A stretch of 64,000 bases of DNA from Paludisphaera mucosa (GTDB lineage: Bacteria > Planctomycetota > Planctomycetia > Isosphaerales > Isosphaeraceae): positions 4,836,001-4,900,000 of the forward strand of contig NZ_JARRAG010000002.1 in assembly GCF_029589435.1 (NCBI RefSeq), in the 5' to 3' direction. The stretch's first letter is position 1. Each line of letters begins with the position of its first letter. Below the pieces are notes generated by a model. It did no database searches. It had not been told where the DNA came from and saw only the letters and a program-made list of their open reading frames with translations. Below, in pieces: positions 1 to 64,000 of the stretch. Both the position numbers and the translations under genes were made by a program.

Positions 1-2
1 CG

Positions 3-1928
3 TCGATCGAGGAGCTGAAGGACGGCCGCTCGCAGATCGTCTTCAGCGACATCCCCTACCAGCTCACCAAGGAGCCGCTCTTCAAGAAGCTGGCCGAGCT
101 GGTCAACAACGGCCGGATCACCGGCGTCTCCGACATCGTCGACGAGAGCGACCGCAAGCAGCCCGTGCGGATCGTCGTGAAGCTGAAGAAGGCCGAGGAT
201 CCCAACGTCATCCTCAACCAGCTCTACGAGTTCTCGCCGCTGCAGGACACGTTCAGCGTCATCATGCTGGCCCTGGTCGACGGCCGGCCCAAGACGCTGC
301 CGATCAAGGAGTTCCTCCGGCTCTTCGTCGAGCACCGGATCAACGTCATCCGCCGACGCACCCGGTTCCTGCTCCGCCAGGCGAAGCAGCGGGCGCACAT
401 CGTCGAAGGCCTCTTGATCGCGCTGCACCACATCGACGAGATCATCCGCGTCATCCGGTCGTCGGCCAACCCGGCCGAGGCCCGCGTCCGCCTGATGTCG
501 ATCGAGGTCTCCGCCCAGATCCTCCAGCGGGCCCTGAACGACCCCGACGCCAAGGCGTCCACCAGCCTGACCCGCATGCAGGCCGACGCGATCCTGGCGA
601 TGCAGCTCCAGCGCCTGACGGGCCTGGAGGCCGACAAGCTGGCGCAGGAGTACCTCGCCCTCAAGACCGACATCGACCGCTACGAGGTCATCCTGGGCGA
701 CGAGCAGGTGATCCTCGGCCTCATCCGCGACGACCTGCTGGAGCTGAAGTCGAAGTACGCCAACCCCCGCCGGAGCCAGATCTCCGACGAGGAGCTGGGC
801 GACTACGACAAGGAAGCCCTGATCCGCGAAGAGTACATGGTCGTCACCGTCACCCACGACGGCTACATCAAGCGCCAGCCCCCCTCGACCTACCGCGCCC
901 AGGGCCGCGGCGGCCGCGGGATCACCGCCGCCAACACCCGCGACGGCGACTTCCTGGAGCACATGTTCGTCGCGCTCACGCACGACTACCTGCTCTTCTT
1001 CACCGACCACGGCAAGGTCTTCTGGCTGAAGGTCTACGACCTGCCGATGGCCACGCGGACCTCGGGCGGCCGCGCGATCGTCAACCTGCTGCAGGTCTCC
1101 GACGGCGAGAAGATCACCGGCATCGTCCCCGTCCGCAAGTTCCGCGAGGACGAGAGCCTGATGATGGTCACCCGCCGGGGGACCGTGAAGAAGACCGACC
1201 TGACCGCCTTCAAGCGGCCCCTGGGCCGCGGCATCATCGCCCTGGGCCTCGACGAGGGCGACCAGCTCATCGGCGTCGCCCGCACCAGGGCCGGCGACCA
1301 CGTCGTCCTGAGCACCCGCGAGGGCATGGCCGTCCGCTTCGACGAGTCCGACGTCCGCTCGATGGGCCGCCCCGCGCACGGCGTACGGGGCATCAACCTG
1401 GAAGAGGGCGACGAGGTGATCGGCATGATCGTCGCCAACGGCCAGGAGGACCCGGCCAGCCTGCTGACCGTCTGCGAGAACGGCTACGGCAAGCGGACCC
1501 TGCTCTCCGAGTACCGCTCGCAGAATCGGGGCGGCAAGGGCCTGATCGACATCAAGACCAGCGACCGCAACGGCCGGGTCGTGGCGATCGCCAAGGTGAC
1601 CGACGCCGACGAGGTCATGATCACGACCACCGGCGGCATCCTGATCCGCACCCGCGTCGGCGACACCCGCCCCATCGGCCGCAACACCCAGGGCGTCCGC
1701 CTGATCCGCCTCGACGAGGGCGACGCCGTCAGCAGCCTCGCCAAGCTCCCCGAGGAGGAACTGGGCGGCGACCCCGAGACCGCCCTGGTCCTCGAGGCCG
1801 CCGACGGCGAGCCCCTGGACACGCCCGCCGACGGCCTGTCCAAGGGGCCCCACATCCTCGACGACGGGGTCGCCGAGGCCGACGCCCAGGACCACATCGA
1901 CGCCGACGAGGCCGAACCCGAGGCCTGA
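3..1928 (+). CDS. gyrA: DNA gyrase subunit A, 5'-truncated by window edge
   Basis: ATP-dependent type II topoisomerase subunit that cuts, passes and religates DNA to introduce negative supercoils. The reading frame is open from base 3, so the first ATG at 165 is internal and the gene begins outside the window. The 641 visible residues match the later part of the breakage-reunion domain (DIPYQ..K, SDI.DESDR, then the long coiled-coil with LQRLTGLE). They are followed by the beta-pinwheel C-terminal domain, with repeats such as GTVKKT, GYGKRT and GRNTQGV, and an acidic tail. A GyrA-box-like motif (QGRGGRG, about base 895-920) lies at the domain junction, and a second similar motif (QNRGGKG) sits near base 1520. 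The first motif favours GyrA over ParC. The catalytic Tyr lies upstream and is not visible. Confidence 0.96.
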   Translation, partial: SIEELKDGRSQIVFSDIPYQLTKEPLFKKLAELVNNGRITGVSDIVDESDRKQPVRIVVKLKKAEDPNVILNQLYEFSPLQDTFSVIMLALVDGRPKTLPIKEFLRLFVEHRINVIRRRTRFLLRQAKQRAHIVEGLLIALHHIDEIIRVIRSSANPAEARVRLMSIEVSAQILQRALNDPDAKASTSLTRMQADAILAMQLQRLTGLEADKLAQEYLALKTDIDRYEVILGDEQVILGLIRDDLLELKSKYANPRRSQISDEELGDYDKEALIREEYMVVTVTHDGYIKRQPPSTYRAQGRGGRGITAANTRDGDFLEHMFVALTHDYLLFFTDHGKVFWLKVYDLPMATRTSGGRAIVNLLQVSDGEKITGIVPVRKFREDESLMMVTRRGTVKKTDLTAFKRPLGRGIIALGLDEGDQLIGVARTRAGDHVVLSTREGMAVRFDESDVRSMGRPAHGVRGINLEEGDEVIGMIVANGQEDPASLLTVCENGYGKRTLLSEYRSQNRGGKGLIDIKTSDRNGRVVAIAKVTDADEVMITTTGGILIRTRVGDTRPIGRNTQGVRLIRLDEGDAVSSLAKLPEEELGGDPETALVLEAADGEPLDTPADGLSKGPHILDDGVAEADAQDHIDADEAEPEA

Positions 1929-1972
1929 GGCCGGCGAAGCGGAACTTCGATTATTCCCTGGACTCGCGACTT

Positions 1973-2002
1973 CCGGCCGATTCCAATCGCGTAATCGGCC
2001 GG
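1973..2002 (+). terminator. Hairpin after gyrA
   Basis: Perfect 10-bp inverted repeat (CCGGCCGATT / AATCGGCCGG) with a 10-nt loop, 44 bp after the gyrA stop. There is no U-tract, so intrinsic termination is only an inference from position. Confidence 0.5.
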
Positions 2003-2035
2003 CGGGGACGTCGTTCATCCGGGAGTCGAAGCATC

Positions 2036-2734
2036 ATGAATTTACGCCCCTGGTTCCGCGCCTCGGTGTTCGTGGCGGCCTCGCTGCTGGCCGCGGGGCA
2101 GGGCGCGGCCTTCGCGGACCAGTTCGTGCTGTTCGACGAGACGTTCACCTTCACCAAGGAAGACGCCGACAATTCGAAGCCGAGCAAGTCGCACTACTAC
2201 GTGACCGGGACGAAGATCAACCAGGATCGCCCCAAGGACTGGACCGCGCCCGTCGACTACCGCAACGGGACCGTGCACATCCGGGCCGAGGTCATCGAGA
2301 AGCCCGCCGGCGGGGCCCCGACGACGTGGACGCTCTGCTACATCCCCAACAAGGGGCGGGGGAACGGCTACGGCTGCACCGGGACCCAGATCTACACCGA
2401 GAAGGGCGTCTACGAGAAGGACGTCCGCATGACCGAGTTCTGGGAGAACGGCTCGATCGTCTGGACCGAGGGGATCAAGCAGATGGACCTCGTCATCAAG
2501 GACGACAGCGGCGGCCGGGGCCACGCCCACAAGCGGGCCGACCACGAGAAGTTCTTCCCGACGAAGATGCGGATCACCATGGTCCAGGTCTCGGCCGGCT
2601 CCACGTACGACCCGAGCCTCGTCCCCAACCTCCCCGGGAAGGACGACGCCCCGAAGCCCGCCGAAGAGGCGAAGCCGTCCGCGCGGGCGGCCGTCAAGGA
2701 CGAGGCGTGCGCCTCGTGCGACGCGGGGCGATGA
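2036..2734 (+). CDS. Secreted protein of unknown function
   Basis: Protein of 232 residues. The N-terminus (two Arg, then an Ala/Val/Leu-rich stretch ending AAFADQ) is a good signal peptide with cleavage near residue 27, so the protein is exported. The rest is polar, with aromatic-rich segments and Cys in the middle (TLCYIP, YGCTG), a Gly/His patch (GGRGHAHKRADH), and a charged C-terminal tail ending in a CASC motif. A GGGAG ribosome site precedes the ATG. I recognise no domain. The paired Cys could form disulfides or bind metal, but that is a guess. The SWIM-domain gene follows 28 bp downstream on the same strand, so co-transcription is possible. Confidence 0.75.
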   Translation: MNLRPWFRASVFVAASLLAAGQGAAFADQFVLFDETFTFTKEDADNSKPSKSHYYVTGTKINQDRPKDWTAPVDYRNGTVHIRAEVIEKPAGGAPTTWTLCYIPNKGRGNGYGCTGTQIYTEKGVYEKDVRMTEFWENGSIVWTEGIKQMDLVIKDDSGGRGHAHKRADHEKFFPTKMRITMVQVSAGSTYDPSLVPNLPGKDDAPKPAEEAKPSARAAVKDEACASCDAGR

Positions 2735-2762
2735 GGGCGGGCGATCCGCGAGGAGCCTGATC

Positions 2763-4850
2763 ATGCCGCGATCGAAGTCCGCGACGCCCCGGTCGAAAGA
2801 CGCCGAGAAGGCCGAGGCCGGCTGGCGCGAGCTGCAATGGTCCGACCTGGAGGGCTGGGCCGGCGAGAAGGCGGTCGCGCGCGGCAAGGCGTACCAGGAG
2901 GAGGGCCGCGTCCAGGACCTGAGCGTCGCTCAGGGCGGCGACCTGCTGGCGACCGTCGAGGGGAACGAGGACTACGCGACCCACGTCTGGCTGGAGCGGG
3001 CCGGCGACCGGCGGCTGCCGGAGTCGGAGTGCACCTGCCCGGTCGGCTACGCCTGCAAGCACGCCGTGGCCGCGGTCGTCGAGTACCTCAAGGCCCTGGC
3101 CGACAAGCGCGAGGTCCCCGCCGCCTCGGAGGACGACCCCCGGTGGTATGAGCTGGACGCCCCCGAGGACGACGGCTACGACGACGAGCCGGAAGCCCGA
3201 CCCAGGAAGTCGGAGAAGGCGTCGAAGGAGTGGGACGAGAAGATCCGCAAGCATCTGCGGACGATGCCCCAGGAAGAGCTGGCGGACCTCGCGTGGACTC
3301 TGGTCAAGAAGTCCGCCAGGGACTACGAGGCCCTTCGCGAGCGGCTCGCGCTCCAGGAGTTGGACCCCGGCGGGCTGATCGCCGAGGCCCGCCGCGAGAT
3401 CAAGGCGACGACCTCGATCCAGGCCTGGCGGAACCACTGGGACGGCGCCGGCGAGCTGCCCGACTACCGCCCCACCCAGCGCCTGCTCCAGCGGCTGCTG
3501 GACCTGGGCCGGGCCGACGACGTCGTGGCCCTGGGCCGCGACCTGATCCGCAAGGGGATCGACCAGGTCGGGAAGGCCGACGACGACGGCGAGACCATCG
3601 AGCGGCTCCACCGCTGCCTCCCCGTCGTCTTCGAGGCCGTCTCGCGATCGAAGCTCGCCGCGCCCGACCGCCTGCTGTTCGCGATCGACGCCGCGATGGC
3701 CGACCCGAGCGACGTCGTGGGCGAGGCGGCCGACGCGGTCTTCGAGGCGCCGTACGAGGCCGAGGACTGGTCGGCCGTCGCCGACGTCCTGGCCGCCCGC
3801 CGCAAGGCCCTCCCCGCCCCGACGTCCGAAGACTACGGCGCCCGCTACGATCGCCGGCAGCTCGCCCGCTGGCTCGCCGAGGCGCTGGAGAAGGCCGGCC
3901 GCCGGGCCGAGCTGCCGGCGCTCTACGAGGCCGAGGCCCGGCTCGCGGGCGACTACGAGTGGTTCATCGCCTTCCTGATCGAGGAGGGCCGGCTGGTCGA
4001 GGCCGAGCACTGGGCGCGCGAGGGCGTGGCCGCCAAGATCGCCTCCGAGCCCGGGACCGCGTCGCACCTGGCGAAGATCCTCGCCGACCTCGCGGCGAAG
4101 CAAGGCCGCTGGGACGTCGTCGCCGCGCACGCCGCGCGGGCCTTCTTCGACCAACCCCACGTCGACACGTTCCAGGCCCTGATGAAGGCCGCCGCGAAGG
4201 CCGGCGTCGAGTCGACGGTCCGCGCCGGGGCGCTGCGGTTCCTCAAGACGGGCGTCACGCCCTACGAGGTCGTCGGCGCCAAGGCCAAACCCAGGGCCTC
4301 GCGGACCAGCGCCCGGGGCAAGGCCGGGAAACCGCAGCCCGAGCCGGCCGTCGAACCGTCGGGCCCCCGCGTGAAGGTCGACCCGGCCTGGCCGCTGCCC
4401 CTGCCCGACGAGCTGGTCGCCTTCCTGGAGCGGCCCTGGGGGGGCACCTCGGCGGCCCCGCGCTGGAACGTCTTGATCGACCTGGCCCTCGCCGAGGGGA
4501 AGCCCGACGAGGCCCTGGCCTACTACGATCGGATGCGGGCCGGCGAGGGCCGTTCCGAATACGGGGTCGGCTACTACGCCGACCGGATCGCCGAGGCCGT
4601 CGCCGGGTCGCATCCCGAGCGTTCGCTCGCCATCTACAAGGACGCCCTCGACGCCCGCCTCCCCCAGGCCGACGCCGCGGCCTACGAGGCCTGCGCGAAC
4701 TACCTCGACCGGCTCAGGCCGATCTACCAGGCCCTCGGCCGGACCCCCGAGTGGACGGCCCTGGTCGCCTCGATCCGCGAGAAGTACCGCAACCGGCCCC
4801 GCTTCATGGAGCGGCTCGACGGCTCCCTCGGCCCGTCGAAGGCGAAGTGA
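2763..4850 (+). CDS. SWIM zinc-finger domain protein
   Basis: Protein of 695 residues. Near the N-terminus is a SWIM zinc-binding motif, CxCx(5)CxH (Cys90, Cys92, Cys98, His100; core CTCPVGYACKH). SWIM fingers bind nucleic acid or protein partners and occur in bacterial helicase-associated and stand-alone proteins. The remainder (about 150-690) is a mostly helical, Ala/Leu/Arg-rich solenoid that looks like degenerate TPR repeats (pairs such as YYDRMRAGEG and IYKDAL). A basic, Pro-rich linker lies near residue 500. No helicase or nuclease motifs are present. A GAGGAG site precedes the start. The gene converges on the HAD phosphatase gene with a 10-bp gap. Role unknown; regulation of a DNA or RNA enzyme is an inference from the family. 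Confidence 0.85.
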   Translation: MPRSKSATPRSKDAEKAEAGWRELQWSDLEGWAGEKAVARGKAYQEEGRVQDLSVAQGGDLLATVEGNEDYATHVWLERAGDRRLPESECTCPVGYACKHAVAAVVEYLKALADKREVPAASEDDPRWYELDAPEDDGYDDEPEARPRKSEKASKEWDEKIRKHLRTMPQEELADLAWTLVKKSARDYEALRERLALQELDPGGLIAEARREIKATTSIQAWRNHWDGAGELPDYRPTQRLLQRLLDLGRADDVVALGRDLIRKGIDQVGKADDDGETIERLHRCLPVVFEAVSRSKLAAPDRLLFAIDAAMADPSDVVGEAADAVFEAPYEAEDWSAVADVLAARRKALPAPTSEDYGARYDRRQLARWLAEALEKAGRRAELPALYEAEARLAGDYEWFIAFLIEEGRLVEAEHWAREGVAAKIASEPGTASHLAKILADLAAKQGRWDVVAAHAARAFFDQPHVDTFQALMKAAAKAGVESTVRAGALRFLKTGVTPYEVVGAKAKPRASRTSARGKAGKPQPEPAVEPSGPRVKVDPAWPLPLPDELVAFLERPWGGTSAAPRWNVLIDLALAEGKPDEALAYYDRMRAGEGRSEYGVGYYADRIAEAVAGSHPERSLAIYKDALDARLPQADAAAYEACANYLDRLRPIYQALGRTPEWTALVASIREKYRNRPRFMERLDGSLGPSKAK

Positions 4851-4860
4851 CCGGGGCTCG

Positions 4861-5433
4861 TCAACCGCGACCGGCCGGCAGCCAACCGCGCTTCTCGAGG
4901 ACCCGCACGTCGGCCGCGTCGCGCAGGGTCGCCAGGTAATCGGCCAGCCGGGGCAGGACGTCGTCGTCGGGGTCGCCGAAGTAGGGGGGGACGTAGACGG
5001 CGTTGCCGTAGTGCCGGGCGACCTTGCCGGGCGTGTCGTCCACGATCAGCGTCCGCCGCAGGTCGAAGCCGCGCCTGCGGACCTTCGCCAGGTCCTTGAG
5101 GAGCACGTCTTCACGCGTCTCGGGGTCTTGCCGCCGCGTGCACCGCCCCCGTCCCCAGGCGAAGGCCGGCGCGAGGCCCGCGGGCAGGATCGCGTCGACG
5201 ACGTGCCGGACGTACGCGTCGGTGGCCGACGACCAGAACGCCGGCGTGGCCCAGCCCGCGCACGACGTGAGGAACGCGTCGAGGTGCGGCCGCTTCCACA
5301 CGGAATACGCCCCCACGACGAAATCCGCCGGCCGCGGCGGCGGCCCCTTGGCCGCGTGGATCAGCGTCTCGTCCAGGTCGAGGATCAGCAGCATCGCGGC
5401 CGACGGTCGCGCGAGGTCGGGATCACGGGCCAT
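4861..5433 (-). CDS. HAD-superfamily NIF/FCP1-like phosphatase
   Basis: Protein of 190 residues with the DxDxT signature of the FCP1/SCP (NLI-interacting factor-like) branch of HAD phosphatases. The motif LDLDETL has the nucleophile at Asp19 and the acid/base at Asp21. A motif II Ser/Thr region follows (FWSSAT), and the conserved VDDTP acidic motif lies near residue 140. A basic segment with a CTRRQD stretch lies between the last two. The substrate is unknown; bacterial members are poorly characterised. The ATG used has no good ribosome site at normal spacing, and Met14 (just before LLILDLDE) is an alternative start. The gene lies 30 bp downstream of the RND pump gene on the same strand, so it may be the last gene of that operon, though its function gives no obvious link. 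Confidence 0.82.
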   Translation of the reverse strand: MARDPDLARPSAAMLLILDLDETLIHAAKGPPPRPADFVVGAYSVWKRPHLDAFLTSCAGWATPAFWSSATDAYVRHVVDAILPAGLAPAFAWGRGRCTRRQDPETREDVLLKDLAKVRRRGFDLRRTLIVDDTPGKVARHYGNAVYVPPYFGDPDDDVLPRLADYLATLRDAADVRVLEKRGWLPAGRG

Positions 5434-5463
5434 GGCGTTTGCGATCGCCTCCGACGTCGTTGT

Positions 5464-8400
5464 TCACGCGACTTCCGGACGTCGGACGTCGAACGGGCCC
5501 AGGCCGTGCAGCCGCCGCCATTCCCACTTCTTGACCGCGAAGTAGAGGACGGGGAGGAAGACGTCGATGACCTCGTCGGCGATGAGCAGGCCGCCGAGCA
5601 CCGGCGCGGCCATCGGCCGGATGACCTCGGCGCCGACGCCCGAGGCCCAGAGCATCGGGGCGATCGAGATGATCGTCGTCCCCTCGGTCAGCAGCTTCGG
5701 CCGCAGGCGGTGGATCGCGCCTTCCAGGATCGCCTCCTTCAGCTCGTCGACCGAGGCGATCGCCGCCAGCCCGCCGCGTTCCGCGAGGGCCTCGCGCAGG
5801 TAGACCAGCATGACGATCCCCGTCTCGGTCGCCATGCCGAAGCAGGCGATGTAGCCGACCCACACGGCCACCGAGAAGTTGAACCCGAAGAGCCACTGGA
5901 ACATCGCCCCGCCGGCCAGCGCGCCCAGGACGCTCGTCATCATCAGGGCCGCGTCGATCCAGCTCTTGTAGGTCAGGTAGAGGATCAGGATGATCACCAA
6001 AAGGACGGCGGGGAAGACGACCTGCAGCGTCTGGCGGGTCTTCAGCTCGTTCTCGAATTGGCCCGACCATTCCAGGTACATGCCCTTGGGCAGCTTGACC
6101 TTGTCGGCCACGACCCGGCGGGCCTCCTCGACGAAGCCGACCTCGTCGCGGCCGGTCACGGTGAGCTGGACGTACGCCCGGAGCAGGCCGTTCTCGCTCT
6201 TGATCATCGACGGACCCTCGACGATCTTCACCGTCGCCACCTCCGACAGCGGCACCGTCGCGGCCGCGGCGGGGGCGGCGTCGGAGGGCGGCTTCGCGGC
6301 GCCCATCCCCATGCCGCCGGAGGCTTCGCCGGTCGAGCCCCGGGCCGTCACGAGGATGTTCTTGAGCGACTCCTCGTCGGCCCGGAAGTCGCGGGCGTAG
6401 CGGACGCGGACGGGGAAGCGGCGGCGGCCCTCGACGGTCGTGGTCAGCGGCCGGCCCCCCATGGCGACCTCGACGACGTCCTGCACGTCGCCCACCTGCA
6501 CGCCGTAGCGCGCGGCCTTCTCGCGGTCGATGTCGATCTCGACGTAGCCCTTGCCCACGATCTGGTCGGGCACGACCCCGCCGGCCCCCCGGACGGTGCG
6601 CAGCGCGTCGGCGACCTGGCCGCTCACGCGCTGGATCTCGTCCAGGTCGTCGCCGAAGACCTTCACGCCGACCGGGGTGCGGACGCCCGTCGCCAGCATC
6701 TCGATGCGGTTGATGATCGGCTGCGTGAAGATGTTCCCCCAGCCCGGAACCTGGAGCGCCGTGTCCATCTCGTCGACCAGGTCCTGCTTGGTCTTCCGCC
6801 ACAGGAACAGCCGGTCGGCGAACGGCTTCGCGAGCGCGGCGGCCAGGGCTTCGCGGTCGTCGGCCTTCGTCCCCTTCGCCAGCTCGTCGATCGCGGCGTC
6901 GCCGGCCGCGACCACGGCCCGGTCGAACAGCTCCCAATTGAGGTCCCGGATCCGGGCCTTGAGGTTCGCGTCGCGCGCCTCGACGAGCCGGGCGGCGATC
7001 CGCTCGAAGGTCGACGGGGCCCGGCCGCCGATCGCCGCGGCGGCGAGGTCGCGGGCCCGCTCCCACGGGGAAGGGGGGCCCGTGAAGAGGTCGGGCGCGT
7101 CCTGGAAGACGCCCAGGGCGACGAGCCGGCCGGTCGCGACGCCCGCGACCGCCGCCACGTCCTCGACCGCCGCACCGGCCGCCAGCCGCTCGCCGAACGT
7201 CGCGGCGAGGTCCTTCGCCAGCGCCTCGCGCTCGGCGGCGGTCGGCCGCCTCCTGATCCGCCTCGGGTCGGCGCGATCGACCAGGGCGTCGACGGCGGCT
7301 CCCGCCAGGGCCAGGCCGAGCGCGGGGCGATGCTCGCGCAATCGCCGCAGCGCCAGCTCGCGGAGCACGGCGTCGACCCGGGCCGAGACCCGCATCGCCG
7401 CGTCGTTCAGGATCGTCTTGCGGGCGTCGGGGGCGGGGGGATTGACGAGGCCCCGGGCCTCCAGCGCCCGGAGGGCGGCGTCGGCCTGCCAGAGGGCGTC
7501 GTCGAACTTGAGCTTGCGCTTGGTCCACAGCTCCTTGTCATGGAGGTTGATGATCGTCTCGACCATGTCGAGCGGCGAGGGGTCGGTGGCGGTGTCGGCG
7601 CGGCCGGCCTTGCCGACGACCTGGGCGACCTCGGGGAACCCGCGCAGGACGGCGTCGCGGGCCTTCAGGTCCTCGGTCGCCTGGGTCACGGAGATCCGCG
7701 GCACGCTCGTCGGCATGTCGAGGATCGAGCCCTCGTCGAGCGGCGGCATGAACTCGCTGCCGAGCCGCGTCGCCGACAGCCAGCCCAGGCCGAGGATCAC
7801 CACGAACAGCCAGCAGACCAGCGTCGTCCGGTCCATCAGCCACGAGAGCATCGGCTTGAAGATGGTGATCATCGTCCGCACCAGCCACGAGTCGTCCTCG
7901 GACTTGATCCGCCCCCTCAGGAAGATCGGGATGAGCGCCGGGACCAGCGTGATCGCCAGCACGGCGACGCCGATCAGCGCGAACGTCTTGGTCCAGGCGA
8001 GGGGGTGGAACATCTTCCCCGAGCGGCCGGTCAGGGCGAAGACGGGGAGGAACGACAGGATCGTGATCAGGACCGAGAAGAAGATGGGCCGGCCGACCGT
8101 GCGGCAGGCCGGGATGATGACGTCGAGCGCGTCGCCCCGGACGGGCCGGTTGCCGAACCGCCGCGTCAGGTGGTGCGCCGCGTTCTCGGTCATCACGACG
8201 GCCTGGTCCTCCAGGATGCCGACCGAGATCGCGATGCCCGCCAGGCTCATGATGTTCGACGGGATGCCGAAGATCCGCATCATCAGGAAGCTGACGAGGA
8301 TGGCCAGCGGCAGCGTCAGCGAGACGATGAACGCCCCGCCCAGGTGGCCCATGATCAGGACGATCATGACCGTGGAGATGAAGATCTCCTCCAGGACCGT

Positions 8401-9408
8401 GTCGGAGACGGTCTCGAGCGCCTTGCCGATCAGCGGCGTGCGGTCGTAGAAGGGGACGATGCGGACCCCCTCGGGCAGGCCGGGGGAGAGGGCGGCGATC
8501 TTCTCCTTGACGAGCCGGGTGACCTCCAGGGGGTTCTCGCCGAACCGCATCATGACCACGCCGCCGACGACCTCGCGGCCGTCCTTCTCCAGGACGCTGC
8601 GCTTGAAGCCGGGGCCCATCTGGACGGCGGCGATCGTCTCCAGGTAGATCGGCGTCCCCCCGCGCTGGGCGACGACGCTCCGCTTGAGGTCGTCGACGCC
8701 GCGGATCCAGCCGACCGAGCGGATCAGGTACTCGGCGTTCCCCTTGTGGATCACCCGGCCGCCGACGGCCGAGTTCGACCTCTGGACGGCCGAGTAGACC
8801 TCGCCCAGGCTCACGCCGTAGGCCCGCAGCTTGTTGGGGTCGAGGTCGATCTGATACTCGCGGGGGGCTCCGCCGACGGTGGCGACCTCGGCCACGCCGG
8901 GCACGGCGCTGAGCTGGTAGCGGACGTACCAGTCCTGGATCGCGCGCAGCTCGTCGAGGTCGACGCGGTCGCCCTCGACCGTGTACCAGAAGATCTGGCC
9001 GACGGCCGTGGCGTCGGGGGCCATGTAGGGCGTGACCCCCTCGGGCATCTCGGGTGCGACGGTCGCCAGCCGTTCGAGCACCCGCTCGCGGGCGAAGTAG
9101 TAGTCGACCGAGTCGTCGAAGATCACGTTGATCATCGAGAAGTTGAACTCGCTCGACGACCGCACGACCTTCACGCCGGCGAGCCCCTGGAGCTTCGTCG
9201 TCAGCGGATACGTGACCTGGTCCTCGATCTCCTGGGGGCTGCGGCCCATCCAGTCGGTGAAGACGATCACCTGGTTCTCCGACTGGTCCGGCACCGCGTC
9301 CACCGGCATCGTCGCCAGCGCGCGCAGGCCCGCCACCGCCACCGCGATCGCGGCCGCGATCACGAGGAACCGGTTGCGGATGGACCACTCGACGACGCCC
9401 TCGATCAC
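5464..9408 (-). CDS. CusA/CzcA-family heavy-metal efflux RND pump with large insertion
   Basis: Inner-membrane resistance-nodulation-division pump that exports metal cations using the proton gradient. Diagnostic blocks include DQSENQVIVFTDW near the N-terminus, the proton-relay helix with the conserved Asp (VGILEDQAVVMTEN), LGSEFMPPLDEGS, NRIEMLATGVRTPVG, and two sets of hydrophobic helices. The heavy-metal RND family is usually about 1,050 residues; this one is 1,314. The excess is a roughly 230-residue Ala/Arg/Asp-rich, probably helical segment at about residues 636-866, just before the conserved DLVDEMD..LQVPG block. It starts with GTG behind an AAGGAG site. It lies 31 bp downstream of the CusB-like adaptor, so the two are co-transcribed. 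Cu/Ag specificity is suggested by the adaptor but not proven. Confidence 0.94.
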   Translation of the reverse strand: MIEGVVEWSIRNRFLVIAAAIAVAVAGLRALATMPVDAVPDQSENQVIVFTDWMGRSPQEIEDQVTYPLTTKLQGLAGVKVVRSSSEFNFSMINVIFDDSVDYYFARERVLERLATVAPEMPEGVTPYMAPDATAVGQIFWYTVEGDRVDLDELRAIQDWYVRYQLSAVPGVAEVATVGGAPREYQIDLDPNKLRAYGVSLGEVYSAVQRSNSAVGGRVIHKGNAEYLIRSVGWIRGVDDLKRSVVAQRGGTPIYLETIAAVQMGPGFKRSVLEKDGREVVGGVVMMRFGENPLEVTRLVKEKIAALSPGLPEGVRIVPFYDRTPLIGKALETVSDTVLEEIFISTVMIVLIMGHLGGAFIVSLTLPLAILVSFLMMRIFGIPSNIMSLAGIAISVGILEDQAVVMTENAAHHLTRRFGNRPVRGDALDVIIPACRTVGRPIFFSVLITILSFLPVFALTGRSGKMFHPLAWTKTFALIGVAVLAITLVPALIPIFLRGRIKSEDDSWLVRTMITIFKPMLSWLMDRTTLVCWLFVVILGLGWLSATRLGSEFMPPLDEGSILDMPTSVPRISVTQATEDLKARDAVLRGFPEVAQVVGKAGRADTATDPSPLDMVETIINLHDKELWTKRKLKFDDALWQADAALRALEARGLVNPPAPDARKTILNDAAMRVSARVDAVLRELALRRLREHRPALGLALAGAAVDALVDRADPRRIRRRPTAAEREALAKDLAATFGERLAAGAAVEDVAAVAGVATGRLVALGVFQDAPDLFTGPPSPWERARDLAAAAIGGRAPSTFERIAARLVEARDANLKARIRDLNWELFDRAVVAAGDAAIDELAKGTKADDREALAAALAKPFADRLFLWRKTKQDLVDEMDTALQVPGWGNIFTQPIINRIEMLATGVRTPVGVKVFGDDLDEIQRVSGQVADALRTVRGAGGVVPDQIVGKGYVEIDIDREKAARYGVQVGDVQDVVEVAMGGRPLTTTVEGRRRFPVRVRYARDFRADEESLKNILVTARGSTGEASGGMGMGAAKPPSDAAPAAAATVPLSEVATVKIVEGPSMIKSENGLLRAYVQLTVTGRDEVGFVEEARRVVADKVKLPKGMYLEWSGQFENELKTRQTLQVVFPAVLLVIILILYLTYKSWIDAALMMTSVLGALAGGAMFQWLFGFNFSVAVWVGYIACFGMATETGIVMLVYLREALAERGGLAAIASVDELKEAILEGAIHRLRPKLLTEGTTIISIAPMLWASGVGAEVIRPMAAPVLGGLLIADEVIDVFLPVLYFAVKKWEWRRLHGLGPFDVRRPEVA

Positions 9409-9439
9409 GGACGGAACTCCTTCGCGCCGACGGGGCCGT

Positions 9440-11068
9440 TCAACGGCGGAGCGTCGGGGCGTCGGCCGCGGCGGCGCGTTCGGGCTTGCGGGGCTTGCCG
9501 GCGGCCTTGGGGTTGAGGCGGGTCTCGGCGTCGATGAGGAACGAGCCGGCGGCGGCGACGACCTCGCCGGGGGCGAGCCCCTCCAGCACGGGGTAGCGGC
9601 CCCCGGAGACGGCGCCGACGACGACCTCGCGGCCCTCGAAGACGCCCGGCTCGGCCTCGACGTAGACGATCTTCCGCGAGCCCGCGTCGACGACGGCCGA
9701 CTCGGGAACCGTGAGGACCGAGCCGCTCGGGACCGGCTCCAGCCGGGCGAGGTACCGGGCGGGCGTCCCCTTGAGCTTCGCCTCGCAGCCGGCGCAGCAG
9801 ATCCAGAGCTTGCGGCCGTCGACCTCGACGGGAAGCGGGTCGCCCATCGAGCCGAGCCTGGCGTCGGTGACCAGGCACTTCTCCTGCTCCTCGACCGTCA
9901 GGACGGCCTTGTGCAGGCGGCTGCGGTCGGGCTTCGCGGCCAGCCGGGAGCGGAAGGCGGGGGCGTCGGCGACGGGGGTCTCCAGGGTGACCGTGGCGAA
10001 CATGCCGGGCCGCAGGCGGAGGTCGTCGTTCGCCAGGTCGTAGCGGACCACGGCCGTCCGGGTCTGGGGGTTGAGAACCGGGTCGATGAACGCCACCGAG
10101 CCCGAGAAGACCTCGCCGGGGAACGCCTCGACGGTCGCGTGCACCGCCTGGCCCTCGTGCACGAGCGCGAGCTGATTCTCGTAGATCTGCGCCTTGACCC
10201 AGATCCGCGAGAGGTCGGCGACCTCGAAGAGGGTCTGGCCCTCGGCGACGTAGTCCCCCTCGACGACCCCCTTGCGGATCACCACGCCGCCGATCGGCGC
10301 GAGGATCGCCAGGCGGGACTCGGCCTTGCCGTCCTTGAGGATCTTGTCGACCTGCTCCTGGGTGATCCCCCAGAGCTTGAGCCGGTCGGCCGCCAGCCTG
10401 ACCAGGTCGCGCGGGTCGCCGAGCACGCGGTTCGCGCCCGCCCCGGCCTGGGCCGAGCGGTGGTGCAGCAGCATCTCCTGGATCGCCTGGTACAGCTCGG
10501 GGCTGTAGATCTCCGCCAGCGGCCGGCCGGCCTCGACCCTCGTGCCGGTGAAGTCGACGTGGAGCTTCTCGACCCGGGCCATGCCCTTGGTCTTGGACGA
10601 GATCCGCCGCAGCCGACGTTCGTCGATCTCGACGGCGCCGACGGTCGTCACGGTCTCGGTCAGGGGGGCGTAGCTCGCCGCCACGGTCCGCACGCCCGCC
10701 TGGGCGATCCGGTCGGGCGTGAGCGCCAGCCGCGACAGCACGCCGGCCGGCAGGGTCGTCTCCTCGCCCTTCTTCCGCTTCGAAAGCGGCATCCCGCAGA
10801 TCGGGCACGACCCCGGATCGGCCTGGACCACCGTCGGGTGCATCGGGCAGTAGAACTCGGAGTCCGAGGCCGCCGCGTGCGCGTGGCCGGGCGGCCGGCT
10901 CCACTTCTCGTAGTGGTTCCAGAGCGTATCCCAGTATGCGAAGACCAGCCCGGTGACGGCCATCAGGGCCACGAATCGCAGCCGCAGCTCGACGACCTTC
11001 ATCACCATCCGGAACTTCGTCCACCCGCCGAGCGGGGGCTCGACGGGATCGGGGGCGGGGGCGGACAT
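9440..11068 (-). CDS. CusB-like RND periplasmic adaptor with two extra Cys-rich metal modules
   Basis: Membrane-fusion protein of 542 residues linking the RND pump to an outer-membrane channel. After a cytoplasmic start there is one transmembrane segment (about 28-46). Next comes a heavy-metal-binding domain (about 72-94, YCPMHPTV...CPICGMPL), as found at the N-terminus of CusB and copper P-type ATPase relatives. The hairpin/lipoyl/beta-barrel core follows (GAVEIDERR, YSPELYQAIQEML, LAPIGGVVIRKGVVEGDYV). Near the C-terminus a YHS-like module with Cys pairs (EKCLVTD, WICCAGCEAKL) interrupts the usual membrane-proximal domain and continues into VLTVPESAVVD and GLAPGEVV. The gene lies between the Cys-rich secreted protein and the pump gene. 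No outer-membrane channel (CusC-like) gene is in the window. Confidence 0.92.
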   Translation of the reverse strand: MSAPAPDPVEPPLGGWTKFRMVMKVVELRLRFVALMAVTGLVFAYWDTLWNHYEKWSRPPGHAHAAASDSEFYCPMHPTVVQADPGSCPICGMPLSKRKKGEETTLPAGVLSRLALTPDRIAQAGVRTVAASYAPLTETVTTVGAVEIDERRLRRISSKTKGMARVEKLHVDFTGTRVEAGRPLAEIYSPELYQAIQEMLLHHRSAQAGAGANRVLGDPRDLVRLAADRLKLWGITQEQVDKILKDGKAESRLAILAPIGGVVIRKGVVEGDYVAEGQTLFEVADLSRIWVKAQIYENQLALVHEGQAVHATVEAFPGEVFSGSVAFIDPVLNPQTRTAVVRYDLANDDLRLRPGMFATVTLETPVADAPAFRSRLAAKPDRSRLHKAVLTVEEQEKCLVTDARLGSMGDPLPVEVDGRKLWICCAGCEAKLKGTPARYLARLEPVPSGSVLTVPESAVVDAGSRKIVYVEAEPGVFEGREVVVGAVSGGRYPVLEGLAPGEVVAAAGSFLIDAETRLNPKAAGKPRKPERAAAADAPTLRR

Positions 11069-11173
11069 GTCGAAAATCTCCCTACCTGCGCGGGATACGA
11101 TGCGGAGTTCCGTCGACTTGGATGGGGGCGGTTCGTCCGTCTCGCGCGGCGAGAAGGACGGCGCGGGAAGTCG

Positions 11174-11635
11174 TCAGATCAGCAGTCGCGAGGTGCGCAT
11201 GTAGAGAGGGCGAGGGCTGGGGTCGGGATCCGAGGACCGCGTCGAAACGGCGACGGCCGTGACGGCCGAGGTCCGGGACGACGACGTGGCGAAGGGGGCG
11301 TCGGTGGATTCGACGGGCTTCGGGGCCTGGGGGCGGTCCGAAGGGGCGGCCGGCTCGTCGGCCCGGCACTCGCAGGACGAGGTGGGGACGGCGGGCGTCA
11401 GGACCGCGGTGCGGACTTCGACGCCGATGGAGGCGGTTGACGTGTTCGGGGCGATCGACCGCGAGGGGCTGCAGCAGCCGCAGGCCGTCTGGACGCGAGT
11501 CGCGCAGCAACCGCGGGCTGCGGCCGGGGCCTGGGCGGCGGTCGAGCAGGCCGAGGCGGCTCCCGCGGTCGACAGCATCGCCGCGACCGCCGTGAGGGCG
11601 ATCATCGCGAGCGGGCTGGTCCGGCGGGTGGTCAT
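11174..11635 (-). CDS. Small secreted Cys-rich protein, first gene of the metal-efflux operon
   Basis: Protein of 153 residues with a signal peptide (TTRRTSPLAMIALTAV..., cleavage near ASA). Eight Cys are clustered in the first 90 residues (RGCCAT, ACGCC, SSCEC), followed by a Ser/Pro/Ala-rich tail ending RTSRLLI. An AAGGA ribosome site precedes the ATG. It is 105 bp upstream of the CusB-like gene on the same strand. The Cys pairs and the position suggest a periplasmic metal-binding accessory protein, but this is an inference. I know no named family for it, and the strong composition bias makes homology difficult to judge. Confidence 0.65.
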   Translation of the reverse strand: MTTRRTSPLAMIALTAVAAMLSTAGAASACSTAAQAPAAARGCCATRVQTACGCCSPSRSIAPNTSTASIGVEVRTAVLTPAVPTSSCECRADEPAAPSDRPQAPKPVESTDAPFATSSSRTSAVTAVAVSTRSSDPDPSPRPLYMRTSRLLI

Positions 11636-11728
11636 GGCCTGGCCTGTTCCTTCGAAACGGATCGGGGGCGTCTCACTGGATTATACGACGAATCGGGGAT
11701 CGGGGAAGGCGGACCCGGCGGAATGGGC

Positions 11729-11755
11729 GGGGACGCCCGGTTTGGGGGCGTCCCC
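11729..11755 (-). terminator. Hairpin after the O-methyltransferase gene
   Basis: Perfect 10-bp inverted repeat (GGGGACGCCC / GGGCGTCCCC) with a 7-nt loop, 11 bp beyond the methyltransferase stop and upstream of the Cys-rich gene. No U-tract is present. Likely a transcription end separating the methyltransferase from the metal operon. Confidence 0.55.
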
Positions 11756-11766
11756 GGCGGAGCGTC

Positions 11767-12426
11767 TCAGCGCTTCTTGAGGGTGACGCCGAGCCCGGCG
11801 CCGTCCATGAGGAGGAACGAGGTGTCCAGGTCGGGGTTGGTGGTGATGGCCTCGACGTACTTCGGGTTGGGGGCCGGGGTGTGCATGTTGTGGGCGAGGA
11901 TCAGGCCGCCGGGGCGGACGAGCGGGAGCAGCTCGCGGAGGTAGGCGTCGTAGCCCGGCTTCTCGGCGTCGATGAACAGGACGTCGATGGGCTCGGTGTT
12001 CTTGGGGGCCGTCTCGTGGGCGTCGCCCATGGTGATGACGATCAGGTCCTCGACGCCCGCCTTCTTGAAGTTCGCCTTGGCGACCTCGACCCGGCCGGGG
12101 TCGATGTCGTGGGTGTAGAGCTTGCCGCCGGTCTTGCGCAGGGCCAGCGAGAAGTACAGCCCCGACTCGCCCGTCGACGTGCCCAGTTCGACGACCCGCT
12201 TGGCGTTCACCGCCTCGACGAGCTGCCGCATCAGCCGGCCGTCGGCCTCCGAGACGTTCGCATACCGCTGCCCCTTGCGGGCCTCGACGATCGTCTCCAA
12301 AATCCGCTTCTCGCCGTCGTCCTTCGCCAGGGCGGGCTTCTGGAGGTTCGCGTCCTGGGCGAAGCTCAACGCGGGGGCGAGCAAGGCCGCGGCCAGCAGG
12401 GCCAGGGCCGTCGTATGGGCGTTCAT
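11767..12426 (-). CDS. Exported class I SAM-dependent O-methyltransferase
   Basis: Protein of 219 residues of the caffeoyl-CoA/catechol O-methyltransferase family (Methyltransf_3/24). The SAM-binding motif I is VVELGTSTGESGL, followed by the acidic end of strand 2 (YTHDIDPGR), a motif GDAHET, and the metal/catechol region FIDAEKPGYDAYL with a LVRPGGLILAHN block. A hydrophobic N-terminus (TTALALLAAALLAPALSFAQD) looks like a cleavable signal peptide. Export is unusual for a SAM-dependent enzyme because SAM is cytosolic, although annotated homologues with such leaders exist in planctomycetes and other bacteria. Substrate unknown. It has its own downstream hairpin, and the next upstream gene (GNAT) is 128 bp away. 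Confidence 0.88.
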   Translation of the reverse strand: MNAHTTALALLAAALLAPALSFAQDANLQKPALAKDDGEKRILETIVEARKGQRYANVSEADGRLMRQLVEAVNAKRVVELGTSTGESGLYFSLALRKTGGKLYTHDIDPGRVEVAKANFKKAGVEDLIVITMGDAHETAPKNTEPIDVLFIDAEKPGYDAYLRELLPLVRPGGLILAHNMHTPAPNPKYVEAITTNPDLDTSFLLMDGAGLGVTLKKR

Positions 12427-12554
12427 GATGGCAGGGTTCCTTCGGTTCGGAGAGGTCGATCTCTGAGGTCGCCCGCGGATCCGGGCGGATCCCGGCCGGG
12501 GGCGGTCGACCCTTTCGAGTATCCTCCACGCCAGGGGGCGATTCCAGGAGGCGA

Positions 12555-13604
12555 TCAGGTGTAGGCGTAATCCGCCTCGATCGGCGTCAGGTAGAACGGC
12601 CGGTCGCGGGGCAGGAGGGCCTGGCGGTCGCGGAGGCGGAAGTCGAGCGGATGGCGGGAGATGAACCCGGCGCGGCGGAGGGCCTCGACGGTCCAGGGCG
12701 GGGCGGCGAACGCCTGGGCCACGTCGGCGCCGCGGCGGGCCAGCTCGCGGGAGAGGAGGAGCAGGGCGGCGTGCCAGGCGTCGGGGTCGTCGTCGTCGAG
12801 GAGCAGGTCGACCACCCGGCCGAGGACGATCCGGCCGCCGTCGCGTGGGATCGAATTCACCAGGGCGAACCCGCGCACGCGTCGATCCGCGTCGCGGACG
12901 AGGAGGCCCGCGGGCGCCTGCCGGGGGTACCGCAATGCGTAATTCAGCCGCTCGGGCGTGCGGGCGGCGACGACGGCGAATCGCGAGGCGGCCCGGACGA
13001 CCTCGACGACCTCGGGCCCGAACGACGAGACCGGCTCCAGCTCCAGGCGGGCGTCCGCCGTGCGAGGCTGGTGGATGAGGCGGCGGGCGAGGTCGCGCGA
13101 GGCCCGCGCGGCCTTCCCCGGCGATCGGCCGCCGGCGCGGAGCCAGCGGAGCGGGTTGAGGATGCGCTCGTGGACCGTCACCGACGGCATCGAGTCATAC
13201 CCCCCGCGGCGGATGACCGAGCGGCCGGCGTCGCTCCCCCCCAGGCCGAACTGGACCGGGGCCGCCTCGTGCGCCCGCCGCATCAGGCTGGCGCCGAGCG
13301 AGCGGTGCTCGCGCGAGCCCAGCCAGTCGATCATGTGCAGCGCCGGGACGGGGGCGGGAAGCCCCGGGCCCGCGAAGGCCGTCGGCACGAACCCCACGTG
13401 CCCCACGATCGCGCCCGCCTCGTCGACCGCCACCAGGCTCCGCGGGGCCGGCTCGGCGACGTCCCCCTGCGACTCCAGGTACTTCCAGCGCAGGACGTCG
13501 ACCGCCGCGAACTCGGCGTCGGCCGGCGTCTGGAACCCCGAGGTCAGGAACCGCCCCAGGGCCTCCAGGTCGCCGGCGGCCAGGGGACGGATCGAGACGG
13601 TCAT
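12555..13604 (-). CDS. GNAT-family N-acetyltransferase-like protein
   Basis: Protein of 349 residues. The N-terminal half (SIRPLAAGDLEALGRFL, SLVAVDEAGAIVGHVGFVPTAF, then LGSREHRSLGASLMRRAHE) carries the beta-strand and acetyl-CoA-loop pattern of a GNAT fold, with a degenerate R/Q-x-x-G-x-G/A loop. The C-terminal half (RRVRGFALVNSIPRDGG ... ELARRGADVAQAFAAPPWTVEALRRAGF) looks like a second, weaker GNAT unit. The acceptor substrate cannot be predicted. The ribosome site is weak. It is 27 bp downstream of the glycosidase gene on the same strand, so both may be on one transcript. Confidence 0.75.
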   Translation of the reverse strand: MTVSIRPLAAGDLEALGRFLTSGFQTPADAEFAAVDVLRWKYLESQGDVAEPAPRSLVAVDEAGAIVGHVGFVPTAFAGPGLPAPVPALHMIDWLGSREHRSLGASLMRRAHEAAPVQFGLGGSDAGRSVIRRGGYDSMPSVTVHERILNPLRWLRAGGRSPGKAARASRDLARRLIHQPRTADARLELEPVSSFGPEVVEVVRAASRFAVVAARTPERLNYALRYPRQAPAGLLVRDADRRVRGFALVNSIPRDGGRIVLGRVVDLLLDDDDPDAWHAALLLLSRELARRGADVAQAFAAPPWTVEALRRAGFISRHPLDFRLRDRQALLPRDRPFYLTPIEADYAYT

Positions 13605-13631
13605 GCGGGGCCTCGGGCTTCCATCGGGCGT

Positions 13632-14762
13632 TCACTTCGCGGCGCCGGTGACCGACTTGATGTAGCCGACCTCGGCCGGGTCGTAGGGCTTGCCGTCGCG
13701 GCGGAGGACGTCGTGGAACCAGACGGGGGGCTCGGCGGCGTAGGGCTTCTTCCACGAGTCCCAGGGGTAGATGGTCTGGCTCTTGCCGTCGATGAAGCCC
13801 CAGTTATACGCCCCCACGCCCTCCTTCTTGAGGTAGCCGAGGATCGGGTCGAACCGGCTGCCGTTGGGCCGGGCCATGTACTCGGTGCAGAGGACGGGGC
13901 GGCCGTACTTCTTGAGGGCGTCGACGTCGGCCTTCATCCGGTCGGGCGGGTTGTAGTTGTGGAAGCTGATCACGTCGGACTGGTCGATCTGGAACTTGTT
14001 GATGGGCGTCAGCTTCGCCGGGTCGGTCAGGTCGTTCTTCCAGACGCCCATGGTCAGGGGCTGGCTGGGGTTCAGCGGGCGGATCCAGGCGAGTTCCTTC
14101 TTGAGGAGGTCGAGCGCCCGGTCGGCCTTGTCCTTCAGCTCGGTCGAGCCGTAGCTGTTGGCGTTGGGGTTGTCCAGCTCGTTGAAGAGGTCCCAGGCGT
14201 GGACGCGGGGGTCGTCCTTGAAGCGGCCGACGACGCCGACGACGTAGGGCCTAAGCTCGTCGTGCCGCGCGGGGTCGCCGAGGATCGCCCGGCCGGGGCT
14301 CTGGACCCACCCCGAGTTGTGCAGGCCGGGCTTCGGCTCGCGCTGCTTGCCGGGCTTCGGGTCGGTGTCCCAGACCCCGTCGAAGAGGACGAGCATGACG
14401 CCGATCTCGTGGCGGTCGGCGACCGCGAGGAACGCGTCGATCCGCTTCAAGAAGCCCTCGGGATCCTGCTTGTAGGGGATGTCGTGCAGGAAGACGCGCA
14501 TGCTGTTGAAGCCCAGCTCATGGGCCCAGCCCAGCTCGCGGTCGACGGCGGGGAGGTCGAAGGTCTCGGCCTGCCACATCTCGAGCTGGTTGATGGCCGA
14601 ACTGGTGCAGTAGTTGCAGCCGACGAGCCAGGGGTGGGCCTCGCCCCAGGCTTTGGCCCGGGCGACCGGCCAGGGGCCGTCGTCGCCCCGGGAGGGCGTG
14701 CCGGCGAGGGCGATTGCGGCGATCGCGACGATTCCCGCGAACGTGGTGCGCGTGCGTCTCAT
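13632..14762 (-). CDS. Secreted GH5-like glycoside hydrolase
   Basis: Protein of 376 residues when started at the ATG of RRTRTTFAGIV, which gives a good signal peptide ending TPSRGDDG; an in-frame ATG six codons upstream is possible. The mature part is a TIM-barrel glycosidase of the cellulase/mannanase clan GH-A. Support comes from WAHELGFNSMRVFLHD, the acid/base block AWDLFNELDNPN (Asn-Glu pair), SFHNYNPPD, and the nucleophile block PVLCTEYMARP (Thr-Glu). Clan GH-A enzymes retain configuration by using these two Glu. Likely periplasmic or surface hydrolysis of a beta-glucan or mannan; the exact substrate cannot be read. The GNAT gene follows in the same direction. Confidence 0.85.
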   Translation of the reverse strand: MRRTRTTFAGIVAIAAIALAGTPSRGDDGPWPVARAKAWGEAHPWLVGCNYCTSSAINQLEMWQAETFDLPAVDRELGWAHELGFNSMRVFLHDIPYKQDPEGFLKRIDAFLAVADRHEIGVMLVLFDGVWDTDPKPGKQREPKPGLHNSGWVQSPGRAILGDPARHDELRPYVVGVVGRFKDDPRVHAWDLFNELDNPNANSYGSTELKDKADRALDLLKKELAWIRPLNPSQPLTMGVWKNDLTDPAKLTPINKFQIDQSDVISFHNYNPPDRMKADVDALKKYGRPVLCTEYMARPNGSRFDPILGYLKKEGVGAYNWGFIDGKSQTIYPWDSWKKPYAAEPPVWFHDVLRRDGKPYDPAEVGYIKSVTGAAK

Positions 14763-15343
14763 GGCGATGTCTTCATCCATCCGGGGGAGGGGGGAGAGGT
14801 CGGCCGAGGGGCCCGTCCAGGTCGCAGTTTCGCCCATCCGGCCGCTCGAATCAACGGCCCGCCCCGACGCCCCCGCGGCCCCCGCGCCGAATCCGCCGCG
14901 AATCCCCCGGGCCGATTTGCGTTCCCCGCCCGGGGTGGCATAATACAGCCGATCGCAGAGGACGGCCGGACGGGAAGCCTCCCGCCACACCCCCACAAGT
15001 CTTCATCCCTCGACGCCGTCCCGGCCCTCGCGGTCCCCATCTCGAAACACTCCCCCGGGCGGGCGGGGCGCCAAGGAACCGGTGCGCCCCGTCCGCCTTT
15101 TCGAACCCTCGCCGTTCGGCTTCGAATCGGGTCCGTTCGCCCTAGGGGTTTTCGGCGGTTTCGCTGTATCTTCTTTGTTTTATGGGACTTGCGTGATTTG
15201 ATTTTGGGTTCGGTCGTCGATATTTTTTTGCGCCGCAACTCCCCCACCGTCCCTCCCGCGGCCGCCGGGCGCGAAGGCCCCCAATACGACGATGCGCCCG
15301 GATGCGCGCAAGGGGATGAAAATCCGAGGTCGACCGCCGGCGG
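14763..15343. other. 581-bp intergenic region with an AT-rich core
   Basis: Lies between the end of pfkA and the start of the glycosidase gene, both on the minus strand. No convincing gene or RNA is seen. Bases about 15,160-15,240 are clearly AT-richer than the surroundings (runs such as TTTGTTTTATGG and GATATTTTTTTGCG). They probably hold the glycosidase promoter and the pfkA transcript end. I could not pick one promoter with confidence. Confidence 0.5.
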
Positions 15344-16663
15344 TCAGCCGAAGACCTGGGGCTGGCCGGTGGATTCCAGGACGGACATCCAGAGGTCGCC
15401 GTTGGGGTCGACGGTGTGGCGGTCGCGGACGGCGAGGGGGATGGGGAGCAGGACGAACCGGCCGTGCCAGCGGCTGACGACGACCTCGGTGCGGCCGGCC
15501 ATCGCCGCGTGGACGGCGTTGTGGGCCAGGCGCAGGCAGTAGACGGCGTCGAACGGGTTGGCCTTCACGCTGCGGACGAGGTAGCTGGGGTCGAAGTACT
15601 TGAGGTTCAGCTCCAGGCCGTCGGCGGCGAACGACTCGGTGATGCGGTCCTTCAGGAAGACGCCCACGTCGCCGAGCTTGGCGTTGCCCGAGGCGTCGGC
15701 CCCGGCGTGCGCCCCCATCAGGTCCTGGCCCGCGCCCTCGGCGATCACGACGACCGAGTGCCCCGTCGACCGCACCCGGTCCTTGATGGCCTCCAGGAAG
15801 CCCCCCGCGCCGGCGAGGGCGAAGGGGACCTCGGGGATGAGGACGAAGTTGGCGTCGTTGTGGGCGAGCGAGGCGTAGCAGGCGATGAACCCCGAGTGCC
15901 GGCCCATCACCTTGACCAGGCCGACCCCGTTGGGCGACGCCTTGGCCTCGGCGTGGGCCGTCCGGATCACGTCGGCGGCGACCGAGAAGGCCGTCTGGAA
16001 GCCGAAGCTCTGGTCGATGAACATGATGTCGTTGTCGATCGTCTTGGGGATCCCGACGACCGCGATCCTCGACCCCCGCGACTCGACCTCGCGGCTGATC
16101 GTCTGGGCCCCGCGGAGCGTGCCGTCGCCGCCGATCACGAACAGCAGGTTGATCCCCATCCGCTCCAGGCAGTCGACGATCTCGGCCGGGTCCTGCTGGC
16201 CCCGCGAGGTCCCCAGGATCGTCCCACCCAGCTCGTTGATCCGGCTCACCGACTGCGGCGTCAGCTCCAGCACGGGCCTCTTGTACTTGGGGATGAACCC
16301 CTGGTAGCCGTTGCAGAACCCGTGGATCCGCCGCACCCCGTAGGCGAAGTGCAGCTCCATCACCAGCGCCCGGATGACGTCGTTGAACCCCGGGCAGAGC
16401 CCGCCGCACGTCACGATCCCCGCGCGGGCCTTGGACGGGTCGAAGTAGATCTTGCGCCGCGGCCCCGCCGGCTCGAACCCGGGGATCTCGTCGATCGGCG
16501 CCCCCCGCGCGACCAGCGCCGAGGCCGTGTCGTCGAACAGCACCCGGTCGGACTCGTCGACGTTGTAATAGCTCCGCTCGCGCCGCTCCAGGAGCGGCAG
16601 CAGCGGCGAATCGACCCGGCACTCCCCGAGCGATTTGACCGCGAGATCCTTCTGGGTGATCAC
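15344..16663 (-). CDS. pfkA: ATP-dependent 6-phosphofructokinase
   Basis: Phosphorylates fructose 6-phosphate to fructose 1,6-bisphosphate, the committing step of glycolysis. The 439-residue form with an N-terminal extension resembles the plant/protist-type clade more than the 320-residue E. coli enzyme. Visible motifs are the phosphate-binding loop GIVTCGGLCPGFNDVIR, the nucleotide loop VIGGDGTLRGA, the catalytic PKTIDND, and the substrate loop VMGRHSGF. Gly rather than Asp after GGD argues for ATP over pyrophosphate as donor, although this clade has mixed specificity. The start is GTG (bases 16661-16663) with no strong ribosome site. The pyrophosphatase gene nearby on the same strand is a thematic neighbour only. 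Confidence 0.92.
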   Translation of the reverse strand: MITQKDLAVKSLGECRVDSPLLPLLERRERSYYNVDESDRVLFDDTASALVARGAPIDEIPGFEPAGPRRKIYFDPSKARAGIVTCGGLCPGFNDVIRALVMELHFAYGVRRIHGFCNGYQGFIPKYKRPVLELTPQSVSRINELGGTILGTSRGQQDPAEIVDCLERMGINLLFVIGGDGTLRGAQTISREVESRGSRIAVVGIPKTIDNDIMFIDQSFGFQTAFSVAADVIRTAHAEAKASPNGVGLVKVMGRHSGFIACYASLAHNDANFVLIPEVPFALAGAGGFLEAIKDRVRSTGHSVVVIAEGAGQDLMGAHAGADASGNAKLGDVGVFLKDRITESFAADGLELNLKYFDPSYLVRSVKANPFDAVYCLRLAHNAVHAAMAGRTEVVVSRWHGRFVLLPIPLAVRDRHTVDPNGDLWMSVLESTGQPQVFG

Positions 16664-16777
16664 GTGCGCCCCCGCCCGTCGTCGTAGGCCGGTTCGATCG
16701 TCGTGGAGAGGAGGTGCATCGAATGCTAAACGCCCCCGCGCGGGGCCGCAAGCCCGACGCCGCGCGATCGCCGGCCG

Positions 16778-17545
16778 TCATTCCGGCTTCGCCGGCCCCG
16801 GCTTGCGGATCTCGATCTCTTCGAGCGTCGTGGCGCAGAGGATGTCGTCGAAGTAGATGGTGTCGACCGACCTGGAGTGGGGGTCGCGATGGATCCCCGG
16901 CTGCGAGAAGTAGGCGGTCTGCGGACCCTTCGTCTGAACCGGCTTGTCGAGCACCGGCTCGCCGTCCCACCAGAGCTTGACGCGGCCCTTGGCGGGGTCT
17001 TCCGACCAGTGGATGTGCATGCCGAGCTGGTGCCATCGGCCGACCTCGAAATCCGCCTCCCAGTGGACGCCCTTCCGGCCCAGGTTGCCGGTGCCGAACT
17101 TGACGACCGCGCCGGCGCGGTCCTTTTTGGGCTCGACCCACCAGGTCATCACGTTGTTCCAGCCCGGCGGCGGGCTCCCTTCCCAGTAGAAGAAGTTGTC
17201 GCGGTCCTGGGGGGGCTCTTTCATGTACATGTAAAACGAGACGAAGGTGTCGGTCCCTTCCTGCACCGTGACCTTGGGGCCGTTCGCCTGGGCGCGCAAC
17301 TGCCTCGCGTTGAAGACGTCGTCCTCGTGGATCGTGAAGCGGCCGGCGTACTTCCCGGAGTGGACGACGTCGGCGGCGACCTCGACGTCCCCCGGCCTGG
17401 CGTTCCGGCTCCTGCCGGAGAACTGCCGGAAGTCGCCGGTCTCGAAGTCGCCCCGGAAGAGGATGTCGGCCGCCGCCGGCTGCAGAAAGGCCGCGGCCAG
17501 CAGGACGACGAACGCCGGACGGCCATGCCGGGAACATGGTTTCAT
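16778..17545 (-). CDS. Secreted polysaccharide-lyase-like protein (heparin-lyase-type jelly roll)
   Basis: Protein of 255 residues when started at KPCSRHG, which gives a signal peptide ending LQPAAAD; a longer frame upstream is probably untranslated. The mature part looks like a beta-jelly-roll of the kind found in bacterial polysaccharide lyases (Polysacc_lyase family). It has FRGDFETGDFRQF at the start, YAGRFTIHEDD, FVSFYMYMKEPP, a Trp-rich middle (WWVEPKKDRAG, HWSEDPAKGRVKLWWDGEPV) and a YFDDI block near the end. Expected role is binding or cleaving an acidic or plant/algal polysaccharide outside the cytoplasm. I could not verify catalytic residues, so a purely binding function is possible. 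Confidence 0.75.
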   Translation of the reverse strand: MKPCSRHGRPAFVVLLAAAFLQPAAADILFRGDFETGDFRQFSGRSRNARPGDVEVAADVVHSGKYAGRFTIHEDDVFNARQLRAQANGPKVTVQEGTDTFVSFYMYMKEPPQDRDNFFYWEGSPPPGWNNVMTWWVEPKKDRAGAVVKFGTGNLGRKGVHWEADFEVGRWHQLGMHIHWSEDPAKGRVKLWWDGEPVLDKPVQTKGPQTAYFSQPGIHRDPHSRSVDTIYFDDILCATTLEEIEIRKPGPAKPE

Positions 17546-17733
17546 GTGCGACCTGCACCCTTCGATTCGCGAGGAAATGGAGTCGGATCGTCCCGCGAGA
17601 GGGCCGGAGCCGCGGCTCCGGCAGGCGCCCTGAAGCTTATCCGGCGTCCCCACGGGCCGGCAAGGAACCCCCGGCGGACGCGGTCGCGTTTCGCTTCGCT
17701 TCGAGGCGACCGGGAGCCGTCGCCCCGCAAACG

Positions 17734-17768
17734 CACGACGCCCGCAGGCCGGGGCCGCGGGCGTCGTG
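17734..17768 (-). terminator. Hairpin after the pyrophosphatase gene
   Basis: Perfect 12-bp inverted repeat (CACGACGCCCGC / GCGGGCGTCGTG) enclosing an 11-nt loop that can itself pair GGCC with GGCC. It lies 33 bp beyond the hppA stop. On the minus strand only a short TTT follows. Confidence 0.6.
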
Positions 17769-17800
17769 GTGGGGGGATGAAAAGCGGGAGGCCGCTCGGC

Positions 17801-20338
<2,538 letters not shown>

Positions 20339-20665
20339 GATGCCTTTTCGACCGTCTGGAAAGAGTGAGGAGCCGGCGCCGACGCCCGGTTGACGGAGAG
20401 ACGAGTCCGTCGGGCCGATTGATGGACCGATTATGCCGCCGTCCTCGCCCTCGCACAAGCAATGCCGGCGGCGAGCCTTAAGTCCGTTCGGGGGCCGAAC
20501 CTCGACTTCCGGCCCCGGGCACCCGCGACCGGACGGCCGGGGTCGCCGGGATTCGCCCCCCTGAAGGCCACTCTAGGACGCCGACGGCGACCGCGGGGTC
20601 TCCGCAGGGGAGCTTCAGGCGGATTGGACTCGTCGCCGCGGGCGGGCGGGGAGACCGCACGACTC
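20339..20665. other. 327-bp region between hppA and the 118-residue protein gene
   Basis: Both flanking genes are on the minus strand. The hppA-proximal part holds its 5' leader and a promoter candidate. The rest is GC-rich with no open frame that I trust and no obvious terminator for the upstream gene. Confidence 0.4.
20430..20458 (-). promoter_or_regulatory. Sigma-70-like promoter candidate for hppA
   Basis: Read on the minus strand: TTGTGC, a 17-bp spacer, then CATAAT (five of six matches to the -10 consensus), about 90 bp before the hppA start. It stands out in GC-rich surroundings. Confidence 0.5.
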
Positions 20666-21022
20666 TCAACGAGGCTTCCGGCGCCGTCTCGGCGACTTTT
20701 GCGGAGGCTCCGGTTGCGAAGGCGGCGGCTCGGCGGCGGGCGGGTCGTCCGCGATATGGCCTTTCGCCTTCATCTGCGCGATCCAGTCGTCGCGACTGAC
20801 CAGGCAGCGGGCCATCTTGTCGCATTCGGGCTTCGAAAGGTTGATCTGGCCGGCGATGTACTCGTGGGGGGCGTCCTGGTTCGAGCCGCGGCGGATGCCG
20901 AACTGCGCGATCCGCTTGCCCTCGTGGTGGATCTGGGCGAGGTCGTGCGCCCCTCCCGGCTTGATCACGGCTTCGAGCTTCTTGGCGATCTTCAGGGCTT
21001 CCGCCTTCGTGATCCTGGCCAT
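20666..21022 (-). CDS. Uncharacterised 118-residue protein, possible toxin partner of HicB-like protein
   Basis: The compact N-terminal domain (about 1-88) has KLEAVIKPGGAHDLAQIHHEGKRIAQFGIRRGS, then HEYIAGQINLSKPE and CLVSRDDWIAQMKAKG. A Pro-rich segment and a strongly basic tail (RRRRKPR) follow. The conserved-looking His, FGIRRGS and HEYI elements resemble, in a general way, the small dsRBD-like fold of HicA toxins (a catalytic His and a beta-strand carrying the substrate surface). The length and sequence are not standard HicA. The start has an AGAGGAAG site, and the gene begins 5 bp after the HicB-like gene ends, the tight coupling typical of toxin-antitoxin pairs. Function is an inference from context. 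Confidence 0.6.
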   Translation of the reverse strand: MARITKAEALKIAKKLEAVIKPGGAHDLAQIHHEGKRIAQFGIRRGSNQDAPHEYIAGQINLSKPECDKMARCLVSRDDWIAQMKAKGHIADDPPAAEPPPSQPEPPQKSPRRRRKPR

Positions 21023-21027
21023 CGCGC

Positions 21028-21384
21028 CTACGGCTTCCTCTGGATCACGTCGAAGAGCACGCTCTTCTGCTTGAGCATGGCCGGGCCGAGGGCGGAGTCG
21101 TCGGATTGCTCGAAGTCCTCGTACGCCATGAGCAGCAGGTCCTTGAGGTTGTCGAGGGCCTCCGCCTCCGTTTCGCCGGAGGTGCTCAGGTTGGCGTCGA
21201 GGAACGAGGCAGTGAAGCCGCCGCGGCAGGGGCCGATCACGACGCCGATCGGACGTCGCGGTTCGAAAGGGCGCGGCGCGAAGGTCGAGATGGGGACCGC
21301 GACGGGGGGCGTCGCCCGCCTCCTGGTCCGCCGTTCGAGTTTCTCGACCTGCTCTCGCAGGCCCGCGACGTCTTTCCGCGACAT
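21028..21384 (-). CDS. HicB-like (UPF0150-type) protein, putative antitoxin
   Basis: Protein of 118 residues, started at Met of SRKDVAGL because a perfect GAGGAGG site lies 8 nt upstream; a longer frame lacks this. The N-terminal 30 residues form a charged helix (LREQVEKLERRTRRR) that could be a coiled coil. The C-terminal half matches the HicB-like partial RNase H fold: VVIGPCRGGFTASFLDANLSTSGETEAEALDNLKDLLL. HicB antitoxins neutralise HicA mRNA interferases and often repress their own operon through an added DNA-binding domain. No ribbon-helix-helix or HTH is evident here. It sits 31 bp after the kinase-nicotinamidase gene and 5 bp before the putative partner, all on the minus strand. Confidence 0.72.
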   Translation of the reverse strand: MSRKDVAGLREQVEKLERRTRRRATPPVAVPISTFAPRPFEPRRPIGVVIGPCRGGFTASFLDANLSTSGETEAEALDNLKDLLLMAYEDFEQSDDSALGPAMLKQKSVLFDVIQRKP

Positions 21385-21415
21385 GGGGACATCCTCCTCG
21401 GTCCGGGCCATCATA

Positions 21416-22993
21416 TCACGCCCGGACGACGCCGGCCTCCTCCATCTGCTTCCAGGCGGCTTCGAGCGAGCCTTCGAGGTCGATGCCGCGGCACGCGGAC
21501 TCGATGACGGTGACCTCGAAGCCCAGGCGGCGGGCGTCGAGCGCCGAGTAGGCGACGCAGAAGTCGGTGGCCAGGCCCACGAGGAAGAGGCGGTTGAGGC
21601 CGCGCTCGCGGAGGTAGCCGGCGAGGCCCGTGGGGGTCGTGCGGTCGTTCTCGAAGAAGGCCGAGTAGCTGTCGATCTCGCGGAGGTAGCCCTTGCGGAT
21701 GATCAGCTCGCAGTGCTCCAGCCGGAGGTCGGGGTGGAACTCGGCCCCGCGCGTGTCCTGGACGCAGTGGTCGGGCCAGAGGATCTGCGGGCCGTAGGGG
21801 AGCTCGATCGCCGAAAACGGCTTCTCGCCGGGGTGCGACGAGGCGAACGAGAGGTGGTCCTCGGGGTGCCAGTCCTGGGTCAGGACGACGTGGGCGAAGC
21901 GGCGGGAGAGCTTGTTGATGATCGCCGGCAGCTCGTGGCCGCCGGGGACCGCCAGCGCGCCCTCGGGGCAGAAGTCGTTCTGCACGTCCACCACCAGCAG
22001 CACCCGGTTCTCGCGCGGGGAGGCCGAGTGCACGGCCCGGCCGGCCGTCCTCGCCGCGGGGATGACGCCCGAGGTCGTGATCCGCGACGACGACCGCAGC
22101 ATCGAGGCCACCAACGAGGCGGACCCGCCGCTCGGCTGCTGGGCGGCGCGGACGGCCTCGATCAGCTCGGCGTGGGCCTGGAAGCGGTCGCCGGGCTTCT
22201 TCGCCATCATCTTCGCGATGAGCTGCTCGACGGCCAGCGGGACGTGCGGGGGCAGGGGGGCCGGGTCCTCGCGCTCGATGAGCCGGAGCAGGCTGAAGAC
22301 GGAGTCGGCCTGGAACGGGGCGCGGCCGGCGAGCATGTGGTAGAGGGTCGCCCCCAGCGAGTAGACGTCGGCCCGGAGGTCGACCGTGGAGGCGTCGAGG
22401 AACTGCTCCGGCGGCATGTAGGCGGGCGTCCCCAGCGACGTGCCGGCCTCGGTGCGGCCCGCGAAGTCGACCGTCGCGTCGGTCGACGCCGGATCGGCCG
22501 CGGCGACCTTCGCCAGCCCCAGGTCGGCGAGCTTCACCTGGCCGCTGGAGGTCAGCAGGATGTTCGCCGGCTTGACGTCGCGGTGGATCACCCCGACCTG
22601 GCTCCAGGCCTCGCCGAGGGCGCGGGCGACCTCCTCGACGACCTGCAGCGAGCGGTCGACCCCCATCGCCTGGCGCTCGGCGACGTGGGCCTCCAGGCTC
22701 TGGCCGTCGACGAACTCCATGATGATGTAGAAGCGGCCGTCGGCCTCGCCGCAGTCGAAGACCCGCACGATCCCGGGGTGGTTCAGCCGCGCCGCCAGGC
22801 GGGCCTCGCGCAGGAACCGCTCGGCGCCCCGGCCGTCCGCGACCCGGTCGGGGTGCAGGAACTTGACCGCGACCGGCAGGTCCAGGTCGTCGTGCCAGCC
22901 CCGATAGACCACCCCCATCCCCCCCTCGCCGAGCCGGGAGATCAGCCGGCAGCGGCCGATGCTCGGGATCTTGAGGAAAGGGTCTTCGGGCAT
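21416..22993 (-). CDS. Ser/Thr protein kinase fused to nicotinamidase (PncA)
   Basis: Protein of 525 residues with two enzymatic domains. Residues about 12-280 form a PknB-type kinase: glycine loop LGEGGMGVVY, Lys44 in VAVKFL, catalytic HRDVKPANIL, metal motif DLG in place of DFG (common in planctomycetes), and activation segment GTPAYMPPEQ. A Ser/Thr/Arg-rich linker (about 290-329) follows. Residues 330-525 form a complete nicotinamidase/isochorismatase-fold domain with catalytic triad Asp336, Lys434, Cys479 and metal ligands Asp374, His376, His380 and His409 (VVDVQNDF, TQDWHPEDH, GLATDFC). Nicotinamidase converts nicotinamide to nicotinate for NAD salvage. No transmembrane segment is present, so it should be cytosolic. 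The fusion suggests NAD salvage linked to phosphorylation signalling. Downstream genes are the HicB-like pair. Confidence 0.93.
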   Translation of the reverse strand: MPEDPFLKIPSIGRCRLISRLGEGGMGVVYRGWHDDLDLPVAVKFLHPDRVADGRGAERFLREARLAARLNHPGIVRVFDCGEADGRFYIIMEFVDGQSLEAHVAERQAMGVDRSLQVVEEVARALGEAWSQVGVIHRDVKPANILLTSSGQVKLADLGLAKVAAADPASTDATVDFAGRTEAGTSLGTPAYMPPEQFLDASTVDLRADVYSLGATLYHMLAGRAPFQADSVFSLLRLIEREDPAPLPPHVPLAVEQLIAKMMAKKPGDRFQAHAELIEAVRAAQQPSGGSASLVASMLRSSSRITTSGVIPAARTAGRAVHSASPRENRVLLVVDVQNDFCPEGALAVPGGHELPAIINKLSRRFAHVVLTQDWHPEDHLSFASSHPGEKPFSAIELPYGPQILWPDHCVQDTRGAEFHPDLRLEHCELIIRKGYLREIDSYSAFFENDRTTPTGLAGYLRERGLNRLFLVGLATDFCVAYSALDARRLGFEVTVIESACRGIDLEGSLEAAWKQMEEAGVVRA

Positions 22994-23219
22994 GATGGAC
23001 CTGCCTCGGCGGCGCTAATCGGGCTTGGGATGCTCACGACATCAATCTACCCCCATCCGGCGAGGGGTCGCAACGACGGACGGCCGGGCACCCACGCCCT
23101 CCCGGCGCATCGGCGAATCCGGGGCGGCACATAAGATGCTTGCCCTCTCGAGTTCAAACGTCGGCCCCTCCTCAACTTCGAGGTCCGGGCCGGCGGCTTC
23201 GAAGAAACAGGTGACGGCG

Positions 23220-23417
23220 ATGTCGGATCCCCGAAACGTGGCGCACGACAAGAAGGTCCAGGAAGAGAAGAAGCGGCACGGCGAGGAGGCCGTCCCGGAC
23301 GCCAGCGAGACTCCGCAGCCGGGCCGCAAGCCGACCCTGGTGCAGAACGACGCGCCCGGCGACACCTATCAACAGCATGCCAAGCTCGATCCCGAGGACG
23401 TCCCCGTCGAGGAATGA
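23220..23417 (+). CDS. Small highly charged protein of unknown function
   Basis: 65 residues (SDPRNVAHDKKVQEEKKRHG...), very hydrophilic, with many Lys, Glu, Asp and Pro and no hydrophobic core, so probably disordered. An in-frame ATG further upstream exists but would add an unlikely Arg/Ser-rich leader. Codon use (C/G at third positions) is like that of real genes here. It is transcribed divergently from the kinase-nicotinamidase gene. No domain recognised. A GCCCGGG-CA-CCCGGGC palindrome lies just after the stop. Confidence 0.5.
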   Translation: MSDPRNVAHDKKVQEEKKRHGEEAVPDASETPQPGRKPTLVQNDAPGDTYQQHAKLDPEDVPVEE

Positions 23418-23698
23418 TCCGGCCCGGGCACCCGGGCGTCGGACCTTCCCGGCGCCTGGCACCCTGGACGATCCCCCCGGACGTCGCGGCTGCGAAACAC
23501 GCCGGCTCGCCGCATTGTCTCGCGACGAAAACGGGCTTATGATTGGGAGGAATGATGCAGTAAGGCGAAATCCCGGTCCGATCGTCACGAAGGGGCCGTT
23601 GCGCCGAATAATGTAGTGAGGTCGTGCGCCCCGGCCGAGATCGCGCCGGCCGGCGTTCCGGACCTTGGGAATCCCCCCGATCGGCGGAGTTCGCGGGC

Positions 23699-25639
23699 AT
23701 GCTCGACAAGGCCGGGAAGATCCTGGGGGCCTGGGCGGACCGGGTCGGCGTCCCCGCGACGGGGAGGCCGACGGCGTCGCTGGCGGCCGGCCTGATCAGC
23801 TTGTCGATCCACGCCCTGGTCCTCGTCAGCCTGGCCTTCGCGGGGCATCACGTCCAGGAGGTCGTCCAGAGCGAGTTCTCGTCGGAGGTCGCCGAGGCCC
23901 CCCCGCGGGCGCTCGAGCCGCTCGCGACCGACTCGACGCTCCAGGACCTCGACCAGAAGGACGACGAGCCGGTCATGGAGGCGTCGGGCTCGTTCGCGCC
24001 GATCTTGGCGGCGACCAACACGGCCGCGCCCCCCTCGGCCGGGCCTTCGCCCGCGACGGTGGACGACGCCCTGGCGGCGATGGACTTCGGCCGTCGCGAC
24101 GTCCAGCGGGTGGTCGACGCGGTCGCCCCGACGGCGTCGACGCTGGGCAAGACGTTCGCCATCGAGGGGAACGGGGCCGAGCACGTGCAGGGGGTGGAAG
24201 GGGCCGTCGACCGGGTGGCGGTCGAGATCGTCCGGCGGCTGGAACGGGGCCGGACGCTCGTCGTCTGGGCGTTCGACGCCTCCCGCAGCCTGGAGGCCGA
24301 GCGCAAGCGGCTCAGCAAGCACATCGAGACGATCTACGCCCACATCGGCCAGATCGACGAGAACCGGCTCTCGACCGACGGCGGCCTGCTGACGATGGTC
24401 GTCGCCTTCGGCGAGTTCCGCAAGGCGATGACCCCCAAGCCGACCGCCGACGTCGCCGCGGTCCGCGACGCCATCGCCTCGATCCCGGCCGACGAGTCGG
24501 GCGTCGAGGCCACCTTCTCGACCGTCGCCGAGATCGTCAACAAGTACGGCAAGTTCAAGGGCCCCGGCGGCGACCCCTACAACCTGATGGTGATCGTCGT
24601 GACCGACGAGGTCGGCGACGACCAGGACCGGCTGGAGTCCACCATCGACGCCGCCAAGAAGCGGGACGCGCCGATCTACGTGCTGGGCTCGCAGGCCCTC
24701 TTCGGCCGCGCCGAGCGGCTCATGGACTATTACGACCCCAAGACCAAGTTCCTGCACAAGAACCTGAAGGTCGACGCCGGGCCCGAGAGCGCGATGATCG
24801 AGCAGATCCGCCTCCCCTTCTGGTACGGCGGCCCCCAGTACGACGAGCTGGAGTCGGGCTTCGGACCCTACGCCCTCAGCCGGCTCGCCAGCGCCACCGG
24901 CGGCGTCTACTTCGTCGCCCGGCTCGACGGCGCGAAGATGGGCTTCGACGCCTCGCGGATGAAGGAGTACCGGCCCGACTGGGGCACCCGCCGCGAGTAC
25001 GAGGCCGACGTCGCCCGGTCGCCGCTGCGGCAGGCCGTCGTCAACGCCGCGCTCGTCACCCAGCAGAACCTGCCCGGGATGCCGACGCTCCAGTTCCCCT
25101 CGATGGACGCCCCCGAGTTCAAGGACGTCCTCCAGAACAACCAGGTCATCGCCGAGCGGACCACCTACACGATCGACGAGGCGCTGCCCCCCATCACGGC
25201 CGCCGCCAAGCGCCGCGACCGCGAGACCTCCCGCCGCTGGCAGGCCCACTACGACCTGATCCGCGGCCGCCTGCTGGCCATGAAGGTCCGCTGCGTCGAG
25301 TACAACTGGGCCTGCGCCCTGCTCGTCAAGGATCCGCCCCGGTTCCAGGACCCCAAGTCCAACGCCTGGCGGCTGGTCCCCGATGCGGAGATCCGCTTCA
25401 GCGAGAAGGCCGCCCTCGCCGCGAAGGAGGCCGAGGCGCTCCTGCGGAAGGTCGTCGCGGACCACCCCGAGACCCCCTGGGCCCTCCTGGCCGAACGCGA
25501 GCTGAAGAACCCCCTCGGCTTCAGGTGGGTCGAGGCCTACGTCCCGCCCCCCCGCCCGCGCGACGACGACCCGGCCAACCCCCGCCGCAAGATGAAGAAG
25601 GCCGAGGAGATGAAGCCCCCCGAGCCCCCCAAGCTCTGA
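23699..25639 (+). CDS. Membrane-anchored VWA-domain protein, paralog A
   Basis: Protein of 646 residues, started at LDKAGKILG, where GGAG precedes the ATG by 9-10 nt. One hydrophobic helix near residues 28-50 (AAGLISLSIHALVLVSLAF) anchors it, with the rest probably periplasmic. After an Ala/Pro linker, a von Willebrand factor A domain follows (about 175-380). It has the metal-ion-dependent adhesion motif DxSxS (VVWAFDASRSL), a conserved Thr/Asp region (VVAFGEF) and LMVIVVTDEVGDD. The C-terminal 250 residues are helical and charged. VWA domains bind protein ligands through a divalent ion. Its paralog lies 1.7 kb downstream; both share the RRWQAHYDL/RRWRAHYDL segment and a closing 'DTPW...L' block. 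The system is uncharacterised to my knowledge. Confidence 0.88.
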   Translation: MLDKAGKILGAWADRVGVPATGRPTASLAAGLISLSIHALVLVSLAFAGHHVQEVVQSEFSSEVAEAPPRALEPLATDSTLQDLDQKDDEPVMEASGSFAPILAATNTAAPPSAGPSPATVDDALAAMDFGRRDVQRVVDAVAPTASTLGKTFAIEGNGAEHVQGVEGAVDRVAVEIVRRLERGRTLVVWAFDASRSLEAERKRLSKHIETIYAHIGQIDENRLSTDGGLLTMVVAFGEFRKAMTPKPTADVAAVRDAIASIPADESGVEATFSTVAEIVNKYGKFKGPGGDPYNLMVIVVTDEVGDDQDRLESTIDAAKKRDAPIYVLGSQALFGRAERLMDYYDPKTKFLHKNLKVDAGPESAMIEQIRLPFWYGGPQYDELESGFGPYALSRLASATGGVYFVARLDGAKMGFDASRMKEYRPDWGTRREYEADVARSPLRQAVVNAALVTQQNLPGMPTLQFPSMDAPEFKDVLQNNQVIAERTTYTIDEALPPITAAAKRRDRETSRRWQAHYDLIRGRLLAMKVRCVEYNWACALLVKDPPRFQDPKSNAWRLVPDAEIRFSEKAALAAKEAEALLRKVVADHPETPWALLAERELKNPLGFRWVEAYVPPPRPRDDDPANPRRKMKKAEEMKPPEPPKL

Positions 25640-25673
25640 GCCGAAGGGCCGGGACGAAGGCCGGCGGCGTCTC

Positions 25674-25720
25674 TCCTTCTCCCGCCGGGAGAAGGTGGCC
25701 CGGAGGGCCGGATGAGGGTC
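25674..25720. repeat. REP-like repeat, copy a (forward)
   Basis: Sequence of the form TCCTTCTCCCGCCGGGAGAAGGTGGCCCGGAGGGCCGGATGAGGGTC. It contains two short internal hairpins (CTCCC..GGGAG and GGCCC..GGGCC). It pairs with copy b in opposite orientation 53 bp away. Confidence 0.8.
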
Positions 25721-25773
25721 ATGGCGCTTCGCCGACGCCCTCATGAAACCGTCACGCCCTCCGAACTCCGACG

Positions 25774-25820
25774 ACCCTCATCCGCCGCTGCGCGGCACCT
25801 TCTCCCGAGGGGAGTAGGAT
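25774..25820. repeat. REP-like repeat, copy b (inverted)
   Basis: Inverted version of copy a: GACCCTCATCCG ... CACCTTCTCCCGAGGGGAGTAGGA, with one internal hairpin degenerated. Together the two copies can form a long hairpin between the convergent VWA and Tat-protein genes and may act as a bidirectional terminator. Confidence 0.75.
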
Positions 25821-25848
25821 GATTTCCGCGGGCCTCCGGCCTCGACCT

Positions 25849-27045
25849 TCAGGCCCCCGCGCGGCGCCAGAGGTCGGCGAAGACGCGACCGGTCGCGCTG
25901 AGCTCGCCGTCGGGGCGGACGAGGAAGAAGCCCCGGCAGCCGTCGACGGCCTTCAGGGGGCCGCCGCCCGCCGCCGCGCCGGGCTTCGGCTCGTTGCAGT
26001 AGAGTTCCCACTGGACGACGTGGGTCACGTCGAGCGCGATCGTCGCCCCCAACCAGCCGTCCCAATGTTCGGCGACCCGGTCGGGCCGATCGTTCTCGGG
26101 CACGCCGATCTCGCCGAGCATCACCGCGCCGGGGCCGAACATGGGGCCGGTGCGCGCGCAGCGGCGGATCTCCAGGATGGCCCGCGCCAGCTCCTCGGGC
26201 GAGCCCAGGGCGTCGTAGCTGGAATAAGAAGCCAGGTCGACCGTCACCCGGGGCAGGACGTCGCGGACGACGGTCGGCACGCCCCGGAAGGCGTCGAGCA
26301 CCCGGTTGACCTCGGCGGCGTGGGCCACCCGGCAGCGCGCCCCCGCGGCGAACGCCGCCCGCGCCCGCTCGACGCCCCGCTGCCGCGCGGCCAGCCAGCG
26401 CGCCATCCGCGAGGCCAGGGTCTCCAGCTCGGCGGGGGGCGGGCGGAAGTCCTCGGAATAGCCGCCGCGGAGCCGCCAGTCCCCCTCCCAGTTCTGGAGG
26501 ATGAACGTCAGGTCGCGGTCGCGGTAGGTCCGGTAGAGGTGCGCCGTGAGGTCGTGGATCGCCCGTTCCGACTCCTCCAGCCGCTCGGGCGCGGCCGGGT
26601 CGACGCTCCGCCAGGCCTCGTCGTGGGGCATGAGCGCCTCCAGGATGATCGTGCGGAAGGGGAGGTCGAAGGCCGCCCGGAAGTCGTCGCTGCGGGCCAG
26701 CTCGACGTAATCCCCGCAGGCCGGCCAGCGCGAGTTCCAGGGGTAGGACTCGGCGATGATGCCGGGCGAGAACCAGAACTTCCCCAGCCGGGTCCCCAGG
26801 GCGATCAGCCGCTCGGCCCCCTCGACCAGGAAGGGCCTGTCGGTCAGGTGGTAGAGCCCCTTGACGTGCGATGCGCCGACGCGGTCGCGGAAGCCCGCCG
26901 GCAGTTTTTCGAGCCGCGAGGGCCGGCAGGCGTCGAGCCGGGCGCGGAGGCCGGGCGCCAGCTCGGGAAGCCCGTCCAGGTCCGGCGGGCGGGCCGTCGC
27001 GGCGATCGCGACGGTCTGCAGGAATCGGCGACGATCCAGGTCCAT
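25849..27045 (-). CDS. Tat-exported TIM-barrel-like protein, possible glycosidase
   Basis: Protein of 398 residues. The N-terminus DLDRRRFLQTVAIAATA is a twin-arginine signal, so the protein is folded before export. The body has features of a glycoside-hydrolase-like barrel: RLIALGTRLGKFWFSPG, FIAL-type strands such as LTFILQNWEGDWRL, a long active-site-like HAAEVNRVLDAF, VDLASYSSYDALGSPEEL and MLGEIGVPEN with a possible catalytic Glu, and THVVQWELYCNEPKP near the end. This resembles clan GH-A at the level of strand-and-acid pattern only. Substrate unknown. It sits on the minus strand between the two VWA genes, convergent with the first and divergent from the second. Confidence 0.75.
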   Translation of the reverse strand: MDLDRRRFLQTVAIAATARPPDLDGLPELAPGLRARLDACRPSRLEKLPAGFRDRVGASHVKGLYHLTDRPFLVEGAERLIALGTRLGKFWFSPGIIAESYPWNSRWPACGDYVELARSDDFRAAFDLPFRTIILEALMPHDEAWRSVDPAAPERLEESERAIHDLTAHLYRTYRDRDLTFILQNWEGDWRLRGGYSEDFRPPPAELETLASRMARWLAARQRGVERARAAFAAGARCRVAHAAEVNRVLDAFRGVPTVVRDVLPRVTVDLASYSSYDALGSPEELARAILEIRRCARTGPMFGPGAVMLGEIGVPENDRPDRVAEHWDGWLGATIALDVTHVVQWELYCNEPKPGAAAGGGPLKAVDGCRGFFLVRPDGELSATGRVFADLWRRAGA

Positions 27046-27348
27046 CCCCCGATCATGGCCGTTTCCGGACGCCGATCCAAGGCGGTTGCGGCCCGAAGTC
27101 GGCGGAACCGCTCGACAAAATCGCCCCGGCGTTCGTATCGTCTTTATAGGTGGGGACCTCGGCGACGGCGGCCCCCCGAGGCCGGCGGGCGGTCGTGTTC
27201 GCAAAGGGTGCGGATCCACGTCGAAATCGCGATCCGGGCCCAGGCTGCCGGTAGTTCCGATCCGGGCTTCGGCGCACAATAGTAAGGTGATAGGGGCGGC
27301 GCGGGGCGGTCGACCGAAGGGACCTGGCTTGCGGGGGATTCTCGCATC
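27046..27348. other. 303-bp divergent intergenic region
   Basis: Holds the leaders of the Tat-exported protein gene (minus) and the second VWA gene (plus). An AT-containing stretch (CGTCTTTATAGG near 27,145 and GCGCACAATAGTAAGGTGATAGG near 27,268-27,292) is promoter-like. The latter resembles GCGCCGAATAATGTAGTGAGG upstream of the first VWA gene (about 23,599-23,622). No gene is seen. Confidence 0.4.
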
Positions 27349-29475
27349 ATGGAACGTCGCTTCTCGGCACCCTCCTCGGACGACCTGGCGCCGCCGGGCC
27401 CGCGGCCCGAGCATGGGCCCGGCGAAGCGGACGGGCCCACGCTCGTCCCGTCGGACATGCAGAAGACGCTCGTCGTCGAGGAGCCCCTGCTCGACGCCCC
27501 GCCCCCTGCCGACCCGGGCTCGACTTCCGCCCCCGCCGAGGCCGCGCCCCGGGTCCGGAAGTTGCAGCCCAGGCGCCGCCGGCGGGTCCGCCTGAAGCAC
27601 ATCCTGCCGGCCTGGAGCGTCTCGCTGGTCGTCCACCTGGTGATCTTCACGGCCCTCGGCGCGGCGACGTTCAGCGGCGGGCCGCCCGAGGCCAGGCCGA
27701 TCGACTTCGACTCGGCGCTCGGGGGCGCCGACCGCGCGGTCGAGGAGCTGCCGATCCTCGACGACCCGACCGACGCGCGGCCCGACCGCCTGGAGGATCG
27801 GCTGCAGGTCGCCGCCACCGCCCCGGCGGCCGAGACCCTCGCCGCCGACGAGCGGCCCGACATCGGCAGCGTCGTCATGGGCGGCGGGGCGGCCCCCTCG
27901 GCCACGCCCTCCGTCCGGGCCTCGGCCGCGAAGGGCGGCGCGGAGGGCCGGTTCCTGGCCGTCGAGGGGCTGAAGGGCCGGAACATCTCGTCGTTCAGCA
28001 ACGTCCCCCCCGCCCTCGGGCTCGACGTCTCCGTCTCCGGCCAGGTCGGCGGCGACCCGACCTTCGGGGTCACCGAGATCGGCGAGGCCCTGAACCAACT
28101 CACCCGCGAGATCCTCCGCCACCTCAACGACCACAAGCTCACCGTCGTCTGGCTGTTCGACGAGTCGGCCAGCATGCGCGACGACCAGCGCGTCATCCTC
28201 GAGAAGTTCGACCGCGTCTCCTCCGAGCTGGCCAAGGTCGTCGACCCGGACAAGAAGGCCGGCGGCGCGCTCAACCACGCCATCGTCGGCTTCGGCAAGA
28301 AGCTCGACCTCATCCTGGACAAGCCCACCCTCGACGTCGAGGAGGTCCGCCGGGCCATCAAGCGGCTCCCCGTCGACTCCTCGGGCGAGGAGGCGACGAT
28401 GGCGGCGATCCTCAACTCCGTCAACCACTATTCGGGCCTCGTCGCCAAGGACCGCAAGCTGATCCTCGTGCTGGTCACCGACGAGTCGGGCGACGACGGC
28501 GACGACGTGGAGCCGGCGCTCGAGGCGCTCAAGAAGACGAAGACGGCCCTCTACGTCATCGGCCGCCAGGCGGTCTTCGGGCACGCCTACGCCCACCACA
28601 AGTACGTCGACCCGGTGACCAAGGACGTCTACTACCCGACGATCCGCCGCGGGCCCGAGTCGGCCGACGTCGAGTGCTACCAGTGGGACGGCCTCTACGG
28701 CCGCTGGGACGAGCAGCCCTCCGGCTTCGGCCCCTGGGAGCTGGCGCGGCTCACCAAGGAGTCGGGCGGGATCTACTTCCTCCTCCCCTCCGAGGAGTTC
28801 ATGCGGATCCGCCAGCGCGAGAAGACGTACACCATCGAGGTGCTCAAGGAGTACATGCCCGAGTACGTCCCCCGCGCCACGTACCTCCTGCGCCGGGACG
28901 AGTCGGACCTGCGCCGCAACCTGTTCGGGCTGGTCGCCGAGACCCGCGACGTCTCCTACCGCCGCGAGTTCCCCATCGACCCCGACGGCCTGCGCGAGGC
29001 GGCCCTCGAGCAGATCCCCATCGCCTCCGAGCGGCTCACCCGGCTGCTCGACATCCAGAAGCGGCTGGAGTCCCTCAAGAAGCACCGCGAGCGCGAGCCC
29101 GAGCGGCGCTGGCGCGCCCACTACGACCTGATGCTCGCCCAGACGGTCGCCTTCCAGGTCAAGACGTTCGAGTATCGCGCCCTGATGGAGAACCTGGCCG
29201 CGAAGCCCCAGCCGCCGACCAAGCAGTCGACGCCCGACGTGACGATCGTCTTCGTCGTCGACCACTCGTCCAAGCCCCTGGCCCCCGAGTCCGTGACCGC
29301 CAAGAAGTACGCCGACGCCCGCCGCCTGCTCGACGACGTCGTCGCCGAATACCCCGACACCCCCTGGTCCGACCTCGCCAAGGACACGCTCGGCCGCGGC
29401 TTCAGCGTCGTCCTCAACCAGTGGGAGCACAGCCCCAAGTACGGCGAGCGCAGCCAGTACGTGCCGAAGTATTGA
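27349..29475 (+). CDS. Membrane-anchored VWA-domain protein, paralog B
   Basis: Protein of 708 residues. A basic region (QPRRRRRVRLKH) is followed by one membrane helix near residues 85-105 (WSVSLVVHLVIFTALGAA). After a linker, the VWA domain covers about 250-460, with MIDAS DxSxS in VVWLFDESASM, then GFGKKLDLIL, DSSGEEATMAAI and LILVLVTDESGDDGDD. The remainder is charged and helical, with the RRWRAHYDLML segment and a C-terminal DTPWSDLAKDTLGRGF block also seen in paralog A. Topology suggests a periplasmic VWA. Duplicate genes with a shared gene between them suggest one functional module; its job is unknown. Confidence 0.88.
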   Translation: MERRFSAPSSDDLAPPGPRPEHGPGEADGPTLVPSDMQKTLVVEEPLLDAPPPADPGSTSAPAEAAPRVRKLQPRRRRRVRLKHILPAWSVSLVVHLVIFTALGAATFSGGPPEARPIDFDSALGGADRAVEELPILDDPTDARPDRLEDRLQVAATAPAAETLAADERPDIGSVVMGGGAAPSATPSVRASAAKGGAEGRFLAVEGLKGRNISSFSNVPPALGLDVSVSGQVGGDPTFGVTEIGEALNQLTREILRHLNDHKLTVVWLFDESASMRDDQRVILEKFDRVSSELAKVVDPDKKAGGALNHAIVGFGKKLDLILDKPTLDVEEVRRAIKRLPVDSSGEEATMAAILNSVNHYSGLVAKDRKLILVLVTDESGDDGDDVEPALEALKKTKTALYVIGRQAVFGHAYAHHKYVDPVTKDVYYPTIRRGPESADVECYQWDGLYGRWDEQPSGFGPWELARLTKESGGIYFLLPSEEFMRIRQREKTYTIEVLKEYMPEYVPRATYLLRRDESDLRRNLFGLVAETRDVSYRREFPIDPDGLREAALEQIPIASERLTRLLDIQKRLESLKKHREREPERRWRAHYDLMLAQTVAFQVKTFEYRALMENLAAKPQPPTKQSTPDVTIVFVVDHSSKPLAPESVTAKKYADARRLLDDVVAEYPDTPWSDLAKDTLGRGFSVVLNQWEHSPKYGERSQYVPKY

Positions 29476-29960
29476 CGGACCCGTCCGGGGTGCCCGCTCG
29501 ACTCCGAGGCGACCCCTGAGGGCAGAGGCACCCCCTCCACCCGTCCGCCGCTCGTTCACTCCGCGAGCCTCGTCCGGGCTCGGCGGCTCTCGGCGCTCGC
29601 GAGGAATCGGATGGAGATCATCGGGCTTATCTTCGGCCGTCGACGACCTGGAGGCGGCGGCCGGAGAAACTCCCGAGCCTCGCCGCCGAGGTCGCGGAGA
29701 CGCTCGGCGCCGCGGCTTCCGAGCGTCTTCCCGCCGCCTGCCGACCCCTGTTCATGGGCGGCGGATCCACGGGACGGGGAGGGCGGGCGTCGCCTCGTCC
29801 GTTACTCATACTGGCCACGAACAGCGAGACGAGAATCTTGCGACGGCTGGTCGTGTATTTTTTGTAATCATAACGAATTATTTTTTGCATTTCGTTCGGC
29901 GTCCTGGCATGCTGCCCGCGGCGGCCAAATCAAATCGTCGGTCTCACCGAGGCACCGAGC
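29476..29960. other. 485-bp intergenic region with a strongly AT-rich stretch
   Basis: Upstream of the multicopper oxidase gene. Bases about 29,840-29,905 (GTATTTTTTGTAATCATAACGAATTATTTTTTGCATTT) are far richer in A/T than anything nearby and probably contain the promoter. A 128-codon open frame spans the region but has no credible composition or ribosome site. No RNA gene recognised. Confidence 0.5.
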
Positions 29961-32606
29961 ATGTCGACGTCACCTCGAAGACGCAGCCTGTGGTTGATCC
30001 CGCTGGTCCTGCCGATCGTTTGCGGCCCGGCCCGGGCTCAGGACGACAAATCGAGGACGGCGCGGGAGGCCTCGGCGCAGAAGATTCAAGAAGCCATCCC
30101 GCCGGCGGCTCAGCAGTTTCGCCGGGATCTCAGGAGTTTCATCCGGAGCGTCGACGAGAAGGAGCGGTTCCAGGCCGCCCCCTCGGCGGCGGCCGCCGCG
30201 GCGGAACTCGAACGGGCCCGATATCGAAACCCGTACTTCCGGTCCGGCGAGGAGCGAAGGTCCAGCGACGGCGTGCTCGACACCTCGCTGTCGATCGTCT
30301 ACGGCGAACGCAAGCTCTGGCGTCCCGACACGCTGAAGACGGACGGTCGGGGTGGACTTCTCAACGCCGCGGGTCAGCCGCTCCCCGAAGGCGAGGAGCC
30401 CGTCGTGCTCGTCGACCAGGGCGTGATCGGCGTGCGCCTGCGTTCGTATGAGGGCCTCGCCGTGGGGCCCACGCTCCGCGTCAAGCCCGGCGAGATCCTC
30501 CGGGTGAAGATGAAGAACCAGCTGCCGCCTGAGAATCCCGACGATCACCAGCCGGACGTCAACGTCCCGCACGGCTTCAACCGTACGAATCTCCACACCC
30601 ACGGCCTCCACGTCACCCCCGTGGGCAACGGCGACAACGTCCTGCTGACCATCAATCCGGGAGAGGAATTCATCAACGAGATCCCCGTGCCCGAGGACCA
30701 CGTCGCCGGCACGTTCTGGTATCACGCCCACCTCCACGGCTCGACCGCGATGCAGGTCTCCAGCGGCATGGCCGGGGCCCTGATCATCGACGCGCCCGAG
30801 GACCACGCCGGCGCGGTCGACAACGTGCCCGGCATCGCGACGGCCGAGGAGCGGATTTGCCTGTTCCAGCAGATCGCCTACCACCCCGAAGCCCAGTCGG
30901 CCCCGGGGCTGAAGCTCCTGCCGATGCTCACCGAGGTCGGCGGACTTCCCCAGTCGGGCCAGGACGAGATCGTCGTCGGTCGCGTCGGCGCGACGCTGCA
31001 CTTCCGCATCTTCGACGCGAAGGGCGTCCGGACCGTGGATACCGACGAGACCAAGCTCATCGGCAAGGAGAGCGAGCTGACCCGTTTCAGAGAGCGGCTT
31101 GAGGCGATGGACTGGCCCCCTTCGCCCACCCCGGAGCAGCGCGTCGAATTGGTCGCCGCCGTCCGGTCCCTCGCCGGCCTCGTCACGTATGTGCTCGAGG
31201 ACTTCAACCGGGCCTTCGGGCCCCGCAGGTGGATCGACGGCAAGAAGTCCCAGGGATGGCGGACCACCGTCAACGGCCAGCTCCAGCCCGTGATCCGCGT
31301 CGCGTCGGGCAAGCTCCAGCGATTCCGGTTCATTCACGGCGGCATCCGAGACCCGATCGTCGTGCAGTTCGCCCCGATCCCCGAGGATCTGCTCCAGGCC
31401 GGACGGGCGGACGAGATCCGCTACGACGTCGACGCGATCAACGACGAGGGCATGCGCGAGTTCGCACTCGACGGCATCCCGCTCCCGGAGATCCGCAGGA
31501 CGAAGGCGATCGAACTCCAGCCCGGCTACCGCAGCGAGGCCTTGGTGCGGCTCACGAACACCACGGGACGGGTCCAGCACTACCTGATGTGGGACGGCCC
31601 GAGCACCGTGAGCCTGGATCCCGCGGCCCAGGATTCCACCAAGGAGGCCGGGATCTTGGCGATCGTCGAGGTCCTGCCCGGCGAGCCCGGCGACGAAGAG
31701 GCCTGGCCCACCCTCCACGATTTCTCCAAGGTCAGGCGTCCGATCCCGATCGCGCCCCAGGACGTGGTGGGGCTCCAGACGATCAATCTGGAACTCAACC
31801 CGGCCCCCGCCCATCCGTCCGTCAACGGCCGATCATACGACCCCGACGCGGCCCCGCTCGCCGTCAAGCTCGGGCGGACCGACGAATGGAGGCTGACGAC
31901 GAATGCCGCCGCCCACCCCTTCCACATCCATGTGAACCCGTTCTACGTCGTCTCCGAGACCTCTCAAGACGGCGTCGTCACGCCGATCGGGGTCTGGAAG
32001 GACACGCTCCTGGTCACGGCGGGCCGGACCCAGACGATACGGACCCACTACAAGCGCTACATCGGAGACTTCGTCCTGCACTGCCACATCCTCGATCACG
32101 AGGATCAGGGGATGATGATGGGCGTATCGATCAAGAATACGACATACGAAGTCGGCGCCAAGCTGGCCAATCCTCACCCCGCGCCGCGCTGGTCGCTGCC
32201 CGACGCCGCGGACGCGGCCAGGAAGCTCGACGACTTGCTGGGTTCGGACGCCACCGTGCTGGTCTTCCTCCAGCGGCAGGACTGCCCCGCCTGCAACGCC
32301 CAGATCAGGGCGTTCCGCGACGCTGTATCGAAGTTCCCCGACTTGAAGAAGGTCGACGTCGTCTTCGTCGCGCCCGGCGAGAAGGCCGCGTTCCAGCCGG
32401 ACCCCGCCTTCCCGTACACGGCGGTGTATGATAAGGACCTGGGGCAATTCAAGGCTTACGGCTGCTATGTGCCGCGCCACAAGGCGGCGCTCCACGGGAT
32501 GTTCCTCCTCGACAAGACGGGGCAGGTCCGATGGCGCGAAGTGTCGGACGCACCGTACATGAACATCGACCAACTCCTGCGGGAGGTCGATGCGATCAAG
32601 AGGTAG
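29961..32606 (+). CDS. Secreted multicopper oxidase fused to a redoxin (AhpC/TSA-like) domain
   Basis: Protein of 881 residues with a signal peptide (RRRSLWLIPLVLPIVCGPARAQ). All copper-binding motifs are present: HTHGLH (His212, His214), WYHAHLHG (His255, His257), HPFHIH (His652, His655, His657) and HCHILDHEDQGM (His707, Cys708, His709, His713, Met718 as the type 1 axial ligand). Multicopper oxidases oxidise phenols or metal ions and reduce O2 to water. From about residue 735 a thioredoxin-fold redoxin domain follows, with Cys775-Pro-Ala-Cys778 after LVFLQRQD, and FLLDKTGQVRWREV near its end. A roughly 390-residue stretch between the copper halves is longer than in CueO/laccase types. The ribosome site is weak. 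Codon and base use look slightly more relaxed than in neighbours. Substrate unknown. Confidence 0.92.
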   Translation: MSTSPRRRSLWLIPLVLPIVCGPARAQDDKSRTAREASAQKIQEAIPPAAQQFRRDLRSFIRSVDEKERFQAAPSAAAAAAELERARYRNPYFRSGEERRSSDGVLDTSLSIVYGERKLWRPDTLKTDGRGGLLNAAGQPLPEGEEPVVLVDQGVIGVRLRSYEGLAVGPTLRVKPGEILRVKMKNQLPPENPDDHQPDVNVPHGFNRTNLHTHGLHVTPVGNGDNVLLTINPGEEFINEIPVPEDHVAGTFWYHAHLHGSTAMQVSSGMAGALIIDAPEDHAGAVDNVPGIATAEERICLFQQIAYHPEAQSAPGLKLLPMLTEVGGLPQSGQDEIVVGRVGATLHFRIFDAKGVRTVDTDETKLIGKESELTRFRERLEAMDWPPSPTPEQRVELVAAVRSLAGLVTYVLEDFNRAFGPRRWIDGKKSQGWRTTVNGQLQPVIRVASGKLQRFRFIHGGIRDPIVVQFAPIPEDLLQAGRADEIRYDVDAINDEGMREFALDGIPLPEIRRTKAIELQPGYRSEALVRLTNTTGRVQHYLMWDGPSTVSLDPAAQDSTKEAGILAIVEVLPGEPGDEEAWPTLHDFSKVRRPIPIAPQDVVGLQTINLELNPAPAHPSVNGRSYDPDAAPLAVKLGRTDEWRLTTNAAAHPFHIHVNPFYVVSETSQDGVVTPIGVWKDTLLVTAGRTQTIRTHYKRYIGDFVLHCHILDHEDQGMMMGVSIKNTTYEVGAKLANPHPAPRWSLPDAADAARKLDDLLGSDATVLVFLQRQDCPACNAQIRAFRDAVSKFPDLKKVDVVFVAPGEKAAFQPDPAFPYTAVYDKDLGQFKAYGCYVPRHKAALHGMFLLDKTGQVRWREVSDAPYMNIDQLLREVDAIKR

Positions 32607-33039
32607 CCGGTCTGCGTCCGGGCTCATGCGACGCCGTCGTCGACCTCGTAAATCGTGGGATTCCGCCCGTTTTCAGCCCCGAGGGGCCCGCGGTTCCCCG
32701 GGGATCTCCGCGGATCGAGAGGATTGGTCCAAGCTGCTCCGCCGCCATCGAGTCTCCGAGAGGTTGCGGCCTGGGGGGGAGGGGCGCGTGCACGTATCAA
32801 GCCTCGACGGCCCTCGAGGCCTTGACGGCCCCCGAGACGAGATCGACGGATGGGGCCGCGAGCACGGACGGGCGGGGTCCGCCCCCCGGGGTTTCCTCGC
32901 GAGCGAGCTGGCCACGGCCGTCGACCGCCTGCTGGGGACCGCGGCGGCCCCCCTCGACGGGGCCGCCGTCGTCAGGCCGCACGCCCCGCCCGCCGCCTCG
33001 GCGTGAGTCGGCGCCTCCCGTCCGGCCGCGGCCACGGCG
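32607..33039. other. 433-bp convergent intergenic region
   Basis: Between the multicopper oxidase (plus) and the membrane/spermidine-synthase gene (minus). Several overlapping open frames exist (for example 32,590-33,006) but they are Arg/Gly/Pro-rich and disagree with each other, as expected by chance at this GC content. A CTCGAGGCC/GGCCCTCGAG-type short palindrome lies near 32,808. No confident gene. Confidence 0.45.
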
Positions 33040-35595
33040 TCATTGCCACCGGGTCGGCCGATGGCGGAGCTTCTTCAGGACGCCGATGCGTTCCGGCGAG
33101 CCGACGAACGTCCGGTCGGGGAAGCGGTACTGGGCGCGGATGCCGGCGAGGATCCGCTCGTCCAGGCTGGAGTTCAGCCACATGCCGGCCAGGTACTGGA
33201 GCCGCAGGTTGCGATCGGTGTTGATCTGGGCGCCCTGCGTCCACTCCTTCAGCAGGGACGCCTGGCCGGCGTAGGTGTTGAGCAGGTCGACGCCTTCTTC
33301 GAGGCCCGGCTCGCGGCCCTCGCCGAAGCCCACCTCGCGCAGCGACAGCTTCACGCGGGCGTGGTCGGGACGGTCGAGCTTCCGTTGCAGCGCGTCGACG
33401 TCGATCACCGTGGGGTCGACCTGGCCGAACAGCACGGCGTCGTAGGTGACGCCCTCGCGGTCGTTGCTCCACAGGATCCCGTTCGGGAAGACCTCGAAGA
33501 AGGTGGCGATGACGCTCTTGGCCGTCTCCAGGTTGCTCTCGTAGAGGGGGATCCAGAGGCAGACGATCCCGCCCGGGTTCAGGTGGTCGCGGCACATCCG
33601 GTAGTACTCCACCGTGTTGAGCGCGGCGCAGCCCTTGACCCAGGGGTCGATCGGGTCGGAGGTGATGACGTCGAACTTCTCGCGCGTGGTGCGGAGGAAG
33701 TGCCGGCCGTCGTCGTAGACCACCTCGACCTGCTTGCCGTCGACCGTGTGGGGGTTCTCCTCGGCGATGCCGTCGACCACGTGGTAGTTGGCCTCGCCGA
33801 ACATGGGCGTGACGACGGTCGGCACCAGGGGCTCGATGTCGCAGATGACGATGCGCTCGACGTCGGGGTGGGGGACGAACGAGCCGGCGGTGACGCCCGC
33901 GCCGCAGGCCACGACCAGCACCGACGCGGGCTTGGGATGGACGAGCGCCGGGATGTGCCCCAGCATCCGCTGGAGCCGCATGTCGGCCGTCCGGGTCGAC
34001 GCCTGCACCTTGCCCGCGCCGTGGAAGCTGCGCACGCCGTCGGGCGACTCGGTCACGGCCACCGAGACGTTCTCGCCCTCGCCGACGTAGGTGCAGAAGA
34101 AGTCCTTCTCGCCGCGATCGGCGGGGACCTCCTTGACGACGTCGGGGTACGCCTGCGGCAGCAGGTTCACCGTCTGCCGGCCGAACGCCACGACCGTCCA
34201 GGGGACGGGCGTCAGGCTCCAGGCCAGCCAGCCGGCGACCCCCATCGCGGCGGCCAGCGCGACCGCGCCGCCGCGATGCAGCGTCCCGGGCGCCGGCCGG
34301 ATCAGGGGGGCCAGGGCCGCCAGCGCGGCCGCCGCGGCGAGGCCGATCAGCACCCGCTCCGCGCCGGCCGTCCCGAGGGCGGGGACCAGCAAGAGGCTGA
34401 AAATCAGGGCCCCGGCGAGGGCGCCGAGCGTGTTGGCCGCGTAGACCCGCCCGACCAGCCGGCCGGGGTCCTCGCCGCGCGCGGCGACCGCCGCCAGCGC
34501 CAGCGGGAAGCTCGCCCCCCACAGGCAGGCCGGCGGCAGGACGGCCCACAGGCAGCGCGCCAGGTCGAGCTGGAAGGTGAACCAGGGGCTGGGCGCCAGC
34601 TCGGGCAGGATCGGCCAGTAGGGGAGCGACTGCGAGATCATGACCGCCGTCCAGGCGATCGCCGCGGTGAGCAGCCACTGGCAGACCCCCAGCGCCGTCC
34701 GGGCCGACGCCGCCCGCCGCGCCAGGGCCGCCCCCAGGCTGCTGCCGATCCCCAGGCCGATCAGGAAGACGGCCAGGATCAGCGAGAACGTGTACACGGT
34801 CCCGCCCAGCATCAGCGAGAGCAGGCGGGTCCAGACCACCTCGGCCCCCAGCGCCGACGCCCCCGAAAGGCCGATCGCCAGGTACACGGCCCGGTCGCCC
34901 CGCGCCGCGCCCTCGTAGGGACCCGGCTCGGCGGCCGCCTCGGAGGCCCCCGGGCGGGTCGAGAGCGCCAGGGCGACGACGGCCACGGTCGCGTTGAGGG
35001 CGACGGCGACGTAGGTGGCCGTGGCCATGTCGTGGACGCGCAGCAGGTAGAAGCCGGCCAGCAGGCAGCCGAAGACGGCCCCGGCGATGTTGCCGCCGTA
35101 GAAGAAGCCCAGCCACGACACCCCCTCGGGGTCGGTCTCGACCCGCCGCGCGATCGCCGGCAGGGTCGCCCCCATCAGCAGCGTGGGGGGCAGCAGGCAG
35201 ATCGCGGCGACGATCCCGCGCAGCAGCACGTCGGGCGTCCCGCGGCCGGCGTAGAGCACATACACCCGCTCGACGTACGGCATGCCGAACAGCACCGCCA
35301 ACCCGATGACGCCGATCCCCAGCTCGAGCAGGGCGTAGACCCGCAGGGGGTTCCGACGGGCCGAGACCAGCCGCGGCAGGAGCAGGCCGCCCGCCCCCAT
35401 GCCGCCCATGAACGTCCCCAGCAGCACGCCCAGCGAGACGGCCGTCGAGCCGATCACCAGTTGCAAAAGCTGGAGCCAGACGACCTCGTAGATCATCGCG
35501 GCGCAGCCGCTGCCGACGAACAAGATCAGGAGCAAGGGCAGGAACCGGCGAGCGGCGGCCGGTCCGGTCGGCAAGGTCGAATCCTGTAGGGGCAT
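33040..35595 (-). CDS. Fused membrane protein / spermidine-synthase-like methyltransferase fold
   Basis: Protein of 851 residues. The N-terminal part (about 20-440) has some 12 hydrophobic helices, starting with LPLLLILFVGSGCAAMIYEVVW, the pattern of MFS/spermidine-synthase fusions. The C-terminal part has the aminopropyltransferase (SpeE) Rossmann fold: VLVVACGAGVTAGSF, then the acidic strand VICDIEPLV, a VVYDDGRHFL motif, and DVITSDPIDPW in place of the usual catalytic DSTDP. The TSDP block and the missing clear decarboxy-SAM site mean polyamine synthesis is uncertain. The start chosen (Met of PLQDSTLP) has a GGGAG site at about 11 nt; upstream in-frame ATGs exist. This fused class is frequent in planctomycetes. 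Confidence 0.88.
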   Translation of the reverse strand: MPLQDSTLPTGPAAARRFLPLLLILFVGSGCAAMIYEVVWLQLLQLVIGSTAVSLGVLLGTFMGGMGAGGLLLPRLVSARRNPLRVYALLELGIGVIGLAVLFGMPYVERVYVLYAGRGTPDVLLRGIVAAICLLPPTLLMGATLPAIARRVETDPEGVSWLGFFYGGNIAGAVFGCLLAGFYLLRVHDMATATYVAVALNATVAVVALALSTRPGASEAAAEPGPYEGAARGDRAVYLAIGLSGASALGAEVVWTRLLSLMLGGTVYTFSLILAVFLIGLGIGSSLGAALARRAASARTALGVCQWLLTAAIAWTAVMISQSLPYWPILPELAPSPWFTFQLDLARCLWAVLPPACLWGASFPLALAAVAARGEDPGRLVGRVYAANTLGALAGALIFSLLLVPALGTAGAERVLIGLAAAAALAALAPLIRPAPGTLHRGGAVALAAAMGVAGWLAWSLTPVPWTVVAFGRQTVNLLPQAYPDVVKEVPADRGEKDFFCTYVGEGENVSVAVTESPDGVRSFHGAGKVQASTRTADMRLQRMLGHIPALVHPKPASVLVVACGAGVTAGSFVPHPDVERIVICDIEPLVPTVVTPMFGEANYHVVDGIAEENPHTVDGKQVEVVYDDGRHFLRTTREKFDVITSDPIDPWVKGCAALNTVEYYRMCRDHLNPGGIVCLWIPLYESNLETAKSVIATFFEVFPNGILWSNDREGVTYDAVLFGQVDPTVIDVDALQRKLDRPDHARVKLSLREVGFGEGREPGLEEGVDLLNTYAGQASLLKEWTQGAQINTDRNLRLQYLAGMWLNSSLDERILAGIRAQYRFPDRTFVGSPERIGVLKKLRHRPTRWQ

Positions 35596-35641
35596 CGCGC
35601 GGTCGTCTCCCGGTGGGTGATGGAAGGGTCCCATCGTCGGG

Positions 35642-35671
35642 GAGGCCGGTCGGCGATGCAAGGCCGGCCTC
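35642..35671 (-). terminator. Hairpin after the XylR-like regulator gene
   Basis: Perfect 8-bp inverted repeat (GAGGCCGG / CCGGCCTC) with a 14-nt loop, 21 bp beyond the regulator stop. No U-tract. Confidence 0.45.
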
Positions 35672-35692
35672 GGCGGGGTGCGGGCCGTCGCG

Positions 35693-36889
35693 TCAGGCCT
35701 GGGCGTGCGGCTTGCGGTTCTCGCGGCGGAAGGCCCCCGGGGCCGAGCCGGTGGCCAGGCGGAACGCGGCGCTCATGTATTCGGCGTGCGCGAACCCGGA
35801 ACGGTGCGCGACGTCGGGCAGGGGGAGGTCGGTCTCGACCAGCAGTTGCTTGGCGAGCCGAAGGCGGGCCTCGGCGATCGCGTCGTGGACGGTCCGGTTC
35901 AGGGTCGCCCGGAACCGCCTCTGCAGGGCGCTTCGCGACACCCCGACGTGGGCCAGCACGTCCTCGACGCAGAGGTTGTCGCAGGCGCGCTCGCGGATGA
36001 GCCGCAGGGCCTTGGCCACGAGCGGGTCGCCGACCTTCTTGGTGATGTCGGTCGAGTGCCGGACGGCGACGCCCAGGGGCGGGACGTCCAGCCGCTCGCG
36101 ACACGGCCGCCCGCGCTTCATCAGCACGTCGAGCAGGGCGGCGGCCTCGTAGCCGATCCGCCGGCAGGCGGGGATGATGCTGGTGAGCGGCGGATAGGCC
36201 AGCTCGCAGGCGAGGACGTCGTTGTCGACGCCGATGATCGCCACGTCGTCGGGCACGGCGAGGCCCGCCCGGCGGCACGCGTCGAGCGCCTGGACGCCCA
36301 CGAAGTCGTTGCAGGCCATCACGCCCAGCGGCTTCGGCAGGCCCCCGAGCCAGCTCGCCAGCTTCTCGGTCTCCGCCTCCCACGACGCCTGCTGGTGCCC
36401 CCAGGAGACGGGGTTCTCGGAATAGTATTCGTCGCACCGGCGGCCCGCCGCGCGGGCCGCGGCGACGAAGCCGTCGCGGCGGCGGACGGACCAGCCGAAG
36501 TGGGGATGGCCGACGAACGCGAACCGCTCGCAACCCTGCTGCCGGAGGTGCGCCAGGGCCAGCGCGCCGATGGCCTCATGGTCGCTCTGGATGTTCGGCA
36601 TGGGCGACTTGGGCCCCTGGTCGTCGACGTCCACCGTGGGGATGCCGGACTTCAGGACGACCTCGGAGAGCTGGGGGGCCATCCGGGTGATGATCCCGTC
36701 GCCTCGCCAGTCGGCCAGCCACGGCGGGGCCGGATCCTGCAGCGAGCGGTGCTCGAAGAAGATCGTCCAGGGCTCGTTCTCCTGGAGGTACTGGGCGACG
36801 CCGTGGATCATCTCGCGGCCGTAGGCCATCGACGTCTCGACGAGGACCGCCACGTGGGGCGGCCTCGCGCATCGCCTGGATGAGGTCAT
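35693..36889 (-). CDS. XylR-type (LacI-like sensor + AraC HTH) transcription regulator
   Basis: Protein of 398 residues. Residues about 10-285 are a periplasmic-binding-protein-like sugar sensor (HVAVLVETSMAYGREMIHGV, MPNIQSDHEAIGALALAHL, FAFVGH, VMACNDFVGVQALDACR, VDNDVLACELAYPPLTSI). Residues about 295-395 are an AraC-family double helix-turn-helix (LCVEDVLAHVGVSRSALQRRF ... LPDVAHRSGFAHAEYMSAAFRLATGSAPGAFRR). This is the architecture of E. coli XylR, which activates xylose genes. A sugar ligand is likely but not identifiable. It is transcribed divergently from the DUF1559 gene across a 306-bp gap. No sugar catabolic operon is adjacent, so its targets are unknown. Confidence 0.92.
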   Translation of the reverse strand: MTSSRRCARPPHVAVLVETSMAYGREMIHGVAQYLQENEPWTIFFEHRSLQDPAPPWLADWRGDGIITRMAPQLSEVVLKSGIPTVDVDDQGPKSPMPNIQSDHEAIGALALAHLRQQGCERFAFVGHPHFGWSVRRRDGFVAAARAAGRRCDEYYSENPVSWGHQQASWEAETEKLASWLGGLPKPLGVMACNDFVGVQALDACRRAGLAVPDDVAIIGVDNDVLACELAYPPLTSIIPACRRIGYEAAALLDVLMKRGRPCRERLDVPPLGVAVRHSTDITKKVGDPLVAKALRLIRERACDNLCVEDVLAHVGVSRSALQRRFRATLNRTVHDAIAEARLRLAKQLLVETDLPLPDVAHRSGFAHAEYMSAAFRLATGSAPGAFRRENRKPHAQA

Positions 36890-37195
36890 GGGAGGGCGCC
36901 CCTTTCGGAATTCGACGTCGCGAAAGGCGAGGCGGGATCGGGAGGAGGACGCGCACGATTTCGTCCGCCGGCGGCCGTCCCGTCACCATGGAGGGGCCCG
37001 CCGGTGGGCCCATGATAGACAGAGGCGTCTTCCATAAAAAGGCCGGACCGCGAAAGACCCAAATTATTAGGAGATAGCCCCAAAACCGCATGGCGGGGGC
37101 GACTCCGAAGGACCTAGGATCTTCATCAAGGCCCCATCATCTCTGCGCCAACTTCTCCCAGGGTTGACGTCCCCCTTGTGCTGGAGATTCATGTC
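36890..37195. other. 306-bp divergent region between the XylR-like gene and the DUF1559 gene
   Basis: Contains an AT-richer patch (CATAAAAAGG and CAAATTATTAGGAGATAG, about 37,030-37,080) that is the best candidate for promoters of either gene. No gene. I could not find a clear symmetric XylR-type operator. Confidence 0.4.
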
Positions 37196-38287
37196 ATGAA
37201 GCGAAGCCGAGGCTTCACGCTCATCGAGCTGCTCGTCGTCATCGCCATCATCGCGGTGCTGATCGCCCTGCTGCTCCCCGCCGTCCAGGCGGCGCGCGAG
37301 GCGGCCCGCCGCGCCCAATGCGTCAACAACCTGAAGCAGCTCGGGCTGGCGATGCACAATTACGTCTCGTCGAACAACGTGCTGCCGGCCATGGTCACGT
37401 TCCTCGGCCCCTCGTATCTGCCCCAGCCGAACGGCCCCGGCTGGGGCTGGTGCGCCGGCTGGCCGATCGCCATCGCCCCCAACCTGGAGCTGCAGACGCT
37501 CTCCAGCGCGTTCAACTTCAACATGCAGGCCGACGACGCCTCGAACTCCACGATCGGCTACACGGCCGTCGCCAGCCTGCTCTGCCCCTCGGAGAACCTG
37601 GCGCAGCGGCCCGGCGCGCCCTGGGCGCCGCTCAGCTATCACGGCAACATGGGCGGCCCCGGCGTGATCGAGGCCTGGACCGGGACCATCGTGCCGAACT
37701 ACTCCAACTTCCCGATCCCCAACGGCTGGGGCTGGCCGGGGCAGAATCAGGCCTACTTCGGCCTGCAGTCCATCAGCGACGGCACGTCCAACACGGCCCT
37801 GATCAGCGAGAAGCTGCTCGGCCTCGCCGGCAACCCCATCGTCAACCCGGGCGGCAACAACGGCAGGCGGGGCTACTTCAAGGTCGCCCACGCGAGCTTC
37901 AACGAGCCCCCGGCCGTGGCGACGAACGACGCCATGACGTTCCTCAACGCCTGCAAGAGCGCGCCGGCGACGACGAACTCGTTCAGCTCGGCCCCGACCG
38001 GCCAGTACTGGACCTTCGGCTATCCCTGGAACGTGGGCAACAACGCCTACACCCACTTCAACACGCCCAACGGGATGTCGTGCGTCGACAATCAGGGCAA
38101 CGGCGACGGCCCGGACAACGGCGGCGTGAACGGCATCGTCACGGCCACCAGCAACCATTCCGGCGGCGTCAACGTGGGCATGGCCGACGGCTCGGTGAAG
38201 TTCATCAAGGATTCGATCTCCGTCCCGACCTGGTGGGCCCTCGGCACCCGGAACAGCGGCGAGGTCATCTCCTCCGACAGCTACTGA
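37196..38287 (+). CDS. DUF1559-family type II pseudopilin-like protein
   Basis: Protein of 363 residues, started at [12 protein letters not shown], which has GGAG at 9 nt. An N-terminal class III signal with prepilin peptidase site ([27 protein letters not shown]) leads into the typical [26 protein letters not shown] long Gly/Asn-rich surface domain follows, ending with the H-X9-DG motif ([12 protein letters not shown]). DUF1559 proteins are numerous in planctomycetes, where they are thought to be processed pseudopilin-like surface or periplasmic proteins; the exact function is unknown. A hairpin and then a small lipoprotein gene follow on the same strand. Confidence 0.96.
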
Positions 38288-38296
38288 CCGGCGGAT

Positions 38297-38327
38297 CGGC
38301 CCCGGATCCGAAGGGACTCCGGGGCCG
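38297..38327 (+). terminator. Hairpin after the DUF1559 gene
   Basis: Perfect 10-bp inverted repeat (CGGCCCCGGA / TCCGGGGCCG) with an 11-nt loop, beginning 10 bp after the stop. It could attenuate transcription between the pseudopilin and lipoprotein genes. No U-tract. Confidence 0.5.
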
Positions 38328-38458
38328 TCTCGTCTCACCGGGTCGCCTCGTCGCCGCGCCTCCGGCCGATCGATCGGCGGGGCGACTCACGGCGGCGGGA
38401 TCGGCGACCCCGATCCATGGACTTCTCGGCGACACGGCCTGCGAAGGAGACGATAGCG

Positions 38459-38701
38459 ATGAGACGGCTTACGGCCAAGCAGTTGACGACTCTGGCGGCG
38501 GCCTCGGCGTTCGCCCTGGCCCTGTCCGGCTGCGGCGAGAGCGGGCTCCAGGCCATGCCGGCCGACGCCCCCTACGTCGCCCCGCCCTCCCCGGGCGAGA
38601 TGAAGCCGGCCTCGAAATTGAAGCGGATGCCCAAGAACGGCGTCCCCCTGGGGCGTCACCCGGCCGCCGGGCGCCCGAACGCGTCGACCCTGGGCGCGTA
38701 A
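38459..38701 (+). CDS. Small lipoprotein following the pseudopilin
   Basis: 80 residues, started at RRLTAKQL because a GAAGGAGA site lies just upstream; a longer frame has no such site. The signal sequence ends in the lipobox LSGC, so the mature protein has an acylated Cys and then about 57 Pro/Lys-rich residues ending TLGA. Small lipoproteins directly after DUF1559 genes are common in planctomycetes, and the pair probably works together at the envelope (inference). It is 171 bp downstream of the pseudopilin gene. Confidence 0.8.
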   Translation: MRRLTAKQLTTLAAASAFALALSGCGESGLQAMPADAPYVAPPSPGEMKPASKLKRMPKNGVPLGRHPAAGRPNASTLGA

Positions 38702-38724
38702 TCGACGATCCGATCGATCGACTC

Positions 38725-38757
38725 GCGGGGGCCGCTCGAACCGCGGCGGGCCCCCGC
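38725..38757. terminator. Bidirectional hairpin between convergent genes
   Basis: 9-bp perfect inverted repeat (GCGGGGGCC / GGCCCCCGC) with further pairing inside. It lies between the lipoprotein stop (plus) and the stop of the Pro-rich secreted protein gene (minus), so it can end both transcripts. Confidence 0.5.
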
Positions 38758-38771
38758 TCATCCGTTCGCGG

Positions 38772-39668
38772 TCAGTCGTGGCCGAACCAGCGGTGCGACT
38801 TCTCGTGCGAGTGCGACCCCTGGGGCGAGGGGACGGGCGACTCCGGAGGCGCGTTCTCCGGGGGGGCCTGCGGCGGCGCCGGGGGCGGGACGGGCACCAG
38901 GCCGGAGGTCGCGATCGTGGCGGTCCCCCCCACCGGGGCCGCCGCCGGGGTCTGCAAGACCGTCTCGTGCACGGTGCGGACCCGGGTCCGGCCCATCTGG
39001 ACCATGCGCTCGCCGACCCGGGCGAGGGCGGCCGAGAGCATCCCCGGGCCCCGGATCTCGACCGAGGTCGTGGAGCTGGACGTCGGCACCGACACCGACG
39101 ACCCGGCCACCGCCCCCGCGAGGGCCGGCGCGGCGGGGGCCATCATCGGCATCATCCCGTACGCCGGCGCGGCGGGGGCCATCGGCATCATCGGGTAGCC
39201 CGGGGCCGGGGGGGCGTAGCCCGGTCCCGCGGGGGGGCCGCCGGGCAGGAAGAAGTTCCCGGCCGGGGGGCCGGCCGCGGGCGGGGCCATCATCGGCACC
39301 ATCATGTACTGGGGCGCATACTGCGGCGGCGCGTAGCCCGGATACTGCGGGGGATAGCCCGGATACGGGGGGGCGTAGCTCGGCGTCTGGGTGGCCGGCG
39401 GGCTCGGGGGCGAGGCCGGCGGCGCGTACGACTTCGAGGGGACCGGCGGCGCCTGCTGCGGCGAGGCCTGGCCCTCGTGGAAGTGCGACCGCTGGACGTC
39501 CGCGTCGACCCGCTTGGGACGCGCCGGGGCCGGGATCGACGAGGCCGAAGGGCGGACCGGAGCCGTCGCGTCCTGTCCCGGGCACGAGCCGGGCGCGGCG
39601 AGCTGCGCCGCGATCCAGACGCCCGCGGGGAGGGTCCACCCGAAAATCGCTCGCTTATGTCCGTCCAT
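38772..39668 (-). CDS. Secreted Pro/Ala/Tyr/Met-rich low-complexity protein
   Basis: Protein of 298 residues with an AAGGAG site and an N-terminal hydrophobic segment (FGWTLPAGVWIAAQLAAPG), probably a signal. The middle is a run of PGYPPQYPGYAPP-type units and a duplicated MMPMAPAAPAY / MMPMMAPAAPA block. Next is a small ordered-looking section (SVEIRGPGMLSAALARVGERMVQMGRTRVRTVHETVLQ), then a Pro-rich, His-rich tail (SHSHEKSHRWFGHD). No catalytic domain. It resembles wall- or matrix-type structural proteins by composition only. It is followed upstream on the same strand by the PKD-like gene (84-bp gap). Confidence 0.7.
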   Translation of the reverse strand: MDGHKRAIFGWTLPAGVWIAAQLAAPGSCPGQDATAPVRPSASSIPAPARPKRVDADVQRSHFHEGQASPQQAPPVPSKSYAPPASPPSPPATQTPSYAPPYPGYPPQYPGYAPPQYAPQYMMVPMMAPPAAGPPAGNFFLPGGPPAGPGYAPPAPGYPMMPMAPAAPAYGMMPMMAPAAPALAGAVAGSSVSVPTSSSTTSVEIRGPGMLSAALARVGERMVQMGRTRVRTVHETVLQTPAAAPVGGTATIATSGLVPVPPPAPPQAPPENAPPESPVPSPQGSHSHEKSHRWFGHD

Positions 39669-39752
39669 GAACCATCACTCCTTATGGCATCCTGTTTCCG
39701 GGCGAGGGGCGGCCCTGCGCCGAGGCTCCCGCGCGGGCGCTCCCGGTCCCGG

Positions 39753-40952
39753 TCAACGGGCTTGAGATCGCGATCGGAATTCGCGGGCGTACGAGGCGAA
39801 GAGCCGCTCCAGTCGTTCCTGCTGGGCCGGCGCGAGGGCCTGGCCCTGGCCTTGCGGGCTGCGGAGGTCCAGGCCGGCGGCGAGCATCTCCGAGACGAGA
39901 TGCTGGGTGAGCGGGGCGAAGATGCCCTGCGACCAGAACTGCCGCCAGTTGGGGTCGGTCGGCACGATCTCGTCCAGACGCCGCATCATCTCGGCGCTCA
40001 GCTCGCCGAAGCTCGTGTACAGCGAGGCGCGGGCGGCGATGGCGTCGAACACGCCGGCGGCCTGGTCCAGCGTGGCCCGTCCGGCGGCGGCTCCCGGCCC
40101 GCGCAGCATCTGATCGATGGCGGCCGTCGCGATCCCCGGCTCCCCCGCCCCTGATCCCGGCCCCGGTGGCGACCCCAGGCCCACGGCGGCGGGGACCTCG
40201 CCGACGGTCACGGCGATCTCGTCGGGCTCGGAGATCCGCACCTCGCCGTCGGCGTCCACCGAGGCCACGATCAGGCCGAAGCGATAGATCCCCCCAGCGG
40301 CCGGGACGAACGAGTAGTACCCTTCCTCCTGGTCGGCCTGCACGACCTTCGGGCCGCCCATCGCGACCCAGCGGTAGGCGATCTCGCCCCGGGGCGTGGA
40401 CCGACCCCCGTTCAGGGTGATCCGCCGGCCCACGAGGCCGATCTGGTCGTCGCCGGCGTCGGCCCGCAGCGGGGCCTTCGGGGCCGGGATCGTCCCCCGC
40501 GCGGCGCGGGAGGCGGGGGCCGCCGCGACCTCGGGCGTCTCCGCCTCGCCGATCGGCACGACGACCCGGGCCGTCCGCTCGACGCCCGCGGCGTCCCGGA
40601 AGAGGAGCAAGAAGCCCAGGCTGCGGGCGCCCGGGGGGACGGTGAACTGGATCTTCGAGCCGGCCTGGTCGTCGAGCGCGATCGACGGGCCCTCGAACTG
40701 GATCCAGCGATAGTGGGCCTCCGGGTCGGGGGCGCCCTCCAGCTCGACGGCGACTCGGGCGCCGGGGACGGGCGTGCCGCGATAGCGCAGGACGCCCGCG
40801 GGGGCGGGGGCGGGGGCGACCGGCGTGGCCGCGGGGCGATCGTCGCCGGCGGCGGCGGCCCCCATGCCCAGCAGCAGCAGGAGCGCCGAGAGGCCCAAGG
40901 ACTCCCCGGCGGCTCGGGCCGTCAGGCCCGGAGTTCGGCCCCGCAAGCTCAT
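39753..40952 (-). CDS. Secreted protein with PKD/Ig-like domain
   Basis: Protein of 399 residues. The start is chosen where GAGGGG precedes the ATG by 8 nt; a much longer open frame upstream has no support. Signal peptide LSALLLLLGMGAAAAGDD. Two beta-rich sections follow: about 45-135 (HYRWIQFEGPSIALDDQAGSKIQFTVPPG) and a PKD/K319L-like domain at about 155-240 (ADAGDDQIGLVGRRITLNGGRS ... YRWVAMGGPKVV ... FGLIVASVDADG). The C-terminal 150 residues are helical (LDEIVPTDPNWRQFWSQGIFAPLTQHLVSEML). PKD domains mediate surface protein or sugar interaction. It is probably co-expressed with the low-complexity gene just downstream. Confidence 0.8.
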   Translation of the reverse strand: MSLRGRTPGLTARAAGESLGLSALLLLLGMGAAAAGDDRPAATPVAPAPAPAGVLRYRGTPVPGARVAVELEGAPDPEAHYRWIQFEGPSIALDDQAGSKIQFTVPPGARSLGFLLLFRDAAGVERTARVVVPIGEAETPEVAAAPASRAARGTIPAPKAPLRADAGDDQIGLVGRRITLNGGRSTPRGEIAYRWVAMGGPKVVQADQEEGYYSFVPAAGGIYRFGLIVASVDADGEVRISEPDEIAVTVGEVPAAVGLGSPPGPGSGAGEPGIATAAIDQMLRGPGAAAGRATLDQAAGVFDAIAARASLYTSFGELSAEMMRRLDEIVPTDPNWRQFWSQGIFAPLTQHLVSEMLAAGLDLRSPQGQGQALAPAQQERLERLFASYAREFRSRSQAR

Positions 40953-41255
40953 GGCGATCCCCTCGAACGAGTCCGCTCGCACGCGACCGACGTCGATCAC
41001 GGCCGTCGTTATCAAAGCCCAAACTAAGAAATCGTCCGACTCGCCCGCAAACTTGCGGCGAACCGGACGATTGGGAAGACAGGCGCTTTCGGAGAGACCC
41101 CGAAAACCCGCGCCTCGCGCGGTCGGCCGCCTGCTTACTTTCGCGCCTCGGGCGGGGCGTGGGATACACTTCGGCGGAGTCCATGCCGCAGGAAGGGCCT
41201 CCCCAGGGAGGGGAGAGGGACCGTCGCTCTTCGCGGCCCGAAACGGAGGTTCGCT
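40953..41255. other. 303-bp divergent intergenic region with nested inverted repeat
   Basis: Between the PKD-like gene (minus) and the Tyr/Ala/Pro-rich gene (plus). It holds a nested inverted repeat at 41,030-41,072: outer arms AATCGTCCG/CGGACGATT (9 bp) and inner arms CCGCAA/TTGCGG. This could be an operator or a leader hairpin for the PKD-like gene. No gene seen. Confidence 0.5.
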
Positions 41256-41672
41256 ATGCTGAGTCGATCTCGCCTCGCCCGCCCGGCCGTCGCGCTGCTC
41301 GCCGCGGCCCTGCTCGCGCCGGCGTTCGCCCCGACGCCCTGCTTCGCCCTCGGCATCTTCCACACGTATTACAGCAAGACCACGACGAAGACGGTCACCC
41401 ACGGCCACCCTCCGGCCGCGGTCGCCGCACCCGCCGCGCCGGCCTACGCCCCCGCGTATTACGCGCCCGCGGCCCCGGCGTACTACGCCCCGGCCTACTT
41501 CGCGCCCGCGGTCCCCATGTACGCCCCGATGGCCCCCGCGTATTACGCGCCCGCGGCCCCGGCATACTACGCCCCCCCGGCCTTCCAGGCCCCGGCGGCC
41601 CCGGTGAGCATGCCGATCGCACCCAACTACGCCCCGGCGGCCCCCGCGCCCCAGGCGTCGGGCCAGCGCTGA
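41256..41672 (+). CDS. Secreted Ala/Pro/Tyr repeat protein
   Basis: Protein of 138 residues with a strong GGAGG site and a signal peptide (RPAVALLAAALLAPAFAPTPCFA). The mature part begins LGIFHTYYSKTTTKTVTHGH, then consists of APAYYAPAAPAYYAP-type repeats with about a dozen Tyr and many Ala-Pro pairs. The repeats are visible in the DNA as a 41-bp direct repeat. It has no enzyme motif and is probably an extended, possibly Tyr-crosslinked envelope protein (inference). Similar Tyr-rich secreted proteins occur at about 55-56 kb. Confidence 0.72.
   Translation: MLSRSRLARPAVALLAAALLAPAFAPTPCFALGIFHTYYSKTTTKTVTHGHPPAAVAAPAAPAYAPAYYAPAAPAYYAPAYFAPAVPMYAPMAPAYYAPAAPAYYAPPAFQAPAAPVSMPIAPNYAPAAPAPQASGQR
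41451..41575 (+). repeat. Two 41-bp direct repeats inside the Ala/Pro/Tyr gene
   Basis: Copies at 41,451-41,491 and 41,535-41,575 differ at one base. The 84-bp period equals 28 codons, so copy number could change in frame. Confidence 0.9.
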
Positions 41673-41876
41673 GGCCGATCGTCGAGCCGACTATCCAACG
41701 CGTGCGACGGGACTCCGCCGCGCGCGTTTTTTTGCGCCGCGAGATCTATCGCCGATTGCCGGGCGTGTTAATATAGACCGTCTGGTTAATTTATTGAATT
41801 TGGGACCATCTTGCGGGCTGTGGCGTGCGGAGCTGCCGAGGCCGGCGCGGCGACGATCACCATCGGAGATGAACCA

Positions 41877-42761
41877 ATGACAAGTATGTCGGCCCCTCGG
41901 CTGGTCCCGGCCGTCGTGGGACTGGTCTTCGCCCTGGCGGGCGACGCCGCGGCGAACTGCATCCACGGGTACGTGCGGTGCGCGAGCTGCGGCGGCAACG
42001 GCTACGGATACGGCTACTCGACGCCCATGGCCGTGCCGCTGCCGACTCCGGTCGGGACGCCCGCGCCGGTCGGCCCCGACGGCGGGCCGCCGCCGCCCCC
42101 GGGCGCGATGGCCCCGGGCCTGTATTACCCGGGCATGTACGCGCCGGCGTCCTATTCGCCCTACTTCGGGTGGTCCGGCGGGCATGCGGCCTCGGCCTCG
42201 GCCTCGGCCGCGGTCGCCCCTCGGCCCTCGTTGCTGGAAGGCTACAGCGAGGCGGCCCCCGTCTACAACGTGCCCGCGGGGGCTCCGTTGTGGAACGGCC
42301 AGATCTTCGGCTCGCACATCCTCCAGGTCCTGCGCCAGTTCGCGCGCCCGAGCCAGACCCGGGACGACCTGATCAAGCTGGCGATCCAGGCGTTCGTCAA
42401 CGCCAGCGGCATCGGGCCGACCACCGCCGAGCGCGAGGTCATCGAGCGGATCGTCAGCCAGTTCCTCGGCACGATCGCCGGCCGGCCGGGCGCCCAGCCG
42501 GGCGGCGGGACGTCCCCCCCGGCCGGGACGAGCGGGGCCCCCAACGTCGTCCGGCTCGTGGTGACGATCGAGCTGCCGCCCGGGGCGAAAGTGCTGGGCG
42601 TTCAGCAGGAGACCCCGCCCGCCGGCGGCGGTCCGGGGCAGAGGCCGCCGGTCGACGACGGCGGAGTGGGCGAGCCTCCGCCGCCGCCGACCGCCGCCCC
42701 CGCCGCGGCGACGCCCGAGGCTCCGAAGCCGAATCCGGCGCCGAGCGAAACCCACAAGTAA
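41877..42761 (+). CDS. Secreted low-complexity protein with helical core
   Basis: Protein of 294 residues, started at TSMSAPRL with GGAG 8 nt upstream. Signal peptide (VPAVVGLVFALAGDAAANC), then a CVRCASCGG-like Cys patch (HGYVRCASCGGNGYGYGY) and a Pro/Gly/Tyr-rich stretch. A folded-looking segment follows (about 140-215: WNGQIFGSHILQVLRQFARPSQTRDDLIKLAIQAFV ... EREVIERIVSQFLG), with a Pro-rich tail. Unknown function. Its last 160 bp overlap, in the opposite direction, the 3' end of the astacin-like protease gene. Confidence 0.72.
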   Translation: MTSMSAPRLVPAVVGLVFALAGDAAANCIHGYVRCASCGGNGYGYGYSTPMAVPLPTPVGTPAPVGPDGGPPPPPGAMAPGLYYPGMYAPASYSPYFGWSGGHAASASASAAVAPRPSLLEGYSEAAPVYNVPAGAPLWNGQIFGSHILQVLRQFARPSQTRDDLIKLAIQAFVNASGIGPTTAEREVIERIVSQFLGTIAGRPGAQPGGGTSPPAGTSGAPNVVRLVVTIELPPGAKVLGVQQETPPAGGGPGQRPPVDDGGVGEPPPPPTAAPAAATPEAPKPNPAPSETHK

Positions 42762-44698
42762 GCCCGGGGGGGAAGGGCTGTGGGCGTCGGGGGATGGGCG
42801 CCGTCCTCCGACGCCTCGTCGCGCGCCCCGGGAGATCGCTTCAGGACCCGGGGGGCGCCGCCGCCTTCGGGGCCTCGGCCGGCGGCGGGGGCGTTCGTCG
42901 GGGCCGCCGGGGCGGGGCGCGCGGCGGCCGGAGGCGGCATGTATCCGGGCGGGGGCGACGGCCCGCCGAACGGGTCGGCCCCGGCGGCGTCGTCCGGGGG
43001 GACGGCGTCGCCGCCGCCCGTCGCGACGTCGGCCCGGCCGGCGACGGCCGCGCCGCCGCCGGCCGTCGTCGCCCCGGCTTCCGGGTAGGGGATGGTGACG
43101 GTGACGGTGATCACGCCGTTCGCGGGGCCGCCCCGCGGGGAGACCGAGACGGCGGCCGGACCGGCGGACGCCTCCGGCGCGGCGGCGGCGGCCGGGGCCG
43201 ACGCGACCTCCGCCATCGGGGCGAACCCGAGCGACGACGGCAGCGACGGGAAGGGCGGCTCGGGGCGGGGCGGGGCCCCCCCGGGGCCCGCCGGCGGGGC
43301 GGGCGGGAGCGGCAGGGCGGGGGCCGCGGCCGCCGCGCCGGCCGCCGCCGGGCCGTACATCTTGTTGACCGCGACGACGTCGTAGAGGCTCGGCTTCTTG
43401 ACGTTCCCCAGGCCGATCACGTCCGTCGTGAGGGCGAAGTTGTACTTGGTCCGGTAGTAGTCCCGCCAGGTCGCGGGGATCGAGTAGACCGGGTAGACCG
43501 GCCGGAAGGAGGCGTCGACCGCGTTCGGATTCACGCTCCCCGCCCGCGAGTCGTACAGCATGATCGAGAAGAAGTCGAACCCGGTCCCCTGCGTCGTGAA
43601 GTCCTGCACGGGCGTGGTGAACTGCGAGATCCAGCCCTGCTGGATGTTGTTCTCGATGAGCGAGAGGTGCGAGGGCCGGTCGGGCCGGGACTGCTCGTGG
43701 AACAGCCCCAGGGCGTGGCCCAGCTCGTGCGCGATGTGCGATTCCGGGAACCGGTCCGGGTGCAGGAGGTTCAGCCACTGGCCGCCCGAGTACATCCCGA
43801 CGCTCGACGAGCCGGCGTCGCCGGTGACCAGGTGGACGTACAGGTAGTTGGGGTCGCCCGGCCGGTAGGGGCGGAAGGCGACGGCCGACGTCTGGTCCAT
43901 CCAGAGCCGGCAGGCCGCCTCGAAGCGGGGGCGGAACGGCTCGTAGCTCGGGTCGATGAAGTAGGGGACCACGCCGCCCGGCCAGTAGAACCGCGTGTCG
44001 AGGATCGCCAGGGCCGCGGCCACCGACGGCCCGGGGTCGCCCGGGGGCGGCGGCGAAGCCCCTTCCTGGGGCTCGAGCGCGTGGGCCGCGGTCGCGAAAT
44101 GCTCCAGGGCGTCGCTCGACTCCTTGGGCATCTCGCCGCCGTCGGCCGGCCCGGCGGATCGGAGCACGCGCCGGGCGGCCTCGTACCGCCGGACCGCCTG
44201 CAAGAGGCGCTGGAATTCGGCCTGACCCGCCGCCGGCGCGGTCAGCCGGGTCTTCCGCTTGGGCTGCGCGGCGAGCTGCCGCGTCAGGCGGTCGGCCGAC
44301 TCGCGAAGCCCGGCGGGGAGGCGGACGTCCTGCTTGTTCGGGCTCTTCTCGAAGTCCTGCGCGGCGGCGATCGCCCCGTTCATGAGGGCGTTGCCGACGT
44401 CGTCGGTCGTCCCGACGATCATGTCGCCCTCGATGACGACGTACGGCCCGACCACCGCCGCCTTGGCCTCGACGGGCCGGAAGCGCGCGTCCCACGTGAT
44501 CGTCACGGGGAGGCTCGGGGTCGGCAGCCGGCCCCCCAGCATCGGCGCCAGCGCCCCGGCCGCCTGCGGGGCGGGGGGCGGCGGGGGCTCCTGGGCCAGC
44601 CCCGCGCCCGGCGCGGTCGTCAGGCCCGACGCCACGAGCGCGGCCGCCGTCGCCGCCGCGCACGAGCCCAGGACGAGGGGACGCTTGCGATGCTTCAT
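42602..44698 (-). CDS. Secreted astacin-family (M12A) zinc metalloprotease
   Basis: Protein of 698 residues with a GGGAGA site and signal peptide (VLGSCAAATAAALVASGLTTAP). After a helical pro-region (about 60-240), the catalytic domain shows the astacin zinc motif HExxHxxGxxHE (His324, Glu325, His328, His334) followed by QSRPDRP. The Met-turn is SIMLYDSRAG. Astacins cleave extracellular proteins after pro-peptide removal. The C-terminal 230 residues are Pro/Ala/Gly-rich, like those of its neighbours. The final 53 codons overlap the end of the convergent secreted-protein gene. The low-complexity tail and overlap could reflect a shifted stop; sequencing error cannot be excluded. Confidence 0.88.
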   Translation of the reverse strand: MKHRKRPLVLGSCAAATAAALVASGLTTAPGAGLAQEPPPPPAPQAAGALAPMLGGRLPTPSLPVTITWDARFRPVEAKAAVVGPYVVIEGDMIVGTTDDVGNALMNGAIAAAQDFEKSPNKQDVRLPAGLRESADRLTRQLAAQPKRKTRLTAPAAGQAEFQRLLQAVRRYEAARRVLRSAGPADGGEMPKESSDALEHFATAAHALEPQEGASPPPPGDPGPSVAAALAILDTRFYWPGGVVPYFIDPSYEPFRPRFEAACRLWMDQTSAVAFRPYRPGDPNYLYVHLVTGDAGSSSVGMYSGGQWLNLLHPDRFPESHIAHELGHALGLFHEQSRPDRPSHLSLIENNIQQGWISQFTTPVQDFTTQGTGFDFFSIMLYDSRAGSVNPNAVDASFRPVYPVYSIPATWRDYYRTKYNFALTTDVIGLGNVKKPSLYDVVAVNKMYGPAAAGAAAAAPALPLPPAPPAGPGGAPPRPEPPFPSLPSSLGFAPMAEVASAPAAAAAPEASAGPAAVSVSPRGGPANGVITVTVTIPYPEAGATTAGGGAAVAGRADVATGGGDAVPPDDAAGADPFGGPSPPPGYMPPPAAARPAPAAPTNAPAAGRGPEGGGAPRVLKRSPGARDEASEDGAHPPTPTALPPRAYLWVSLGAGFGFGASGVAAAGAAVGGGGGSPTPPSSTGGLCPGPPPAGGVSC

Positions 44699-44795
44699 GG
44701 CGTTTCTCCCGGCGGAAGAGCGGGCGCGAGGTGTCGTGGATGAAGCTTATCGAAGCATTTCGCAAAAGCAAGTGCCATCCTAAGCCCCGCGTCGA

Positions 44796-45872
44796 TCAGC
44801 GCCGCCGGGCGGGCCCGAGGACGTTTTCCAGGAAGGCGTCGATCCGCCCGTTGGACTCGTCGGTCGGCTCGTGGGCCGGGCGGTTGGTCATGGCGACGCC
44901 CGGGCGGACGCCCAGCAGGGCGTCGACGGCGAGGACGTGGTTGAGCGCCCGCCAGCGTTCGGGAGGGTCCTCCGCGCCGCCGGAGACCAGGAACGGCCGC
45001 GGCGGCATCAGGGCCAGCAGCTCGTGGAGGTCGCGGCCGTCGGCGACCAGGCGGGCGTACGCGCCGGTGCGGGGGTCGGCGGGCGTGACCAGCCCCGGCT
45101 CGCGGCGGCGGCCGGGCTCCCAGCCGAGGTACCAGGGCTCCCAGTAGTTGACGTTCGACCGCGACTCGTCGAAGACGATCCCCGGGTCGGACCAGACGCC
45201 GCAGGCGAACCGCTCGTCGAGGCAGGCGGCGAACAGGGCCCACTTGCCGCCGTAGGAATGGCCCACGACCCCGACCCGCGCGGGGTCGACCTCGGGAAGC
45301 CCCTGCAAGGCGGTCAGCGCGTTCGAGGCGACGTGGGCCAGGTAGGCCAGGGGCTGGATCGGCGGCTCCCATTTCGACGGGTCCAGTACGCGGGGATCGA
45401 AGCCGATCGACAGCGCGACGAAGCCCCGCTCGGCCAGCCGGCGGGCGAAGTCGCGGTGCGGCTTCTCGCCCAGGCCGACGGCCGTCTCGGGCTCGTAGAA
45501 GACCGTCAGCACGGCCGGATGCGGGCCCGGACCGTCCGGGATCAGCACGTATCCCGGCGCCGTGCGGTCGGCGGCGACCTGCACCCGCACCCGGCGCTGG
45601 AGGAACGCCCCCCGGCGCTCCTCGCCCAGCAGCTCCAGCCTCGGCCGTTCGATCCGCGGCGGCTCCTCGCCGATCCGCGCCCGCCAGCCCCGGAGGATCT
45701 CGCGGCGACGCTCGCCCCACTCGGCCTTCGTCCGGGCGACGCGGCCGTCCTCGAACATCAAGGGGGATCGATACGTCCCCAGGTCCCCGGCGAACGCGGC
45801 CGGCGGGCCGTCGTCGCCGGCGCGGAGCGGGGGGGCGGCGAGCAGGGCGACCGCAAAGACGGCCATGGCCAT
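44796..45872 (-). CDS. Secreted alpha/beta hydrolase (esterase-like)
   Basis: Protein of 358 residues, started at the ATG of AMAVFAVALLAAPPLRAGDD with a GAGG site; the frame stays open far upstream only because it runs through a REP-like repeat. The mature enzyme has the alpha/beta-hydrolase pattern: GYVLIPDGPGPHPAVLTVF (strand 3 and oxyanion region), FVALSIGFDPR, nucleophile elbow VGHSYGGKWALF (Ser about 203) and a late His block (TNRPAHEPTDES). This resembles acetyl-xylan esterase or dienelactone-hydrolase-like families common in planctomycete polysaccharide degradation. Substrate unknown. It lies downstream of nnrE on the same strand, separated by the inverted repeat doublet. Confidence 0.87.
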   Translation of the reverse strand: MAMAVFAVALLAAPPLRAGDDGPPAAFAGDLGTYRSPLMFEDGRVARTKAEWGERRREILRGWRARIGEEPPRIERPRLELLGEERRGAFLQRRVRVQVAADRTAPGYVLIPDGPGPHPAVLTVFYEPETAVGLGEKPHRDFARRLAERGFVALSIGFDPRVLDPSKWEPPIQPLAYLAHVASNALTALQGLPEVDPARVGVVGHSYGGKWALFAACLDERFACGVWSDPGIVFDESRSNVNYWEPWYLGWEPGRRREPGLVTPADPRTGAYARLVADGRDLHELLALMPPRPFLVSGGAEDPPERWRALNHVLAVDALLGVRPGVAMTNRPAHEPTDESNGRIDAFLENVLGPARRR

Positions 45873-45903
45873 TCCGAGCCTCGGGGATGGGCCGTGGCGA
45901 GCG

Positions 45904-45952
45904 TCCTTCTCCCCTCGTGGGAGAAGGTGGCCCGAAGGGCCGGATGAGGGGG
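45904..45952. repeat. REP-like repeat, copy c
   Basis: CCTTCTCCCCTCGTGGGAGAAGG-TGGCCCGAAGGGCCGGATGAGGG: the best-preserved copy, with two near-perfect internal hairpins. It is paired with copy d in inverted orientation 23 bp away. Confidence 0.88.
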
Positions 45953-45975
45953 GCGGGACCGAGAGCCTGGCGGAT

Positions 45976-46024
45976 TCCCCCTCATCCGGCCTCCGGCCAC
46001 CTTCTCCCACGAGGGGAGAAGGAC
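45976..46024. repeat. REP-like repeat, copy d (inverted)
   Basis: Inverted counterpart of copy c (CCCCCTCATCCGGCC...GGCCACCTTCTCCCACGAGGGGAGAAGGAC). The c/d doublet fills most of the gap between nnrE and the hydrolase gene. Confidence 0.88.
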
Positions 46025-46075
46025 GATTGGCGACGGCCCCTGGACATCGTGCGCCGAACCGCTTCCGGGGCGTGT

Positions 46076-46777
46076 TCATCTCGCGAACCTCCTCAACAGC
46101 TTCCCCGGCAGGCCGATGTCGACGACGGCGATCTCGCCGGTGTAGGCGGAGGCCCCGGGGGCGTCGAAGCCGAACTTGCGGGCGGCGAAGGTGACGGTGG
46201 CCCGGGCGCGGACGGCGACGCCCAGGGGCTCGCCCGAATCGGCGTCGAGGCCGGAGGGGACGTCGAGCGCCAGGATCGGCTTGCCCGAGCGGTTCATGGC
46301 CTCGACCACCGCGCGGAAGGCCCCGGCGACGGGCCGCGCCAGGCCCGTGCCCAGCAGGCCGTCGACGAGCCAGTCGGCGTCGGCGAAGAGGGCGTCGAGG
46401 GCCGCCGGGTCGGGCTCGGCGTCGGGCCGGGCCTGCTGGGGGATCCCCGAGCGGTCCAGGATCTCCCACTGCACGCGGGCGTCGCCGCGGATCGACTCCG
46501 GGGGGGCGAACCAGGCGAGCGACACGGGGAAGCCCCAGGCGTCGAGGTGCCGGGCCATGACGCCGCCGTCGCCGCCGTTGTTCCCCGGTCCGCAGACGAC
46601 CAGCACCTTCGGCGGCCCGGCGTCGCCCGCCGTCTCGGCCCAGTAGGCCGCGGCCCCCCGGCCGGCGTTCTCCATCAGGACCAGGGTCGACAGGCCGAAT
46701 TCGTCGGCCGCGAGGGCGTCCAGGCTGCGGACCTCCTCGCGCGACAGGGGGCGGATCTCGATCGGCGATGGGGACAT
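46076..46777 (-). CDS. nnrE: NAD(P)H-hydrate epimerase
   Basis: Repairs damaged nicotinamide cofactors by interconverting R- and S-NAD(P)HX so that the dehydratase can act. Protein of 233 residues, the size of the stand-alone epimerase (YjeF N-terminal domain). Motifs are the N-terminal LDALAADEFGLSTLVLMENAGRGAA, the phosphate-binding loop VVCGPGNNGGDGGVMARHL, VDGLLGTGL, LDVPSGLDADSG and TVTFAARKFG. Started at SPSPIEIR with a GGAGAG site. No dehydratase (NnrD) domain or neighbour is present, so the partner must be elsewhere. It is divergent from the FmdB-type gene. Confidence 0.95.
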   Translation of the reverse strand: MSPSPIEIRPLSREEVRSLDALAADEFGLSTLVLMENAGRGAAAYWAETAGDAGPPKVLVVCGPGNNGGDGGVMARHLDAWGFPVSLAWFAPPESIRGDARVQWEILDRSGIPQQARPDAEPDPAALDALFADADWLVDGLLGTGLARPVAGAFRAVVEAMNRSGKPILALDVPSGLDADSGEPLGVAVRARATVTFAARKFGFDAPGASAYTGEIAVVDIGLPGKLLRRFAR

Positions 46778-46791
46778 GATGGCGCTCTCCG

Positions 46792-46821
46792 TTGACAAGC
46801 CGGCGGCGGATTTCGAATAAT
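46792..46821 (+). promoter_or_regulatory. Sigma-70 promoter for the FmdB-type gene
   Basis: TTGACA, 18-bp spacer, AATAAT: a perfect -35 and a five-of-six -10, 51 bp before the start codon. One of the clearest promoters in the window. Confidence 0.7.
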
Positions 46822-46872
46822 ACATGAGTCGTCCTCGATGTGTAAGCCGGAACGATCCCGAGGAGCCCCTCC

Positions 46873-47118
46873 ATGCCGATCTACGAATACCGCTGCGAGC
46901 CCTGCGAGCACACCTTCGAGACCCTCATCCGGGGCGGCTCCGACGTCGCCAAGTGCCCCCGGTGCGGCAACGTCGAGGTCGCCAAGCAGTTCAGCGTGCC
47001 CGCCTCCTCGCCGACCGGGACGCTCGGCTACAGCCCCGTCTCGGCCCCCGGCCTCTCGATGGGCGGCGGCGGCTGCGGCAAGCCCGGCTGCGGCCCCGGC
47101 GGCTGCGCGGCGAACTGA
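46873..47118 (+). CDS. FmdB-family zinc-ribbon protein
   Basis: 81 residues. The N-terminal zinc ribbon has Cys8, Cys11, Cys28 and Cys31 (YEYRCEPCEHTFE ... KCPRCGN), the FmdB pattern. It is followed by VAKQFSVPASSPTG and a Gly/Cys-rich tail (GGGGCGKPGCGPGGCAAN) that could bind additional metal. FmdB-type proteins are putative regulators of amidase/formamidase or other operons; role here unknown. A GAGGAG site lies 7 nt before the ATG. Divergent from nnrE, sharing a 95-bp promoter region. Confidence 0.9.
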   Translation: MPIYEYRCEPCEHTFETLIRGGSDVAKCPRCGNVEVAKQFSVPASSPTGTLGYSPVSAPGLSMGGGGCGKPGCGPGGCAAN

Positions 47119-47473
47119 TTCCGCGCTTCTTGAGCCGATCTCGCAAATCCCGCCCGTCGCGCCGGGCGCGGCCGTCGCCGACGTCAGACTTCGCCCCGTT
47201 TGACGTCGGCGCGCCGGTCGAGCTTGCCCCCTCCGCAGGGCCCAGCCTGGCGCATCCCGCACACCTGGCGCATCGCCGCGCCTCTTCCCCGAATTGCCCC
47301 GTCCCCGTCTTTGACAGGGTCCCGCGCAGGGCGCATATCTTCGTGGCCGACGTGGGAACCTGATCCGCCTGAGGGGTCGAGGGTGCCTGGGCGGTCGCTG
47401 AGGGACAGGGGAAATCGCCGGGCCCACTCGGGACCCGGCGGCCGAAGGGACGTCTAGCGGCGGGGGCGGGATC
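47119..47473. other. 355-bp leader region of dnaA
   Basis: No gene. It holds two GACGTC palindromes 22 bp apart (about 47,175 and 47,202) and a dnaA promoter candidate. I see no TTATNCACA-type DnaA boxes or AT-rich unwinding element, so an origin here is not supported. Confidence 0.5.
47311..47339 (+). promoter_or_regulatory. Sigma-70-like promoter candidate for dnaA
   Basis: Perfect TTGACA followed by a 17-bp spacer and CATATC (weak -10), about 135 bp before the dnaA start. Confidence 0.45.
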
Positions 47474-49009
47474 ATGGTCGGGACGACCGGGAAGACGAAG
47501 GGACGCGAGCGGCCGGCGACGGCGCCCGGGGCGGTTCGGACGGCGGTCTCCCACGCGCAGGAAGAGGCCTTGCGGACGGCGGTGGCCGAGCGGATCGGCG
47601 AGAACCGGTTCGGGCTCTGGTTCGGGGAAGGGGTCCGGCTGGGGGTCGTCGACGACGGCGACGCGGTCGAGGTGCTGGTCCCGAACGCCTACTTCCGCGA
47701 CCGGATCCGGGGCGGCTTCGCGGCGAGCGTGGCCGCGGCGGTCGAGCAGGTGATCGGCCGGGCCCTGCCCGTGTCGTACTCGGTGCAGGACGAGGCCGAG
47801 CCCCGCCACGAGACCGAGGCGATCCCCGAGCGGCCGGCGACGAGCGACGACCGCCGGCCCAAGGTGACGGTGCCGATCCCGGGCGCTCCGCGGCCGTCGA
47901 CGGCGCCCGCCGAGCGGCCGGCGGCCGACCCGGCGGCGCAGCCGCATCGGTTCTCGGCCCCGCCGGGCTCGGCCCGGGTCCTGCGCAAGCTCGACGACTT
48001 CGTGGTCGGGCCCGCGACGCAGATGGCCTACGCGGCGGCCCGCGAGATGGTCCGCTCGGCGGGCCGTTCGTTCAACCCCCTGTTCCTCCACGGCGGCGTG
48101 GGCCTGGGCAAGACCCACATGCTGGAGGGGATCGTCCTGGGGATGCGGCAGGCGCACCCGGGGCTGAACGTGGTGCACGTCACGGCCGAGGGCTTCACCA
48201 ACGGCTTCCTGGAGGCCATGCGGACCGCCTCGCTGTCGGGGTTCCGGAGCCGGCACCGGGGCGTGAACGTTTTGGTCGTCGACGACGTCCACTTCCTGGC
48301 CTCGAAGCGGGCCACGCAGGAGGAGTTCCTGCACACGTTCAACGCCCTGATCGAGCGGGGCGTGCCGATCATCCTGTCGTCGGACCAGCACCCGCGGCGG
48401 ATCGCCAAGCTGACCGACGAGCTGGCGACGCGGTTCCTGGGCGGGATGGTCGTGAAGCTCGACGCGCCCGACGTCGAGACCCGCAAGGCGATCGTCCGGG
48501 CCAAGGCGAAGGCCCGGGGCGTCGAGGTCCCGGCCGCGGTGGTCGACTTCATCGCCGAGAACGTCAAGGCGAGCGTCCGCGAGCTGGAGGGGGCGCTGCA
48601 GAGCGTGCTGGCCCACGCCTCGCTGTCGAACCGGCCGATCGGCATGGCCGTCGCCAAGGCCGCGCTCGGCGAGACGATCCGCTGCACGAGCCAGTCGATC
48701 GCCCTCCGCGACGTCGAGAAGTCGGTCTGCGGCCACTTCCAGGTCGAGGCCGACGACCTCAAGTCGGGCAGCCGCGTCCGCACCCTGGCCTACCCCCGGA
48801 TGCTCGCCATGTACCTGGCCCGCAAGCACGCCGGGGCCAGCTACAGCGAGATCGGCCGCTATTTCGGCGGCCGCAACCACTCGACCGTGATGTCGGCCGA
48901 GAAGAAGGTCGTCGCCTGGCTCAAGGACGACGTCCGCAGCCCGCTCCTCCCCGGCTTCGACAGCGTCGTCGACATCCTCGCCGACCTGGAATCGACCCTG
49001 GGCGCGTGA
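47474..49009 (+). CDS. dnaA: Chromosomal replication initiator DnaA
   Basis: Binds origin DNA, oligomerises with ATP and melts the duplex to start replication. The 511 residues have the four-domain layout: an N-terminal DnaB-interaction domain (about 30-110), a Pro/Ala linker (about 120-170), an AAA+ domain with Walker A GGVGLGKTHMLEG (about 207-219), Walker B VLVVDDVHFLA (about 267) and sensor motif IILSSDQHPRRIAKL. The C-terminal DNA-binding domain carries the DnaA signature (SYSEIGRYFGGRNHSTVMSAEKKV). Neither dnaN nor recF follows, as they often do elsewhere, and the next gene converges. A ribosome site is not obvious. Confidence 0.96.
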   Translation: MVGTTGKTKGRERPATAPGAVRTAVSHAQEEALRTAVAERIGENRFGLWFGEGVRLGVVDDGDAVEVLVPNAYFRDRIRGGFAASVAAAVEQVIGRALPVSYSVQDEAEPRHETEAIPERPATSDDRRPKVTVPIPGAPRPSTAPAERPAADPAAQPHRFSAPPGSARVLRKLDDFVVGPATQMAYAAAREMVRSAGRSFNPLFLHGGVGLGKTHMLEGIVLGMRQAHPGLNVVHVTAEGFTNGFLEAMRTASLSGFRSRHRGVNVLVVDDVHFLASKRATQEEFLHTFNALIERGVPIILSSDQHPRRIAKLTDELATRFLGGMVVKLDAPDVETRKAIVRAKAKARGVEVPAAVVDFIAENVKASVRELEGALQSVLAHASLSNRPIGMAVAKAALGETIRCTSQSIALRDVEKSVCGHFQVEADDLKSGSRVRTLAYPRMLAMYLARKHAGASYSEIGRYFGGRNHSTVMSAEKKVVAWLKDDVRSPLLPGFDSVVDILADLESTLGA

Positions 49010-49039
49010 CGTCCGGGGACGGGGGGAGGGCCCGCCGGC

Positions 49040-51457
49040 TCATGGGGCCGGCGTCGGGGGTGGGGGCGGTCGTTCCAGTCGCTCCTCGACGGCCTTCGTC
49101 TTGGCGTGCCCCGCGGGCAAGGCTTCGCGGTAGATGGCCAGGGCTTCCTTCAGGAGCGGCTCGCCTTCCGCGGCCCGGCCGTCTTCGGCGAGGAGCCCGC
49201 CGAGAGCGGCGACGGTGTCGGCGAGGTTGGGGTCGCGGCTCGTCAGGCGTCTGCGACGGCCTTCGAGCACCTCTCGGAACAGCTTCTCGGCCTCCGGTCG
49301 GCGGCCTTCGGCCCGCAGGATGGCGGCCAGGTTGTGCTTCGCGAAGAGCGTGTTCGGGACGTCCGGGCCGAGCGTTCGATCGAAACCCTCCGCCACCTGG
49401 CGGGCGACGACCTCCGCGCCGGCCAGGTCCTTTCGGTCGCGGAGCAAGACGGCGAGGTTGTTCTTCGCGACCAGGACGTCGGCGTGGTCCTCGCCCTGGA
49501 CGCGGGTGCGGACGTCGATGATCCTCCGGAACATGGCCTCGGCCCCGGCGAGATCGCCCCGCTTCTGGCGGAGCGTCGCCAGCGAGTTCATCGCGCCCAG
49601 CGTGTGAGGGTGGTCCTCGCCCTTGACGCGGAGACTCAGCTCGACGCCCCGTTTCAGGATCGGCTCGGCCTCGGGGAGGCGGTCCTGGAAGAGGAGCACG
49701 CCGCCGAGGTTGTTCATCGCCTCCGCGGTGTCGCCGTGATCCGGCCCCTTGATCGCTTCGCTCAGCGGCACGGCCAGGGAGAGGATCGACGCGGCCTCGG
49801 CCGGCTTCCCCTCGTAGTAGAGCAAGAGGGCCAGGTTGTTCATCGACTCCAGCACGTCCGGGTGGCGCGCCCCCAGGACGCGACGCCGGGCTTCCAGGTT
49901 GGACCGGAAGAGCCGCTCGGCCCCGGCCCAGTCGTTCCGGTCCTGCATCAGCGAGGCCAGGGCGTCGACCGCCGCCAGGGTCGCGGGGTCGTCGTCCCCC
50001 TTCGCGCGGGCGCCGAGCGCGAGGGCCTCGCGGAGGTGGGGCTCGGCCTTGTCGTACTCGCCGAGCGAGCGGTACGTCCGGCCGATCGCCCCCCGGACCG
50101 CCGCCTCAATCTCGAGCTTGCCGGCGAAAGCCCCCCGGATCTTCGCGGACGAGCGGTCGAGCGCCTCCTCGACGGTGACCTTCCGGTCGCGCGGGTTGTT
50201 CTCCGGGGCCGCCTGGGCCAGGATGTCGTCGACCAGGAAGCGGTTGATGGCCTGGGCGATGTCGGCGGCGCGCCTCGACTCGGCCCCGGCCCGCTCGGCC
50301 TCGCGCCACTTCCAGGCCACGCCCGCGACCCCGGCGACGACGGCCGTCGCCAACGCCGCCGACAGTCCCGCCAGGGCCGGCTGGCGTCGGCACCACAGCC
50401 CGAACCGCGCGGGGGCGGCCACCGGCCGGGCCGAGATCGGCTCGCCGGCGATCCAGCGACGGAGGTCGTCCGCGAGGGCCTGCGCCGAGCCGTACCGCCG
50501 CCTCGGGTCCTTCTCCAGGCACTTCAGGCAGATGACCTCCAGGTCGCGGGGCGTGTCCGGGTTGTGCCGCGACGGCGGCTCGGGCGGGCGATTCCGCACC
50601 TGCTCGATCGTCTCCATGGCCGTCGACCCGATGAACGGCGCCCGCCCGGCGAGCATCGCGTAGATCACCGTCCCCAGGCCGTAGACGTCGCTCGCCGTGG
50701 TGACCGCCGCGCGACGGCCGCCGGCCTGTTCCGGGGCCATGTAGCCGGGAGTGCCCAGGATCGCCCCCGACTGCGTCAGGTCGGGGCCGGCCCCGAGCCG
50801 CCGGGCCAGGCCGAAGTCGGTGACGTAGGGGGCGCCGCGTTCGTCCAGCAGGATGTTGGCCGGCTTCAGGTCGCGGTGCAGGACGCCCCGCTGGTGCGCG
50901 TGATGCACGGCCTCGGCCGCCGTCGCCGCCAGCCGGGCCGCGGCCGACGGATCGCGGCGGAAGGCGGCGAGGCGGCGATCAAGCCCCTCGCCCTCGATCA
51001 GTTTCATGCTGAAGTAGCGCCGCCCCTGGTGCTCGCCGACCTCGTAGATCGGCACGATGTTCGGGTGGTCGAGCAGGGCGACCGCCTCCGCCTCGTTCTG
51101 GAACCGCCGGCGCTCGTCGTCCGAGGCGAATTCGTCCGCCCTGATCATCTTCAAGGCCACCCGGCGGTTGAGGCTGATCTGGCGGGCCTGATAGACGACG
51201 CCCATGCCCCCGCGGCCGAGGACGCCGGCCAACTCGTAGTCGCCGAAGTAGCGGACGAGGAGGCCCTCGGGCGGGCCTGGCGGCTCGACGGCCGACGCCG
51301 ACTCGACCCCCGGATCGGTCGTCGCGTCGAGGTCCGGGGGCCGGGCCGAGGTGGTCTGCGTTTCCCTCGATTCCGCGCCCCGGCGGCCCTCGACGACCCG
51401 GTCCGCCACGGTGGTCGGCGGGACGTCCCCGGCCTCGTCGGCCGTTCGTTCGACCAT
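49040..51457 (-). CDS. Membrane-spanning Ser/Thr kinase with kinesin-light-chain-type TPRs
   Basis: Protein of 805 residues with a GGGGAGG site. The PknB-type kinase domain (about 70-335) shows LGRGGMGVVY, VALKMI with catalytic Lys, HRDLKPANIL, DFGLARR and GTPGYMAPEQ. One hydrophobic helix follows (about 365-385, ALAGLSAALATAVVAGVAGVAW). The rest is a run of roughly 42-residue TPR units of the kinesin light chain type, with the repeated core ED-HP-TL-A-NNLA-L-GDLAGAE. The topology implies a cytosolic kinase and an extracytoplasmic or membrane-bound TPR sensor for partner binding. Such kinases are abundant in planctomycetes; targets are unknown. It converges with dnaA (30-bp gap, with a possible GCCGGC hairpin at 49,034-49,052). 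Confidence 0.93.
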   Translation of the reverse strand: MVERTADEAGDVPPTTVADRVVEGRRGAESRETQTTSARPPDLDATTDPGVESASAVEPPGPPEGLLVRYFGDYELAGVLGRGGMGVVYQARQISLNRRVALKMIRADEFASDDERRRFQNEAEAVALLDHPNIVPIYEVGEHQGRRYFSMKLIEGEGLDRRLAAFRRDPSAAARLAATAAEAVHHAHQRGVLHRDLKPANILLDERGAPYVTDFGLARRLGAGPDLTQSGAILGTPGYMAPEQAGGRRAAVTTASDVYGLGTVIYAMLAGRAPFIGSTAMETIEQVRNRPPEPPSRHNPDTPRDLEVICLKCLEKDPRRRYGSAQALADDLRRWIAGEPISARPVAAPARFGLWCRRQPALAGLSAALATAVVAGVAGVAWKWREAERAGAESRRAADIAQAINRFLVDDILAQAAPENNPRDRKVTVEEALDRSSAKIRGAFAGKLEIEAAVRGAIGRTYRSLGEYDKAEPHLREALALGARAKGDDDPATLAAVDALASLMQDRNDWAGAERLFRSNLEARRRVLGARHPDVLESMNNLALLLYYEGKPAEAASILSLAVPLSEAIKGPDHGDTAEAMNNLGGVLLFQDRLPEAEPILKRGVELSLRVKGEDHPHTLGAMNSLATLRQKRGDLAGAEAMFRRIIDVRTRVQGEDHADVLVAKNNLAVLLRDRKDLAGAEVVARQVAEGFDRTLGPDVPNTLFAKHNLAAILRAEGRRPEAEKLFREVLEGRRRRLTSRDPNLADTVAALGGLLAEDGRAAEGEPLLKEALAIYREALPAGHAKTKAVEERLERPPPPPTPAP

Positions 51458-51809
51458 GCCTCACCTCCCCCGGATCGGGCCGACGGCCGTGGATCCCCGG
51501 CGACGTCGACGTCCCCTGGCCCGGGCTCGATCAAGGCCGCGGCCCCCTCGCCGGGGAGATGAGCCGGCCCGGAACGCGATCAGCGAAGGCCCATCGAGCA
51601 GGGGCTCGCCGAGCAGAGGCCCGGGGTCGCCGGACCTCGCGAGTGTGTCGCGGCCGGAGACCCAGGTCAAGTGGAATTCGCACATTTTAGCGCAAGCCGG
51701 CAGGCCCGGGCCGGTCCGCGAAGGGTCGCGGATCGACCCCCAGGCACTGGGCTGGGGAGCGTCGGTCCGGGAAGACCGCGTTCCGCATGGCGGCGGCCTG
51801 ATTCGCGGT

Positions 51810-51827
51810 CTTGAACTTACGTTCAAG
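51810..51827. promoter_or_regulatory. Palindromic operator-like site (SOS-box-like)
   Basis: CTTGAAC-TTAC-GTTCAAG: perfect 7-bp arms with a 4-bp centre. It contains GAAC-N4-GTTC, the core of Gram-positive-type LexA boxes. Which gene it controls, if any, is unclear; the nearest downstream start on the minus strand is the kinase, about 350 bp away. Confidence 0.4.
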
Positions 51828-51848
51828 TGAACCATCGTCAAACATGCC

Positions 51849-51897
51849 ACGCCCCCCGCGCGCATCGTCTTCGCATGACGAGGCGCGCGGGGGGCGT
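51849..51897 (-). terminator. Strong hairpin downstream of the DUF1003 gene
   Basis: Perfect 15-bp arms (ACGCCCCCCGCGCGC / GCGCGCGGGGGGCGT), one mismatch, then a further 5-bp inner stem (TCGTC/GACGA) and a 7-nt loop. It starts about 33 bp beyond the DUF1003 stop. On the minus strand it is followed by GCATGTTTGACG, so only a short T-run. Confidence 0.65.
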
Positions 51898-51930
51898 CGC
51901 GGGATCGCGGGTGGATCGGGCGGGCGGACG

Positions 51931-52488
51931 TCAGGAGGCCGGGGCCCCGGTGGAGGCGGCGGGGTTGCTGTCGGGGTCGATCCGGGTCTCCAGCTCGTCC
52001 TCGATCCGGCGGATGATCTCCTCGTGGCGGGTCTCCTCCTCGAACAGGGGCTCGCGGTCGTCGGGGAGGGAGACGCCGTTCTGCTCGCAGAGGGTCCGCA
52101 GCAGGCGGAGGATCTCGGTGGTCTCCTGCTCGGCGAGCATGTTGATCTGCAGGTCCAGGTGGTGCCGGCGCTCGCTGAGCCGGGACTGGCGGTTCTGGCT
52201 CATCATCAGGATCGGGGCCGCGTACGCCGACTGGAACGACAGGGCCAGGTTCAGCAGGATGAACGGGTACGGATCCCAGTGCCGGGCCCAGGCCATCAGG
52301 TTCAGCAGCACCCAGATCGCCAGCAGGGTCGTCTGCAGCAGGATGAACGTCCAGCTCCCCATCACCGAGGCGAACGAGTCGGCCATGCGCTCGCCGGTCG
52401 TCCGGACGCTCCGCGAGTCCTCCTCCATCTTGGCGACGGTCGCGATGTTCTTGCTGGTCAGCTCATCGATCGAACGGGCAGGATCCAT
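51931..52488 (-). CDS. DUF1003-family membrane protein
   Basis: Protein of 185 residues. Two adjacent transmembrane helices (about 43-62 SWTFILLQTTLLAIWVLLNL and 72-92 YPFILLNLALSFQSAYAAPI) are followed by the conserved MMSQNRQSRLSERRHHLDLQINMLAEQE segment and a long charged helix. This is the DUF1003 pattern. The function is unknown; the family is widespread and often membrane-associated. The first 35 residues are hydrophilic (ERMADSFASVMG near the membrane). It may be co-transcribed with the DUF3224 gene, which ends 36 bp upstream. Confidence 0.9.
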   Translation of the reverse strand: MDPARSIDELTSKNIATVAKMEEDSRSVRTTGERMADSFASVMGSWTFILLQTTLLAIWVLLNLMAWARHWDPYPFILLNLALSFQSAYAAPILMMSQNRQSRLSERRHHLDLQINMLAEQETTEILRLLRTLCEQNGVSLPDDREPLFEEETRHEEIIRRIEDELETRIDPDSNPAASTGAPAS

Positions 52489-52524
52489 CGACGTCCCTTG
52501 ATGTTCGCCGGCCCCCGCTCCGCG

Positions 52525-52935
52525 TCAGGGGACGTCGGGCAGGGTGTACTCGAAGTCGTAGTAATGCTTCCCCTCGCCGACGGTGATCCCCATCTTGCCG
52601 GCCAGCCCTTCGAGCCCGTCCGTGCCGGTGTCGGGCACGACGGTGATCGACAGGCCGGGCGCGCCGCGGTCCATGATCCCGTGGTGCTGGATCACGAAGC
52701 TCCCCGACCGCCCCTGCAAGGTCCCCGTCACCCGCTCGATCGCCACGTACCCGGCCGAGCCCTCGACCGCGCCGTGGGCCGCCAGCATCTCGCCCTTGCC
52801 GACCGCCTCCAGGTCGCCGCGATATCGCTTGTCCAGCGCCATCCGGTGCACCCCCGCCTCCCGGGCGAGATCGCCCGGTTGCTGGGGCGCCATCTTGACC
52901 TCGAACTCCCCGCAGATCCGCGTCGCCATCATCAC
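52525..52935 (-). CDS. DUF3224-family protein
   Basis: Protein of 136 residues with the allene-oxide-cyclase-like beta-barrel pattern of DUF3224: FEVKMAPQQPG, DKRYRGDLEAVGKGEMLAA, GSAGYVAIERVTGTLQGRSGSFVIQHHG and VPDTGTDGLEGLAGKMGI followed by YDFEYTLP. Function unknown. Three consecutive ATG codons follow an AGGAGG site (5, 8 and 11 nt away), so the start may be any of them; I used the first. It lies just upstream of the DUF1003 gene on the same strand. Confidence 0.85.
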   Translation of the reverse strand: MMMATRICGEFEVKMAPQQPGDLAREAGVHRMALDKRYRGDLEAVGKGEMLAAHGAVEGSAGYVAIERVTGTLQGRSGSFVIQHHGIMDRGAPGLSITVVPDTGTDGLEGLAGKMGITVGEGKHYYDFEYTLPDVP

Positions 52936-53798
52936 GTCCTCCTGTTCATTTGACCATGACGATGAAACCTACCCCGGATCGGCCGGGCGGGCAAGGGGGC
53001 TTCCCCGCCGGCGACGCCGCTGGCTTCGATTCGGCTTCCTTCGTCGCCGCGACCAAGGAAGCCATCGGACGCAAGTCTTTTTGATAGATTGGTTTAGATA
53101 GCGATTTTGTCGTCGCGGCGTTGGATTCGCACGATGATTTTCTCGACCTTTCCCAGTCGTTCAAACGTCCGTCGCACGCCTCGCCCAGGGATCTGCCACC
53201 ACATCTCACCAAGGATAAGATGCCATCGAATGTCGCATTGGGGACGGCCGAATAGGACCTTCCCCCCTCGCGAGGGGAGATGGCGGGGGGTCGGGTGAGG
53301 GGGAGGACGCACCATCAAGTCAGGACGTCTCATCCCGTCCCTTTTGCGCTCCCCCTCATGGCCGATCCCCACGGATCATGATCCGGATGATCGAAAATGA
53401 TATAAGTAAAGCCGTCGCAAGCGAAAATCAGACCAAACGCATCCCGGGCCGGCCGTTCTCGCCCTCGGGGAACGCTCCTGGGCTGCGAGGCGAGGCCGAC
53501 CCGTGGCGATCCCCGACTACCAGACGATCATGTCTGCCCATGCTCAAGCGGCTTGCGGATGACCGAGGATGGTCGATGAGTGTTGATATCTGGATCATCG
53601 AGCCGTGCGGGCTCCCTCCCGTTCGGCGTCGGCGGGAGTCGTCGCGAGGCCCAGGACTTTCGCGAGGTCGCGAAGGGTCCGAACGAGCGGCTCGGGCCTT
53701 GCAGGGTGGTGTGATCGACGTCGATCGGACCGCCGACCAGCATGTCGTCGGCGGTGAACCTTGAGTCGGGTCCGGGGGCATCAGGAAGGCGGGGCGTC
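52936..53798. other. 863-bp gene-poor, relatively AT-rich region with repeat remnant
   Basis: Between divergent genes. Composition is visibly lower in G+C from about 53,070 to 53,420 (for example TTTTTGATAGATTGGTTTAGATAGCG and GAAAATGATATAAGTAAAGCC). It contains a degenerate REP-like doublet. A minus-strand open frame 53,372-53,094 (92 codons) ends GKVEKIIVRIQRRDDKIAI and could be a remnant of a real gene joined to the repeat, but I cannot support a product. The region may be an old insertion or deletion scar. Confidence 0.45.
53257..53360. repeat. Degenerate REP-like doublet, copy e
   Basis: Starts ACCTTCCCCCCTCGCGAGGGGAGATGG and continues GGGTGAGGGGGAG; an inverted partial partner (GCTCCCCCTCATGGCC) lies at about 53,348-53,363. 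Related to copies a-d but mutated. Confidence 0.65.
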
Positions 53799-55178
53799 AT
53801 GGATCGGTCGCGGAGCTGGAGGAATGTCGGCCTGACGGCGGTCGGGCTGGCCGCCGCAGGGTTCGCGTTGCGCGTCGCCGGCCTGGTCGGGGCGGCGGAC
53901 GGCGTCGCCGAGGTGGCCGACGCCGACCCCCAGCAGCGGCTCCCGGTGATCCGTCGGCTGGTGCGGGAAGGCCCGCCCGCGGGGCGGCCGGAGCTGCTGC
54001 GCCGGTTCGCCGAGCTGGACGGGGGCGAGGGCCTGGCGACGGAGCTGCTGCTCGCGACGATCGACCTCGACCCGGCGGGCGCGGACGCGATGCTGGAGGC
54101 GTATCGCGGGCTCTTCCCGGACTCGCCCTTCCTGAGCACCTGGACCATCGAGGCGCGGCTGAAGCAGGGGAGGGTCGACGAGGCCGTGCAGATCCATCGC
54201 GAGGCCGCCGCGAAGGTGAGCGACGAGGTTGTCCGGCGCGGGCTGCTGGACCAGTTCACCCGGCAGATGGCCGACGCCGGCCGGGCTCCCGAGGCGTACG
54301 CCGCGGTCGAGACGCGCGACGCCGAATACGTGTTCCGGCTGCTCGCCGGCCGGCTCGAACCGGGCGCGGGCTATGGGCCCGAGCGGCTCAAGCCGGAGGA
54401 GGCGTCGACGCTCCGCGCGCTGGTCGCGGCGCACGAGGCCCGGATCGGACGCTCGCCGTCGGTCGTCTATCACCTCGGGCGGGCCGACGAAGGCGAAGGC
54501 CGCGACGAGGCCGCCCAGGGCCTCTACGGGGAGGCGATGCGAGCCCTGGTCGCCGCGGGCTGCGGCCCCGGCCCCGCCGTCGACGCGGATTGGGACCGGA
54601 TCCGGAACCGTCGCATAAACTGCCTGTTCCGGCTGGGTCGCTGGGAGCAGGCCTACGACGAATGCGAGCCGACGAAGGCCACCTTCGACCGGCTCTGCCA
54701 GCTCTTGGAAGAGGCCGGGCGCGTCGATGACGTGGAGAAGCTGGCCGCCCGGCATCGGCGACGCGCGCCGGACGACCCGGCGCTGGCCTTCTGGGAGGCC
54801 GCCGTCCGCTGGTCTCGCGGCGAATACGCCGAGGCGCTCCCGCTGCTGGACGATTATCTGCGCCGGGCCGAGCCGCCGCGGGAACGCGCGAGGGCGGCGA
54901 TGGACCGCAAGTTCCGCTCGCTGGTCCACCTCGGCCGGCTCGACGAGGCCCGGGCGATGGTGGCCCCGGCCGCCGTCCGCCGCTGGCCGGAGCAGGCCCT
55001 GTGGGGGATGATCGTCGCGGCCAAGGCCGGCGACGAGGCCGCGCTGGGCCTCTTGATGGCGGAATACGCCGATACCCGCAGCACGGACGGGGCCTACGCC
55101 GACGAGGACCTCGGGCCGCTCCTCCGCGACGGTCCGTTCGCCGCCGTGCGCGAGAAGTTTCCGCCGCCCGCGCCCTGA
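53799..55178 (+). CDS. TPR-like solenoid protein of unknown function
   Basis: Protein of 459 residues, started at DRSRSWRN with an AGGAAGG site. A single hydrophobic stretch near the N-terminus (about 11-30, GLTAVGLAAAGFALRVAGLVGA) may be a signal anchor. The rest is a helical solenoid with TPR-like pairs (LKQGRVDEAVQIHREAA, RWSRGEYAEALPLLDDYLRR, GRLDEARAMVAP). No catalytic motif is visible. It is probably a scaffold or partner-binding protein. It is convergent with the Tyr-rich secreted protein gene (43-bp gap). Confidence 0.75.
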   Translation: MDRSRSWRNVGLTAVGLAAAGFALRVAGLVGAADGVAEVADADPQQRLPVIRRLVREGPPAGRPELLRRFAELDGGEGLATELLLATIDLDPAGADAMLEAYRGLFPDSPFLSTWTIEARLKQGRVDEAVQIHREAAAKVSDEVVRRGLLDQFTRQMADAGRAPEAYAAVETRDAEYVFRLLAGRLEPGAGYGPERLKPEEASTLRALVAAHEARIGRSPSVVYHLGRADEGEGRDEAAQGLYGEAMRALVAAGCGPGPAVDADWDRIRNRRINCLFRLGRWEQAYDECEPTKATFDRLCQLLEEAGRVDDVEKLAARHRRRAPDDPALAFWEAAVRWSRGEYAEALPLLDDYLRRAEPPRERARAAMDRKFRSLVHLGRLDEARAMVAPAAVRRWPEQALWGMIVAAKAGDEAALGLLMAEYADTRSTDGAYADEDLGPLLRDGPFAAVREKFPPPAP

Positions 55179-55221
55179 AGACGCGGGCGACGGTAGGCTT
55201 GGGGCCGACCCGGACCCCGAC

Positions 55222-55659
55222 TCATCTCATGCGCAAGGTCGGCACGGCCGGGTTGAGGCGGGGGATGTACGGGATCACGCCCCCGACGGCGCCGGCGCGC
55301 GTCGTCTGGCCGTTGTACGGCGAAAACGCCTGTCCGCCGTAATACCCCTGCCCGCCGTAATACGACTGGCCGTAGTAGCCGCCGTTCTGCGGGTAGTAGC
55401 CGTTGTTGTAATACGACTGCTGCTGGTAGACGCCGGGGGCGTAGTAGCCGGGATTATAGAACCCCGGGCCGTATCCGTAGCCGCCGGAGGTGACGCCGTA
55501 GGCCCCGGAGTTCACGCCGTAGCCATAGCCCTGGAAGGTGGAAGAGGCGAAGGCGCCGTCGAAGAACACGGCCTGGGCGTGGGCCGCGGGCGTGGTCGCG
55601 GCCATCGCCGTCAGCAGGAAGGCCGCCGTCCCCAGGGTCGCCGTTCGTATCCCGTGCAT
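55222..55659 (-). CDS. Secreted Tyr/Gly-rich protein A
   Basis: Protein of 145 residues when started at HGIRTATLGT, giving a signal peptide ending AAHAQA. The mature part is very rich in Tyr, Gly, Asn and Gln (GYGYGV, GGYYGQSYYGGQGYYGG) with a short conserved-looking end (AGAVGGVIPYIPRLNPAVPTLRMR). No enzyme motif. Composition resembles adhesive or matrix proteins. A second such gene lies 209 bp upstream in the same direction. Confidence 0.72.
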   Translation of the reverse strand: MHGIRTATLGTAAFLLTAMAATTPAAHAQAVFFDGAFASSTFQGYGYGVNSGAYGVTSGGYGYGPGFYNPGYYAPGVYQQQSYYNNGYYPQNGGYYGQSYYGGQGYYGGQAFSPYNGQTTRAGAVGGVIPYIPRLNPAVPTLRMR

Positions 55660-55867
55660 CGTAGGTCCTTCGTGGGGGCCGACCGCGAGATCACCCGACG
55701 ACCACGACGGTCGATCGGGCGGCGTCGGCGTGCTCTCCTTCATCCTACGTCCGTTTCGGGGCGTCGTGAAAAAGATTCTCGCGATTCGATGCGACGAAGG
55801 CGTCGCGGCGGGACGGATCGCGCGGCGACGGCCGGGCCGAGGCCGCGCGAGGACCGCCCGCCCTCGG

Positions 55868-56323
55868 TCAGCGCGGCATCACGTACATCGGCGCGGCCTG
55901 CGGCGCGTAGCCGGGCGCGACGCCGTACGAGTACTGGGGCTGGACGACGGACCGGACCGCGTTGACGACGGGGTTCCGCGAGGCCGTCGGCTGCGCATAC
56001 TGATACTGCGTCGGGTAATAGGTCGTGCCGGGCTGGGCGTAGCCGTTGTACATGGGCTGCGCGACGGTCCCGGGGTAGGCGGGCGCATAGCCGTTGTACG
56101 CCTGCGGCTGGACCGCGTATCCCGAATACCCGCGCGTGTAATACGTGCCGGGCGGCGTCGCGTAGCCGGGATAGGCCGCCCCGGCGTTGGAATAGGCGCC
56201 GCCCCGGAACAGGCCGCCCCTCGAAAGGACCCCCTGCGCCTGGGCCGACGAGGCCCCCGCCGTCGCAAGGGCCAGCATCACGGCCGCCCCGATCCCCAGG
56301 GCCTTCGCGTGGATGATGTTCAT
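55868..56323 (-). CDS. Secreted Tyr/Pro/Ala-rich protein B
   Basis: Protein of 151 residues with an AAGGAGGAG site. Signal peptide (AKALGIGAAVMLALATAGASSAQAQG), then Tyr-rich repeats (AYPGYATPPGTYYTRGYSGYA, AYNGYAPAYPG, MYNGYAQPG) and a tail VVQPQYSYGVAPGYAP. Similar to protein A and to the 41.3-kb protein in composition, not in alignable domain. The pair A/B is probably one surface-protein unit. Confidence 0.75.
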   Translation of the reverse strand: MNIIHAKALGIGAAVMLALATAGASSAQAQGVLSRGGLFRGGAYSNAGAAYPGYATPPGTYYTRGYSGYAVQPQAYNGYAPAYPGTVAQPMYNGYAQPGTTYYPTQYQYAQPTASRNPVVNAVRSVVQPQYSYGVAPGYAPQAAPMYVMPR

Positions 56324-56441
56324 CTCGGACGCTCCTCCTTCGTGGTCCTCGTCGCACCCGCCGTCGACCGCGACGGTCGAAACTGCGCTGCGGGCGTCGA
56401 CGAGAACCGTCGCGAATCGCGTGCCGGACCGGGGCGGTGCG

Positions 56442-57038
56442 TCAGTCCTTGCGAGGCTCGGGGATCGCGATGGCGGCGATCGAGCCGTTGCGTTCCAGGT
56501 CTTCGCCGAACGTCAGGTCGACCCGGGCGGGGGCGTCTTTCACGTCCGGCACGGTCACGGTCGGCGGAGAGCTGTAGCCCGAGCCGCCGTCGACGACCTC
56601 GTAGCCGACGACCTTGCCTTCGCGGACCAGGGCGAAGGCGACGGCCGGCCTCGTGAGCCAAAGCTCGCCGCGACCGGGGTTGTAGCGGTAGCGGTCGGAG
56701 ACCTCGTCGAGCCGGTCGTTCGTCACGCCGTGCTTGCCGAGCGCCTTGAGCAGCACCGACTTGTTGCGCTGCTCCTGGCGGCGGCTCGGCCGGGCCCCCG
56801 CCGGGGCGGGGCGGACGTCCTTGAAGGCGTCGCGGAAGACCTCGGGCGAGACCCCCAGGCCCGCCGCCACCAGCACCACCGGCCGCCCGCGGTCTCGGGG
56901 GTCGGTCTCATGCCCGCCCGAGAAGGCGACCGCGACGCGCGTCGCCTTCTTCTCGGCCGGGTCGTCCGCCGCTTTCGCCCAGAGCACCGGCCAGAGCAGG
57001 CCGGCCACGACCATCGTCGACGTCATGAGGCTCTTCAC
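56442..57038 (-). CDS. Secreted protein of unknown function
   Basis: Protein of 198 residues. Start codon GTG preceded by GGGGAG. Signal peptide (TSTMVVAGLLWPVLWAKAADD). The mature protein has VAVAFSGGHETDPRDRGRPVVLVAAGLGVSPEVFRDAF (a fold-like alternation of strands and helices), then KVVGYEVVDGGSGYSSPPTVTVPD, a beta-rich repeat motif also seen in surface proteins of other bacteria. No enzymatic signature. It is 118 bp upstream of the Tyr-rich gene B on the same strand. Confidence 0.7.
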   Translation of the reverse strand: MKSLMTSTMVVAGLLWPVLWAKAADDPAEKKATRVAVAFSGGHETDPRDRGRPVVLVAAGLGVSPEVFRDAFKDVRPAPAGARPSRRQEQRNKSVLLKALGKHGVTNDRLDEVSDRYRYNPGRGELWLTRPAVAFALVREGKVVGYEVVDGGSGYSSPPTVTVPDVKDAPARVDLTFGEDLERNGSIAAIAIPEPRKD

Positions 57039-57223
57039 GTGGTTCGCTCCCCTTCCCGGTCCGATCGCGCCGCGCCCCTCGCCTTCGAGGGCCGTCCGGT
57101 GCGGACGAGAGCCTTTCGTCGGGAAGCCCGCATTCTTGTCGGCTTCGGCCGGAGGGTGCGGGAAAGCCCCGGCCGCCCGGAACGACCTCGCGTCGTAATC
57201 GGGCGATCCTTCCGAGCCTCACG

Positions 57224-58666
57224 TCATGGGCGGGGGCCGGCGCCGGGCCCGCGGGACGGGGTCGCGCTCGTCCCCACGCGCGCGGCGACGGCTTGCATCG
57301 CTTGTTGAGCGGTCATGCGGACGAGCGGGTCGGGGTCCGGGCGGGCGGTCTTCATGAAGTCGAGCGTGTCCGATCCGCCGACGTCCTTCAGCACATTGCA
57401 CGCCTCGCGGCGAAGGTCCGGGTCGGGGCTCTTCAGAAGCTCGACCAGGGCGCCTTCGGCGCCCGCGCCCAGTTTGCGCAAGGCGGGAGCGGCCGCGATC
57501 CCATCCTCCTTGAGGCGTGCGGCGACGGCCTCGGCCGCCCGCGGGTCGCCGAGTTCGCCCAGGATCTTGATCACCTCCCACCGCACTCCGAATCGCTCGT
57601 CCCTCGTCTTGGCGATCAGCGCGGGGACCGTCTCGGGCGTGGCCCAAGCGGCCATCGCCCGCGCCACGTCCAGCACGAAGAATCCGTCCGGGTCGTCGAG
57701 CAGGGGCCGGAGCGCCCGCTGGACCTCGTCGCGGCGGCCGTCCTCCGGAGCCAGCCGAACCAGCTCGCCCGCCGCCCGCTTCCGCGCCCCGGCGTCGGAA
57801 GAGGTCAGGCCGGCCAGGGCCTTCGAAGTGGGGTCCTTGGGACCCTCGTCGCCGCCGGGCGCGGGTGCCGGCCCCGGATCCGCGACGGCGAAGTCGCCCG
57901 GTGTCGCCGCGGGGGCGGGAAAGTCCGCTTCGAAGGCCGGGCCGGGGGCCGGAGCCACCGCGGCCGCGAAGCCCGGGGGCCCCGCTCTCCGAGCCTGGTT
58001 CGGCCCGCCGGCGGGGATGATGAACACGACGCTCGCCGCCGCGCCCGCGAGCCCCGCGAGGTTTCCCGCGACCAGCGGGCCGGTCTCCTTCAGGTTCCTC
58101 GATATCCAGATGAGCCTGCGGAACGGGATGTACCAGGGGATCCCGCCGTATCCCTCGCGGTATCCCCTGAACAGCAGCTTCAAATTGCACACCACGGCCA
58201 GGCCCGCGAAGGCGACGAGCAGCAGCATGCCCCCGGCGAGCGGCACGATCTCCGGATGGCCCTGCTTCAGCCCGTAGTACATGACCGACAGACAGGAGAA
58301 GGCCACCAGGACCCCGATCAGGCCCAGCCCGACCTTCACCAGGATCGGCAGTTCGCTCGTCGAGGGCCCCGCGGGCCGGCTCCGCGTGGGCCGAACGCCC
58401 GCCCGGCGGGGCGCCCGCGGCGCGTCATCCACCTCGCTGGGGGCCGGAGGCCCGGCGTGCGGCCGCGACTTCAGGCGAGACGAGATGTCGTCGTCGTCAT
58501 ACCACCCCGCGGGCGGCGGCGCGTCCGCGTCGCGGGCCGTCGCGAGCGGCGCCTGGGGGACGGTCGTCGTCTGAGCACAGGCCTTGCAGCGCACCCGCCG
58601 GCCCGCCAGGGCGTCGTCCACCGAATACCGCTTGCCGCAACTGGCGCACGAGAACGTGATGGCCAT
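57224..58666 (-). CDS. Zinc-ribbon, membrane, HEAT-repeat protein
   Basis: Protein of 480 residues. The N-terminal zinc ribbon of the MJ0042 type has Cys7, Cys10, Cys27 and Cys30 (FSCASCGKRYSVDD ... RCKACAQ). A linker and three hydrophobic helices follow at about 110-135 (LPILVKVGLGLIGVLVAFSC), 142-165 (VPLAGGMLLLVAFAGLAVVC) and 195-215 (LVAGNLAGLAGAAASVVFII). The C-terminal half has HEAT repeats (ALAGLTSSDAGARKRAAGELVRLAP, LGDPRAAEAVAARLKEDG, LLKSPDPDLRREACNVLKDVG). Architecture suggests a membrane-bound scaffold. It is divergent from the molybdenum hydroxylase genes. Confidence 0.82.
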   Translation of the reverse strand: MAITFSCASCGKRYSVDDALAGRRVRCKACAQTTTVPQAPLATARDADAPPPAGWYDDDDISSRLKSRPHAGPPAPSEVDDAPRAPRRAGVRPTRSRPAGPSTSELPILVKVGLGLIGVLVAFSCLSVMYYGLKQGHPEIVPLAGGMLLLVAFAGLAVVCNLKLLFRGYREGYGGIPWYIPFRRLIWISRNLKETGPLVAGNLAGLAGAAASVVFIIPAGGPNQARRAGPPGFAAAVAPAPGPAFEADFPAPAATPGDFAVADPGPAPAPGGDEGPKDPTSKALAGLTSSDAGARKRAAGELVRLAPEDGRRDEVQRALRPLLDDPDGFFVLDVARAMAAWATPETVPALIAKTRDERFGVRWEVIKILGELGDPRAAEAVAARLKEDGIAAAPALRKLGAGAEGALVELLKSPDPDLRREACNVLKDVGGSDTLDFMKTARPDPDPLVRMTAQQAMQAVAARVGTSATPSRGPGAGPRP

Positions 58667-58949
58667 CGGAACTCGTCCAGGAAAAGCCGGATCCCCACGC
58701 CCATTCGTCCACGAAGGGCGACGACCCGGGAGAAAACGACACGAGGATCGGCGAGGAGGATTCCCGATCCGCTCCGGCCGCGCTCGCGATGTCGAGGCCG
58801 TCCCGGCACTCTATCGCAAGACGCGGGCCCGGGCAATGCATCGATCCACGGGCGGGCGGGCGGTCGGCCGTCGCCTTGACCGCCGCGCGCCGCGGGTGCA
58901 GAGTGGACGGGTCCGGGATCGGATCGAGGGGACCAGGGGAGGGCGGCCG

Positions 58950-59435
58950 ATGGGCGCGGAGGCGGCGATTCGGTTCACGGTGAACGGCCGTGAGAAGTCG
59001 GTCGAGACGGACCCCGACCGGACCTTGCTGGAGTTCCTGCGCGAGGACCTGGGGCTGCTCGGGACCAAGTACGGCTGCGGCGAGGGCCAGTGCGGCGCGT
59101 GCTCGGTGCTGGTCGACGGCCGGCGGATGAACGCCTGCCGGACGGCCGTCTCGAAGGTCTCGGGGCGCTCGGTCGTCACGATCGAGGGCCTCGCGAAGGG
59201 CGAGGCGCTGCACCCGGTGCAGCAGGCCTTCCTGGAAGTCGGCGCCTATCAGTGCGGGTTCTGCACGGCCGGCATGATCGTCGCGGCCGTCGCGCTGCTG
59301 GACGCCAACCCGGCTCCCAGCGACGTCGAGATCGTCGCCGGGATGGACCGGAACCTCTGCCGCTGCTGCAGCTATCCCAAGATCGTCCGGGCCGTGCGGC
59401 GGGCCGTCGAGCTGACGGGGGGAGGCGCGCGATGA
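58950..59435 (+). CDS. 2Fe-2S subunit of a molybdenum hydroxylase (IorA/CoxS-like)
   Basis: Protein of 161 residues with two [2Fe-2S] clusters of the xanthine-oxidase family. The plant-type ferredoxin cluster has Cys43, Cys48, Cys51 and Cys63 (GCGEGQCGACSV ... NAC). The second helical-domain cluster has Cys102, Cys105, Cys137 and Cys139 (QCGFCTAGM ... LCRCCSYP). It passes electrons from the molybdenum cofactor subunit. Started at GAEAAIRFTVNG with an AGGGGAGG site; a longer frame is antisense-like. The stop overlaps the start of the next gene (ATGA), showing translational coupling. No FAD subunit is adjacent. Confidence 0.94.
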   Translation: MGAEAAIRFTVNGREKSVETDPDRTLLEFLREDLGLLGTKYGCGEGQCGACSVLVDGRRMNACRTAVSKVSGRSVVTIEGLAKGEALHPVQQAFLEVGAYQCGFCTAGMIVAAVALLDANPAPSDVEIVAGMDRNLCRCCSYPKIVRAVRRAVELTGGGAR

Positions 59436-61669
59436 AGGCCCGCGAGGACTGGAAGGCCGAGGCGCTGAAGGCCGCCGGCGTCGCCGCCGACTACGACGAG
59501 CCGGTCGACCTGGTCGCCTATCGCTTCGACGACGTCGCGGCCGTCGAACCCGGCCGCCGCGACGTGCTGAAGGCCCTGGGCGCGGGGCTCCTGATCGCCG
59601 TGGCGGCCGACGCGGCCCCGGCGAAAGGCGAGGAGCCGCCGCCGCGACGCCGCGGGGCGGGGGGCGGCCGGGGCGGGCCCATGGGCCGCGGGGCCGCGAC
59701 GATGGCGGCGCGGCTGCACATCGGCGAGGACGGCGCGATCACCGTGATGACCGGCAAGGTCGAGTGCGGCCAGGGCGCGCGGGCCGAGCTGGCCCAGGCC
59801 GCGGCCGAGGAGCTGCGCGTGCCGTTCGACCGCGTCCGCCTCGTCATGGGCGACACCGGGGCCGTCCCGGACGACGGCGGCACCTACGGCAGCCTGTCGA
59901 CACCCGCGACCGTCCCGGCGATCCGGATCGCCTGCGCCTCGGCCCGCACGCTGTTGATCGCCACCGCCGCCCGCCGCTGGGGCGTCGACGCCGCGACGGT
60001 CGCCCTCGCCGACGGCGCGGCGCGTTGCGCGGCGAAGGCCGGCGAGTCGCTGGGCTACGCCGACCTGGCGCGCGACCCCGAGGCCGCCCGCGCCATGGCC
60101 GGGGCCCTGCCGCCCGACGTCGCCCTCACGCCGGTCGCCGAGTGGAAGACGCTGGGGACGTCGATCCCCAAGCCGTCGGGCCGAGGGATCGTCGCGGGAT
60201 CGCATGAATACCCGTCCGACGTCGTCCGCCCCGGCATGCTCCACGGCAAGGTGCTCCGCGGCCCGCGCTACGGGGCGACGATCCAGAAGGTCGACCTGGC
60301 GCCGGCGCAGGCCCTGCCGGGCGTGGTCGCGGTGCGCGACGGCGAGTTCGTGGGCGTCGCCGCGCCCACGACGGCCCGCGCGCAGGCGGCGCTCGACGCC
60401 CTCGCGAAGACGGTCGAGTGGGCCTCGCCGCCCCCCCACTCGTCGAGCGCGGACCTGCCGAAGCACCTGCGCGAGCACGCGCAAGGAGGCCTGCCGACCC
60501 GGCCGCTGTACGAGGAGGGGGCGAAGGCGCTCAAGGCGTCGTACGACGTGGCGTACATCCAGCATTGCCCGATGGAGCCCCGCGCGGCGGTCGCCGAATG
60601 GGAGGACGGCAAGGTGACGGCCTGGGTCGGCACCCAGGTGCCGTTCAACGTCCGCGGCGAGCTGGCGCGGGCCTTCGGACTGCCCGAGGACCGCGCGCGG
60701 GTGATCGTCCCCGACTTCGGCGGCGGCTTCGGCGGCAAGCACTCGGGCGAGTACGCGGTCGAGGCCGCGCGGCTTTCGAAGGCGGCGGGCAAGCCCGTGC
60801 GGGTCGTCTGGACCCGCGCCGAGGAGTTCGCCTGGGCGCAGTTCCGGCCGGCCGCCGCGATCGAGGTCGAGGCCTCGCTCGACGCCGACGGCGCGATCGC
60901 GACCTGGCGGCAGATCAACGTGAACTCGGGCGGCGGCTCGGTGCAGACGCCCTACCGCGTGGGCCAGTCCGACTGCCGGTTCCTCCCGTCCGACGCCCCC
61001 CTGCGGCACGGGTCGTACCGCGCGCTCGCCAGCACGGCCAACACCTTCGCCCGCGAGGCTTTCATGGACGAACTGGCCGCCCTCGCCGGCCGGGGCCCGC
61101 TGGAGTTCCGCCTGGCCCACATCCAGGAGCCCCGCCTCCGCGACGTGCTGGCCGAGGCCGCCGCGCGGTTCGGCTGGGAGGCGCGCTCCAAGGCCGGGGA
61201 GCCCGGCAAGGGCGTGGGCCTCGCCTGCGGGCAGGACAAGGGGGGCTTCGTCGCCGCCTGCGTCGCGGTCTCGGTCGACCGCGAGGACGGCTCCGTCACG
61301 GTCGACCACGTCTGCCAGGCGTACGAGTGCGGCAAGATCCTCAACCCCGAGAACCTCCGCACCCAGGTCGAAGGGGCGATCGTGATGGGCCTCGGCCCCG
61401 CGCTCCGGGAGGCGATCGCGTTCTCGGACGGCATGGTGACGAACGGGTCGTTCCGCGACTACCGCGTCCCCCGCTTCGCCGACCTGCCGAAGCTCGACGT
61501 CCACCTGCTCGACCGCCCCGACCTGCCGTCGTCGGGCGCGGGCGAGACCCCGATCATCGCCGTCGCGCCGGCCGTCGCCAACGCGGTCGCCGCCGCCCTG
61601 GGCGTCCGCCTCCGCACCATGCCGATCCGCCCGCCGGCGAAGGGCGCGGCCGCCGGCGCGGGATCATGA
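59432..61669 (+). CDS. Molybdenum-cofactor subunit of an isoquinoline 1-oxidoreductase-like enzyme
   Basis: Protein of 745 residues of the xanthine dehydrogenase large-subunit family, IorB-type. A 43-residue preamble precedes a twin-arginine motif (GRRDVLKALGAGLLIAVAADAA), indicating export of a folded Moco enzyme. Cofactor and substrate blocks are MTGKVECGQGARAELAQAAAEEL, VRLVMGDTGAVPDDG, SYDVAYIQHCPMEPRAAVAEW, VPDFGGGFGGKHSGEYAVEAARL and the catalytic Glu region SSGAGETPIIAVAPAVANA. These enzymes hydroxylate N-heterocycles or aldehydes using water as oxygen source and pass electrons through the FeS subunit. Substrate unknown. Both subunits occur without an FAD subunit, so a cytochrome or quinone is the likely acceptor. 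Confidence 0.92.
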   Translation: MKAREDWKAEALKAAGVAADYDEPVDLVAYRFDDVAAVEPGRRDVLKALGAGLLIAVAADAAPAKGEEPPPRRRGAGGGRGGPMGRGAATMAARLHIGEDGAITVMTGKVECGQGARAELAQAAAEELRVPFDRVRLVMGDTGAVPDDGGTYGSLSTPATVPAIRIACASARTLLIATAARRWGVDAATVALADGAARCAAKAGESLGYADLARDPEAARAMAGALPPDVALTPVAEWKTLGTSIPKPSGRGIVAGSHEYPSDVVRPGMLHGKVLRGPRYGATIQKVDLAPAQALPGVVAVRDGEFVGVAAPTTARAQAALDALAKTVEWASPPPHSSSADLPKHLREHAQGGLPTRPLYEEGAKALKASYDVAYIQHCPMEPRAAVAEWEDGKVTAWVGTQVPFNVRGELARAFGLPEDRARVIVPDFGGGFGGKHSGEYAVEAARLSKAAGKPVRVVWTRAEEFAWAQFRPAAAIEVEASLDADGAIATWRQINVNSGGGSVQTPYRVGQSDCRFLPSDAPLRHGSYRALASTANTFAREAFMDELAALAGRGPLEFRLAHIQEPRLRDVLAEAAARFGWEARSKAGEPGKGVGLACGQDKGGFVAACVAVSVDREDGSVTVDHVCQAYECGKILNPENLRTQVEGAIVMGLGPALREAIAFSDGMVTNGSFRDYRVPRFADLPKLDVHLLDRPDLPSSGAGETPIIAVAPAVANAVAAALGVRLRTMPIRPPAKGAAAGAGS

Positions 61670-61732
61670 ATTCCGATCGACACCGCTGGATCTCAGAAAG
61701 GTTGAATACTCTGAAAGAATTGGTCGAATCCA

Positions 61733-61762
61733 TTGACGACGCGGCGGTCCGGTTCGTATAGG
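61733..61762 (+). promoter_or_regulatory. Sigma-70-like promoter candidate for the Hint protein gene
   Basis: TTGACG, 18-bp spacer, TATAGG in an AT-richer gap, 67 bp before the next start codon. Confidence 0.55.
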
Positions 61763-61829
61763 ATCTAAATAGGCTTGGGGGGTCCTCCGCCGGTTCCGGC
61801 TCCCCCTCCGCTTCCGGGAGACGCCGAAC

Positions 61830-64000
61830 ATGATCGCCGCGTGGCTGTTGGCTGGGGCCTTGTGCGCCGTCGGGGCCTGGGAAGACGGTTCGAAGCCCCC
61901 CGAACCCGACCGCGCGGCGTACGAATCGGCGAAGGCCTCGGCCGGCCGCGACGCCGAGGCGCAGGTGAGGCTGGCGCTCTGGTGCGAGGCCCGGGGCATG
62001 GCCGCCGAGCGCACCACGCATTTGATGCGAGCCGTCCTGATCGACCCCGAGAACGCGCGGGCCCGCGGACTGCTCGGCCAGGTGAAGCACGACGGCAAGT
62101 GGCTGCGCGCCGAGGACGTGGCGAAGGCGGTCGAGCAGTCGCCCGAGCGGCAGGCGCTGCAGCGCGAGTACCTGGACCGCCGGGCGAAGGCCGGCGACGA
62201 CGCCGACGACCAGTACAAGCTCGCCTTGTGGTGCGAGGAGAAGGGGCTGACCCAGCCGATGGTGGCCCACCTGCACCGGACGCTCCAGCTCGACCCCGGC
62301 CGCGAGGGGGCCTGGCGGCGGCTGGGCTTCACCAGGGTCAAGGGCCGCTGGGTGAACCCCGAGATCGAGGCCGCCTTCAAGGCGGAGCGCGAGGCGCAGG
62401 CGAAGGCCGACCGCGCCTGGAAGCCGAAGCTGGAGACCTTTCGGACCGCCCTGGGGGGCAAGAACCGGGCGAAGCGGGCCGAGGCGTTGAAGGCCCTGGC
62501 GGCGATCGAGGACCCTCGCGCAGTGCCGATGCTGTGGCAGGTCTTCGTCAAGGGGGGCGTCGAGGAGCGGCAATGGGCGGCCGCCGACGTCCTCAGCCGG
62601 CTCGACGCGCCCGCGGCCTCGACGGCGCTGGCGTCGCTGGCCCTGTTCAGCCCGCACGCGGCGGTGCGGAGCGATGCGGCGGCGTTGCTGCAGCGTCGCG
62701 ACCCGCGGGAGTTCGCCGCGATGCTGGCGGCCGCGATCCGCGACGAGGTGAAGTACAAGGTCAAGCCGATCGACGGCCCCGGCTCGCAGGGCGAGCTGCT
62801 CGTCGAGGGCGAGGACGCCAACGTGCGGCGGATCTATCGGCCGCTGCAGAGCCCGACCATCCAGCCCGGCGACCAGCTCGGGACGGACGCGAACGGCAAC
62901 GTCGTCGCCAACCGCCCGATCGCGACGTATGAGGGGCCGTTGTTGACGGCCGCGTCCGCGGCGGCCCTGTGGTCCGGCAGGCCCGTGGTGGGCTACCTGC
63001 CGCCGACGGACGGCATGGCCGGCATGGACGGCCTGACCGGGCTCCCCATGGTGAATTCGCTCGGGGGGCCCGGATTCCTCTGGAACCCCCCGGACGACCT
63101 CGGGGCGGCGGCCGCGACCCTGGAGCGTGCGGGCGTGCCCGCGTCGCTGAGCCGGACGGCCGTGGGCCGGATCGCGGAGTCGAACGCCCTCTGGTCGTCG
63201 GCGCAATGGGCGGCGGCCGGGGCGATCATGGGCGGCCGCCCCACGCCCTTCGTCCGTCCGATCATCCAGGAGTCGATGCAGATCCCGATCCAGCAGATGA
63301 GGGCCGAGGCCCAGGCGTCGGCGCTGGTGGCGCGCCAGCAGCTGGCGAGCGACGTGGCCGGCATCGAGGCGTACAACGCGCCGATCCGCGAGGTCAACGA
63401 GCGGGCCGTGGCGATCCTCAAGGCGGTGAGCGGCGAGGACCGTGGCGACGACCGTCGCAAGTGGATGAACTGGGTGCTCGACCTGCAGGGCTACGGCCAG
63501 CCCTTCAAGGGCCGGACCGCGCCCACGGACCTGGTCGTCGAGGACGTGCCGATCGGCTTCCAGCCCCAGGCGGCCCCGATCCCGACGTCGGACGTGGTGG
63601 GCTTCCGCTTCTTCACCTCGTGCTTCGCCGCGGGGACGCGCGTCCGCACCCTGCAGGGGGAGCGGCCGATCGAGGAGGTCCAGCCCGGCGACCAGGTCCT
63701 CAGCCAGGACACGACCAGCGGCCGGCTCGCCTTCAAGCCGGTCCTCGAGGCCGTCCACAACCCGCCCGACTGGACGTACGCGATCGACCTGGGCAAGGAG
63801 ACGGTCCACCCCACCGGCATCCACCGCTTCTGGAAGGCCGGGAAAGGCTGGGTGATGGCCCGCGACGTCCAGCCGGGCGACCGGCTGCGGACGGCGGGCG
63901 GCGTGGTGGAGGTGGTCTCGGCCGGGCGCGAGAAGCTCCAGCCCGTCTTCAACCTCTTGCTGGCCGGCGGCGACAACTACTGCGTGGGGACGGTCGGCGT
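61830..64000 (+). CDS. Secreted HEAT/Hint-domain protein, 3'-truncated by window edge
   Basis: The frame from ATG 61,830 stays open to the window end (723 codons). A short hydrophobic N-terminus (IAAWLLAGALCAVGAW) is a possible signal peptide. Residues about 30-180 contain two similar TPR-like units (VRLALWCEARGMAAERTTHLMRAVLIDPE and YKLALWCEEKGLTQPMVAHLHRTLQLDPG). A HEAT-like segment follows (about 215-295: LKALAAIEDPRAVPMLWQV ... LSRLDAPAASTALASLALFS). After a middle region, a Hint (hedgehog/intein-type) domain begins near residue 598 with the nucleophilic Cys (SCFAAGTRVRTLQGERPIEEVQPGDQV) and continues with a HPTGIHRFWKAGKGWVMARDVQPGDRL block. Hint domains self-cleave a peptide bond. The C-terminus is not visible. 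Confidence 0.82.
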   Translation, partial: MIAAWLLAGALCAVGAWEDGSKPPEPDRAAYESAKASAGRDAEAQVRLALWCEARGMAAERTTHLMRAVLIDPENARARGLLGQVKHDGKWLRAEDVAKAVEQSPERQALQREYLDRRAKAGDDADDQYKLALWCEEKGLTQPMVAHLHRTLQLDPGREGAWRRLGFTRVKGRWVNPEIEAAFKAEREAQAKADRAWKPKLETFRTALGGKNRAKRAEALKALAAIEDPRAVPMLWQVFVKGGVEERQWAAADVLSRLDAPAASTALASLALFSPHAAVRSDAAALLQRRDPREFAAMLAAAIRDEVKYKVKPIDGPGSQGELLVEGEDANVRRIYRPLQSPTIQPGDQLGTDANGNVVANRPIATYEGPLLTAASAAALWSGRPVVGYLPPTDGMAGMDGLTGLPMVNSLGGPGFLWNPPDDLGAAAATLERAGVPASLSRTAVGRIAESNALWSSAQWAAAGAIMGGRPTPFVRPIIQESMQIPIQQMRAEAQASALVARQQLASDVAGIEAYNAPIREVNERAVAILKAVSGEDRGDDRRKWMNWVLDLQGYGQPFKGRTAPTDLVVEDVPIGFQPQAAPIPTSDVVGFRFFTSCFAAGTRVRTLQGERPIEEVQPGDQVLSQDTTSGRLAFKPVLEAVHNPPDWTYAIDLGKETVHPTGIHRFWKAGKGWVMARDVQPGDRLRTAGGVVEVVSAGREKLQPVFNLLLAGGDNYCVGTVG

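Follow-up and report, generated by a model that had tools for sequence, protein, structure and literature searches.

The window, the whole 64,000-nucleotide stretch of Paludisphaera mucosa DNA analysed here, carries a gene for a protein that joins a Hanks-type Ser/Thr kinase domain to a PncA-type nicotinamidase domain through a Ser/Thr-rich linker (Table 1). Pfam places Pkinase at residues 18-274 (E 2.9e-47) and Isochorismatase at residues 331-522 (E 5.1e-26), and the C-terminal half scores 212.7 bits against the NCBIfam model NF008623 (bifunctional nicotinamidase/pyrazinamidase), above its cut-off of 174. A first-pass annotation of this DNA had described a kinase and a complete nicotinamidase in one chain, a description borne out by Pfam, by NF008623, and by the residues K44, HRD-D139, D157-L-G, D336, D374, H376, H409, K434, and C479. 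We confirm that a single protein combines a protein kinase with a vitamin B3 recycling enzyme and that the fusion is genuine. It is a new domain architecture: the parts are known and the combination is new. Two small ORFs follow on the same strand and may be co-translated with the fusion in the window's genome.

Table 1. The fusion gene, its domains, and adjacent or related features. Positions refer to the window, except in the last row, where they refer to the loci named.
Feature	Position	Strand	Evidence
Kinase-nicotinamidase fusion gene, 525 aa	21416..22993	-	ORF with Pfam and NCBIfam domains; 15 intact fusions including the window's
Hanks-type Ser/Thr kinase domain, residues 12-277	22163..22960	-	Pfam PF00069; invariant residues; Foldseek to PknA/PknB
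Ser/Thr-rich linker, residues 286-326, predicted disordered	22016..22138	-	pLDDT and composition
PncA nicotinamidase domain, residues 327-525	21419..22015	-	NCBIfam NF008623; 2wt9 match; Foldseek
128-aa ORF, outside the conserved unit	21028..21414	-	Starts 1 base after the fusion's stop
118-aa ORF, outside the conserved unit	20666..21022	-	Starts 5 bases after the 128-aa ORF
Kinase-less members nested in the fusion clade (loci)	L163:8564-9244; L164:5619-6260	+; -	Tree and alignment

How widespread is this architecture? Searching for it across genomes, as the first-pass annotation had proposed, gave 15 uninterrupted fusions, all among 397 genomes of the class and several on chromosome-sized contigs. 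They span five family codes, with nine in the window's own family (f1) and six in f2, f3, f5, and f8; the window's genome has its genus code in common with G001 and G002. Nine full-length matches were found among the 59 relatives searched. The nicotinamidase domain used as a query matched in 10/45 family genomes, 127/397 class genomes, and 47/392 phylum genomes, the class and phylum sets being samples. Both domains pass in Pfam in 15/15 fusions. Across these proteins, mean pairwise identity is highest in the nicotinamidase (81%), intermediate in the kinase (67%), and lowest in the linker (35%). By a simple Nei-Gojobori estimate at high GC, omega ranges from 0.08 to 0.52 for the kinase and from 0.05 to 0.31 for the nicotinamidase. 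These values cover 88 of the 105 pairs, those whose kinase dS is below 1.6; the other 17, including all 14 with G097, were left out as saturated. Nicotinamidase omega is the lower of the two in 83 of these 88 pairs. Both domains therefore look to be under purifying selection. One fusion (G308; L157:7500-9269(+)) is extended in frame at its N-terminus by about 75 residues, ahead of the part that aligns with the others. Degraded copies also occur: that of G204 lacks the kinase N-terminus and the nicotinamidase C-terminus, and that of G161 is frameshifted and truncated (L165 and L166).

Among the best 80 of the 587 nearest loci, only L021 (Aquisphaera insulae; the contig of G059) has a kinase in front. 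There is no kinase at 12 further loci with long frames, namely nine from the class and phylum searches with frames of at least 390 aa outside the fusion clade and the three longest in the phylum of the Acidobacteriota member. In a sample of 297 genomes from that phylum, 72 matched, and besides the three checked their frames are at most 344 aa, too short for a fusion. We also considered carriage of the fusion on mobile elements. Of the 232 plasmid records that matched, 9 did so at 60-80% identity and the rest lower, with 64.4% the best among the matches listed; 9 viral contigs matched in the nicotinamidase part only, at no more than 49%. Mobile carriage was therefore dropped as an explanation.

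The kinase half keeps the features of a Hanks-type Ser/Thr kinase. The glycine loop, the VAIK Lys, the alpha-C Glu, HRD, and DxG are present in 15/15 fusions, and K44, E63, H137-R138-D139, N144, D157-L-G, T181, T189, E196, and D209 are invariant. The first-pass annotation drew attention to DLG in place of DFG; the motif is there as described, but it is not unusual, as DLG also occurs in 5/9 other planctomycete kinases that we aligned. We therefore dropped a pseudoenzyme reading of the kinase based on this motif. T181 in the activation loop aligns with an activation-loop Thr of PknA/PknB, which we take to be an autophosphorylation site in those kinases, and its invariance is consistent with autophosphorylation of the fusion kinase. 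Mycobacterial PknA and PknB are also the closest solved structures, with the modelled kinase superimposing in Foldseek at an rmsd of 1.8-2.4 A in the eight best kinase rows and up to 5.7 A in further PknA rows (4ow8). The score against the PASTA kinase equivalog NF033483 (Stk1/PknB) is 254.3, below the cut-off of 450, and no PASTA domain is among the Pfam matches of the 15 fusions at E up to 0.001. The maximum 19-residue hydropathy is at most 1.58 in 15/15 fusions, so a membrane segment is not expected.

The nicotinamidase half is equally complete. The triad D336, K434, and C479 and the metal-ligand positions D374, H376, H380, and H409 are invariant in the 15 fusions and in 41 stand-alone PncA proteins; we assume these roles from what is known of the family, with H380 only possibly a ligand. 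Conservation of the catalytic Cys and Lys had been named at first pass as a check on the domain, and with both invariant in 15/15 fusions the idea of a degraded domain is not upheld. The closest solved structure is the Acinetobacter baumannii nicotinamidase 2wt9 (E 4.8e-78), and Foldseek superimposes the modelled domain on 2wta/2wt9 with an rmsd of 0.7 A over 197 columns at 59% identity. In the window's genome, the fusion's nicotinamidase has one other match, a YcaC hydrolase (388.7, with a cut-off of 310), which leaves the fusion as the one nicotinamidase found there.

The AlphaFold model used here was built from 65 aligned rows and has a mean pLDDT of 87.5; with 15 sequences alone, the pLDDT had reached just 64. 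The model predicts a disordered linker at residues 290-324, with pLDDT 36-39 in the blocks covering 291-320. Pooled over the 15 fusions, Ser and Thr make up 26% of residues 284-326 (range 13-36%) compared with 9% elsewhere. The linker is poorly conserved, with 3/49 positions invariant, and its Ser/Thr content is lowest, at 13-16%, in G308 and G160. The Ser/Thr richness may therefore reflect a mere flexible linker.

Phylogeny bears on the history of the fusion. A midpoint-rooted tree built from 77 nicotinamidase domains unites the 15 fusions with two kinase-less members and one fragment in a single clade of 18 rows (100/99). This clade sits within a group of 52 rows (100/99), most of which are Proteobacteria; the group also includes three Acidobacteriota, one Balneolota, and four stand-alone planctomycete rows, these last from family f15. 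The fusion clade lies apart from another 25 planctomycete PncA (100/99). Branching order immediately around it lacks resolution in this tree, whose outside rows come from the best 80 of the 587 nearest hits. In the kinase tree, the 15 fusion kinases group together relative to 12 others, a non-exhaustive set; a single fusion clade is moderately supported (91/90), and long branches are present. The main subgroups of the nicotinamidase tree are repeated there, though not every inner order. One kinase-less member, G028, has an intact nicotinamidase and is sister to the G059 fusion (100/95). The other, G305, pairs with the G160 fusion as its sister (92/94) and has an in-frame stop before any kinase; just 141 bases of contig precede the first Met of its nicotinamidase frame, and a displaced kinase is possible there. 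Since these two sit inside the fusion clade, at least one loss of the kinase, and probably a second, took place with the nicotinamidase retained. On the most economical account, pncA was acquired once and fused once, the fusion then spread patchily by vertical and horizontal routes, and losses followed. The fusion would have arisen once, in a planctomycete that acquired a pncA of a mostly proteobacterial lineage and joined it behind a kinase, and would then have persisted in, or moved between, families; we infer both the donor and the transfers. The protein looks like a metabolic enzyme that was acquired, drawn into the large set of planctomycete kinases, and later freed from it.

The window's genome encodes NAPRTase, the next salvage step, about 1 Mb from the fusion. 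Scored by TIGR01513, since PF04095 alone is too weak to read, NAPRTase was matched in 12/15 fusion genomes and in both kinase-less holders. It was not found in the other three fusion genomes (G097, G052, and G146), where nicotinate would need another fate. TIGR01513 also matches in 29/35 family members without a match to the fusion's PncA (in one, G020, only below cut-off), and a specific co-occurrence of NAPRTase with the fusion was therefore dropped. Moreover, nadA, for de novo NAD synthesis, is present in 52/54 genomes searched, so salvage is not obligatory. Other PncA fusions turned up in these searches. A NAPRTase with a C-terminal PncA-like domain (L191:992-2920(+)), from a genome of the Acidobacteriota member's phylum, puts two successive salvage steps in one chain; its PncA part scores 160.3 with NF008623, below the cut-off of 174. 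A nicotinamidase with a C-terminal NUDIX domain occurs in three planctomycete genomes of family f5 (L167:962-2293(-), L195:2140-3396(+), and L196:1401-2591(-)). Scanned with NCBIfam, the NUDIX parts of L195 and L196 are similar to ADP-ribose/ADP-compound hydrolases, with scores that fall short of the cut-off.

The surroundings of the fusion are not conserved and lend no operon support to a pathway. No conserved partner was seen by eye over 16 loci, with genes called by codon usage and neighbours without Pfam annotation. Within the stretches fetched, a H+-pyrophosphatase neighbour recurs only near the G001 and G003 copies. The window also encodes paralogous proteins, about 29% identical, at 23624-25639(+) and 27349-29475(+), and a vWA domain passes its cut-off in the latter alone. 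Relatives occur near the G004 fusion for both proteins, and near the G005 fusion for the first. A DnaA-like protein with a sub-threshold N-terminal domain match (47474-49009(+)) adjoins a kinase-TPR gene (49040-51457(-)).

Why join a protein kinase to a nicotinamidase? We propose, with a probability of about 0.5, that the fusion is a soluble two-enzyme protein in which a working nicotinamidase is tuned, itself or through its partners, by an active kinase in the same chain. The C-terminal half would convert nicotinamide to nicotinate for NAD salvage. The N-terminal kinase would autophosphorylate in its activation loop, and probably also in the Ser/Thr-rich linker, and this autophosphorylation would tune the attached nicotinamidase or its partners. 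We regard the nicotinamidase as real, though not essential, for salvage and its regulation by the kinase as possible, and we give control in cis about even odds. The activities and the direction of control are judged from sequence, and the nicotinamidase is most likely the working output: it is the more conserved half (81% versus 67% identity, and lower omega) and stands alone in G028 and G305. Also in favour are the catalytic residues kept in both domains, the presence of NAPRTase in the window's genome, and the existence of a NAPRTase-PncA fusion elsewhere. However, the kinase changes more quickly and some members persist without it; it is thus dispensable in some genomes, which counts against a kinase-tuned enzyme. 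The three fusion genomes with no NAPRTase found, the unconserved neighbourhood, the near-universal nadA, and the variable linker weigh on the same side.

Other explanations start from the same protein. Many bacterial Hanks kinases have a C-terminal sensor domain, and the kinase could instead be the output, phosphorylating other proteins, while the nicotinamidase acts as a sensor or dimerisation module that reports NAD breakdown. Both domains look constrained, as this would predict, and the triad would stay if turnover resets the sensor. The expected lack of a membrane segment in 15/15 fusions also fits a soluble sensor, given that, in a survey of planctomycete Ser/Thr kinases (PMC11032199), membrane proteins make up about 80%. 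Yet complete retention of the triad and metal site in 15/15 fusions is more than a pure sensor requires, and a nicotinamidase that outlasts its kinase and is better conserved than it makes this arrangement unlikely. We regard as decidedly unlikely a NAD-status kinase, in which nicotinamide released by NAD-consuming enzymes would be bound and hydrolysed by the C-terminal domain and would directly gate the kinase. If true, NAD breakdown would be read out as phosphorylation, a principle that we did not find described for a Ser/Thr kinase in the portions of the open-licence literature searched.

The two enzymes might also be tethered without cross-talk, with the fusion serving co-expression or co-localisation and the kinase acting on unrelated substrates. 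A disordered, sequence-variable linker, a dispensable kinase, and the lack of conserved neighbours in the loci viewed would all suit such a tether. It seems somewhat unlikely to us, as one fused order has been kept in 15 genomes and five family codes, more than neutral drift would suggest, and an adjacent unfused pair, the split halves that had been named at first pass as a sign of an artefact, lies at none of the 18 other loci examined (two of which hold the nicotinamidase alone). The first-pass annotation further placed the fusion in a compact three-gene module linking NAD salvage to growth control, with a HicB-like pair downstream. Both small ORFs exist, and their spacing (Table 1) makes co-translation likely in the window's genome only. 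However, neither gene has a match at any of the 18 other loci, although the G005 contig has only 180 bases past the fusion, and the 118-aa gene matches in 4/59 relatives, a count that takes in its own genome but neither G005 nor any other fusion carrier. Nor does the HicB-like label hold: the pair has no HicA or HicB hit in NCBIfam at 0.001 or in Pfam at a limit of E 10, where HMMER's filters drop most hits above about 0.1, and the best Pfam match of the 128-aa ORF is DUF7387 (E 0.01), below cut-off. The module is thus largely refuted and very improbable. Finally, the two degraded copies might be taken to mean that the fusion is a product of assembly, annotation, or a frameshift, or a decaying domain, but 15 uninterrupted fusions with all catalytic residues, several of them on chromosome-sized contigs, rule out an artefact, and the conservation leaves decay a negligible chance.

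The scattered retention of the fusion with both active sites intact hints at a link between phosphorylation and NAD recycling in the bacteria that keep it. If the two halves of our proposed two-enzyme protein talk to each other, one polypeptide would directly couple NAD recycling to reversible protein phosphorylation, two processes otherwise connected by indirect routes. The kinase-less sister proteins in G028 and G305, together with stand-alone PncA, are natural controls for the kinase's contribution. Among the titles and abstract openings covered in the open-licence literature, none described a kinase-nicotinamidase fusion, in agreement with the first-pass statement that none was known. A term search of the main text of the planctomycete kinase survey (PMC11032199) found no isochorismatase or nicotinamidase, and one of the text available from PMC5352709 found no "kinase" or "nicotin".

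How does the fusion compare with known systems? The NAPRTase-PncA protein of L191 and the PncA-NUDIX proteins of L167, L195, and L196 likewise combine PncA with a second NAD- or nucleotide-related enzyme, but their partners are metabolic and they lack a kinase. With the Hanks kinases PknA and PknB, the fusion has in common the kinase fold, all catalytic motifs, and the aligned activation-loop Thr. It differs from them in having no expected transmembrane segment and no PASTA domain, in having DLG for DFG, and in carrying a nicotinamidase as its C-terminal domain. With PncA of the proteobacterial type, represented by A. baumannii 2wt9 and NF008623, it shares the fold, the full triad, and the metal-ligand positions; whereas the PncA proteins compared stand alone, the fusion places a kinase and a linker in front.
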